A DNA stretch of 41,765 bases, from NCBI RefSeq assembly GCF_900002405.1, contig NZ_LK995524.1, positions 1 to 41,765 on the forward strand, read 5' to 3'. This DNA is from Actinomyces succiniciruminis (lineage in GTDB: Bacteria; Actinomycetota; Actinomycetes; Actinomycetales; Actinomycetaceae). Positions 1 through 41,765 of this stretch are shown piece after piece. The notes under the pieces were generated by a model. That model ran no database searches. It saw only the letters and a program-made list of their open reading frames with translations, and was not told where the DNA came from. Position numbers and translations under genes: made by a program. The stretch's first letter is position 1. Each line of letters opens with the position of its first letter.

Positions 1-48
1 GGTGGCGGCAGGTACCCTTGCTTCAGCGCACCCGGGCGCCTCCCGTGA
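1..48 (+). CDS. Possible C-terminal tail of the gene upstream of pknB (partial)
   Basis: The window opens inside something that may be coding. Frame 1 reads 15 codons to a TGA at 46-48, and 13 of the 15 third positions are G or C, as in the neighbouring genes. Frame 2 is also open and ends in a TGA at 89-91 that would overlap the pknB start as GTGA, but its third positions are less GC-rich. In related genomes pknA or a penicillin-binding protein gene precedes pknB, so the tail of such a gene is plausible. The fragment is too short to identify, and which frame is real is uncertain. Confidence 0.25.
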   Translation, partial: GGGRYPCFSAPGRLP

Positions 49-87
49 TCATGCGGTCGTGTCCACCACCTCTTCAAAGGAGGCACT

Positions 88-1914
88 GTGACGATTCAGT
101 CCCCTCAGCAGATGCTTGCCGGACGTTATGAGCTCCGCGAGCTCATCGGCCGCGGCGGCATGGCCGAGGTGCACCTCGGCTATGACACACGCCTGAGCCG
201 GATCGTCGCCATCAAGCTGCTGCGCTCGGACATCGCCGGTGACCCGACCTTCCAGGCGCGCTTCCGCCGGGAGGCGACGTCGGCGGCCGCACTGAACCAC
301 CCGTCGATCGTGGCCGTGTACGACTCCGGTGAGGAGGAGCTGACCCAGCCCGACGGCACCCGCCGCGTGGTCCCCTTCATCGTCATGGAGTACGTGGAGG
401 GGCACACGGTGCGCGAACTGCTGGGTGAGGGCGAGGCCGTCCCCATCTCCGAGGCCGTGGAGATCACCACCGGCGTGCTTGACGCCCTGGAGTACTCCCA
501 CCGGGCCGGCATCGTGCACCGCGACATCAAGCCCGGCAACATCATGCTGACCCAGGCCGGCGCCGTGAAGGTCATGGACTTCGGCATCGCCCGCGCGGTG
601 GAGGACTCCGCCGCCACCGTCACCCAGACGCACGCCGTGGTCGGCACCGCCCAGTACCTGTCCCCCGAGCAGGCCCGCGGCGAGGTGGTTGACGCCCGCA
701 GCGACCTGTACTCCACCGGCTGCCTGCTGTACGAGCTGCTGACCGGCCAGCCGCCGTTCACCGGCGACTCCGCGGTGGCGATCGCCTACCAGCACGTGCG
801 GGAGATCCCCAAGCCGCCGTCGTCGATCGCGGCGGACATCCCCGACTCCCTGGACCGGGTGGTGCTCAAGGCCCTGGCCAAGAACCGGGACGACCGCTAT
901 CAGGATGCCGCCCACATGCGGGCGGACCTGCTGGCGGCCGCGCGCGGCCTGGATGTGGCCGCTCCGGCCACCGACACCTGGGCGGCCACCACCGTGCTCC
1001 CGCAGGAGGCCGAGGCCGCCGCGGCGGCCCCCTCCCCGCAGGAGCAGACGGCCGCGGAGGAAGAGGACGAGCCGCGCCGCCGCTGGTGGGTGTGGGCGCT
1101 CGTGCTGGTCGCCCTGATCGCCCTGGGCACGCTGCTGGGCCTGTACGCCTCCGGAAACCTGGGTGGCGGGGGCACCACGCCGACGCCGTCGGCCTCACCG
1201 ACGGCGGTGGCCGTGCCGGACGTGTCCGGGATGAGCGAGACCGCAGCCCAGTCCACCATTGAGGGTCTGGGCCTGGTTTACGAGAAGGGCGACGACGTCA
1301 ACTCCGACACGATCGACGCGGGCCTGGCGGTATCCACCGACCCGGGTGAGGGCACCTCCGTGCTGCTGGGGTCGACGGTCACCGTGCACTTCTCCTCCGG
1401 CTCGGCCATGGTGGACGTGCCCGACGTGTCCGGGCAGTCCCAGGCCGACGCGCGCACGGCGATCACCGACGCGGGCCTGACCGTGGGCGATGTGACCACC
1501 GAGGACTCCACCGAGGTCGCCTCCGGTGCGGTCATCCGCACCGACCCGGTGGCGGGCACCTCGGTTGAGCGCGGCTCGTCGGTCTCCCTGGTGGTGTCCT
1601 CCGGGAAGACCACCGTGCCCAGCGTGGTGGGCCTGTCACAGGAGGAGGCGCAGTCCGCGATCACGGCGGCGGGCCTGACCTACAACAGCTCCACGGTGGA
1701 GGAAACCACCGACGATGAGAGCAAGGACGGCCAGTACCTTGTCACCGCCGTGGACCCGAGCGAGGGCTCCAGCGTTGACGCGAACAGCTCCGTGACGCTG
1801 ACCGTCACTCACTACACCTATGAGGCGCCTGCCACCACCGAGCCGACGCAGCAGGCGACGGACGCAGACACCTCCGGCTCTGCCGACAACGGCAAGGACG
1901 GCAACGAGGGCTAG
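88..1914 (+). CDS. pknB: Serine/threonine protein kinase PknB with three PASTA domains
   Basis: Membrane receptor kinase that senses muropeptides or lipid II and phosphorylates cell-wall and division proteins. The kinase domain covers about residues 14-285: glycine loop GRGGMAEV at 21-28, Lys43 in AIK, catalytic HRD with Asp146, Asn151, DFG at 164-166, and Thr residues at 177-181 in the activation loop. A linker leads to one membrane span at about 333-354. Outside the cell are three PASTA repeats (about 375-438, 443-506, 508-575) and a Thr/Asp-rich tail. The GTG start has a strong AAAGGAGG at 76-82. The 608-residue length fits the family, although actinobacterial PknB often has four PASTA units. 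It converges on the sortase cluster, with only 9 bp between stop codons. Confidence 0.95.
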   Translation: MTIQSPQQMLAGRYELRELIGRGGMAEVHLGYDTRLSRIVAIKLLRSDIAGDPTFQARFRREATSAAALNHPSIVAVYDSGEEELTQPDGTRRVVPFIVMEYVEGHTVRELLGEGEAVPISEAVEITTGVLDALEYSHRAGIVHRDIKPGNIMLTQAGAVKVMDFGIARAVEDSAATVTQTHAVVGTAQYLSPEQARGEVVDARSDLYSTGCLLYELLTGQPPFTGDSAVAIAYQHVREIPKPPSSIAADIPDSLDRVVLKALAKNRDDRYQDAAHMRADLLAAARGLDVAAPATDTWAATTVLPQEAEAAAAAPSPQEQTAAEEEDEPRRRWWVWALVLVALIALGTLLGLYASGNLGGGGTTPTPSASPTAVAVPDVSGMSETAAQSTIEGLGLVYEKGDDVNSDTIDAGLAVSTDPGEGTSVLLGSTVTVHFSSGSAMVDVPDVSGQSQADARTAITDAGLTVGDVTTEDSTEVASGAVIRTDPVAGTSVERGSSVSLVVSSGKTTVPSVVGLSQEEAQSAITAAGLTYNSSTVEETTDDESKDGQYLVTAVDPSEGSSVDANSSVTLTVTHYTYEAPATTEPTQQATDADTSGSADNGKDGNEG

Positions 1915-1923
1915 CGGCCCGAG

Positions 1924-2079
1924 CTAGACGGTCGCCTCGCCGGACAGGTTCCAGACCTCGTTGGCCCAGGGGAAGACGACCTCGAACAGGAACAGCACCA
2001 CGGCCGCCGCGAGGATGAGCGCCTCGAGGGCGCGCAGCCAGGCCGGCCCGGGCAGGTGACGCCAGATCCATCCGTACAT
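1924..2079 (-). CDS. Small membrane protein coupled to the class E sortase (51 aa)
   Basis: A 51-residue protein beginning MYGWIWRHLPGP, with one hydrophobic span at about residues 19-38 and a short polar tail. Its start overlaps the sortase stop in the sequence TGATG, so it is probably translated by re-initiation after the sortase. Longer in-frame starts upstream would run antiparallel inside the sortase gene and are unlikely. Tiny proteins of this WRxLPGP type follow sortase or crgA-linked genes in other actinobacteria, as far as I recall, but I know no function for them. A role as sortase partner is an inference from the coupling. The gene ends 9 bp from the convergent pknB stop. Confidence 0.7.
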   Translation of the reverse strand: MYGWIWRHLPGPAWLRALEALILAAAVVLFLFEVVFPWANEVWNLSGEATV

Positions 2080-2837
2080 CAGTTGACCCCCTCGTCGTTC
2101 AGCACGGAGGCCGGGCGGCCCTCGGAGCGTTCCATCCAATACTCGAACTTGGCGTGAGTGATCCAGCGGTGGTCGTTGCCCCACTCGCCGACGGTCAGGG
2201 AGTGGCAGGTGGTCATGGTCAGCATGCGCTCGGTGGGGGCCTCGCCGGGCCGGCCGGGCACCGGTGCGATGACGTCCACGTCGGTCGGCGCGACGATCTC
2301 ATGACTGGTAACCGTGTACACGTACCAGGTGTCCCTGGTGGCGACGATGACCTCGTCGCCCTCCTCCAGCAGGTCGATGCGACGGAAGGAGTTGCCGTTG
2401 GTGCGGCGGTGGCCGGCGATGGCGAAGTTGCCGACGGCGCCCAGCTGCTGGGTGTCGGGATAGTGACCGGCGGCGGCCTGGTCGAGCACGTCGGCACCGA
2501 TGCCCTCCAGGATCGGCATGTTGTTGTTGGTGATGCCGTACCACTTGGGGACAACCAGCATGCCGATCACCTCCCCGTAGCCGACCGGGGCCACCTCGGG
2601 CGGGTCGTCGTAGTGGCGGGTGCCCTCTACGTTCGGAGAGTCGACCTGGGTCTGGGTGAAGTCGGCGGCGACGGCGTCGGCCTTCGCGGTGGCGTCCAGG
2701 CCGGTCCACCACAGCTGCCACACCAGGAACAGCGCGACCACCAAGCCGGCGGTGATCAGCAGCTCCCCGAGCCCGAGCAGGAGCGAGTTGACTACGCTCC
2801 GTCGCCGCCGGGCGTGCCGCCTGCGCCTCGCCGTCAT
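2079..2837 (-). CDS. Class E sortase
   Basis: Cysteine transpeptidase that covalently anchors secreted proteins to peptidoglycan. It has an Arg-rich N-terminus, one membrane anchor at about residues 17-40, then the sortase barrel. His143 lies in IAGHRRTNG, Cys211 in LTMTTCHSL, and Arg224 in DHRWITH, so the His-Cys-Arg triad is intact. The TxTTC context suggests class E, the class of Streptomyces SrtE, which prefers LAXTG-type signals. The ATG start follows crgA by 9 bp with a weak CGGAG site, so the two genes are likely co-transcribed. No sorting-signal substrate is encoded in this window. The 252-residue length is normal. Confidence 0.92.
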   Translation of the reverse strand: MTARRRRHARRRRSVVNSLLLGLGELLITAGLVVALFLVWQLWWTGLDATAKADAVAADFTQTQVDSPNVEGTRHYDDPPEVAPVGYGEVIGMLVVPKWYGITNNNMPILEGIGADVLDQAAAGHYPDTQQLGAVGNFAIAGHRRTNGNSFRRIDLLEEGDEVIVATRDTWYVYTVTSHEIVAPTDVDVIAPVPGRPGEAPTERMLTMTTCHSLTVGEWGNDHRWITHAKFEYWMERSEGRPASVLNDEGVN

Positions 2838-2846
2838 AATGCTCCG

Positions 2847-3287
2847 TTACTTCCAGCGCAGCAGGCCGAGGAAGCCGACCAGCATGATGGCGAAGCCGAG
2901 GTAAAGGTTGCCGTTCACCAGCCAGTCGCTGGCGTGGTTCTCCACGAAGTACGGCAGCGGATAGGCGCCCTTGAACAGGTAGGTGACCACCACCCACAGC
3001 AGGCCCACCACCAGGAATGTGACCATCACCGGCGCGTACCAGCGGGGCGAGCCCGTCTCCTTGACCTTCCGGGGCACGCGGGAGACCCGGTTGGCGGCGG
3101 CCCGGGACTCCTCCATGCGGGCCCGCTCCGCGGCGGCGCGCTTGGCCGGGTTGCCGGATCGCTCCGGGCGGGGGTGCTTGGCGTCGTCGGACCTGCCCCT
3201 CGGCTTGAGCTTCGACCCGGCCTTGACCTTGGTCTTGTCGGCGGCCTTTCCGGAGCCCCGGTCCGTCTCATCCTGCGTCTGCGCCAC
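2847..3287 (-). CDS. crgA: Cell division protein CrgA
   Basis: Small integral membrane protein that links FtsZ-dependent septation to peptidoglycan synthesis in actinobacteria, recruiting FtsI and other division proteins in mycobacteria. The C-terminal 65 residues hold two membrane spans, one starting YAPVMVTFLVV and one starting NLYLGFAIMLV, ending in a typical LLRWK. The N-terminus is a long charged, probably disordered region rich in Lys and Arg. I chose the GTG at 3287 because GAGGAG lies six bases upstream at 3294-3299; a GTG at 3308 and an ATG at 3293 in the same frame have no well-placed ribosome site. It heads a crgA-sortase-small-protein unit. Confidence 0.9.
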   Translation of the reverse strand: MAQTQDETDRGSGKAADKTKVKAGSKLKPRGRSDDAKHPRPERSGNPAKRAAAERARMEESRAAANRVSRVPRKVKETGSPRWYAPVMVTFLVVGLLWVVVTYLFKGAYPLPYFVENHASDWLVNGNLYLGFAIMLVGFLGLLRWK

Positions 3288-3384
3288 GCGCATCTCCTCA
3301 CTGGTCACCGGGCCACGACGGCGGCTCGCAACTTCAAGCTTGCTGGACCCTAGCCTAAGCGATTACCGGGCGCACGCCGGTTGA

Positions 3385-3402
3385 TCCGCCGCGGCGGGCG
3401 GA
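3385..3402 (-). terminator. Weak GC hairpin after the aldo/keto reductase gene
   Basis: TCCGCC (3385-3390) and GGCGGA (3397-3402) form a perfect 6-bp stem with a 6-base loop, about 20 bases past the aldo/keto reductase stop. There is no T tract. It lies between that gene and the crgA promoter region. It could end the reductase transcript, but short GC stems are common in DNA of this composition. Confidence 0.3.
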
Positions 3403-3422
3403 AGCGCGGTCGGCTCAACGGC

Positions 3423-4283
3423 TCAGATCTGCACCCGGTCGGGGTGGGAGCCGGTGCGCAGGCCACGGTCCAGGGCGTCGACGGCGGCCATCTGTGCCTC
3501 GGTGAGCTCAAAGCCGAAGACGTCGGCGTTGGTGCGCATGCGCTCGGGATGCGTGGTCTTGGGGATGACCACCAATCCGTGCTGCAGGTGCCAGCGGATG
3601 ATGACCTGGGCGGGGGTGACGTCCAGTTCTGCGGCCAGGCGCGCCAACTCGGGGTCATCCAGTACCCGGCCGCGGCCCAGCGGTGACCAAGATTCGGTGA
3701 TGATGCCGAGTTCGTCGTCGACGGCGCGCAGCTCGGTCTGGTTCAGGTAGGGGTGCAGTTCGATCTGGTTGACGGCGGGGGTGACTCCGGTGGCGTCGAT
3801 GATGGTGTGCAGGTGCTCGGGCTGGTAGTTGGATACGCCGATGGCGCGCACGCGCCCGGAGTTGAGGATCTCGATCATGGTGCGCCAGGTGTCCACCAGG
3901 TCGATGCCGGGTGAGGCGGCCAGCGGCCAGTGCACCAGGAACAGGTCCAACACGTCCAGGCCCAGGTCCGCCATGGTCGCGTCAAAGCTGCGCAGGGCGT
4001 CGTCACGCCGGTGGTTGGGGTTGTTGAGCTTTGAGGTGATCCACAGCTGCTCGCGCGGAATGCCGGAGGCCGCCAGGGCCCGACCGACGCCGGCCTCGTT
4101 GCCGTACATCTGGGCGGTGTCGATATGCCGGTAGCCGACCGCGAGGGCGGCGGTGACGGCACGCTCGGCGTCGGGACCGGTGACCTTGTAGGTGCCGAAT
4201 CCGAGCTGGGGGATGGCGACGGGTTCGGTTCCAGACGTGCCCTGGCGGAGCGTCAGAGCCTTTGCGGGAAGGGCGGTGCTCAT
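3423..4283 (-). CDS. Aldo/keto reductase, 2,5-diketo-D-gluconate reductase type
   Basis: NADPH-dependent oxidoreductase of the AKR superfamily, a single TIM barrel. The catalytic tetrad is visible: Asp55 and Tyr60 in DTAQMYGNE, Lys85 in TSKLNNPN, and His118 in LVHWP. The cofactor-binding end with VVIPKTTHPERM is present near residue 245. At 286 residues it matches the prokaryotic AKR5-like group. The physiological substrate cannot be read from the sequence. It stands alone between crgA and the helical protein gene, and no operon partner is evident. The ATG start has only a weak ribosome site (GGCTGGCGGC). Confidence 0.9.
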   Translation of the reverse strand: MSTALPAKALTLRQGTSGTEPVAIPQLGFGTYKVTGPDAERAVTAALAVGYRHIDTAQMYGNEAGVGRALAASGIPREQLWITSKLNNPNHRRDDALRSFDATMADLGLDVLDLFLVHWPLAASPGIDLVDTWRTMIEILNSGRVRAIGVSNYQPEHLHTIIDATGVTPAVNQIELHPYLNQTELRAVDDELGIITESWSPLGRGRVLDDPELARLAAELDVTPAQVIIRWHLQHGLVVIPKTTHPERMRTNADVFGFELTEAQMAAVDALDRGLRTGSHPDRVQI

Positions 4284-4383
4284 GCCGCCAGCCTAGCGAC
4301 GCCGGCGTGAGCACGGCTACACCCCTGGTGGCGGAACTGCGGGACCGAGGCCACGGCGTCGGCGGACGGGGCGGTCCGGACGC

Positions 4384-4428
4384 ACGACGGCGCCCACCGG
4401 CCAGGACGTGGCGGGTGGGCGCCGTTGT
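4384..4428 (-). terminator. Strong hairpin, likely terminator of the helical membrane protein gene
   Basis: ACGACGGCGCCCACC at 4384-4398 pairs with GGTGGGCGCCGTTGT at 4414-4428: 14 of 15 Watson-Crick pairs plus one G-T pair, loop of 15 bases. It lies about 75 bases past the stop of the minus-strand gene at 4503 and before the aldo/keto reductase start at 4283. No U tract follows, as is common for intrinsic terminators in high-GC actinobacteria. Confidence 0.6.
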
Positions 4429-4502
4429 GAGGCTGCGGGCGGCGCCGGTGCACGACGCTCGCGCGGGTCAGCGACTCAATGCCGCCGGCCCGGGCCGACG
4501 CG

Positions 4503-5111
4503 CTACTCGGCCGCGGGCGGCTCGGGCGCCTCCGACGGCTTCTCCTCGGCCGCGGGGGTCGGCTCGTCGGTGGAGTCGGCCCAGTACTCCTCGGCCCAGG
4601 GGTCTTCCACGGGCTGGCTGCGGCGCCAGACCACGTAGGCGGCGCCCGCGGCGCAGCCGGCGACGGCGAGCCAGCAGAACGTCTTGAGAACGGGGTGCTT
4701 CTTCTTCACTGGTACCTCCGGTGTCAGCGCCGCTTCCTTGGCGGCGACGGCGATGCGCTGGGCGCGCTCGGTCAGCGTGCCCTCGGTGTTGGCGGCCTCC
4801 TGGGCGGCTAGGGCGGCGCGCTGGGCGGCGGGGACGTACTCCTCGATCACCCGCACGCGAGCGCCCTCGGCGGCGCGCTGGGCGGCGGGAACATATTCCT
4901 CCACCACCCGGGTGCGCGCCTCCTCGACGACCGGCTGCGCGCGCAACTGCGCCTCCTTGGCGGCCTTGACGAACTCCTCCCGGGCGCGGTTGACGCGAGG
5001 CGCCGCCCAGCCGGCGGCACGGCCGGCCTGAGCCGCCAGGCTGTCCGCGAGCGTGGTCGCCTCCTGGCGGGCCTGATCGAGGTCGATCTTCTTGTCGAGG
5101 ATGTAAGCCAT
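4503..5111 (-). CDS. Alanine-rich helical protein with a C-terminal membrane span, unknown function
   Basis: 202 residues, MAYILDKKID at the start. Residues 10-130 are Ala/Glu/Arg-rich and predicted helical or coiled-coil, with a duplicated unit: R-V-V/I-EEYVPAAQRAA at 68-81 and 87-100, 19 residues apart. A hydrophobic span at about 140-162 follows a KKK cluster, and the last 40 residues are acidic and Pro-rich (DPWAEEYW, then PTPAAEEKPSEAPEP). The ATG is preceded by AGGGAG. The likely layout is a cytoplasmic helical N-terminus on a tail or bitopic anchor; topology is inferred. It diverges from ppiA across 147 bp. I recognise no named family and assign no function. A longer reading of this frame through ppiA is an antisense shadow. 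Confidence 0.85.
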   Translation of the reverse strand: MAYILDKKIDLDQARQEATTLADSLAAQAGRAAGWAAPRVNRAREEFVKAAKEAQLRAQPVVEEARTRVVEEYVPAAQRAAEGARVRVIEEYVPAAQRAALAAQEAANTEGTLTERAQRIAVAAKEAALTPEVPVKKKHPVLKTFCWLAVAGCAAGAAYVVWRRSQPVEDPWAEEYWADSTDEPTPAAEEKPSEAPEPPAAE

Positions 5112-5134
5112 TTCGGTCTCCCTGCTCGGAACGA

Positions 5135-5151
5135 TGAGGTGGTTCACCTCA
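5135..5151. promoter_or_regulatory. Perfect inverted repeat, candidate operator between divergent genes
   Basis: TGAGGTG (5135-5141), GTT, CACCTCA (5145-5151) is a perfect 7-bp inverted repeat. It lies 24 bases upstream of the minus-strand start at 5111. A -10-like TACAGT occurs just upstream on that strand (5159-5164), so a protein bound here would block transcription of the helical protein gene. The regulator is unknown. Confidence 0.35.
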
Positions 5152-5258
5152 ATGGTGGCACTGTAACGCAGGTCGCACCCACGAAGCTGGGTGCCGTTCT
5201 GCCTGGGGTGAACACCGGGTCCCGGGATCCTCCCGCTCTCCCGTGCGACGATGCGGGC

Positions 5259-5792
5259 ATGGAAGCGACCATCGAAGCGACACTCCACACCAACCTCGGC
5301 GACATCCGACTCGAGCTGTACCCCGAGCAGGCGCCGCAGACCGTCTCCAACTTTGTTGGCCTGGCCACCGGTGAGAAGACCTGGACCGACCCGCGCACCG
5401 GCGCGCAGTCCAACGCCCCGCTGTACGAGGGCGTCGTCTTCCACCGAGTGATCCCCGGTTTCATGATCCAGGGCGGCGACCCGCTGGGCACCGGCACGGG
5501 CGGCCCCGGCTACGTCTTCGATGACGAGATCGACCCCTCGCTGACCTTCGCCGCCCCCTACGTCCTGGCCATGGCCAACGCCGGCCGGCGCCTGGGCAAG
5601 GGCACCAACGGCTCCCAGTTCTTCATCACCACCGCCCCCACCGAGTGGCTGCAGGGCAAGCACACGATCTTCGGCGCCGTGGCCGACGACGCCTCCCGCC
5701 GGGTCGTGGACGCCATCTCGGCCGTGCCCACGGACCCGCGCGACCGTCCGCTTCAGGACGTGGTTATCACCTCCGTCACCATTCAGCGGTGA
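5259..5792 (+). CDS. ppiA: Peptidyl-prolyl cis-trans isomerase, cyclophilin type
   Basis: Cytoplasmic protein-folding enzyme that speeds cis-trans rotation of Xaa-Pro bonds. The cyclophilin core is complete: FHRVIPGFMIQGGD with catalytic Arg, Phe and Gln, then GTNGSQFFITT, then the active-site Trp in WLQGKHTIFG. No signal peptide is seen. Length is 177 residues, typical for actinobacterial PpiA, whose gene lies close to gyrA and the tRNAs in mycobacteria as it does here. I chose the ATG at 5259 because the open frame upstream encodes no cyclophilin sequence. No clear ribosome site precedes it, so a leaderless or short-leader transcript is possible. Confidence 0.95.
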   Translation: MEATIEATLHTNLGDIRLELYPEQAPQTVSNFVGLATGEKTWTDPRTGAQSNAPLYEGVVFHRVIPGFMIQGGDPLGTGTGGPGYVFDDEIDPSLTFAAPYVLAMANAGRRLGKGTNGSQFFITTAPTEWLQGKHTIFGAVADDASRRVVDAISAVPTDPRDRPLQDVVITSVTIQR

Positions 5793-5826
5793 GGCGGGTC
5801 CAGCGTCGTCGAGACGGGAGCGATTC

Positions 5827-6663
5827 ATGACCGATTCGAACCCGCAGGTCGGCGCCCCTCCCGTCTGCCCGCGGCACCCGGATCGGGTGGCCTATGTGCG
5901 CTGTCAGCGCTGCGGCCGCCCGGCGTGCCCTGAGTGCCAAGTACCCAGCGCCGTCGGCATCCACTGCGTGGACTGCGCCCGCCGGTCCAGTTCCGGTCGT
6001 CGCGGCGTTCGCACCGCCCTGGGCGGCCGCCCGGTGGCCGACGCGTTGGTGACCAAAATCCTGGTGGGCGCCTGCGTGATCGTGTACGTGGGGCAGCTGG
6101 TCTACCCGGCAATCACCGGCTGGTTCGACTTCGTGCCCGCACTCGCGGCGACTCAACCGTGGCGCTTCCTGTCCACGGCCCTGCTTCACGGTTCGCTGGC
6201 ACACCTTGGCCTGAACATGTGGGCACTGTGGGTGCTCGGCAATACCCTCGAGCCGCTGCTGGGGCGCTGGAGATTCATCTGCCTGACTGCCCTGAGTGCG
6301 CTCGGCGGCTCGACGGCGATCTACTGGCTGGCATCACCGAACTCGACATCGTGGATCTCCGGGACAGTGGGTGCGTCCGGCGCCATCTTCGGGCTGTTCG
6401 CGGCCGTATTCGTCATCCAGCGGCGCTTCGGGCGCGATACTTCGACCATCGTGGGCCTGCTCGTGATCAATGTGTTGATCTCGGTGCTGGGAACCAACAT
6501 CTCCTGGCAGGGACACCTGGGCGGTTTTCTCACCGGCCTGCTCCTGGCCGCGATCTACGCCTGGGCGCCGCGGGAGCGCCGCACCGCCGTGGGCGCGTGG
6601 GGGACCGTCGGCGTGGCCGTGCTCCTGGTGGCCCTGGCCGCCGCCCGCATTCTCCTGGTGTAG
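5827..6663 (+). CDS. Rhomboid family intramembrane serine protease with N-terminal zinc-binding segment
   Basis: Cleaves transmembrane substrates inside the lipid bilayer. The rhomboid domain shows HGSLAHLGLN, the catalytic Ser184 in GASGAIFG, and catalytic His230 in WQGHLGGF, with about six membrane spans between residues 74 and 278. The first 55 residues carry Cys14, His17, Cys26, Cys29, Cys34, Cys37, His46, Cys47 and Cys50, a B-box-like zinc-binding pattern found on many actinobacterial rhomboids. The ATG follows ppiA by 34 bp with GGGAG upstream, so it may be co-transcribed with ppiA. Substrate unknown. Downstream lies a long gene-free repeat region. Confidence 0.93.
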   Translation: MTDSNPQVGAPPVCPRHPDRVAYVRCQRCGRPACPECQVPSAVGIHCVDCARRSSSGRRGVRTALGGRPVADALVTKILVGACVIVYVGQLVYPAITGWFDFVPALAATQPWRFLSTALLHGSLAHLGLNMWALWVLGNTLEPLLGRWRFICLTALSALGGSTAIYWLASPNSTSWISGTVGASGAIFGLFAAVFVIQRRFGRDTSTIVGLLVINVLISVLGTNISWQGHLGGFLTGLLLAAIYAWAPRERRTAVGAWGTVGVAVLLVALAAARILLV

Positions 6664-6970
6664 TCGCAAGACCAGCCGCCGACCCGCGCCCCTGCGGACA
6701 CCTGGTAACCCAGACCCGGATGCCGTTCCAGCTGGTGCAGGCTCTCGGGCCCCTGGTCGTTGCTCGGCACCACCTCGGCACCTCTACGGCGTCATCACAC
6801 GTACGAGTTCCCGCCCCACGTACGCGTAGCTGTTCCGGCATCGGCGCAAGGGCCCGGTCCACCGCCATCCCGCGTAGCTGTTCGTACTTGTGGGTGCGGC
6901 GGGTTGGGCGCGGCTGGTGGTGTGGTGGTCGTGTTAGGGGCTCTGTTTGACGAGAACCGGCCCGCCAGGT

Positions 6971-7084
6971 GGTCGTTTTCGGGTTGGCGAGGTCGTGTTC
7001 GGACGCGGGAGGTCGTTGTCGGGCTGGAAAAGCCGTGTTTGGGAGGTCGTTGTCGGGCGTATGAGGTCGTGTTCGGCGGGTGCC
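6971..7084 (+). repeat. Repeat block A: GGTCGT(T/G)NTCGG units spaced 20 bp
   Basis: Units beginning GGTCGT start at 6971, 6991, 7011, 7045 and 7065. A degenerate unit (AGCCGTGTTT) starts at 7031, exactly 20 bp after the third. Each unit continues as G/T-rich sequence with TCGG at the same offset and then a variable half. A related GGTCGTGTTA lies at 6927. The plus strand is strongly G+T-rich across the block. Confidence 0.75.
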
Positions 7085-7093
7085 GGTTTGCCG

Positions 7094-7158
7094 AAAACGT
7101 CCTCGTCGGCCCGAAACCCTCCACATTCGGGAGGGTTTCGGGCTGATGAGGACGTTTT
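7094..7158. repeat. 29-bp inverted repeat forming a very long hairpin
   Basis: Bases 7094-7122 pair with 7130-7158 over 29 positions: 27 Watson-Crick pairs and two G-T pairs, with a 7-base loop ACATTCG. The arms contain AAAACGTCCTCG and GAGGACGTTTT, and an inner CCCGAAACCCTCC. A second, shorter stem with the same core follows: GAGGACGTTC (7166-7175) with GAACGTCCTC (7188-7197). It lies about 430 bp past the rhomboid stop. A terminator, a processed RNA or a cruciform are all possible. Confidence 0.7.
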
Positions 7159-7226
7159 GGCCGATGAGGACGTTCTCGGGCCAGCGGGAACGTCCTCGGG
7201 CCGGCGGAGGGCGGCGTCGGGGAGCG

Positions 7227-7359
7227 GACGGTTCGTGTGTTCCGGTGACGGTTCGTCAGGTAGCAGCAACGGTTCGGCATGGACGGCGACGGTTCGTACA
7301 CCTACCCCACGAACCGTCGCAAGAAGTGCCGAATCTTCGACCGCAACGTACGAACCGTC
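7227..7359. repeat. Repeat block B: ACGGTTCGT units at 20-21 bp spacing with inverted partners
   Basis: ACGGTTCG(T/G) starts at 7228, 7248, 7269 and 7289. The reverse form ACGAACCGT starts at 7309 and 7350, with a degenerate copy near 7329. The units at 7286-7297 and 7309-7320 make a perfect 12-bp inverted repeat with an 11-base loop. Spacings of 20, 21, 20, 20, about 20 and 21 bp keep all cores on one face of the helix. Confidence 0.7.
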
Positions 7360-7501
7360 ACCCATCCGCACACGAACAGCCCGTCTTTGGAGTATTCCGG
7401 ATGCTGAGTACGGGGACCGCCGCAAAACGCGTACGTAAGAGATGAACGCATGTATAGGGGACGGGCTCGTGCCCGAATGAGCGCCTGCACCGCCGATCGC
7501 A

Positions 7502-7676
7502 TTTTCCACACCCGAACTCATCGCTGTGGATTCTGGGGAAGCACATCCCTGTCATTCCTCCACACCTGTGGACACTCCTGGGGAAACACACCGATGTGGT
7601 TCTCCACAGAGTTGCGCACAGCTGGGGATGATGCCGCCAGATGCGCATACTTCCGCCGAAAAGCCGGTCATCCACA
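7502..7676. repeat. Repeat block C: TCCACA/TGTGGA elements resembling DnaA boxes
   Basis: Four 9-mers differ by one base from an accepted DnaA box (TTATCCACA or TTGTCCACA): TTTTCCACA 7502-7510, TGTGGACAC 7567-7575 on the other strand, TTCTCCACA 7600-7608 and TCATCCACA 7668-7676. A weaker TGTGGATTC is at 7525. CTGGGGA recurs at 7533, 7578 and 7622, giving a rough 44-45 bp tandem period. Binding of DnaA is an inference. Confidence 0.5.
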
Positions 7677-7910
7677 CCGTGGGGAGTGTTCCGGTTCCGA
7701 CCTGTGCACGCGAATCGGCACCGCCTGTGGAGCAGCACTCACACGCCGAACGGCATCACGGCCCGCAGTGGATTCTGGCCAGCCACGCCCGAAACCATCG
7801 ACGCGGCGTTTCCGACTTGAGGGTCGCGGCGGGTACCGCGCGAGGTCGTGGCTAGGCGCGAGAGGAGATCTTCGGGCGGACTGACGCTCATCTCGCCCCC
7901 TATGTACTCC

Positions 7911-8014
7911 GCACGACCTCGGGCCGCGTTCCACGACCTTAGTGTGTGTTGCACGACCACCCCCGGGTCGTGCAACACACACCGAGGTCGTGCAGTGTCG
8001 CCCAGGGTCGTGCA
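7911..8014. repeat. Repeat block D: three GCACGACC and three GGTCGTGC sites, mirrored, 20 bp apart
   Basis: GCACGACC starts at 7911 and 7951, with a CCACGACC at 7931. GGTCGTGC starts at 7966, 7986 and 8006. Each trio is spaced exactly 20 bp. The inner pair is the core of a perfect 17-bp inverted repeat, 7942-7958 with 7966-7982, and a 7-base spacer. The array lies downstream of the DUF4342 gene. Confidence 0.75.
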
Positions 8015-8061
8015 AAGGCACCGCCTCCGCACGCCGCCGGGCTAAAGCACACGTCCGCGAA

Positions 8062-8147
8062 GATTTCGGGCGCACCAGGACGGTTTCGGCAAACGCCGGT
8101 CGTACTCAGGCCGATGGGGTCGTACTCGCGCCGATCGGGTCGGTGCC
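8062..8147 (+). repeat. Repeat block E/F: TTCGG pair and GTCGTACTC units at 20 bp
   Basis: GATTTCGGG at 8062 and GGTTTCGGC at 8082 are 20 bp apart. GTCGTACTC starts at 8099 and 8119, with a degenerate GTCGGTGCC at 8139, again 20 bp apart. The first two 20-base units of this set agree at 17 positions. The block ends about 80 bp before the DUF4342 stop. Confidence 0.65.
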
Positions 8148-8226
8148 GGACCGACAGCGCGCGATCCGCCCGCGGCCTTTCCAGGGTGCGCGCCCGCGGG
8201 CCAATCGACACCGCTGCGGCGGGTAT

Positions 8227-8616
8227 CTACACCTCCGGGTCAGGGCTCGACGGCGGCGGCGTGCCGTCCTCGGACTCATTCACACCGTCGACGTCGGTGC
8301 GCTCCACCTCCAGGGTGACCTCGGCGACCATGGCGGCGATGACGCCGATGGCGGCGAGAACCGGCGCCGCCAGCACCGTGATACCGCCGACCACCGCGCT
8401 GGCCGTCAGGGGCACGCTGAGGAACTCTCTGCCGGAGGAGTCGCGCAGGATCACCCGGCGGACGTTCCCGTCTGCCACGAGCTGCTTGATGGTGGCGATC
8501 AACTGGTCACCGGCCACGGTAATCCAGTCGACGACGGTGCGCGGTGCGCCGCCCGCCGAATCCGGACCGGGGTTGTGGTTGGTACCGGAGGAGAACCCAT
8601 GAGAATCTGTGCTCAT
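8227..8616 (-). CDS. DUF4342 domain protein
   Basis: 129 residues with a DUF4342-like core: VVDWITVAGDQLIATIKQLV, then GNVRRVILRDSSGREFLSVPL, then a hydrophobic stretch of about 30 residues (VVGGITVLAAPVLAAIGVIA) and an acidic tail. The N-terminal 25 residues are polar and probably disordered. DUF4342 proteins have no settled function; I can only say that it looks membrane-associated. The ATG at 8616 has no strong ribosome site. It sits alone, with repeat block D on its 3-prime side and a partial copy of the same repeat on its 5-prime side. Confidence 0.8.
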   Translation of the reverse strand: MSTDSHGFSSGTNHNPGPDSAGGAPRTVVDWITVAGDQLIATIKQLVADGNVRRVILRDSSGREFLSVPLTASAVVGGITVLAAPVLAAIGVIAAMVAEVTLEVERTDVDGVNESEDGTPPPSSPDPEV

Positions 8617-8680
8617 GCCTCAAGTCTGACGCGACCGAAGCGCCGGCACCATGGGGAAGCGCCCTGATTCATCCCCGAGC

Positions 8681-8712
8681 ACCCCCGGGGTCGTGCAATA
8701 TCACCGAGGTTC
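8681..8712 (+). repeat. Second, partial copy of repeat block D upstream of the DUF4342 gene
   Basis: The stretch beginning ACCCCCGGGGTCGTGCAA and ending ACCGAGGT closely repeats 7959-7989, with one extra G and a short difference before ACCGAGGT. It is in the same orientation, so near-identical direct repeats flank the DUF4342 gene 0.7 kb apart. Confidence 0.6.
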
Positions 8713-8783
8713 GCCGCCGGACACGCCGTTAACAGTGTCCCGGGGTATCGCCGGTCCCGATGTGCTCGGCCGGGAGGAATGAG

Positions 8784-8856
8784 TGGAGCCAACGGGACTC
8801 GAACCCGTAACCCCCTGCTTGCAAAGCAGGTGCGCTACCAATTGCGCCATGGCCCC
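8784..8856 (-). tRNA. tRNA-Ala (anticodon TGC)
   Basis: A 73-base cloverleaf on the minus strand. The acceptor arms GGGGCCA and TGGCTCC pair with one G-U, followed by discriminator A. The anticodon stem-loop CCTGC-TTTGCAA-GCAGG carries TGC, and the T arm has GGTTCGAGTCC. CCA is not encoded. The position next to tRNA-Ile and gyrA is the standard actinobacterial arrangement. Confidence 0.96.
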
Positions 8857-8859
8857 CGG

Positions 8860-8994
8860 TCATGCGATGGGGTCGGTGACCTCCGCCCAGGCGGCCCGCT
8901 CCGCGCGGTTGGCCGCCAGCTTCAGCCAGGCGGCGTAGCCGGCCACCCCGAGGCATGAAAAAACCGCGGCCAGTACGAGCGTTCGGCTCTTCAT
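8860..8994 (-). CDS. DLW-39 family small protein (44 aa)
   Basis: A 44-residue protein between the two tRNA genes: MKSRTLVLAAVFSCLG, a hydrophobic N-terminal half, then AANRAERAAWAEVTDPIA. A strong GAGGAGG at 8999-9005 precedes the ATG. Size, place between tRNA-Ile and tRNA-Ala near gyrA, and the ending W-A-E-x-T-D-P match the actinobacterial DLW-39 proteins, which usually end DLWAEATDP. Here the namesake DLW reads AAW. The function is unknown; the hydrophobic start suggests a membrane-anchored peptide. The stop lies 3 bases from the mature tRNA-Ala 5-prime end, so the mRNA may be cut when the tRNA is processed. Confidence 0.85.
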   Translation of the reverse strand: MKSRTLVLAAVFSCLGVAGYAAWLKLAANRAERAAWAEVTDPIA

Positions 8995-9023
8995 GAAGCC
9001 TCCTCACGTTCCACCGCGGGCGG

Positions 9024-9097
9024 TGGGCCTAGCTGGACTTGAACCAGCGACCTCATCCTTATCAGGGATGCGCTCTAACCAACTGAGCTATAGGCCC
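9024..9097 (-). tRNA. tRNA-Ile (anticodon GAT)
   Basis: A 74-base cloverleaf on the minus strand. GGGCCTA pairs with TAGGCCC and is followed by A. The D arm has AGCTCAGTTGGTTAGAGC, the anticodon loop CTGATAA carries GAT, and the T arm has GGTTCAAGTCC. No encoded CCA. It lies 50 bases past the DUF3566 stop and is probably read with it or from its own promoter. Confidence 0.96.
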
Positions 9098-9147
9098 TTG
9101 CGACGCGGAAGAGACTAACCTACCGAGTCGCCAGCATCCAAATGCGA

Positions 9148-9647
9148 TCACTCATCTGCGAGTGTGAGATGAACCCCACCGACGAGCGCGGCCGTGATGT
9201 TGTACAGGAACGCGCCGATCGTGGCCAGCGCGGTCGTCAGGATGATGTTGACGACGGCGATGACGGTGGCCATGGAGATGGCCCGGGAGAACTTCATGTA
9301 CTCCAGCAGCGCCGAGTAGGCGTTGTAGCTCGAGTCCATGATGGTGCTCAGCAGGTCTTGGATGGTGGAGAACACGTGCATGGCGTCCAACATGAACCAC
9401 ACGAAGGCGGCGGCCACCACCAGCATGATGCCGGCCGCAACACTCAGCAGGAAGGACGCCTTCATCACCGACCACGGGTCGATGCGGGTCAGGGCGAGCC
9501 GCACACGGCGCGGCCCCGCAATGGTCTTGGCGGCCGGCTTGGGCTGATTGGGGCTCTGCTGGCTCGCGGCGGGGGCGGCCGGCTCGGGCGCGGCCGCGGG
9601 GGACTGTGTCGGTCCGCCCGTGGCGGGCGGGAAGGACTCCGGCTGAC

Positions 9648-9651
<4 letters not shown>
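9148..9651 (-). CDS. DUF3566 membrane protein
   Basis: 167 residues: an Ala/Pro/Gln-rich N-terminus of about 45 residues, then [23 protein letters not shown], which marks DUF3566, and two or more membrane spans (about 65-90 and 125-155). The start ATG overlaps the gyrA stop as ATGA, so translation is coupled to gyrA. The gyrB-gyrA-DUF3566-tRNA order is conserved across actinobacteria. The exact function is not established. The C-terminus ends LTLADE. Confidence 0.92.
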
Positions 9652-12287
<2,636 letters not shown>

Positions 12288-12335
12288 GAATTTCCTTTGC
12301 TTCTGCGTTAGTTGCGGTACGTGGGGGCGGCCGGA

Positions 12336-14447
<2,112 letters not shown>

Positions 14448-14587
14448 GTATCAGTTGCTCCTCGTCATGTGCGCCGGGCTGACTCCCATGCGGGCACCCA
14501 GGCGCCGGAATTCGGGCTTGGGACCCGGCGCGTGTAGGTGGGTACCTGGTGCATGGCCTTGGGCGCACCATGGGCATTTCCGCGCCG

Positions 14588-14593
14588 ATTCTA
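14588..14593 (-). promoter_or_regulatory. Possible gyrB promoter -10 element (TAGAAT)
   Basis: Read on the minus strand, CACGGTAGAATCGG contains TAGAAT, a good -10 for the housekeeping sigma factor, 140 bases before the gyrB start. No matching TTGACA-type -35 is seen at 16-18 bp. Supercoiling-sensitive gyr promoters often lack a good -35, but that is only a possibility here. Confidence 0.35.
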
Positions 14594-14659
14594 CCGTGTT
14601 CGACTCCGGTTTCGGGCGTCATGGCGCCAATCGCGACGTGGGCAACGTCACCCGGTAGA

Positions 14660-15298
14660 TCACCCGTAGGTATCGCGTGGGCCGCGGCCGCCGCGGGCGG
14701 CACCGAAGCGACCGTGCCGCCAGGTGGGGCCGGCCGGGCCCAGGATGCGAATTTCGACGGCGCCGCCGTCCCGGCCCAGGGCCTGCTCCACCTGGCGTTC
14801 GATGCCGGGCAGCAGTAGCCGCAGCTGCTGCGCCCAGGCGCTGGAGGAGGCGCGCAGGGTCAGGCGGCCGGGTTCGAAACGCTCGATGACGGCGTGCTCG
14901 GCGATCTGTTCGCCGACGATCTCCCGCCAGCGCACCGCCACCGACGCCATGGCCAGTTTGGAGGCCCAGCCGTGCCGCTCGGCGTAGCGGCGCAGGTCTT
15001 GTTTGCCGGTGCGCGGGTCGAAGCGGGTGGGACCGGGCCGGTCGCGGCCGGGCGGCAGTCCGGGGCCACGGTCCATATCGGCACTGTCGGCGCCGCCCGC
15101 CTCGGCGTCCCGGCCCGGGCGCCGACGGCGCTGGTCCCAGGCGGCCACGCCGTCGGCGTCCGCCGCCTGCCGGGACAGCCGGCTGCGGGTCTGCCCGGCC
15201 TCCCAGGCGCGGCCGCGCTCACGGGCCAGGGCGCGGGCGGCGAGTGCGTCGGCCGGATCGGCGTCGTCCGGGGATGCCGGGGTGCGGGGTTCGGTCAC
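14660..15298 (-). CDS. dciA: Replicative helicase loader DciA (DUF721)
   Basis: 212 residues. DciA interacts with the replicative helicase DnaB and helps its loading at the origin in bacteria that lack DnaC. The N-terminal 110 residues are Arg/Ala/Asp-rich and probably disordered. The DUF721 domain follows: RYAERHGWASKLAMASVAVRWREIVGEQIAEHAVIERFEPGRLTLRA is its diagnostic stretch at about residues 115-165 (given here in part by key words W-x-x-IVG and GRL-x-LRA), then LRLLLPGIERQV. The GTG start overlaps the recF stop as GTGA. The long reading through recF in the same frame is a shadow. Confidence 0.92.
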   Translation of the reverse strand: MTEPRTPASPDDADPADALAARALARERGRAWEAGQTRSRLSRQAADADGVAAWDQRRRRPGRDAEAGGADSADMDRGPGLPPGRDRPGPTRFDPRTGKQDLRRYAERHGWASKLAMASVAVRWREIVGEQIAEHAVIERFEPGRLTLRASSSAWAQQLRLLLPGIERQVEQALGRDGGAVEIRILGPAGPTWRHGRFGAARGGRGPRDTYG

Positions 15299-16512
15299 GG
15301 TTGCACCTGCGAGCCGGATTCGGTGCGGGTGACGTGGAAGCGTCTTCCCGCCAGGGCCGCGGGCACGTCGTCGTCGACGGCGGCCGTGAGCAGCACCTGC
15401 TGGGCGTCGGCGGCGATCCCGGCCAGGGCGCGACGGCGGGCGTCGTCCAGGGAGGCGAAGACGTCGTCGAGGATGAGCACGGGCTCGCCGTCGCCGGCGT
15501 AGGCGTCCACGTCGTGGCGCAGCATCTCGTAGGAGGCCAGACGCAGCGCCAGGGCCAGCGACCACTGCTCCCCGTGGGAGGCGAAGCCCTTGGCGGGCAG
15601 AGCGTCAAGGAACAGTTCCAATTCGTCGCGGTGGGCGCCCACCAGGTTGGCGCCCCGGTCGATCTCGCGGGCATGCAGCTCACCCATGGCCGCCTCCAGC
15701 CGGGCGGCGGTGGCCGGCACGTCGCGCAACGGTTCTTCGGCGGCCAGGACGGCGGCCGCATCGGCCGGGTCCGGCTCGTCGGCGCCCTCGTGGGCCAGCA
15801 GGCTGGCGCGGTAGGCGATACGGGCGTCGGTGCGGCCCTCGCTGACCCGGCCGTAACAGTCGGCCACCCAGGGGCGCAGCCGCTGCACGACGTCGATGCG
15901 AGCGGCGATCAGGCGGGCGGCCGCCGCGGCCAGTTGGGCGTCCCAGACCTCCAGGGTGGAGAGCATGGAGGCGGTTGAGGCGCGGGCGGCCCGGGCCGAC
16001 TTCAGCAGGCTGGCGCGCTGGGCGAGGATCTTGTCGTGCTCGGCACGCACGCCCGCGAGCGTGGGTCGCAGGGTGACGGCGAGGTCGTCCAGGAAGCGGC
16101 GGCGCACGCTCGGTTGCTCACGCACCAGGGCCAGGTCCTCCGGGGCGAAGACGACGGTGCGCAGGATCCCCAGCAGGTCGCGGGGGCGGGCGTTGGCGCG
16201 GTTAAGCCGGGCCCGGTTGGCGCGCCCGGCGATCAGCTCCAGCTCCAGGACGCTGGGCCGTTCGCCGTGGACCACCTTGGCGCGGATGACGGCGCCGGCG
16301 GGTTGGGGGGTGCCGGGTGCGGTGCGGCGTACCAGGGCCGCGTCGGTGCCGGCGCGGTGACTGGACAGGGTGGACAGGTAGGCGATCGCCTCCACCAGGT
16401 TGGTCTTGCCCTGTCCGTTGGGTCCGATGAACGCCGTCGGCCCGGGCTCGAGGGTGAGGACGAGCTGGTGGAAGGAGCGGAAGTCGTCCAGGGCCAGGTC
16501 AGAGACGTACAT
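15295..16512 (-). CDS. recF: DNA replication and repair protein RecF
   Basis: SMC-like ATPase that helps load RecA at single-strand gaps with RecO and RecR. Walker A is GPNGQGKT at residues 30-37; Walker B and D-loop are VLILDDVFASLDD near residue 340. The coiled-coil arm lies between. It is 405 residues, slightly above the usual 360-390, with a short extra C-terminal end. ATG with GGGAGGTGAG upstream. A 123-bp gap follows dnaN, and the stop overlaps dciA, so recF and dciA are translationally coupled. Confidence 0.97.
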   Translation of the reverse strand: MYVSDLALDDFRSFHQLVLTLEPGPTAFIGPNGQGKTNLVEAIAYLSTLSSHRAGTDAALVRRTAPGTPQPAGAVIRAKVVHGERPSVLELELIAGRANRARLNRANARPRDLLGILRTVVFAPEDLALVREQPSVRRRFLDDLAVTLRPTLAGVRAEHDKILAQRASLLKSARAARASTASMLSTLEVWDAQLAAAAARLIAARIDVVQRLRPWVADCYGRVSEGRTDARIAYRASLLAHEGADEPDPADAAAVLAAEEPLRDVPATAARLEAAMGELHAREIDRGANLVGAHRDELELFLDALPAKGFASHGEQWSLALALRLASYEMLRHDVDAYAGDGEPVLILDDVFASLDDARRRALAGIAADAQQVLLTAAVDDDVPAALAGRRFHVTRTESGSQVQP

Positions 16513-16635
16513 TCCGTCTCACCTCCCGTGGACGAGTCACGCTTGGGACCGTGTGACCACCGATTCCTCGCACCGTCACCCCGCACAGGCGGATGGTGCG
16601 GCTGAGAGCCGGAAGCATTTGGGCCGGGGCCGTCC

Positions 16636-17769
16636 TCAGGCACCGAAGCGGATCGGCATGATCAGGTAGCGGAAGGAGGTGTCCTCCTCGCCGTCGATGG
16701 CGCTCATGCCGGTCAGCACCGCGGGCTTGGACGGGTGGGTGAAGTCGAAGCGCACGTACGGCTGGGTGATGGCCCCCAGGCCATCGAGCAGGTACGCGGG
16801 GTTGAAGGCGGTGGCGATGTCCTCGCCGTCCAGGTGGGCGACCAGCTGCTCGGATGCCTGCGCGTCGTCACCCTGCCCGGCGTCGAGGGCCAGGTTCCCG
16901 GCGGTGAAGGACATGTGGATCGGGGCGGCCCGGTCCGCCACCAGGCTGACGCGGCGCACGGCGCTCATGAGTTCTTCGCGGCCGACGGTGGCGTGAATGG
17001 TGGTGGTCTCGGGGAACAGGCGCAGCACCGGCGGGTAGTCGCCGTCGGTCAGCAGGCTGGTGGTGCGGCGGCCGCCGGCCTCGAAGCCGATCAGGCTGGA
17101 GCCGGCCGAGTCGGCTTCGGTCAGCGCGATGGTCACGTCGCCGGTAGAGGTCAGGGACTTGGCGACGTCGGACAGGGTGCGGGCCTTGAGCAGCGCCTGC
17201 GTGGCCATCTGCGGGTCCTGCGGCTGCCAGGTCATTTCGCGCACGGCCAGGCGGTAGCGGTCGGTGGCCATGAGGGTCAGGGAGGGGCCGTCGACCTCCA
17301 TCTGCACGCTGGTCAGCAGCGGCAGGGTCTCGTCGCGAGAGGCGGCGACGGACACCTGGGAGACGGCCTGGGCCAGGTCGTGGGCGTCGACGGTTCCAGC
17401 CACGCCGGGCATCTGCGGCAGCGCCGGGTAGTCGTCGGCGGCCATGGCCGCGAGTGCGAAGTGGGAGGCGCCGCAAGTGACGGTGACCTTGGTGCCCTCC
17501 ACCTCCAGGTCAACGGGCTTGGCGGGCAGAGACTTGGCGATGTCCGCCAGCAGTCGCCCGGAGACCAGGACGACGCCCTCCTCCTCGACGTCGGCGGGAA
17601 TCTCGCAGTGCGCGGAGACCTCGTAGTCGAAGGAGGCCAGGATCAGGGAGGTGGTGGTGGCCTCGAGGCGGACGCCGGCCAGCACGGGCACCGGGGGACG
17701 CGCCGGCACGGAGCGTGCGGTCCAGGTGACGGCGTCGGCGAGGACGTCGCGGTCGACCCTGAGCTTCAT
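16636..17769 (-). CDS. dnaN: DNA polymerase III sliding clamp (beta subunit)
   Basis: Ring-shaped clamp that tethers polymerase III and other enzymes to DNA. Three clamp domains fill 377 residues, the usual length. Recognisable parts are MKLRVDRDVLADAVTW at the start, LLADIAKSLP, and the C-terminal LIMPIRFG, which contributes to the protein-binding pocket. ATG with GAGGAGG at nine bases. The start faces the dnaA-dnaN gap that I take as oriC. Confidence 0.98.
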   Translation of the reverse strand: MKLRVDRDVLADAVTWTARSVPARPPVPVLAGVRLEATTTSLILASFDYEVSAHCEIPADVEEEGVVLVSGRLLADIAKSLPAKPVDLEVEGTKVTVTCGASHFALAAMAADDYPALPQMPGVAGTVDAHDLAQAVSQVSVAASRDETLPLLTSVQMEVDGPSLTLMATDRYRLAVREMTWQPQDPQMATQALLKARTLSDVAKSLTSTGDVTIALTEADSAGSSLIGFEAGGRRTTSLLTDGDYPPVLRLFPETTTIHATVGREELMSAVRRVSLVADRAAPIHMSFTAGNLALDAGQGDDAQASEQLVAHLDGEDIATAFNPAYLLDGLGAITQPYVRFDFTHPSKPAVLTGMSAIDGEEDTSFRYLIMPIRFGA

Positions 17770-18352
17770 TTAGTGCCTCCTCGGCGGCCGGGCGCTCCCG
17801 GCATAAACGTGGTGTGTGCGGTTTTTCGCTGAGTGTAGACGCATCAGCCCCGTTGACGCACCGCGCGCCCGGAGCCCGTGGTCGGCGCCGGTTCACACGG
17901 AGTGTGGGCGTGGGCGGCTCGGCAGGGAATTGAGGTGCAAGTGCGGGCCGGAGTCGATGCGCGGTGAATGACAAGTCTGGTAGGGGTTGTAGGTGGTGTG
18001 GATGCTGGGGATAACCGGTGTTTGCGGCGTCGGGGTGCGGCGCGCGGATGTGGAATTACAAATTCGTGGTTCCGTGGACGCGCGACCGCGGCGGTGGATT
18101 GTGTAGTTCCTCCGCGTCGGCGTCCCCAGACGCGGTCCAGGCAGTCCACACGCCGCACCCGCGTTGTCCACCGCCGTTCCGCAGCACCGTCCACACCCCC
18201 TGACCCCTTCTAATACGAGCTCTAGTGCGAGCTTTTGCACCCTGGTACGCGGCTACGGCGTGCGCAGCAGGGTGCAATAGCTCGCAACAGGGCACGAACT
18301 CGTGTGTCAGACCGCCCCCGCGGCTGTAAGGCCGTGGGGAGGTGTCGGCGCG
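17770..18352. other. oriC: Probable chromosomal replication origin (oriC), dnaA-dnaN gap
   Basis: 583 bp without a gene. DnaA-box-like 9-mers: TGGGGATAA 18006-18014 and TTGTCCACC 18164-18172, each one base from TGTGGATAA or TTGTCCACA; weaker ones are TGTGGATGC 17997, CAGTCCACA 18142 and CCGTCCACA 18187. The least GC-rich part, around 18208-18240 (CTTCTAATACGAG, then AGCTTTTGC), lies next to a long inverted repeat. The position between dnaA and dnaN is where oriC lies in Streptomyces and Mycobacterium. The boxes are fewer and weaker than in Streptomyces. The gap must also hold the dnaN promoter, which I cannot place. Confidence 0.7.
18227..18285. repeat. 18-bp inverted repeat just past dnaA, within oriC
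   Basis: GCGAGCTTTTGCACCCTG (18227-18244) and CAGGGTGCAATAGCTCGC (18268-18285) match at 17 of 18 positions, with a 23-base spacer. It begins 68 bp past the dnaA stop. It could end the dnaA transcript or act as an origin cruciform. It is bordered by TACGAGCTC at 18214 and GGCACGAACTCG at 18291. Confidence 0.65.
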
Positions 18353-19840
18353 TCAGCCGGCGGAGGACTGGGCGGCCTGCTTGATGCGGGCGGTCAGCTC
18401 GGCGACGTGGTTATAGGTCTCGCGGCGCTCGGGCATCTGGGTGCGGATCTTCTTGTCCGCGCTCATCACCGTGGTGTGGTCGCGGCCGCCGAACTCGCGG
18501 CCGATCTGCGGCAGGGACATGTCGGTCAGCTCCCGGCACAGGTACATGCCGATGTGGCGGGCGTGGACGATGGTGCGCGACCGGTTGGCCGAGCACAGGT
18601 CGTCGATGCTGATGCCGAAGTAGTCGGCCGTCTGCGCCATGATCAGCGCGGAGGTGATCTCCTCGCTGGCCGGGTCGGTGATGATGTCCTTGAGCACCAG
18701 CTCCGCCAGGGTGCGATCTACGGGCTGCTTGGTCAACGACGCGAAGGCGGTCACCCGGATGAGGGCGCCCTCGAGCTCACGGATGTTGGTGGTGACCCGG
18801 CTGGCGATGTACTCCAGCACGTCCGCCGGCAGATCGAGTCCCTCGGCGCTGGCCTTGCGGGACAGGATCGCGGTGCGGGTCTCGAAGTCCGGCGGCTGCA
18901 CGTCGGCCAGCAGGCCCCACTCGAAGCGGGAGCGCAGTCGCTCCTCGAAGCCGCCCAGGGCCTTGGGCGGCTGGTCGGAGGTGAGCACCACCTGCTTGTT
19001 GGCGGTGTGCAGAGCGTTGAAGGTGTGGAAGAACTCCTCCAGCGTCTGCTCCTTGCCCTGGAGGAATTGGATGTCGTCAACCAGGAGGATGTCCACCTCC
19101 CGGTAGCGGCGCTTGAAGGCGTCCATGCGACCGTCGGCCACCGAGGCGATGAAGTCGGAGACGAACTCCTCGCTGGAGACGTACTTGACCCGGATGGAGG
19201 GGTACAGACGGCGGGCGTAGTGGCCGATGGCGTGCAGCAGGTGGGTCTTGCCCAAGCCGGAACCGCCGTAGATGAACAGGGGGTTGTAAGCCTTGGCGGG
19301 TGCCTCGGCGACCGCGATGGCGGAGGCGTGGGGCAGTCGGTTGGAGGAGCCGGTGACGTAGGTGTCGAAGGTGTACTTCGGGTTCAGGTCCGAGTCGGCG
19401 TTAGGCGGCTCCGCCGTCGGGGAGGGTGGACCGCTCATGTAGCCGGGGACGGTTGCCGGTGCGGCTGCGGGTGGGGTTGAGGAGGTCACGGCCGGGGTGG
19501 GTGCATCGGGCAAGGGCTCGACGGCGGGGCCGGTCAGGTGGGTGGTGGGCGCCTCGGGCCGATTGGCGAGCACGGGCGCGGAGGACTCCAGCGAGGTGTC
19601 GACGATCACCTCGAAGGGGACGTCGTAGCCGGCGGCCCGGCGCAACGCCTGGGTGATCAACTCCCGGGAGCCGTCGACGACGCCCCGGGCGAACCCGGAA
19701 CCGACGATGAGTACGAGCGTGCCGTCGACGTCGACGGCACGGGTCGTGCGAATGATGGATAACTTGCCCTGGCCGAGCTCGGCCGAGGAGGCAAGTATTT
19801 CGAGGGCCGAGCGCCATTGTGCTGTCGCTTCGTCGGCCAC
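18353..19840 (-). CDS. dnaA: Chromosomal replication initiator DnaA
   Basis: AAA+ ATPase that binds DnaA boxes, melts oriC and starts replication. From the GTG at 19840 it is 495 residues. Domain I begins [12 protein letters not shown] Pro/Thr-rich domain II spans about 90-150. Walker [12 protein letters not shown] is at about 190, and Walker [11 protein letters not shown] follows. The domain IV signature is [17 protein letters not shown] chose this start because AGGAG lies upstream (TCAGGAGTCAGCC) and domain I begins here; the frame stays open for 50 codons further upstream without homologous sequence. It is divergent from rpmH. Confidence 0.97.
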
Positions 19841-20034
19841 GGCTGACTCCTGACTGACTGTTTGGAAACTGGTCGATGGTTGAGGATGGGTGTTTCGATG
19901 ATTGCCCGGTCGGCTGGAAGCCGGCTGGGCGGATGCGCTAGTGGAACCGTAGTCGATCCCGAACGCATGTCGGTCGGCCGTGCGTTGCACACGCCCGGAC
20001 GCGCCGCCCGCTGCACAGGCAGTTGCACACAGGT

Positions 20035-20043
20035 TTGTCCACA
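20035..20043 (+). promoter_or_regulatory. Perfect DnaA box TTGTCCACA upstream of dnaA
   Basis: TTGTCCACA is the preferred DnaA box of Streptomyces and mycobacteria. It lies 195 bp upstream of the dnaA start, suitable for autoregulation of dnaA or as an accessory origin site. It is the only exact match I found in the window. Confidence 0.6.
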
Positions 20044-20375
20044 GTTGGGGATGAGTATGGCACCCCGGCGCGGGTGTCGCCGGGCCCTAAGGCATGCCCC
20101 GCGACGTCGGGGACGGGTGGGGTTGCGTTGCATCGGACTCGGCCGGCACCGGCGTCGAATGTGCACAGGCGCGGGTGCCGGTAGTTCACAGGCTTGGGAA
20201 AAGCTGCCGACGGCTGGACATCGGACGTACGTCAAGGTCAGTGGACGGCTCGGCACCGCGGGTGGGTGGGGCCGGGTGGTCGGCAGGTAGGGGTTCGGCT
20301 GCTCGCCCTGTGTACGCCCAGGGTGAGCGTGGGTCGGGCGTGTTCGGGTTCTCATCACATTGCGGCCGTAATCGT

Positions 20376-20405
20376 TTGACCGCGGGGAAAGCCTGCCCCT
20401 ATGGT
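20376..20405 (+). promoter_or_regulatory. rpmH promoter, TTGACC-N18-TATGGT
   Basis: TTGACC at 20376-20381 and TATGGT at 20400-20405 with 18 bp between fit the housekeeping sigma-70 pattern. The start of transcription would be near 20412, leaving a leader of about 100 bases before rpmH. This probably drives rpmH-rnpA-yidD and perhaps yidC onward. Confidence 0.6.
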
Positions 20406-20515
20406 GGTGCGGACGTTCGTGTGGAGTCACGTCCCGGACCATGGGGCAGCCAACACGAGCGACCGTGCCGCGACTGGCGATGCACGGTTCCGATCATCGC
20501 ACCAGGAGAACACCC

Positions 20516-20653
20516 GTGAGCAAGCGGACCTTCCAGCCCAACAACCGTCACCGCGCCAAGGTGCACGGCTTCCGTAAGCGCATGCGCACCCGCGCCGGCC
20601 GCGCCGTTCTGGCCTCGCGCCGCCGCAAGGGCCGCGCCCGTCTCGCGGCCTGA
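20516..20653 (+). CDS. rpmH: 50S ribosomal protein L34
   Basis: 45 residues, Lys/Arg-rich: [19 protein letters not shown] at the start and [11 protein letters not shown] at the end, the classic L34 sequence. GTG start with AGGAGA nine bases upstream. The stop TGA is followed after one base by the rnpA GTG. The rpmH-rnpA-yidD-yidC order is nearly universal in bacteria. Confidence 0.98.
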
Positions 20654-20654
20654 G

Positions 20655-21068
20655 GTGCTTCCGGCGGCGCACCGGATGCTGCGGTCGGAGGACTTCTCCG
20701 CCGCAGTGAGGTCCGGTGCGCGCAGCGGCAGTCGCCGACTGGTGGTGCACTACTGCGCCGGACCGAATTACGGCCCCGACTCTCGTCCTGAAGCGGACGC
20801 GGCCGGGGCCGTAGACGCGCTACCGCAGGCCCGCGTCGGCGTCGTCGTCTCTAAGAAGCAGGTTGCCCGCGCCACCCACCGCAACCGGATCAAGCGGCGT
20901 GTGCGCGCACTGATGCGCGCGCGCCTGGACACGTTGGAGCCGGGTGCGCGTGTGGTCGTGCGTGGCCTGGCCGGTGCCGACGGCGCCACCAGCGAACAGC
21001 TGGCCGCCGACCTGGACCGCTTGCTCGCCCGCAGCCGCCACCTCGCACACACCGGACGGCGTCGATGA
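20655..21068 (+). CDS. rnpA: Ribonuclease P protein component
   Basis: 137 residues. It binds the RNase P RNA and helps it remove 5-prime leaders from pre-tRNAs. The start reads [21 protein letters not shown], and the signature [14 protein letters not shown] (RNR motif) lies near residue 78. A 25-residue insert ([18 protein letters not shown]) breaks the usual beta-strand region. The GTG lies one base after the rpmH stop, so it is translationally coupled. The 3-prime end overlaps yidD as ATGA. Confidence 0.96.
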
Positions 21069-21550
21069 CCTCCTCACCACAAGCTCCTCTCCCCTCCGCC
21101 GCGGCCCGCGCGGCCCTGGCCCTGATGGGCCTGTATCAGCGCTGGATCTCCCCGGCTCTGCCGCGCCGCTGCCGCTACTACCCCACCTGCTCCGCCTACG
21201 CCGTCGAGGCGATCAAGGTGCACGGTGCGCTCAAGGGCACAGTGTTGGCCGCCTGGCGGCTACTGCGTTGCAACCCGCTCACGCGCGGGGGCGTCGACCA
21301 CGTCCCCGACCCGGGGCGGTGGCGCTACCAACTGCCCCCCGACGTGCCGCGCTTTGCCGCCAACACACAGCACTGCCCGGATGGTCGGCCCGCTCGGGCG
21401 CCCCGCCCGACGCCGAAGGACGCGTGCTGCCAGCGGGTGCCACCGCCTAGCGCCGCCGCCCCCACCGCAAGTCCGCCGGCCCACCCCGCGCCGATAGCGC
21501 CCGGGCGGTCGGCAGCCCATCAGGCGCCGTCGGCGTCGTTAGCGTCGTAA
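21065..21550 (+). CDS. yidD: Membrane protein insertion efficiency factor YidD
   Basis: 161 residues. Small inner-face membrane protein that assists YidC. The core is complete: [29 protein letters not shown], written here by its key part PTCSAYA, then RLLRCNP and GGVDHVP. The usual length is about 70-110; here a Pro/Ala-rich low-complexity tail of roughly 60 residues with three Cys follows. The start overlaps rnpA as ATGA. It ends 20 bp before yidC. Confidence 0.94.
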
Positions 21551-21570
21551 ATTCGTAAACAAGGAGTGCA

Positions 21571-22758
21571 ATGGACACGATCCTGTGGCCCCTCAAGGTC
21601 GCGGTCGCCTGGGTCATGGTCACCATCCACCGATTCCTGGTCTTCATCGGATTCTCCGATGGGCCCGGCGTCGCCTGGGTGATCTCGATCGTCGGCCTGA
21701 CCATTTTCGTGCGGCTGCTGATCATGCCGCTGTTCGTCAAGCAGATTCGCGCCTCCCGCGGCATGCAGCTCATGCAGCCCGAACTGCAGGCGTTGCAGGA
21801 GAACTACAAGGGCAAGAAGGACCCCGCCTCGCAGCAGCGCCAGCAGGAGGAGATGATGGCGCTGTACCGCAAGCACAACACCAACCCCTTCTCCTCCTGC
21901 CTGCCGATTCTGATCCAGATGCCGGTGTTCTTCGCGCTGTTCCGCGTGCTGGCCAACCTGGAGGCGGTCGCCACCGGCACCTACCCGGACCACGACTCCA
22001 TCGGCCCGCTGACGGCCGCCCTGGCCGAGCAGGTGCAGGCCTCGACGCTGTTCGGTGCGCCGCTGTCGGCGTCCTTCATGAACTCCAGCGATGTCACGGT
22101 CAAGCTGGTGACCGTGGTGATGATCATCCTGATGAGCGTCACCCAGTGGTACACGATGGCGCAGCTGAGCATGAAGAACATGCCGGAGGCGACCAAGAAC
22201 TCCGATAACCCGGCCATGCGCTCCCAGCGCATGATGATGACGATCATGCCGATCTTCTTCGCCTTCACCGGCGTGCAGTTCCAGATCGGCGTGCTGGTGT
22301 ACTGGGTGACCACGAACCTGTGGACCATGGGGCAGCAGTTCTTCACCATCCGCAAGATGCCGGCACCGGGATCCGAGGCCGAGAAGAAGATGCGGGCGCG
22401 CGAGAACGCCCGCCGCGCCCGCAAGGGACTGCCCTCGCTGGAGGAGGAGGAACGCGCCAAGGCCGAGGCCGAGGGCACCATCCGCACCGGGCAGCGGGCC
22501 CAGCCCGTCCGCAAGGACCGGCAGAAGAAGCGCCCGCAGAACGCCTCGACCGCGGCGAACCTGGACAAGACCGCGCCCGAGGACACCGAGTCGGACATCA
22601 ACGACGCCGACCAGCGCACCAACGCCGTCGGCCTCACCCAGGAGGAGATCGCCCGGCGCCGCTACGAGCGGCGTGCTCGGGCCCGCAAGCAGGCGGCCGC
22701 CAAGCGCAAGGGTCAGGCCGGCAAGAACAAGAAGAACAACAAGCGCAAGCCCCGCTGA
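21571..22758 (+). CDS. yidC: Membrane protein insertase YidC
   Basis: 395 residues. It inserts and folds membrane proteins, alone or with SecYEG. It has the short Gram-positive form without the large periplasmic domain: span at about 28-50 (VAWVISIVGLTIFVRLLIMP), cytoplasmic hairpin QLMQPELQALQENY, then NPFSSCLPILIQMPVFFALFRVL, and two more spans around 175-250. The last 120 residues are strongly basic and disordered (KQAAAKRKGQAGKNKKNNKRK), suited to ribosome contact. ATG with AAGGAG at seven bases. Confidence 0.97.
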   Translation: MDTILWPLKVAVAWVMVTIHRFLVFIGFSDGPGVAWVISIVGLTIFVRLLIMPLFVKQIRASRGMQLMQPELQALQENYKGKKDPASQQRQQEEMMALYRKHNTNPFSSCLPILIQMPVFFALFRVLANLEAVATGTYPDHDSIGPLTAALAEQVQASTLFGAPLSASFMNSSDVTVKLVTVVMIILMSVTQWYTMAQLSMKNMPEATKNSDNPAMRSQRMMMTIMPIFFAFTGVQFQIGVLVYWVTTNLWTMGQQFFTIRKMPAPGSEAEKKMRARENARRARKGLPSLEEEERAKAEAEGTIRTGQRAQPVRKDRQKKRPQNASTAANLDKTAPEDTESDINDADQRTNAVGLTQEEIARRRYERRARARKQAAAKRKGQAGKNKKNNKRKPR

Positions 22759-22809
22759 GTCCGGATCACCGGAGGCAGGGCACCCACGAGAGGCGAAGCA
22801 GACAGTCCC

Positions 22810-23430
22810 ATGAGTGAGCACGCACAGCACCCCAAGCACCAGGCCAGCAGCGTCAAGGACCTCGAGGAGGAGGGCGAGATCGGCGCCGACTACCTGGAGG
22901 AGTTCCTCGACATCGTCGACCTCGGCGGCGACATCGACATCGACGTCGACCACGGCCGGGCCTCGGTGGCGATCATCGCCTCCGAGGCGGGCGACGAGCG
23001 CGAGTTGGCCGACCTGGTCGGCCGCGACGGCGAGGTCCTGGAGGCGATCCAGGAGCTTACCCGCCTGGCCGTCCAGGCGCGCACCGGCAATCGTTCCCGG
23101 CTGATGCTGGACATCAACGGCTACCGTGCGGCGCGCCGTGCCGAGCTGACCAAGGTTGCCGCCGAGGCGGTCAACAAGGTCAAGGCGACCGGCGAGCCGG
23201 TGGCGCTGGAGCCCATGAACCCCTTTGAGCGGAAGGTCTGCCACGACGTCGTCGCCGCGGCCGGCCTGTTCTCCGAGTCCGAGGGCACCGAGCCGCACCG
23301 GCACGTGGTGGTCATGCTCCCCGACGACGAGCCGGAGGACGTCGATGAGGTCGACGGCTCGGATGAGGTGGAACAGAGCGCGCCGGATGCGGGCGCCGCC
23401 GACGAGCCGACCGCCGACGAGCAGGCCTGA
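22810..23430 (+). CDS. jag: Jag/KhpB RNA-binding protein (KH-R3H)
   Basis: 206 residues. Cytoplasmic RNA-binding protein that with KhpA affects cell elongation and division in firmicutes. The KH-like part shows LVGRDGEVLEAIQELTRLA at about 76-94. The R3H domain follows, with LEPMNPFERKVCHDVVAA and a helix ahead of it. The Glu/Asp-rich tail after residue 172 is disordered. The N-terminal Jag domain of firmicutes is absent, as normal in actinobacteria. It sits between yidC and rsmG, four bases before the latter. Confidence 0.93.
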   Translation: MSEHAQHPKHQASSVKDLEEEGEIGADYLEEFLDIVDLGGDIDIDVDHGRASVAIIASEAGDERELADLVGRDGEVLEAIQELTRLAVQARTGNRSRLMLDINGYRAARRAELTKVAAEAVNKVKATGEPVALEPMNPFERKVCHDVVAAAGLFSESEGTEPHRHVVVMLPDDEPEDVDEVDGSDEVEQSAPDAGAADEPTADEQA

Positions 23431-23434
23431 GCCG

Positions 23435-24103
23435 ATGACGACGCCCGACCCCGCCGCCCCGCAGTCCGACGAGCCGGTGGTGGTGGAGCAGCCGACCGCG
23501 GAGATGCGGGCGATGTTCGGCCCCGCCTTCAGCGCGGCCGAACACTTCGCCCTCATGCTCGCCGAGGAGGGTGAGCTGCGCGGGCTGGTGGGGCCGCGCG
23601 AGCTGCCGCGCCTGTGGACCAGGCACATCGTCAACTCCGCCGCCGTGGTCCCGTTCCTGCCCGACCATGGCAGGGTGGCGGACATCGGTTCCGGCGCCGG
23701 CTTTCCCGGCATCGTCGTCGCCCTGCTGCGGCCGGACCTCGATGTGGTGCTGGTGGAGTCCATGGAGCGGCGTACTCAGTGGCTCGACGACGTCGTCGCG
23801 CAGCTCGACCTGGACAATGTCACCGTCCAGCGCGCGCGGGCGGAGGAGTTGCGCGCCAAGTACGACGCCGTCACCGCACGCGCAGTGGCGAACCTCTCAA
23901 AGTTGGTAAGGCTGACCTCACCTCTGCTGCGGCCGGGCGCCAGCCTGCTTGCACTCAAGGGCGCGCGGGCGGAGGCCGAGGTGGCGGACGCCAAGTATGT
24001 GATCAAGCGGGCACGTCTCGAGCCGGCCGTCATCCACGAGGTGGTCACCCCCGGCGAGGAGGTCACCAAGGTCGTTGAGGTTCGACGGCCCGCCTCGCGC
24101 TGA
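23435..24103 (+). CDS. rsmG: 16S rRNA (guanine-527-N7)-methyltransferase RsmG
   Basis: 222 residues. SAM-dependent methyltransferase of 16S rRNA G527. The SAM site is VADIGSGAGFPGIVVALLRP at about 75-94, preceded by LWTRHIVNSAAVVPFLP. RAEEL and VTARAVANLSKL follow, both typical of RsmG. The ATG lies four bases past the jag stop with a poor ribosome site, so coupling is likely. Loss of rsmG gives low-level streptomycin resistance in other bacteria; this copy looks intact. Confidence 0.95.
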   Translation: MTTPDPAAPQSDEPVVVEQPTAEMRAMFGPAFSAAEHFALMLAEEGELRGLVGPRELPRLWTRHIVNSAAVVPFLPDHGRVADIGSGAGFPGIVVALLRPDLDVVLVESMERRTQWLDDVVAQLDLDNVTVQRARAEELRAKYDAVTARAVANLSKLVRLTSPLLRPGASLLALKGARAEAEVADAKYVIKRARLEPAVIHEVVTPGEEVTKVVEVRRPASR

Positions 24104-24126
24104 CCGATCGGCGGCGGCCGCTCACG

Positions 24127-24132
24127 TAGACT
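24127..24132 (+). promoter_or_regulatory. Possible parA promoter -10 (TAGACT)
   Basis: TAGACT at 24127-24132 fits a -10 hexamer, 47 bases before the parA start. The nearest -35-like word, TGACCG at 24101, is spaced too far at 20 bp. It may be a weak separate promoter for parAB within the longer operon. Confidence 0.3.
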
Positions 24133-24179
24133 GAAGCGCCGAAAGGCGTACGCCAACCGGACGCCGTAGGAGAAGCAGA

Positions 24180-25091
24180 TTGTCAGGATCGTCCATCTTC
24201 GATCAGCTCCGCGCTGACCGCTCAGCCCTGGATGAAGTCGCCGAGGGCGGATTCCCCCGGCCCGAGCACACCCGCATCATCGCCGTCGCCAACCAGAAGG
24301 GCGGCGTGGGCAAGACCTCCACCGTGGTCAATGTTGCGGCCGCACTGGCCGAGGCCGGGCTGCAGGTGCTGGTGGTGGACGCAGACTCGCAGGGCAACGC
24401 CTCGACGGCGCTCGGGGTCGAGCACGACGAGGATCAGGCCTCGATCTACGACGTGCTGGTGGAGGGCGCCCGCATCCAGGACGTGGCGGTGCGCACCCGC
24501 TTCGCCGAGACCCTGTGGTGCGTGCCCTCGACGCTCGACGTCGCCGCAGTGGAGATCGAGTTGATCAACTCTTCGCAGCGTGAATCACGCATGCGGCTGG
24601 CGCTGGAGGAGTTCCTGCGGGACCGTGAGGCGCAGGGGCTGCCTCGCATGGATTACGTACTCATCGACTGCCCGCCCAGCCTCGGCATCATGACGATCAA
24701 CGCCTTCGTGGCCGCCGGGGAGGTGCTCATCCCCATGCAGGCCGAGTACTACGCACTCGAGGGATTGGCGCTGCTGACGCGCTCGGTGGATCGCATCGCC
24801 CAGATTCACAACCCTGACCTGAGCGTCTCCATGATCGCCCTGACCATGTTTGACGCGCGCACCACCTTGGCCAAGGAGGTGGAGGCGGAAGTACGCACCT
24901 ACTTCCCGGCGGCCACGCTCACAACTCGCATACCCCGTTCCGTGCGCGTGGCGGAGGCGCCATCCTTCGGTTCCCCGGTCGTATTCTGGGATCCCCGCTC
25001 GAGCGGCGCCGTCGCCTACAAGAAGCTCGCGATGGAGATCGCCGCGCGCGGTGTTGAGCAGGCTCGGCAGGACGAACCCACGGAGGCATGA
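24180..25091 (+). CDS. parA: Chromosome partitioning ATPase ParA (Soj)
   Basis: 303 residues. DNA-bound Walker ATPase that moves ParB-parS complexes during origin segregation. The deviant Walker A is [10 protein letters not shown] near residues 38-47; [10 protein letters not shown] (switch I) and LIDCPPSLG (Walker B) follow. A 30-residue N-terminal extension precedes the ATPase. The start is TTG with AGGAGA upstream at 24168-24173, chosen because no ATG or GTG lies nearby before conserved sequence. The stop overlaps an ATG just ahead of parB. Confidence 0.97.
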
Positions 25092-25093
25092 CG

Positions 25094-26380
25094 ATGGCTC
25101 AGAAGAAGCGCGGCCTGGGACGCGGGCTGCAGGCACTCATTCCCGACGCCCAGGTGGAGAACCCCAGCCGCCGCCCCTCCGACGTCTTCTTCCCCGAAAG
25201 CCGCAGCGCCGATGCAGCCGTGGGGACCGAGCCCGAAACGGCGCGCCACGCGGATGACATCGCCGCCACCCTGCTCGCCCCCTCCAAGCGCTCCCGGCGG
25301 GGCGGGCGCGGCGCCGGATCACGTCTTCGGACGGCGGCAAGCCCTGGCGCGGCGGATAGTGCCCGGATCGCCGCCGCCGGCTCCCCGGGCACCGACCAGG
25401 GCCCGGCGGAATCGGCCGGTCTGACCGAGGCGGCCGCGGCGAGCACCGTCGATGTTTCACGTGAAACATCGGCCGCCGGCGCTGACACAGAGGCCGACGT
25501 CGAGCTGGTGCCCGTGCCGGGAGCGACCTTCGCCGAACTGCCGGTTGCAGCGATCGTGCCGAACCGGCGTCAGCCGCGGCAGGTCTTCGACGAGGACGAC
25601 ATTGCGGAGCTCGCCGACTCCATCAGGGAGGTCGGCCTGCTCCAGCCCATCGTGGTGCGCCGTGTGGACGCGCCAGTGGACGGCTCCGTCGGCTCCGAGA
25701 GCGCGGACGCGGCGGAGGACGCCGCCTACGAGCTGGTGATGGGTGAACGCCGCCTGCGCGCTGCGAAGGCGGCCGGGATGGAGACGATCCCGGCGGTGGT
25801 GCGTTACACCGCGGACGAGGAACTGCTGCGCGACGCGCTGCTGGAGAACCTGCACCGGGTGCAGCTGAACCCGCTCGAGGAGGCGGCCGCCTACCAGCAG
25901 CTGCTGGAGGACTTCGACTGCACCCAGGCGGAACTGTCCGAGAAGATCGCCCGGTCCCGCTCCCAGATCTCCAACACCCTGCGGCTGATGAAGCTGCCGC
26001 CGCTGGTGCAGCGGCGGGTGGCTGCGGAGGTGCTGTCCGCCGGCCATGCGCGCGCCCTGCTGGGCCTGCCCGACGCCGCCGCCATGGAGCGCGTGGCGCA
26101 GCGAGTGGTCGCCGAGGGGCTGTCGGTACGCGCCACGGAGGAGATCGTGGCCGTGTACGGAGAGCCGGCCGAGGCGCATCCCGGTGCGAAGACGGTGGGG
26201 CACTCGCGCAACACCCCCCTGCCGGCCCTGTCCACGCGCCTTTCCGATGCCTTCGACACGCGCGTCAAGGTCACCCGGGGCGCCAAGAAGGGCCGCATCA
26301 CCATCGAGTTCGCCGGGGATGAGGATCTGGCGCGGATCGTGGAGGCGCTGGCGCCGGGAACCTCGCTGGACGAGGGCTGA
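25094..26380 (+). CDS. parB: Chromosome partitioning protein ParB
   Basis: 428 residues. CTP-dependent clamp that loads at parS and spreads. The N-terminal ParA-contact peptide is [18 protein letters not shown] 120-residue Ala/Arg-rich linker follows, longer than usual. The core contains [15 protein letters not shown], the CTP-binding [26 protein letters not shown] and the helix-turn-helix near [19 protein letters not shown]. The C-terminal dimer domain ends the protein. I prefer the ATG at 25094, seven bases after GGAGG; an ATG at 25088 overlaps the parA stop but is too close to GGAGG. A parS site lies inside the linker. Confidence 0.97.
25453..25468. promoter_or_regulatory. parS: parS site 1 (inside parB)
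   Basis: TGTTTCACGTGAAACA, a perfect 16-bp palindrome and an exact parS site. It lies within the parB reading frame and encodes part of V-S-R-E-T in the linker, so the protein tolerates the DNA site. Confidence 0.95.
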
Positions 26381-26546
26381 CAAAATCGCTCATCCAGCCA
26401 CGGGACTCAAGGGCCTTGAGACGACTCGTGCGCGTGAGTCGAATCGGACCGAGTCGGCTGCGCCATGGAGATGCGCGTCGGCGGGATCGAATGAGCTGAT
26501 GGCGTGCGGTGCCCGGCCCGGACCGGAAGCGGTTATCAGATGAAGG

Positions 26547-26590
26547 CGAGAGGGCCGCGATGTTTCACGTGAAACATCGCGGCCCTCTCG
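26547..26590. terminator. 44-bp perfect palindrome with parS at its centre, between convergent parB and ddl
   Basis: Bases 26547-26568 are the exact reverse complement of 26569-26590. The outer arms CGAGAGGGCCGCGA and TCGCGGCCCTCTCG make a strong GC stem around parS. It lies 166 bp past the parB stop and 19 bp past the ddl stop, so it can work as a terminator on both strands. The terminator role is an inference; there is no U tract. Confidence 0.6.
26561..26576. promoter_or_regulatory. parS: parS site 2 (parB-ddl gap)
   Basis: Exact TGTTTCACGTGAAACA at the centre of the 44-bp palindrome between parB and ddl. Confidence 0.95.
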
Positions 26591-26609
26591 GCTCGAGGAT
26601 GCCGGTCGG

Positions 26610-27578
26610 TCAGGGGCGCACCGCCGGATGGCGCACGATCTCGTCGTACAGCTTCGGCAGGTCGCCGGCGGCCTGCGCGGCCATCGGGAACAAGGAGACC
26701 TCGGTCATGCCGGGGATGACGTTGGCGTCGATGAACCAGGGCTGGCCCTCGGCGTCGACGATCAGATCGGTGCGCGAGAGGTTGCCGAGTCCGAGCGCGC
26801 GGTGCACGGTTACGGCCATCTCCTGGGCGCGCGCCTGCACCGAATCGTCGACGCGGGCCGGGACGAAGTACTCCGAGCGGCCGGGGTTGTAGCGGGCGTC
26901 GAAGTCGTAGCGGCCCTGGGAGACGACCTCGACCGCGGGCAGTGCGCGCGGGCCTTCGCCCGTGTCCACCACGGACACCGCGAGCTCGGTGCCTTCGACG
27001 TACTTCTCGATCAGCGCACGCTCGTCGTAGGCGAAGCAGGAGACCATCGCGGTGCGCAGTTCGTCGGCGTTCTCGGCGTAGGAGACGCCGAGCCCGGAGC
27101 CGCCCTGGTTGGGCTTGACCACCACGGGCAGGCCCAGATGACCGGCGACGACGCCGAGCACCTCCTGCGCGCCCAGCTGGCTGAAGTAGGCCTTGGGCAG
27201 CGTCACCGAGTCCGGTGTGAGGACGCCGGCGGCGCGCACGGACGCCTTGGCGGTCGGCTTGAAGGATGCGCGCTGGCAGCCGTCGGAGTGCGTGCCCACA
27301 TACGGCAGGTCGAGGGCGATCAACACGTTCTGCAGCCCGCCGTCCTCGCCGTGACCGCCGTGCACCAGCGGCCACACGACGTCGGGGCTGAACGCCTTCA
27401 GAGAGGCGATGGTGCGCGCGTCCACGTCCATGACCAGCACGTTGTGGCCCAGGTGCTTCAGGACGCTGGCGACGCGGTGCCCGGAGCGCAGCGACACGTC
27501 GCGTTCGTGGCTGAGGCCGCCTGCAAGTACGGCTATGCGCAGCGGCGCGTCGGGGTTGGTTTCGGCGGTGTCGGACAT
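26610..27578 (-). CDS. ddl: D-alanine--D-alanine ligase
   Basis: 322 residues. ATP-grasp enzyme that joins two D-Ala for peptidoglycan. The N-terminal domain has VLAGGLSHERDVSLRSG and PLVHGGHGEDGG. ATP-grasp motifs are VVVKPNQGGSGLGV and EKYVEGTELAVSVV. RYNPGRSEYF is the omega-loop region. The metal site reads FIDANVIPGMTEVSLFP, with Asp where Escherichia coli DdlB has Glu in LEAN. Its length suits the DdlB type. ATG with GAGGAG upstream; 59 bp after the aminotransferase gene. The longer open frame upstream lies antisense-shifted in that gene and is not coding. Another ATP-grasp specificity cannot be excluded. Confidence 0.87.
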   Translation of the reverse strand: MSDTAETNPDAPLRIAVLAGGLSHERDVSLRSGHRVASVLKHLGHNVLVMDVDARTIASLKAFSPDVVWPLVHGGHGEDGGLQNVLIALDLPYVGTHSDGCQRASFKPTAKASVRAAGVLTPDSVTLPKAYFSQLGAQEVLGVVAGHLGLPVVVKPNQGGSGLGVSYAENADELRTAMVSCFAYDERALIEKYVEGTELAVSVVDTGEGPRALPAVEVVSQGRYDFDARYNPGRSEYFVPARVDDSVQARAQEMAVTVHRALGLGNLSRTDLIVDAEGQPWFIDANVIPGMTEVSLFPMAAQAAGDLPKLYDEIVRHPAVRP

Positions 27579-27637
27579 GGACGGCTCCTCGTTGTTCAAG
27601 GTCGATTCAATGTAGGTGCGTCGGTGCGGGTTATGGG

Positions 27638-28945
27638 TCAGACCTGGTCCGGTGAGGGCGCGGAGACGCCGCCCGAAGGCCGCTGGCAGGCGGGTCCGAA
27701 CAGGTTGACCAGTTCCAGGTCGTGTGCGACGACTTCGGACAGGCGCCGCACTCCCTCGCGGATGTCGACGGGCTCCGGATAGCAGAAGGACAGACGCATG
27801 TGGTCGCGGCCTGCGCGGCCGCCCGCGTAGAAGGCGGTGCCGGAGACGTAGGCGACGAGGTTGGTGACGGCCCGCGGCAGCATCTCCTTGGCGTCGAGGC
27901 CATCGGGCAGCCCGACCCAGACGTAGAAGCCGCCCTCGGGCACGTTCCACGTGCACATGGGCATGAACTCGGAAAGAGCGTCCACCATGGCGTCGCGGCG
28001 CCTGCGGTACATGGTGCGGAAGTCTTGGATCTGACCGCGCCAGTCGAAGTTGTCCAGGTAGTTGGAGATCGAGAACTGGCCCACCGAGCTCGGACACAGG
28101 ATGGCGGCCTCGGAAGCCAGCTTCATCTTCTCCCGCACCGCCGGCGGCGCCACGGCCCACCCGACGCGGTAACCGGGTGCGAAGATCTTTGAGAAGGATC
28201 CGAGGTAGACGACGTCGTCGGGCGCCAGGGTCTTCAGCGCGGTGTGCGTGCGGCCCTGGAAGTCGAGCAGGCCGTAGGGGTTGTCCTCGATGATGAGGAT
28301 GTGGTGGCGGCGGCAGATCTCGATGACCTGCGGGCGCCGCTCCTCCGAGAGGCTGACGCCGGCCGGGTTGTGGAAGTTGGGCAGGCAGTAGAAGAACTTG
28401 ACGTTCCGGCCCTGCCGCTCCAGGTCGGTAATGGTTTGCTCGAGCGCTTCGGGAATGACGCCGTCGGCGTCTATGGGCGCCTGTTGGACGTCGGCCTGGT
28501 AGGTGGAGAAGATGGACAATGAGCCCACGTATGTGGGCGCCTCGGTGAGGATCACGTCGCCGGGGTCGATGAACAGCTCGGTGACGATGTCCACCGCCTG
28601 CTGGGAGCCGGTGGTGATGACGACGTCCTCGGGGTCGGCGTCGATCCCCTCCAGCGCCATGACTTCGGGGATCTGCTCGCGCAGTCGCGGCAGTCCCTGT
28701 CCGTTGCCGTACTGGAGCGCGCGACCGCCGTTCTTGCGGATCATGCGGGCCGTCGCCTCGGCCAACTCGTCGAGCGGTAGGTCCTTCAGGTTGGGCATGC
28801 CGCCGGCGAGGGAGACGACTTCGGGCCGGGAGGCGACGGCGAACAGGGAGCGAGTCTCGGACTCGCGGAGGCCGTACGCTCGCGTGGCGTAGGAGTCGAG
28901 CCAGGGGTCCAGCCGGTTGCCTCGTTGTGGGTTCGTCTCGTTCAC
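27638..28945 (-). CDS. PLP-dependent class I/II aminotransferase
   Basis: 435 residues of fold type I. The PLP Lys lies in YLGSFSKIFAPGYRVGW at about residue 249, with the Asp of EDNPYGLLDF and the Asn of PNFHNPAGVS. ALQYGNGQGLPRLREQI and TTGSQQAVD are typical of the MocR/LysN-like group (2-aminoadipate or valine-pyruvate type), here without a GntR helix-turn-helix. The substrate cannot be fixed from sequence. It is followed by ddl in the same direction. Aspartate- or alanine-linked supply to the wall is a guess from that neighbour. Confidence 0.88.
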   Translation of the reverse strand: MNETNPQRGNRLDPWLDSYATRAYGLRESETRSLFAVASRPEVVSLAGGMPNLKDLPLDELAEATARMIRKNGGRALQYGNGQGLPRLREQIPEVMALEGIDADPEDVVITTGSQQAVDIVTELFIDPGDVILTEAPTYVGSLSIFSTYQADVQQAPIDADGVIPEALEQTITDLERQGRNVKFFYCLPNFHNPAGVSLSEERRPQVIEICRRHHILIIEDNPYGLLDFQGRTHTALKTLAPDDVVYLGSFSKIFAPGYRVGWAVAPPAVREKMKLASEAAILCPSSVGQFSISNYLDNFDWRGQIQDFRTMYRRRRDAMVDALSEFMPMCTWNVPEGGFYVWVGLPDGLDAKEMLPRAVTNLVAYVSGTAFYAGGRAGRDHMRLSFCYPEPVDIREGVRRLSEVVAHDLELVNLFGPACQRPSGGVSAPSPDQV

Positions 28946-29013
28946 GTGGTAATCCCTCCCGGCGGGTGGTGCTTCGTCAGAGGACAGTCTGCCACGCTTG
29001 GGCTTGGCGGCGA

Positions 29014-29029
29014 TGTTTCACGTGAAACA
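29014..29029. promoter_or_regulatory. parS: parS site 3
   Basis: Exact TGTTTCACGTGAAACA in the gap upstream of the aminotransferase gene; it extends to GATGTTTCACGTGAAACATC. Confidence 0.95.
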
Positions 29030-29152
29030 TCACGCGACCGGGGAATTCGCTGCGGCGGTGAGTGAGGCCGCCGTCGGCGCGGCCACCGCGGGTGAATGTG
29101 AGGGCTGAGTGAGTCGCTGCCAATGACGCAGCATGTGCGGTACGCACGTTGA

Positions 29153-29168
29153 TGTTTCACGTGAAACA
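29153..29168. promoter_or_regulatory. parS: parS site 4
   Basis: Exact parS. The flanks CGTTGA and TCAACG extend it to a 28-bp perfect palindrome at 29147-29174. Confidence 0.95.
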
Positions 29169-29185
29169 TCAACGGCCGACGCGAG

Positions 29186-29201
29186 TGTTTCACGTGAAAC
29201 A
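29186..29201. promoter_or_regulatory. parS: parS site 5
   Basis: Exact parS 33 bp after the start of site 4 and 30 bp past the thrC stop, so these two sites form a close tandem. Confidence 0.95.
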
Positions 29202-29231
29202 TGCCGGCGTCGTCGGCTTGGCGGCCCGCCT

Positions 29232-30722
29232 TCAGGGACGCAGCGCGTCGGTGGCGATAAGCGCCCGCAGCCGCGACTCGTCGCAGGGGATGCTCACCAC
29301 GTGCTGCTCGGCGTCGAGAAGACGCTGAATCGTCGCGGGCACGGGCTGCGGGGCGCCGAGCGCCTCGGCGACGGTCTCCGGGAACTTCTCCGGCCGGGCG
29401 GTCTCCAGCACGAGGGTCGGAACCTCGGCTTCCATCAACCGCAGGGCCACGGTCACGCCGTCGGCGGTGTGCGGGTCGATGGGCGCACCGGTGGCCTCGT
29501 GCACGCGCCGGATCACGGCGAGCCGGTCGGCATGAGTGGAGGTGCCGGAGACGAAGCCGAACTCATCGCGCATCCGTGCCAGCTGATCGGAGAGGTCCAG
29601 CACCCCGGTGCGCTCCAGCTCGGGCCAGCGGGAGTGGAACTCCTCGGCACCGAGCAGAGTCCAGATGAAGCGCTCGAGGTTGGAGGCCTTGGAGATGTCC
29701 ATGGACGGACTGGAGGTGGCCAGGGTCTGTGCACTCGAGCGGGGCCGATAGACACCGGTGGAGAAGAACTCATCCAGCACGTTGTTCTCATTCGTGGCCA
29801 GGATCAACCGGCGGATCGGCACCCCCATGGTGCGGGCGAGATGACCGGCGTAGATATTGCCGAAGTTGCCGCTGGGCACGGTCACGTCCACGCGGAAGGT
29901 GCGCTCGCCGGTCGGCTCACCAACCCCGGCTCCCGCTGCCGCCCCGGCGAGGCCCTCCGCGACGCCGTCCGAGGCGCGCAGCCAGGCCCACACGTAGTAG
30001 ACGACCTGGGCGGCGATGCGCCCGAAGTTAATGGAGTTGACCGCGCCGATGGCGTATTCGGCCTTGAAGGCGGCGTCGCCGTTGATCGCCTTCACCAGGT
30101 TCTGGCAGTCGTCAAAGACCCCATCGACGGCGATGTTGTGAATGTTCGCGTCGGCCAGCGAGTACATCTGCGCGCGCTGCACATCGCTCATGCGGCCCTG
30201 CGGTGAGAGCATGAAGACGCTGACGGCGTCGCGGCCGCGGAAGGCGTGCTCGGCGGCCGAGCCGGTGTCCCCGCTGGTGGCACCGAGGATGTTGAGCACG
30301 CGTCCCTCGCGGGCCAGCTGGTACGGGATGGCCTGCCCGAGGAACTGCATGGCGAGGTCCTTGAACGCCATGGTCGGTCCCTCGGACAGTCCCACGAGGG
30401 CGAGCCCGGGAGCGACGGCGTCGAGCGGGCGCAGCGGCACCACCGGCGCCGGGAAACGCTCCGGACCGTAGGCGGCTGCGGTCAGCGCCCGCAGATCGGC
30501 GGCCGGGATGTCGGTGGCGTACAGGCCGATGACCTCGGCGGCGAGCTCCGGGTAGGTCAGTGTCCGCCAGGACTCCAGAGTGGCGGCGGATACCCGCGGG
30601 ACCTCCGCGGGGACGGCGAGGCCGCCGTCGGGAGCCAATCCGGACAGGAGCACGTCAAGGAATCCGGTGGGCGCCATGCCGCCCCGGGTGGAGATGTAAC
30701 TCGTGTCCTGCGTCCGGTGCAT
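29232..30722 (-). CDS. thrC: Threonine synthase
   Basis: 496 residues. PLP enzyme that turns O-phospho-homoserine into threonine. The N-terminus HRTQDTSYISTRGG and the PLP Lys in GPTMAFKDLAMQFLG mark the long threonine synthase of the Escherichia coli and yeast type. NILGATSGDTGSAAEHA and SVNSINFGRIAAQ (given as AVNSINFGRI here) follow, and PSGNFGNIYAG binds phosphate. I chose the ATG at 30722, with GGGAGG upstream, because it begins the conserved sequence. It lies 93 bp after trxA. Its place between parB and trx genes is not the common actinobacterial arrangement. Confidence 0.95.
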   Translation of the reverse strand: MHRTQDTSYISTRGGMAPTGFLDVLLSGLAPDGGLAVPAEVPRVSAATLESWRTLTYPELAAEVIGLYATDIPAADLRALTAAAYGPERFPAPVVPLRPLDAVAPGLALVGLSEGPTMAFKDLAMQFLGQAIPYQLAREGRVLNILGATSGDTGSAAEHAFRGRDAVSVFMLSPQGRMSDVQRAQMYSLADANIHNIAVDGVFDDCQNLVKAINGDAAFKAEYAIGAVNSINFGRIAAQVVYYVWAWLRASDGVAEGLAGAAAGAGVGEPTGERTFRVDVTVPSGNFGNIYAGHLARTMGVPIRRLILATNENNVLDEFFSTGVYRPRSSAQTLATSSPSMDISKASNLERFIWTLLGAEEFHSRWPELERTGVLDLSDQLARMRDEFGFVSGTSTHADRLAVIRRVHEATGAPIDPHTADGVTVALRLMEAEVPTLVLETARPEKFPETVAEALGAPQPVPATIQRLLDAEQHVVSIPCDESRLRALIATDALRP

Positions 30723-30815
30723 GTGCCGCCCTCCCGTGCGCCGTGGTGAACTGGGGCCCATCCTATGCGACCGGGTGACGGCGACGGAGGAGGGCCCGGC
30801 GGCCCGCCGGGCGAC

Positions 30816-31142
30816 TCAGGCGATGACCTTCTCCAGCTGCGCCTTGAAGGAGGCCTTCGGGCGGGAGCCGGCGAACTGGTGGACCACCTCGCCGCCCGAG
30901 ACGACGGCGAAGGTCGGGATGGAACGCACGCCGAAGGAGCGGGTGGTGGCCGGATTGGCGTCCACGTCCAGCTTGACGAACTTGGCCCGCTCGCCCAGCT
31001 CGGCGGCCACCTCGTCCACGATGGGGGCCATCTGCCGGCACGGCCCGCACCACTCGGCCCAGAAGTCGATTACGACCGGGACGTCGGACTGCATGACCTC
31101 CGCCTCGAAGGTGGCGTCGGTGACGGCGAGGGTGTCAGACAT
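30816..31142 (-). CDS. trxA: Thioredoxin
   Basis: 108 residues. Cytoplasmic disulfide reductase with the active site WAEWCGPCRQMAPI; the cis-Pro is in VRSIPTF. It is reduced by the TrxB encoded 77 bp upstream on the same strand. ATG with AGGAG nine bases before. The gap to trxB is AT-rich for this genome (ATACGTAT and TTCATTCATATC on the coding strand), so a separate trxA promoter is possible. Confidence 0.97.
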   Translation of the reverse strand: MSDTLAVTDATFEAEVMQSDVPVVIDFWAEWCGPCRQMAPIVDEVAAELGERAKFVKLDVDANPATTRSFGVRSIPTFAVVSGGEVVHQFAGSRPKASFKAQLEKVIA

Positions 31143-31219
31143 GGGTCACTCCTAGTCAACAATGAGTCTGAATACGTATGAGTTGATATGAATGAACTTG
31201 CGTACCGTGTGTCGTCGCC

Positions 31220-32146
31220 TCAGGCGTCCAGGTCGGCCAAGTAGGCCTCCGCGTCCAGGGCCGCCCGGCACCCAGAACCGGCGGCGGTTACCGCCTGCTG
31301 GTACTCCGGGTCGGCGACGTCGCCGCAGGCGAAGACGCCGGGAATGTTGGTGCGCTGGGAGGGAGAGTCGACCTTGATGTAGCCGGCGTCATCCAGCTCC
31401 AGCACGCCCTTGACCAACTCCGAGCGCGGGATCTGCCCGATGGCCACGAACAGGCCCGCGGCCGGAATATCCCGGCGCTCGCCGGTGATGGTGTCCTCCA
31501 GGGTCACCGACTCCAGACCGTCGGTCCCATTCAGGCCGACCACCCGGGAGTTCCAGGCGAAGTCGATCTTCTCGTTCTCGCGGGCACGCTGGGCCATGAC
31601 CGCGCTCGCGCGCAGCTGGTCGCGCCGGTGCACCACGGTCACCGAGGAGCCGAAGCGGGTCAGGAACAGCGCCTCCTCCATGGCGGAGTCGCCGCCGCCG
31701 ACCACCACGATCGGCCGGTCCTTGAAGAAGAAGCCGTCGCAGGTGGCGCAGTAGGACACCCCGTGCCCGGACAGGCGCTCCTCGTCGGCCAGACCCAGCT
31801 TGCGGTACTCCGAGCCGGTGGACAGGATCACGGTGCGCGCCTCGTAGACGGCGTCGTCGGTGGTGATGCGCTTGATGTCGCCGGTCAGGTCGAGGGCAAT
31901 CACGTCCTCGTAGCGGATATCGGCGCCAAAGCGCTCGGCCTGCTCCTGCATCTGCGTCATGAGGTCCGGGCCCATGACGCCGTCGCGGAACCCGGGGTAG
32001 TTCTCCACCTCGGTGGTGTCCATCAGGGCGCCGCCGGCGGTGACGGAGCCGGCGAGGACGATCGGGTGCAGCTGGGCGCGGGCGGCGTAGATCGCCGCGG
32101 TGTAACCGCCGGGGCCGGAGCCGACAATGACGACGTCGTGGACCAT
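31220..32146 (-). CDS. trxB: Thioredoxin-disulfide reductase
   Basis: 308 residues. FAD and NADPH enzyme that reduces thioredoxin. FAD site GSGPGGYTAAIYAARA at about 9-24, redox centre CATCDGFFF at about 133-141, NADPH site VVGGGDSAMEEA, and FAD motif GVFACGDVAD near the end. I chose the ATG at 32146 with AGGAGA upstream; the open frame runs further but without family sequence. trxB then trxA is the usual actinobacterial pair near parB. Confidence 0.97.
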   Translation of the reverse strand: MVHDVVIVGSGPGGYTAAIYAARAQLHPIVLAGSVTAGGALMDTTEVENYPGFRDGVMGPDLMTQMQEQAERFGADIRYEDVIALDLTGDIKRITTDDAVYEARTVILSTGSEYRKLGLADEERLSGHGVSYCATCDGFFFKDRPIVVVGGGDSAMEEALFLTRFGSSVTVVHRRDQLRASAVMAQRARENEKIDFAWNSRVVGLNGTDGLESVTLEDTITGERRDIPAAGLFVAIGQIPRSELVKGVLELDDAGYIKVDSPSQRTNIPGVFACGDVADPEYQQAVTAAGSGCRAALDAEAYLADLDA

Positions 32147-32262
32147 GACTCTCCTGATTCTGCGTCTTTCTGGTATGTGCCGGGTGCCGCCGCGTCTGCG
32201 GGCAGCGCCCGCCCGATGCCCGATGAACCGGGGCGCGGGGCGCTTTGTTCCGGCGGGGCCGG

Positions 32263-35200
32263 CTACTTGAAGGTGATCTCCGAGATGGTCACCTTGAACT
32301 GACCGTCCGCGGCGGCGGGCAGGTCGGTCACCCAGAGCACCACGGACCCGGTGGTGGTGGGATCGAACTCGAAGGAGGTGGTGCCCTCGGTGAACGCGCC
32401 CTCGGCCAGCAGCGTCCCCCCGGTGGGATCGTCGGCGCCGGTGGCGCGCACCTGCACGTTCCCGCCGGTGCCGGTGCCCTGCACGTCGATGCCGGAGATC
32501 TCGGCCTCCTGCTCCAGCGTCACCGCCATCCCGATGCCCTGCTTCCAGGCCAGGGAGGCGTCGTAGTAGTAGCGCGACGACCACGCCTGATCGGTAGCGC
32601 CGTCAATGACCAGGCCCGCGTTCTCCGGGTGCTCATTGTTGTCCCCGAAGGGATCGAGGGACTGGGCGGAGGCGGGCTTGATCGCCGCGGCCGGCTCGGC
32701 CTGCTCCTCCTGCGGCTCCGACTCCGGCTCGGGCGTGGGGGTGGCCGAGGCGGTGGGCACGGTCTTGGCGGCCGGGATGTTGTCGTCCTGGAACTTCACG
32801 CCGGCCAGTCCGAGCAGGTTGTTCACGGCGAAGGCCACGCCAACCAGCACCGCCAGCACTACGGCGATCAGCACGGCGGTGGTGGTCCGGTTGACCGCCC
32901 GTTCCTGCGCGTCCTCCTCGTAGTCCGCTTTCGGCTCCTGCGCGGCGAAGTCGAGGGCCTCCAGGTACTCCTGACGCGGCAGCGCCGCGGTCTCGGAGGA
33001 CGGTGTCGGCGCCGCGGTAGCCGCGCCGCCTACCGGAGCCGTGGTCGGCTCACGCTCCGGCTGGGTGGCGGCCTGCTCGCCTGCGGCGGGGGCCGGCGCG
33101 GATTCATCCACGGAAGCCGCCGGGCGGGCGCTGGACCGACGCCGTAGCCGCGCCAACACCCCGCCGGCCATGCCGGTCCGCGCGCCGGCCGACTCCGACG
33201 CCGCTGCCGACTCCGGCTCGGCCGGTGGTTCGGGAGCCGGACCGGGCGCGGTCGGGGCGGCGAGTGCGGCAAGCGCGCCGGCGTCCCAGGGGGCCAGGGC
33301 GCCCGCGACCTCGGCGGCGGAGGTGGGCGCACCGGCCGCGTCACCCCAGGTGCGGGCCACCAGCCGGTCCAGGGCGGCATCGACGTCGTCGGGCGTGCGC
33401 GCGATCTGGGAGGGGGGTACGGGGGCGCCGCCGGCCATGGGGGCGGCGGGCAGGCCGGCGCGCTTGCCCGGCCAGCGCCGGGTCAGTCCGAAGTACAGCA
33501 ACTCGACCAGGGCACGGGCGTCGGCGCGGTCGCCCGCGAGCGGGTCGGCCTGCGTGCTCCCCTCCAGCCCCAGCACCGCCGCTTCCACGCCGATGCCGGA
33601 AACCTGCACGGTGCCGTCGGGCCGCACCCGCACCGACTCCGGCGACAGGTTCAGGTGGTGCAGGCCGCGGCGCGAGCAGGCGTCCAGGGCCTGGGCGGCC
33701 TCACCCACGATGGCGCGCACCTGGTCGGCCCGCAGCCCGGAGTTGACCAGCGCGGAGAAGGTCCGGCCCGTCATCGGCTCGGTGACAATGAACGACGGGG
33801 TGGCCGCCTCGACGTCGTAGACGCGCTGAATCCGGGTGTCGTCGACCAGCACGGCGCGGGTCGCCACTTCCAGCACGTCCCGGCGGTGCGGGGTGGCGTC
33901 GGTGAGCATGAGTACCGTGACCGGGCGGTCCAGGATCGTGTCCCGGCCCAGGTGCCGCACAATGCGCGGCAGCGTGGCCGGCATGGTGGACAGCAGCTCA
34001 TACCGGCCGGAGCCGATCGGCGTCGCGTCCGCCATGAGGCCGCCTCCCACGACTGGTAGTGCCTGCGTATTAAAGGCGAGTCTAGCCGGATCTGCGGGCC
34101 ACACCGCGGCCGGGGCGAAACCGATATGCGAGGCCGCCGGTGCCGGCCTGGGCGCGGGCGGGAACGACGGCGGCAGGACCGGGGTCGGCTCCACCGGCGC
34201 GTGCGCGGCCAGCGGCGGCGGTGGCGCCAGGGCGCGGCCCATGCGCACCACCGCCCGGCCCACCGGCCCGGGCAGCATCCGGCCGACCTTCGCCACGATC
34301 CGCGAGAGCGGGCCGAAGAACACGTCCAGTTCCTGCACCCGCAGCAGCTTGGCCACGGCCAGGTACACCAGGGTCATGACGACGGCGACCACCAGCACGG
34401 TCACCAGGGCATCCACCTGCCGGGTTCCGGTCAGGGAGCCGTCGGCCGAGCCCAGTAGGCGGCGCACCCCCAGCCCGACGAGGATCGCGGGCAGTGCCGC
34501 CACGATCAGTCGCACATAGGTGCCCACCACCCGCGGCCCGTCCAGGTCCGGCAGGTGGCGGCGGATCAGTGGCACCAGCACCAGGAATCCGGCGATCTGG
34601 CAGGTGGCCGAGCCGACCGCCGCCCACACCATCCAGTGGTTGGCGGGGGCCAGCAGGTAGGCCATCAGGCAGATCAGGACCGGGATCAAGCCCACCACCG
34701 CGTCGGCGATCAGCAGCCGCTTGGTGTCCGCGTAGGCGAGCATGACCCGCTGCATGGTGAACCACACGCCCTGCCCCACGATGCCGACGGCCAGCACCGT
34801 CAGGATCGGCGCGGAGGCGTGGGCCTGCTCCGTGGACAGGGAGGGGACGAACACCTGCAGCGCCGGGGCGGCCAAGGTGCCGATACCCGCGGCGAACAGC
34901 ACCGTGAACACCGCGATCGAGCGCAGCCCCAGGGACAGGTCGTCGCGCACGCCTGCGCGGTCCCCGGCGGCGGCCTTCTCACTCATGCGGGTGAACAGGG
35001 CGGTGATGATCGAGGTGGTGATCAGGGACTGCGGCAGCATGTACACCAGCTGGGCGTTGGCGTACATGGTCGTCGACGGGACGATCACGTCCGCGTAGGC
35101 GGGCGACTCGGCGGCCGTGACCGCCCGTGAACCCAGGTTGGTGGCGGCCAGGTCACCCAAGGAGACGATGGCCGTGCCCAGCAGCGCCCACAGCGCCACC

Positions 35201-35994
35201 TTGGACATGTTGCCCAGGCCCATGCCGCGCACGCCGAAGATGAGCCTGGGATGGAAGCCGGAGCGGACCAGCGGGATGTACAGGATCAGTGCCTGCGCGG
35301 CGATGCCCAGCGTCGTCGTCGCCCCGATCAGGGCGATACGGCCCGCGTCCCAGATGCCCGGGTCCTGCCCGGAGGTGTAGCCGCCGTAGATATGCAGGTA
35401 GGCCAGGATCGAGGCGATGGAGATGACGTTGTTCACCACCGGTGACCACATGTACGGCCCGAAGCTGGAGCGGGCGTTGAGCACCTGCCCCCACAGGGCG
35501 TACAGGCCGTAGAAGAAGATCTGCGGCATGCACCAGAAGGCGAAGGCGAAGGCGAGCGGCTGCCAGCGCCCCAGGCCGGAGGCGTAAAGCATGATCACCA
35601 GTGGCGCGGCGACCGTCAGCAGCGCGGAGACGGCCGCGATCACCATGGAGGCGGCCGTCAGCAGCCGGTTGACCAGCTCCTCGCCGTTGCGCTGGCGCAG
35701 CGCCCGCACGATCTGCGGCACCAGGATTGCGTTGAGGATCCCGCCGATCAGCAGGTTGTACAACTGGGTCGGCACGGTGTTGGCGGTGTTGAAGGCGTCG
35801 GCCGCACCCGAGGCGGTGGCGCCCAGGGCGGTGACCAGCAGGGCGTTGCGCACCAGGCCGAGGATGCGGGAGGTGAGCGTACCCGCCGCCATCACGGCGC
35901 TGGAGCGGGCGATGGACGGCGCCGGCTTACCCGTCCGGGAGGGTTGCTCCGTGGCCGGGCCGGCGGTCTGGGACTGGGCCCCGTCCTGCTTCAT
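32263..35994 (-). CDS. murJ: MurJ lipid II flippase fused to a pseudokinase and an extracellular domain
   Basis: 1243 residues. MurJ moves lipid II across the membrane. Residues about 30-545 are the MATE-like flippase with 14 or so spans (SSAVMAAGTLTSRILGLVRN is its start). A Pro-rich linker follows. A kinase-like domain at about 655-905 lacks catalytic residues: the HRD position reads HHLNLSPESV and the DFG position VSGIGVEA. After an acidic linker come one span at about 1037-1060 and an outer domain to the end that resembles a carbohydrate-binding or discoidin fold. This matches Mycobacterium tuberculosis MviN, whose pseudokinase is phosphorylated by PknB and binds FhaA. The start overlaps the DUF6049 stop as ATGA. 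Confidence 0.95.
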   Translation of the reverse strand: MKQDGAQSQTAGPATEQPSRTGKPAPSIARSSAVMAAGTLTSRILGLVRNALLVTALGATASGAADAFNTANTVPTQLYNLLIGGILNAILVPQIVRALRQRNGEELVNRLLTAASMVIAAVSALLTVAAPLVIMLYASGLGRWQPLAFAFAFWCMPQIFFYGLYALWGQVLNARSSFGPYMWSPVVNNVISIASILAYLHIYGGYTSGQDPGIWDAGRIALIGATTTLGIAAQALILYIPLVRSGFHPRLIFGVRGMGLGNMSKVALWALLGTAIVSLGDLAATNLGSRAVTAAESPAYADVIVPSTTMYANAQLVYMLPQSLITTSIITALFTRMSEKAAAGDRAGVRDDLSLGLRSIAVFTVLFAAGIGTLAAPALQVFVPSLSTEQAHASAPILTVLAVGIVGQGVWFTMQRVMLAYADTKRLLIADAVVGLIPVLICLMAYLLAPANHWMVWAAVGSATCQIAGFLVLVPLIRRHLPDLDGPRVVGTYVRLIVAALPAILVGLGVRRLLGSADGSLTGTRQVDALVTVLVVAVVMTLVYLAVAKLLRVQELDVFFGPLSRIVAKVGRMLPGPVGRAVVRMGRALAPPPPLAAHAPVEPTPVLPPSFPPAPRPAPAASHIGFAPAAVWPADPARLAFNTQALPVVGGGLMADATPIGSGRYELLSTMPATLPRIVRHLGRDTILDRPVTVLMLTDATPHRRDVLEVATRAVLVDDTRIQRVYDVEAATPSFIVTEPMTGRTFSALVNSGLRADQVRAIVGEAAQALDACSRRGLHHLNLSPESVRVRPDGTVQVSGIGVEAAVLGLEGSTQADPLAGDRADARALVELLYFGLTRRWPGKRAGLPAAPMAGGAPVPPSQIARTPDDVDAALDRLVARTWGDAAGAPTSAAEVAGALAPWDAGALAALAAPTAPGPAPEPPAEPESAAASESAGARTGMAGGVLARLRRRSSARPAASVDESAPAPAAGEQAATQPEREPTTAPVGGAATAAPTPSSETAALPRQEYLEALDFAAQEPKADYEEDAQERAVNRTTTAVLIAVVLAVLVGVAFAVNNLLGLAGVKFQDDNIPAAKTVPTASATPTPEPESEPQEEQAEPAAAIKPASAQSLDPFGDNNEHPENAGLVIDGATDQAWSSRYYYDASLAWKQGIGMAVTLEQEAEISGIDVQGTGTGGNVQVRATGADDPTGGTLLAEGAFTEGTTSFEFDPTTTGSVVLWVTDLPAAADGQFKVTISEITFK

Positions 35995-38270
35995 CTACGC
36001 TCCCTGGGTGTGGCGGTGCGGCGCCCCCGGCGCACGGTACGGATAATCCCGGCGACTAGCAGGATCACCAGGATCCCGCCGAGTACGCGCGTGCCCACAT
36101 TCTCCCAGTCGGCACGCACGCGCAGGTGCACCGTGGAGGGCGTGCCGACATTCGTGCCGTCCTGCGCGCGCAGCTGGATGGTCAGGTCGACGTCGCCGGA
36201 GCCGACGGCGGTCACCGGCACGCTCGCCGTCACCTGCCCGCCCGCCGGCACGGTGACGGTGACGTCCTCATCGGTCTGCAGGCGGGTGGAACTGGACTCC
36301 AGGTGCACCTCGACGGTCACGTCTTGGTCCAGGGTGGACACGATGCGCACCGGCAGGTCCGCGGAGGAGGAGATCAGGTTGATGGTGCTCGACGGCGCCG
36401 CCGCCAGGGCGTCGGAGACCGCCTTCCCGCGGGCACGGGACTGGGCGATCATGGTGGTGCAGGCGGACTCGTCGGCCCGCCAGGACGCCGACGCCGCCAG
36501 GGCGACCACGTCGGTGGACATGCCCAGGGCCCGTTCGGGGTCGTCCAGGATCGAGGCGACCGAATCCAGGTGGCCCTCCGCCGCCCGTGCCGCCGACAGG
36601 GTCATCGCGGTCACCTCGCCCTGTCCGCTGGCCGAATCCGGCAGCGGCACGCGGGCCACCTCCGCCCCGGACTGAGCGGAGTCGGCGGCCGATTCCAGCA
36701 GCGCGTGCAGGCTCTGCGGCTGCGTCCACGTGGAATTGGTCAGGGCGGTAAGGCGCTGGGCCAGCACCTGCGGGTCCAGCTCGGCGGCCGCCTCACGGGG
36801 GACAACCACCACCATGTCGCGGCTGACGGCCGGCGCCTGCCGGGTGACGATGGCGGTCTGGCCGCGCAGCAGCTGGACGGCGTCGAGGTCGGACAGCTGC
36901 GCGTCCCCCTCGTCGGTGAGCAGGCTGCCGCCGATCGCCGCCGACACTCCCGCCTCCGGGATGAGCACCGTGCGCCCATCCAGGGTCATGGTTCCCGACG
37001 GCGTGTAGGTCAGGTCGACGGCCACGGGCGCATCGCCGGGGGCGGCGACGACGGTGGTCACCGAGTCGGGCAGAGCCGCGAGCGTGGTCGCATCCAGTGC
37101 GCCGGCCGCCCAGGCGACGGAAGTGTCGGCACCGGCCTGCGCCGCCGCACTGTCGGCGCTGCGCTGCAGGGCCGAGGCGAGCAGATCCGTCTCGCCCAGG
37201 TGTGCCAGGGCGGTCAGGTCGGCGTCGCCCCAGGGCAGGGCGACCACGTCTCCGGCAGCGACCGCGGCGGCGAGCGCCTGCTTGAGGTCGGTGGCGTCGG
37301 CCGTCTCGGATGGGCCGCCGTCGGCGGCGGCCGACGGGGTGGGTGAGCCGGTGGCGGCGGCGCTGGTGGGCGCGGTCGATTCCACGCCGAGGACGGCGAG
37401 CAGGGCCGGGTCCACGGCGAGCACCACGCCGTCGCCGGCGAGCTCCAGCAGGCCCAGCACCCGCTCATGCAGCGCCGCGAGTGTCTCGGCATAGTCGGTG
37501 CCGGAGTCGGTGGCGGTTGCGGAAGCGGTAGCGCTCGCGGTCGGCGTCGGGGGGCCGGCGTCGTCGGGGAGCGAGCCCGGGGCGGGGGCGGTCAGTGCCA
37601 GCAGCTCGGCCGACGAGGCCGTGACCGGGACGAAGGCGATCACCCGCGTGGGGCTTACCTGTACGCCCGGGTTCCACAGGACGATGGTGCGGTCCTGCGT
37701 GAGCGTGGTGTAACCCTGGGTCAGTGCCACCTGTATGCCGCGCGGGCCCCACTGCTCGGTGTTGCGCAGCGGCAGGTTGTCGGCGCTGATGGTGAGCCGG
37801 AAGTCCACCGCCGCGCCGGGTGCCACGTCATCCGTGAGGGTCTCCAGGGCGATGGTCGCCAGCGGCGTGTCCTGCTCGTCGGCGAGCCAGGAGGCCAGGC
37901 CGTCCGTAGTCATCTCGGTGCGCGACTGCATCTGCGCCACCAGCGTGGCACCGGAAAGCGTCTGGTCGGTGCCGTTGGTAATCGTGCCCGTCAGCGTGAC
38001 GTCCTCGCCGGTGCCCAACACCTGCGGCGCCAGGCTGGTGACGGCCAGGGTCACCCGTCCGGCGGACTCGTCGTCGGTGTCGGCTGGGAGCACGGTGGTG
38101 GCAACCGCCCCGGGCGGGACGTCGCGGGCGGCCGGGCCGGCGGTGCCTGCGTTGGCGCGCGCCGGGGATAGGGGCAGCGCGCCCACCAGCACGAGCACCG
38201 CGGCCAGCACCGTCAGCGCTCGCCGGGCGGCGCGGGCGACCCCCGAGCGGCGCGGCGTGGCGGAGCTCAC
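35991..38270 (-). CDS. DUF6049 secreted membrane-anchored protein
   Basis: 759 residues. Signal peptide at the start (Arg-rich, then LTVLAAVLVLVGALPLSPARA). Large extracellular part with beta-rich ends, one near VTLAVTSLAPQVL and one near VPAGGQVTASVPVTAVGSG, and a Ser/Thr/Ala-rich middle. One C-terminal span (VLGGILVILLVAGIIRTV) with a basic tail RRGRRTATPRERR. Its place between a Nudix gene and murJ matches Rv3909 of Mycobacterium tuberculosis. The function is unknown; a role with MurJ is inferred from the coupling. The GTG start overlaps the Nudix stop as GTGA. Confidence 0.88.
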   Translation of the reverse strand: MSSATPRRSGVARAARRALTVLAAVLVLVGALPLSPARANAGTAGPAARDVPPGAVATTVLPADTDDESAGRVTLAVTSLAPQVLGTGEDVTLTGTITNGTDQTLSGATLVAQMQSRTEMTTDGLASWLADEQDTPLATIALETLTDDVAPGAAVDFRLTISADNLPLRNTEQWGPRGIQVALTQGYTTLTQDRTIVLWNPGVQVSPTRVIAFVPVTASSAELLALTAPAPGSLPDDAGPPTPTASATASATATDSGTDYAETLAALHERVLGLLELAGDGVVLAVDPALLAVLGVESTAPTSAAATGSPTPSAAADGGPSETADATDLKQALAAAVAAGDVVALPWGDADLTALAHLGETDLLASALQRSADSAAAQAGADTSVAWAAGALDATTLAALPDSVTTVVAAPGDAPVAVDLTYTPSGTMTLDGRTVLIPEAGVSAAIGGSLLTDEGDAQLSDLDAVQLLRGQTAIVTRQAPAVSRDMVVVVPREAAAELDPQVLAQRLTALTNSTWTQPQSLHALLESAADSAQSGAEVARVPLPDSASGQGEVTAMTLSAARAAEGHLDSVASILDDPERALGMSTDVVALAASASWRADESACTTMIAQSRARGKAVSDALAAAPSSTINLISSSADLPVRIVSTLDQDVTVEVHLESSSTRLQTDEDVTVTVPAGGQVTASVPVTAVGSGDVDLTIQLRAQDGTNVGTPSTVHLRVRADWENVGTRVLGGILVILLVAGIIRTVRRGRRTATPRERR

Positions 38271-38776
38271 CCGTCACCCACCAGGATCTCCCTGGCGGCG
38301 GCGACGATCCGGCGCTCATTGGGGTAGGCCAGGCGGCGGGCGACGTCGTCCAGGGTCACCCACTCGACGTCCTCCGCCTCATGGTCGGGATCGTTCTCGG
38401 TGGTGAGGCTGCCGCCGAGCGCCTCCAGCAGGAAATGGTGGACGACCTTGTGCACGCGGTGATCCTCACCGGCGAACCAGTAGTCAACGGTGGCCAGGTG
38501 CCGCAACACACGGCCGGTGATGCCGGTCTCCTCCGCGATCTCCCGCACGGCCGCCTGCTCGGCGGTCTCGTTGCCCTCCAGGTGCCCCTTGGGTAGGCAC
38601 CATTCCAGCCGGCCGCCCCGGTTGCGCCGCGCAATCACAGCGGTCACGGCCCGACCGTCCTGCACGTCGATGATCAGTCCGCCGGCGCTCGTCTCGTCGA
38701 CCACCGGCAGCGAGCGTGCGGCCGTGCGCCGCGGCCGGGTGCCGGCGCGGGGCATACGAGAGCGGTGGGAGGACAT
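38267..38776 (-). CDS. Nudix hydrolase (MutT4-like)
   Basis: 169 residues. The Nudix box is complete at about residues 65-87: G-H-L-E-G-N-E-T-A-E, then REIAEETGI, fitting G-x5-E-x7-REUxEExGU. A basic 25-residue start precedes SAGGLIID. The site corresponds to Rv3908 (mutT4) in Mycobacterium tuberculosis by order: pcnA divergent, then Nudix, DUF6049, murJ. Substrate (oxidised or capped nucleotides) not determinable. The ATG is 66 bp from the divergent pcnA start; this gap holds promoters for both. Confidence 0.93.
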   Translation of the reverse strand: MSSHRSRMPRAGTRPRRTAARSLPVVDETSAGGLIIDVQDGRAVTAVIARRNRGGRLEWCLPKGHLEGNETAEQAAVREIAEETGITGRVLRHLATVDYWFAGEDHRVHKVVHHFLLEALGGSLTTENDPDHEAEDVEWVTLDDVARRLAYPNERRIVAAAREILVGDG

Positions 38777-38842
38777 GGGGACACTCTAGGCGGTTCACCG
38801 CCCGATCGGCTCCCTTGGGTTCCGCGTGGCAGGCTTAGGCCG

Positions 38843-40369
38843 ATGACCGACCGCCCGACCGCCCCCGCCCACACCCCCGCCTCCCGCCCCGGACGCGGCC
38901 CCCGCAGCGCCGTCGTCCCCGACGAGCGCCCCGACGCCGACGGCCTGACCCCCACCGCCCGGCGGGCCCTGCGCGCCCTACCGGACTCCCTGCATGAGTT
39001 GGGTCGCCGCTTCGCCGACGCCGGGCATGAACTCTCCCTGGTCGGCGGCCCCGTGCGCGACGCCTTCCTCGGCGTGGTCCCGCACGACCTGGACTGCGCC
39101 ACCTCCGCCCGCCCGGAGGCGACCGAGGCGATCATGAAGGCCTGGGGCGACGCCTGCTGGGACGTCGGCAAGGCCTTCGGCACCATCGGGGCCCGCAAGG
39201 GTGACGACGTCGTCGAGGTCACCACCTACCGCACCGAGGAGTACGAGGCCGGCTCCCGTAAGCCGGCTGTCGCCTACGGTGACAGCCTCACCGGCGACCT
39301 CACACGCCGCGACTTCACCGTCAACGCCATGGCGCTGCGTCTGCCCGAGCTGGAGCTCGTGGATCCCCACGGCGGCTTCGACGACCTGTGTGCGGGCGTG
39401 CTGCGCACCCCGGTGTCCGCCGAGCAGTCCTTTGACGACGACCCCCTGCGCATCATGCGGGCCGCTCGCTTCGCCGCCCAGCTCGGCTTCGACGTCGAGC
39501 CCGACGTGCTGGCCGCCATGACCGATATGGCGCCACGCCTGAAGATCGTGTCCGCCGAGCGGGTGCGCGCCGAGTTCGAGCGGCTGCTGCTGGCGCCCTG
39601 GCCGCGGCGCGGGCTGGAACTCATGGTGCACACCGGGGTGGCCGACGTGGTGCTGCCCGAGCTGTCCGCCCTGCAGGAGACCGTCGACGAGCACAAGCGC
39701 CACAAGGACGTCTACGAGCACACCCTGACCGTGCTGGAGCAGGCCATCGACCTGGAGACCGGGCCGGACGGGCCCGTGCCCGGCCCGGACCTCGTGCTGC
39801 GGCTGGCAGCGATCTTCCACGACATCGGCAAGCCCGCCACCCGGCGCTTCCTGCGCGACGGCACCGTCACCTTCCACGGGCATGACCACGTCGGCGCTCG
39901 CATGACCGCCAAGCGCATGCGCGCCCTGCGCTTCGACAAGCAGACCATCAAGGACGTCTCCCGCCTGGTGGAGCTGCACCTGCGCTTCCACGGTTACGCC
40001 GACGCCGCCTGGTCCGACTCCGCCGTGCGCCGCTATGTGGCCGACGCCGGGCCCCTGCTCGAGCGCCTGCACCGGCTGACCCGCGCGGACGTGACCACCC
40101 GCAACAAGCGCAAGGCGCACATGCTGGACGCGGCCTACGACGACTTGGAGGACCGCATCGCGCAGCTGCGCGAGGAGGAGGAGCTGGCCGCCATCCGCCC
40201 GGACCTGGACGGCAAGCAGATCATGGCCGAGCTCGGCGTCGGGCCCGGGCCGGTAGTCGGCGAGGCCTACCGCTTCCTCATGGACCTGCGCATGGAGAAG
40301 GGCCCGCTGGGCGAGGAATTGGCGCGCGAGGCACTGCACTCCTGGTGGGCGGCGCGCGGCAAGAAGTAG
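38843..40369 (+). CDS. pcnA: CCA tRNA nucleotidyltransferase
   Basis: 508 residues. Adds or repairs the 3-prime CCA of tRNAs, which neither tRNA gene in this window encodes. The polymerase head has LVGGPVRDAFLG and DLDCATSARPE with the two catalytic Asp, and RRDFTVNAMAL. DDPLRIMRAARFAAQLGF follows. An HD domain is present at HDIGKPATRRF with HGHDHVGA. A 45-residue Pro-rich start precedes the head. The ATG at 38843 lacks a ribosome site, so translation from a short or leaderless transcript is possible. An earlier in-frame start lies in the Nudix promoter region and is less likely. Confidence 0.96.
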   Translation: MTDRPTAPAHTPASRPGRGPRSAVVPDERPDADGLTPTARRALRALPDSLHELGRRFADAGHELSLVGGPVRDAFLGVVPHDLDCATSARPEATEAIMKAWGDACWDVGKAFGTIGARKGDDVVEVTTYRTEEYEAGSRKPAVAYGDSLTGDLTRRDFTVNAMALRLPELELVDPHGGFDDLCAGVLRTPVSAEQSFDDDPLRIMRAARFAAQLGFDVEPDVLAAMTDMAPRLKIVSAERVRAEFERLLLAPWPRRGLELMVHTGVADVVLPELSALQETVDEHKRHKDVYEHTLTVLEQAIDLETGPDGPVPGPDLVLRLAAIFHDIGKPATRRFLRDGTVTFHGHDHVGARMTAKRMRALRFDKQTIKDVSRLVELHLRFHGYADAAWSDSAVRRYVADAGPLLERLHRLTRADVTTRNKRKAHMLDAAYDDLEDRIAQLREEEELAAIRPDLDGKQIMAELGVGPGPVVGEAYRFLMDLRMEKGPLGEELAREALHSWWAARGKK

Positions 40370-40387
40370 GCGGCGGGCGCGCGCGGC

Positions 40388-40441
40388 GAGCCGACACTGC
40401 GGGTGTCGCCGTCGGCAATCGCCCTGGTCAACTCGCCCTGA
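40388..40441 (+). pseudogene. Decayed fragment of a paralog of the downstream endonuclease-domain gene
   Basis: Read in frame this gives EPTLRVSPSAIALVNSP and a stop. The intact gene at 40983 onward reads EAALRASPSAIALTHEAA. Over 41 bases (40386-40426 against 40981-41021) 34 match without gaps, and 20 of 21 in the second half. Nothing more of a gene is recognisable around it. It begins 19 bp after the pcnA stop. The fragment points to a second copy of the gene that was lost. Confidence 0.5.
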
Positions 40442-40468
40442 TCCACTAGCTGGAGGGTGCGCTCTCTT

Positions 40469-40526
40469 CGTCTGCAACGTCTTCCCCGTTAACGACGTCT
40501 GCAACGCCTCTTCCCCGTTAACAACG
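40469..40526 (+). repeat. Tandem repeat of about 29-31 bp
   Basis: CGTCTGCAACG, then TCTTCCCCGTTAAC and ACG, occurs at 40469-40497 and again at 40496-40526 with a 2-base insert (CC) and one substitution. Each unit ends with GTTAAC plus A/G-ACG. Confidence 0.75.
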
Positions 40527-40589
40527 CTACTTAACGTTCTGCTGAAGGCCTCGGAGGTATACAGCAGACGGTTAACTGGCGTTGTTAAC
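40517..40589. repeat. 28-bp inverted repeat rich in GTTAAC
   Basis: Bases 40517-40544 and the reverse complement of 40562-40589 agree at 24 of 28 positions, with a 17-base spacer. The outer ends GTTAACAACG/CGTTGTTAAC and the inner ends TCTGCTG/CAGCAGA are perfect. It could be a terminator, a dimer operator array or the remains of a small mobile element. Confidence 0.7.
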
Positions 40590-40802
40590 CCCGAACCGGC
40601 GTAATAGACGGGCTTGTGAGTGCCCTTGTCCGCAACTGGGCTGACTATTGGTGCCGTGTGTGTGGCGCTCGACCGGGCCACCCCCTGGTCAGCGCCGTCA
40701 TGACATCTCACCGGCGTCCACAGGTGGCGTTCGCGACACCCCAATCCACAGAGATCGCGGGGCGCGGTGGCGCCGCCGTCGGGCCGCGGCGATTCTGCTG
40801 AC

Positions 40803-41765
40803 ATGCAGCGCTACCCGACCCCGCCGGAACGTCCCCGCATGTTGTTCACCGCCGACCGCTCCAACGGAGACCTGGCCGGTCGGCGCGATCTCATACGGGT
40901 GGCGCATGGCAGCTACATGTTCATTCCCGACCGGGATACGCCGACCTGGCGCCTGAAGGAACTCGTCACCCTGGCGCGCTGCGAGGCGGCGCTGCGAGCC
41001 TCGCCGTCGGCAATTGCCCTGACTCACGAGGCGGCGGCGGTGGTGCTGGGGCTGCCTGTCTTAGAGTCCGAGCCCTGCATCCGCCTGGCGGTGCCCGGGA
41101 ACCGATCGCGCAGCACCATCGTTTTCCCAACGGTCAGGTACGGGCCGCCGGAGGGCCGACGTCATGGTCGGTCGGTGACGCTGTTGCGTTCGACGACCGC
41201 GCCGGCGCCGGAGGAGGTCGTCAACGTGGGCGGGTTGCGGGTGACGACGCCGCTGCGCACCGCCATGGACTGCGCCTTCGACCTGCCGGTGCGCGAGTCG
41301 TTGCCGGTGGTGGACGCCGCGCTGCGGGCGGTGTGCCGTCCCGACCGCTTCAACCGACGCTGCTACGGGGAGATGGAGATCGACGCGGCGCGCGAGCGGT
41401 TGATGCGCATGGTGGAGAGCCAGGGGCGCCGTCACGGCAAGCGTCGTGCCAGGGTGGCGGTGGCGCTGGCGGATCCCTTCGCGGAGTCGCCGGGCGAGAG
41501 CGTGCTGCGCTGGGCGGTCGGTGTTGCCGGGGTGGCCGAACCGGTGACGCAGCGGCGCTGGATCGGCGACGATGCGCACGAGTACTTCCTCGACGTCGCC
41601 GTGGACAGTGCCATGGTGGACCTGGAGTTCGACGGCTACGGCAAGCTGGCGACGTCGGCGGACGTGCGCGCGGAGAAGCAGCGGGAGATGGTGCTGCGGC
41701 GTGGCGGGTGGGCGGTGCACCGCTTCGAGTGGCGGGAGTTGGCCGATCCCGAGCGGTTGGTGCGG
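40803..41765 (+). CDS. AbiEi/DUF559-like protein with PD-(D/E)XK endonuclease-type C-terminus (partial, 3-prime end missing)
   Basis: 321 residues are visible and the frame is open at the window end. The first half (DLIRVAHGSYMFIP, then SPSAIALTHEAAAVVLGLP and LRVTTPLRTAMDCA) resembles AbiEi-type antitoxin-like proteins of actinobacteria. The last 100 residues fit a Vsr/DUF559 PD-(D/E)XK fold: Glu228 in ESPGES, Asp264 in FLDVAV, Glu275 and Asp277 in DLEFDGYGK, then KQREMVLRRGGWAVHRF. Such paralogs are common in actinobacteria and their role is unproven; nuclease activity is an inference. The ATG has no ribosome site, and the frame stays open upstream, so the start is uncertain. Confidence 0.8.
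   Translation, partial: MQRYPTPPERPRMLFTADRSNGDLAGRRDLIRVAHGSYMFIPDRDTPTWRLKELVTLARCEAALRASPSAIALTHEAAAVVLGLPVLESEPCIRLAVPGNRSRSTIVFPTVRYGPPEGRRHGRSVTLLRSTTAPAPEEVVNVGGLRVTTPLRTAMDCAFDLPVRESLPVVDAALRAVCRPDRFNRRCYGEMEIDAARERLMRMVESQGRRHGKRRARVAVALADPFAESPGESVLRWAVGVAGVAEPVTQRRWIGDDAHEYFLDVAVDSAMVDLEFDGYGKLATSADVRAEKQREMVLRRGGWAVHRFEWRELADPERLVR

Follow-up and report, generated by a model that had tools for sequence, protein, structure and literature searches.

Phased, facing repeat arrays nested in an intergenic region of Actinomyces succiniciruminis, and a family of solitary nucleases as their candidate partners

Arrayed direct sites of about two helical turns, inverted to each other, are found at the ends of the transposons Tn7 and Tn5090/Tn402. 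A different association of repeats and enzyme is the REPtron, in which, in the summary account of PMC8266576, a solitary and mostly single-copy enzyme gene lies beside its palindromic repeats, many cognate copies lie between genes elsewhere, and the presence of the enzyme goes with the abundance of the repeats. PMC7319586 outlines the AbiEi antitoxins as autoregulatory proteins whose monomers bind to neighbouring 23-bp inverted repeats of the antitoxin promoters; like AbiEi, Rv2827c binds neighbouring 23-bp repeats (PMC7319586). The repeats described here resemble each of these systems in part. The initial annotation knew of no described element with their design, and titles and abstract openings of the open-licence papers found in searches likewise contained no description of these repeats or of a DUF559/Vsr-like nuclease with repeats.

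The window, that is the whole stretch of 41,765 nucleotides that was analysed, comes from the 3.33-Mb genome of A. succiniciruminis (90 contigs; G000, hereafter the own genome) and carries rhomboid, DUF4342, gyrA, dnaN and dnaA genes. Its rhomboid and the one in Actinomyces glycerinitolerans share 99% identity, and the DNA around them is about 95-97% identical. Between the convergent rhomboid and DUF4342 genes lies an intergenic region (6664-8226) in which no gene was called by the codon-usage script written for this analysis. At gathering thresholds, Rfam gave two tRNAs and nothing else in positions 5000-10000 of the window, and thus no known structured RNA at the arrays; plasmid relatives gave no match to the gene-free stretch. 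Several copies of a single kind of element, in which direct copies of a core of about 8 bp, at a pitch of 19-21 bp, stand opposite inverted copies, are nested in this stretch. The array parts and the related features at the end of the window are listed below; in the text, G numbers denote genomes and L numbers fetched loci, and G162, G180 and G181 are equated with G001, G002 and G005 on the basis of identical places.

6798..6825, plus strand: pair of CACGTACG units at a distance of 20 bp, forming the left arm of an older array (by eye)
6971..7077, plus strand: five GGTCGTKKTCGG units, starting at 6971, 6991, 7011, 7045 and 7065
7094..7207, no strand given: AACGTCCTC / GAGGACGTT units, arms 7094-7122 and 7130-7158 (93% complementary), extra copies at 7166 and 7190
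7228..7358, no strand given: CGGTTCG array, ACGGTTCG at 7228, 7248, 7269 and 7289 opposite CGAACCGT at 7310 and 7351
7428..7455, minus strand: degenerate right arm of the older CACGTACG array (by eye)
7911..8013, no strand given: GGTCGTG element of 3+3 units, CACGACC at 7912, 7932 and 7952 opposite GGTCGTG at 7966, 7986 and 8006
8059..8145, no strand given: inverted copy of 7086-7121 (copy 8059-8094, 83%), then GGTCGTACTC units
40462..40622, no strand given: GTCTGCAACGCC / GTTAACAACGCC repeats upstream of the nuclease paralog, with a tandem repeat at 40469-40526
40767..41765, plus strand: AbiEi/Vsr-like nuclease paralog, cut by the contig end (similarity search and family profile)

The initial annotation had described the stretch as a mosaic of short repeats with a common 20-bp phase, and its core places proved correct or within one base, with one exception. 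The five GGTCGTK cores and the three GGTCGTGC cores were confirmed letter by letter, and the ACGGTTCG cores likewise, their reverse copies lying one base from the places first given. The three CACGACC cores are present, although the copy at 7931 reads CCACGACC and not GCACGACC, and the GTCGTACTC set has two copies (8099, 8119) and not three, as the place at 8139 reads GTCGGTGCC; the GGTCGTACTC units occur at 8098 and 8118, followed by a degenerate third unit. The phase is looser than the strict 20 bp first proposed, the pitch being 19-21 bp (for instance, the ACGGTTCG steps are 20, 21 and 20), and the "two helical turns" are slightly less than that, 20 bp falling short of two turns of 10.5-bp B-DNA. 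Moreover, the cores stand mostly in facing arms and not as plain direct repeats: in the GGTCGTG element, with its 20-bp pitch, the inner core starts are 14 bp apart. A 34-bp step within the GGTCGTKKTCGG array (7011 to 7045) contains a degenerate unit.

The phasing itself is real. Exact 7-mers recurred at a lag of 20 at 25 places in 6664-8226 and exact 8-mers at 15. In 300 dinucleotide shuffles the corresponding counts averaged 0.18 and 0.03, and their highest values were 4 and 2, respectively; the top count at any lag in any shuffle of this region was 7 and 9. A chance origin, which the initial annotation would have accepted had shuffled sequences phased as often, is therefore ruled out. A coding repeat, already thought improbable, is likewise rejected by the pitch of 20 and the absence of a called gene; coding sequence gave 7-mer lags with peaks at multiples of 3. 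In 47,313 intergenic bases of the own genome, half of them chosen around hits, the 7-mer lags peaked at 20 (238), 23 (110), 40 (98) and 19 (78). When GGTCGTG was masked in seven unselected 20-kb stretches, lag 20 was not raised (5) and lags 19, 22 and 60 were weakly raised (17, 19 and 18), which indicates that the arrays are scattered and not everywhere.

The GGTCGTG and CGGTTCG families are dispersed genome-wide, unlike the local picture drawn at first. With up to 3 mismatches allowed, the own genome has 28 matches to the inner 2+2 pattern of the GGTCGTG element, A. glycerinitolerans has 30, A. ruminicola 22 and A. ruminis 25, and A. bowdenii and A. timonensis have none; the reversed 2+2 pattern, used as a control, was found in none of the six Actinomyces genomes. 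In a consensus of 180 units from 45 elements, GGTCGTG is almost invariant and the sequence after it is looser. Whole units have been gained or lost, as 4+3 and 3+4 copies occur alongside 3+3 copies, and these differences by whole units of about 20 bp give some support to the earlier suggestion that such units are copied. In the stretches examined, none of the 23 distinct own-genome elements lay within a called gene; 10 were in convergent, 8 in tandem and 4 in divergent gaps and 1 was at an edge, and the convergent share of 10/23 compares with 3 of 39 own-genome gaps of at least 150 bp.

Because loci fetched with spaced patterns are biased by those patterns, the spacing statistic was taken from loci fetched through the protein described below. 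At these loci, same-strand GGTCGTG neighbours up to 100 bp apart were separated by 20 bp in 30, 19 bp in 8 and 40 bp in 1 of 39 cases, facing GGTCGTG cores were 14 apart in 11 of 12 cases and 34 apart in the other, and CGAACCGT copies were spaced by 20 in 12, 21 in 3 and 41 in 19 of 34 cases. The biased, pattern-fetched loci gave 20, 19 and 21 bp for GGTCGTG in 71, 10 and 1 of 90 cases, and 20, 21, 41 and 19 for CGAACCGT in 67, 21, 28 and 2 of 118. When no cores were preset, the search recovered this layout with CGACGGTT, GAGGACGT, AACCGTCG, CGGTCCGA and TTTGGACC, of which CGGTCCGA and TTTGGACC have a spacing of 19 bp. The detector cores CGCCGGCG and CCGCCCCG resemble plain GC-rich sequence.

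At one own-genome locus (L009), two GGTCGTG elements (6967-7093 and 8473-8597) bracket a single gene (7297-8412). Its 371-residue product has PADLOC AbiEi matches in its middle part and weak C-terminal Pfam matches to RAP, MTES_1575 and DUF559, all of them under the cut-offs. A search with this protein gave 38 matches, fragments included, in all six Actinomyces genomes. The family members, of about 330-370 residues, combine an AbiEi-like region, predicted to be DNA-binding, with a C-terminal Vsr/DUF559-like PD-(D/E)XK region, assignments that rest on weak profile matches and conserved motifs. D272, E283, D285 and K289, of the PD-(D/E)XK kind, are invariant in 17 of 17 members. AbiEi models of PADLOC, which also gives restriction-enzyme-like matches for the family, matched up to 13 of the 17 (best E 1e-7), Pfam AbiEi_1 matched one, and MTES_1575 and DUF559 matched 11 and 7, respectively (E <= 0.01); the PF04480 cut-off was passed at three own-genome places, the GGTCGTG-flanked member being under all cut-offs. 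In a PDB profile search the best match was the endonuclease-like protein 3hrl (E 0.002), followed without significance by an Integrator subunit (E 0.26) and the mobile intron protein 3r3p (E 0.57), which we take to be linked to EDxHD homing enzymes. The family profile matched 111 of 148 genomes of the class, own genome included, in many cases only over the C-terminal half.

The nuclease genes are solitary: the nine adjacent genes inspected at five loci all have housekeeping, enzymatic, membrane or regulatory functions, and none codes for a toxin or a transposase. The site of the L009 nuclease is fixed, as the surrounding 4.1 kb can be aligned to G162, G176 and G187 with 88-97% identity. The paralog at the end of the window matches the GGTCGTG-flanked nuclease over 40833-41750 with 36% identity and the family profile over 40803-41765; a single-sequence structure model of it had a mean pLDDT of 34, too poor for a fold search. 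The GTCTGCAACGCC/GTTAACAACGCC repeats upstream of it are likely to be its own array, and by eye the paralog L080 has the same repeats as the flank of L082.

Arrays sit both upstream and downstream of the nuclease genes. At least 10 ten-mers were common to the left and right flanks at 23 of 29 nuclease loci, orthologs included and one further locus not being scorable, against 6 of 125 control genes, and the same sharing was seen at 14 of 16 loci of a further set; it was absent at L067, L069, L070, L071, L074 and L088 in the first set and at L229 and L233 in the second. With 5 shared ten-mers as the threshold, nuclease loci are not told apart from controls (23/29 against 59/125 controls and 251/812 swapped pairs, orthologs included). 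At 28 of 50 loci of the genus a single core reached a total of 4 or more phased links, with no fewer than 1 on each side, and 22 loci missed this criterion; any of 20 shuffles reached 4 links in 4 of the 50 loci, and at pitches of 10-14, 26-30 and 32-36 the real flanks reached the criterion in 4, 2 and 2 of 50. Summed over the flanks of 48 loci, 7-mer lags were concentrated at 20 (429), 41 (184), 21 (151), 40 (93) and 19 (89), against 2-55 for the remaining lags from 8 to 44, and the best lag was 19-21 at 24 of 48 nuclease loci against 9 of 81 control genes. L081, L083 and L085 fail the phased-link test and carry instead, by eye, a long palindrome on both sides. Across the class, the 20-bp pitch is not general: among 27 loci the best lag was 19-21 in 7, with no summed peak. 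At least 10 twelve-mers were nevertheless common to both flanks in one orientation at 12 of 27 class loci (two of 29 were dropped as their flanks overlapped), against none with the right flank reversed, and at L122 and L123 perfect inverted repeats of 49-55 bp adjoin, by eye, CCTCGTGA units with a 20-bp pitch.

The core depends on the clade of the nuclease. Orthologs at least 80% identical to the L009 nuclease share GGTCGTG (L062-L065, L143, L145), and a 60% homolog (L066) has the core AATGCGAG. Similarly, CGGTTCGT is common to the orthologs at least 76% identical to the L090 nuclease, which occur in six genomes (L221-L226), where the CGGTTCG family adjoins the nuclease gene on both sides. Among ten homologs of 40-45% identity, cores were found on both sides at L227 and L228 (GGGCGTG-like), L232 (GAGGTC), L234 (CGAGMTCG) and L235 (GCGTCCTC), and a clear array on one side at L230 (TGAACGCG) and L236 (ACGTACCT); L229, L231 and L233 gave no such array, although the L231 flanks share 72 ten-mers. 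Since CGGTTCG and GGTCGTG flank orthologous nucleases, these two sets of the window have a firm partner clade. The other links are our reading of similar cores: GGTCGTK with L232, whose GAGGTC core has a 20-bp pitch on both sides and was compared with the GGTCGTKKTCGG units, and ACGTCCTC with L235. We likewise read the AACGTCCTC/GAGGACGTT units as belonging to the same family as the GCGTCCTC array found on both sides of the paralog L078/L235. By eye, the decayed paralogs L069/L070 have a looser array related to the GGTCGTKKTCGG units on one side.

Arrays and nucleases also occur together in the genus. The GGTCGTG element was found in 7 of 49 genomes; 6 of these 7, and none of the other 42, have its nuclease with an identity of 80% or more. 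In the same 49 genomes CGAACCGT triples were likewise found in 7, and a nuclease of at least 76% identity in 6 of those and again in none of the other 42, giving for each family 6 genomes with both, 1 with arrays only (G177 with 6 GGTCGTG elements, G187 with 5 CGAACCGT matches) and 42 with neither. Fisher's exact value for these 49 related genomes is 5e-7 for each family, which is no probability of an independent association, as the genomes are related and the seven may form one clade. Two of the six CGGTTCGT nucleases, those of the own genome and of G181, contain an in-frame stop (TGA), so that the CGGTTCG family may be inactive here.

At the site of the window the arrays turn over between species. 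Six relatives (G001, G002, G005, G176, G177 and G187) retain the rhomboid gene, all or part of DUF4342 and a block at about 7505-7731, and nothing in them aligns to 6830-7385 or 7881-8205, which are both array blocks. In their place A. ruminicola has a GACCGCCT array (19 bp) and a GGGGACGT array (20 bp), G187 has a AGGACGTC array and A. ruminis has CACGTACG units; by alignment (L031) the latter species thus also has the older array of the window, 7386-7449 aligning at 77%. The join in A. glycerinitolerans skips 6816-7496.

We consider it probable that the stretch is a nest of recognition arrays of the solitary-nuclease family, in a partnership like that of REP and RAYT but made of unrelated parts. 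The idea of a single spacing constraint common to different cores, possibly set by a protein, was put forward at the outset and gains support from these AbiEi/Vsr-like candidates, many of which have flanking phased cores of their own. From sequence comparison we infer that the nucleases bind and cut the arrays and bring about their dispersal. Each nuclease would have its own core of about 8 bp, its gene lying between two arrays with further copies between genes elsewhere, and its monomers would bind adjacent units side by side, on nearly one face of double-stranded DNA, with the arms facing. The outline in PMC7319586 of AbiEi monomers on neighbouring 23-bp repeats makes such binding at about two turns plausible. 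Cutting or nicking at an array, followed by repair, might then copy the element to new places, and the same repair step could add or remove 20-bp units. The mosaic of the window would result from arrays of several nuclease families settling in the same tolerant intergenic space.

Alternatively, the AbiEi-like part might be a repressor, the arrays at the gene being autoregulatory operators and the dispersed arrays regulating or insulating other genes, with the nuclease activity secondary. The autoregulation outlined for AbiEi antitoxins at 23-bp inverted repeats in their promoters (PMC7319586) would agree with this, as would the arrays upstream of the nuclease genes and a rigid pitch suited to cooperative binding. 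However, arrays lie downstream of these genes too, 10 of the 23 elements are in convergent gaps, where no promoter is needed, the array content of one site differs between close species and the nuclease-type residues are invariant, so that we regard this explanation as unlikely.

Some of the dispersal needs no nuclease, since arrays also occur inside MITEs with ends GGCTCTTCCGGTTT and 8-bp target duplications, which we take to be ISL3-like. Three such MITEs with matching duplications (ACTAAACC, ACATAACC, GCTAATGC) hold arrays of at least one family. One, of 705 bp with the duplication ACTAAACC (A. glycerinitolerans, L201, 879-1583), has an empty counterpart in the own genome (L020); another, of 879 bp with the duplication GCTAATGC (A. 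glycerinitolerans, L220), contains by eye a GGTCGTG 3+3 element, a TGGACCG-type array and GGTCGT-type units. A 511-bp array insert in G176 (L186) also has an empty own-genome counterpart (L099), the alignment overlapping by 8 bp, and a palindrome of the L085 family lies within a 132-bp difference present in A. glycerinitolerans (L051) and absent from the same site of the own genome (L013). The arrays might accordingly be ordinary palindromic repeats, spread as passive cargo of ISL3-like MITEs without an enzyme of their own, as the three MITEs and the two inserts with empty counterparts (L201, L186) would suggest. This would leave unexplained that paralogous nucleases are bordered on both sides by a core of their own, and that core and nuclease occur together. 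Furthermore, none of the 23 own-genome GGTCGTG elements lies between facing MITE ends (sought within 1500 bp to the left and right with at most 3 mismatches in 14, a search that more degenerate ends escape), whereas the one in L220 does. No clean empty and filled pair for a GGTCGTG element alone was seen among the genomes compared; in pairs of elements from different contexts, homology stopped at 104-118 bp in 14 of 45 and extended further, to 127-382 bp, in 31. We consider the MITEs quite improbable as the whole explanation.

The partnership with a nuclease that recognizes double-stranded DNA is also consistent with the way in which the units vary. No covariation between the arms of GGTCGTG elements was detected when arms were swapped between elements: inner spacers paired at 0.656 when both arms came from one element and at 0.639 after the swap (172 of 1000 shuffles were as high), and outer spacers at 0.439 and 0.470, respectively. 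It is thus the individual units that are conserved, in keeping with recognition of double-stranded DNA and somewhat at odds with a single-strand hairpin substrate such as RAYTs use; an RNA stem, for which the element listing had seemed to offer compensatory changes, was rejected as these disappeared under the arm-swap test. A role of the arrays as stems of RNA or single-stranded DNA, for instance as bidirectional terminators, is very unlikely in spite of the 70-93% complementarity of the arms in the window, the frequent convergent placement and one covarying column pair (33/71) of 48 inspected, as swapped arms pair about as well and arrays occupy divergent and tandem gaps too. Equally far-fetched is a nuclease attacking foreign or rival DNA, with arrays marking or shielding the host chromosome or acting as decoys, a speculation to which the AbiEi and restriction-enzyme-like PADLOC matches and the 20-30 GGTCGTG elements scattered over each genome that has the nuclease could lend themselves; the lack of a partner gene among the nine neighbours of five nuclease loci and the variable array content of close species speak against it.

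More tentatively, though as a serious possibility, the nucleases and their arrays may represent an unrecognised, fast-diversifying class of two-part elements of the Actinomycetes, in which an AbiEi-Vsr nuclease would read and copy its own facing, double-stranded arrays of two-turn pitch, paralogs and cores diversifying together, with a chemistry and an architecture unrelated to those of RAYT and REP. No assigned role was found for these solitary proteins, and pairing each member with a readable target array would supply one. If correct, the pairing would also provide natural sets of DNA-binding protein and core for decoding specificity.

Compared with known systems, the arrays differ from CRISPR arrays in that the sites reverse direction at the centre and the spacers are semi-conserved. 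They differ from the ends of Tn7 and Tn5090/Tn402 in that the arms are separated by only a few bases and the nine neighbours of five loci include no transposase. ISL3-family MITEs carry several arrays and show 8-bp duplications, but arrays also lie outside them, for example around nuclease genes; ends and duplication of the ISL3 type are seen in the carriers of L201 and L220 and at none of the 23 own-genome GGTCGTG elements. The PD-(D/E)XK-type residues recall Vsr-like/DUF559 proteins and EDxHD homing endonucleases, whereas the gene here lies between two arrays and interrupts no target gene or intron. The AbiEi-like region in up to 13 of 17 members resembles AbiE type IV toxin-antitoxin systems, which differ in that here a nuclease region is present, arrays lie on both sides and are dispersed, and no nucleotidyltransferase toxin AbiEii is found among the nine neighbours of five loci (E <= 1e-5). 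The likeness to REP/RAYT, as far as the summary account of that system goes, is that here too the partner gene is bordered by repeats, the repeats are genome-wide and their presence is correlated, for two families and in related genomes. The differences are that the enzyme is AbiEi/Vsr-like, with no Pfam match to a HuH (Y1) transposase in 17 members (E <= 0.01), that GTAG or CTAC occurs in only 1 of 45 distinct GGTCGTG elements (103 bp each), whereas REP has GTAG before a palindrome of 20-50 nt, that the elements are multi-unit phased arms of about 60-130 bp, and that the arm-swap test gave no sign of selection for a single-strand stem. If the proposed partnership holds, it would be a second, independent case, beside REP/RAYT, of a stationary enzyme with genome-wide cognate repeats.

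The window contains a block of DnaA-box-like 9-mers:
window 7502-7736: DnaA-box-like 9-mer block, matches to TTGTCCACA.
Matches with one mismatch start at 7502, 7567 and 7600 and four more carry two mismatches, so that the block holds seven DnaA-box-like sites with at most two mismatches, against four in the dnaN-dnaA gap; dnaA itself lies about 10 kb away. The sequence surrounding the block has turned over while the block has been kept. It was aligned at 75-84% in the six relatives compared at this site, 93 bp of it were aligned in A. bowdenii (78%), and a counterpart was also seen by eye in A. timonensis. The block is a possible DnaA-binding or origin element.

Other repeats and periods were observed in the Actinomyces genomes. 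A short repeat, ACGTTCGCGCCGATAACCC, and its variants stand beside several GGTCGTG elements at a spacing of ~31-32 bp (by eye), in these own-genome stretches:
L013 5972-6080: ACGTTCGCGCCGATAACCC-type repeat (by eye);
flanks of L015, L017 and L018: ACGTTCGCGCCGATAACCC-type repeats (by eye).
By eye, the tandem copy number of a ~60-bp unit at L019 6927-6993 is lower in the own genome than in A. glycerinitolerans. A lag of 23 bp formed a second peak in own-genome intergenic sequence (110 seven-mer pairs), and 101 such pairs were counted in the hit-centred stretches L009-L019.

Four loci from other families of the class (L122, L123, L134 and L139) were inspected by eye. In each, the homologous nuclease gene is located between perfect inverted repeats of 31-55 bp, with ATGATCAYGTT inside or adjoining them; in L122 and L123, CCTCGTGA units at a 20-bp pitch adjoin the inverted repeats.

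Arrays are also carried as cargo by an ISL3-like MITE family with ends GGCTCTTCCGGTTTGNGGGTGTGGTG, represented in two A. glycerinitolerans loci by copies with matching 8-bp duplications:
L201 879-1583: ISL3-like MITE;
L201 11623-12180: ISL3-like MITE;
L220 9612-10490: ISL3-like MITE.
Ends of this type are also present in L205 and L109; for L205 7393-7900, with the MITE ends as chosen, the 8-bp duplications did not match.
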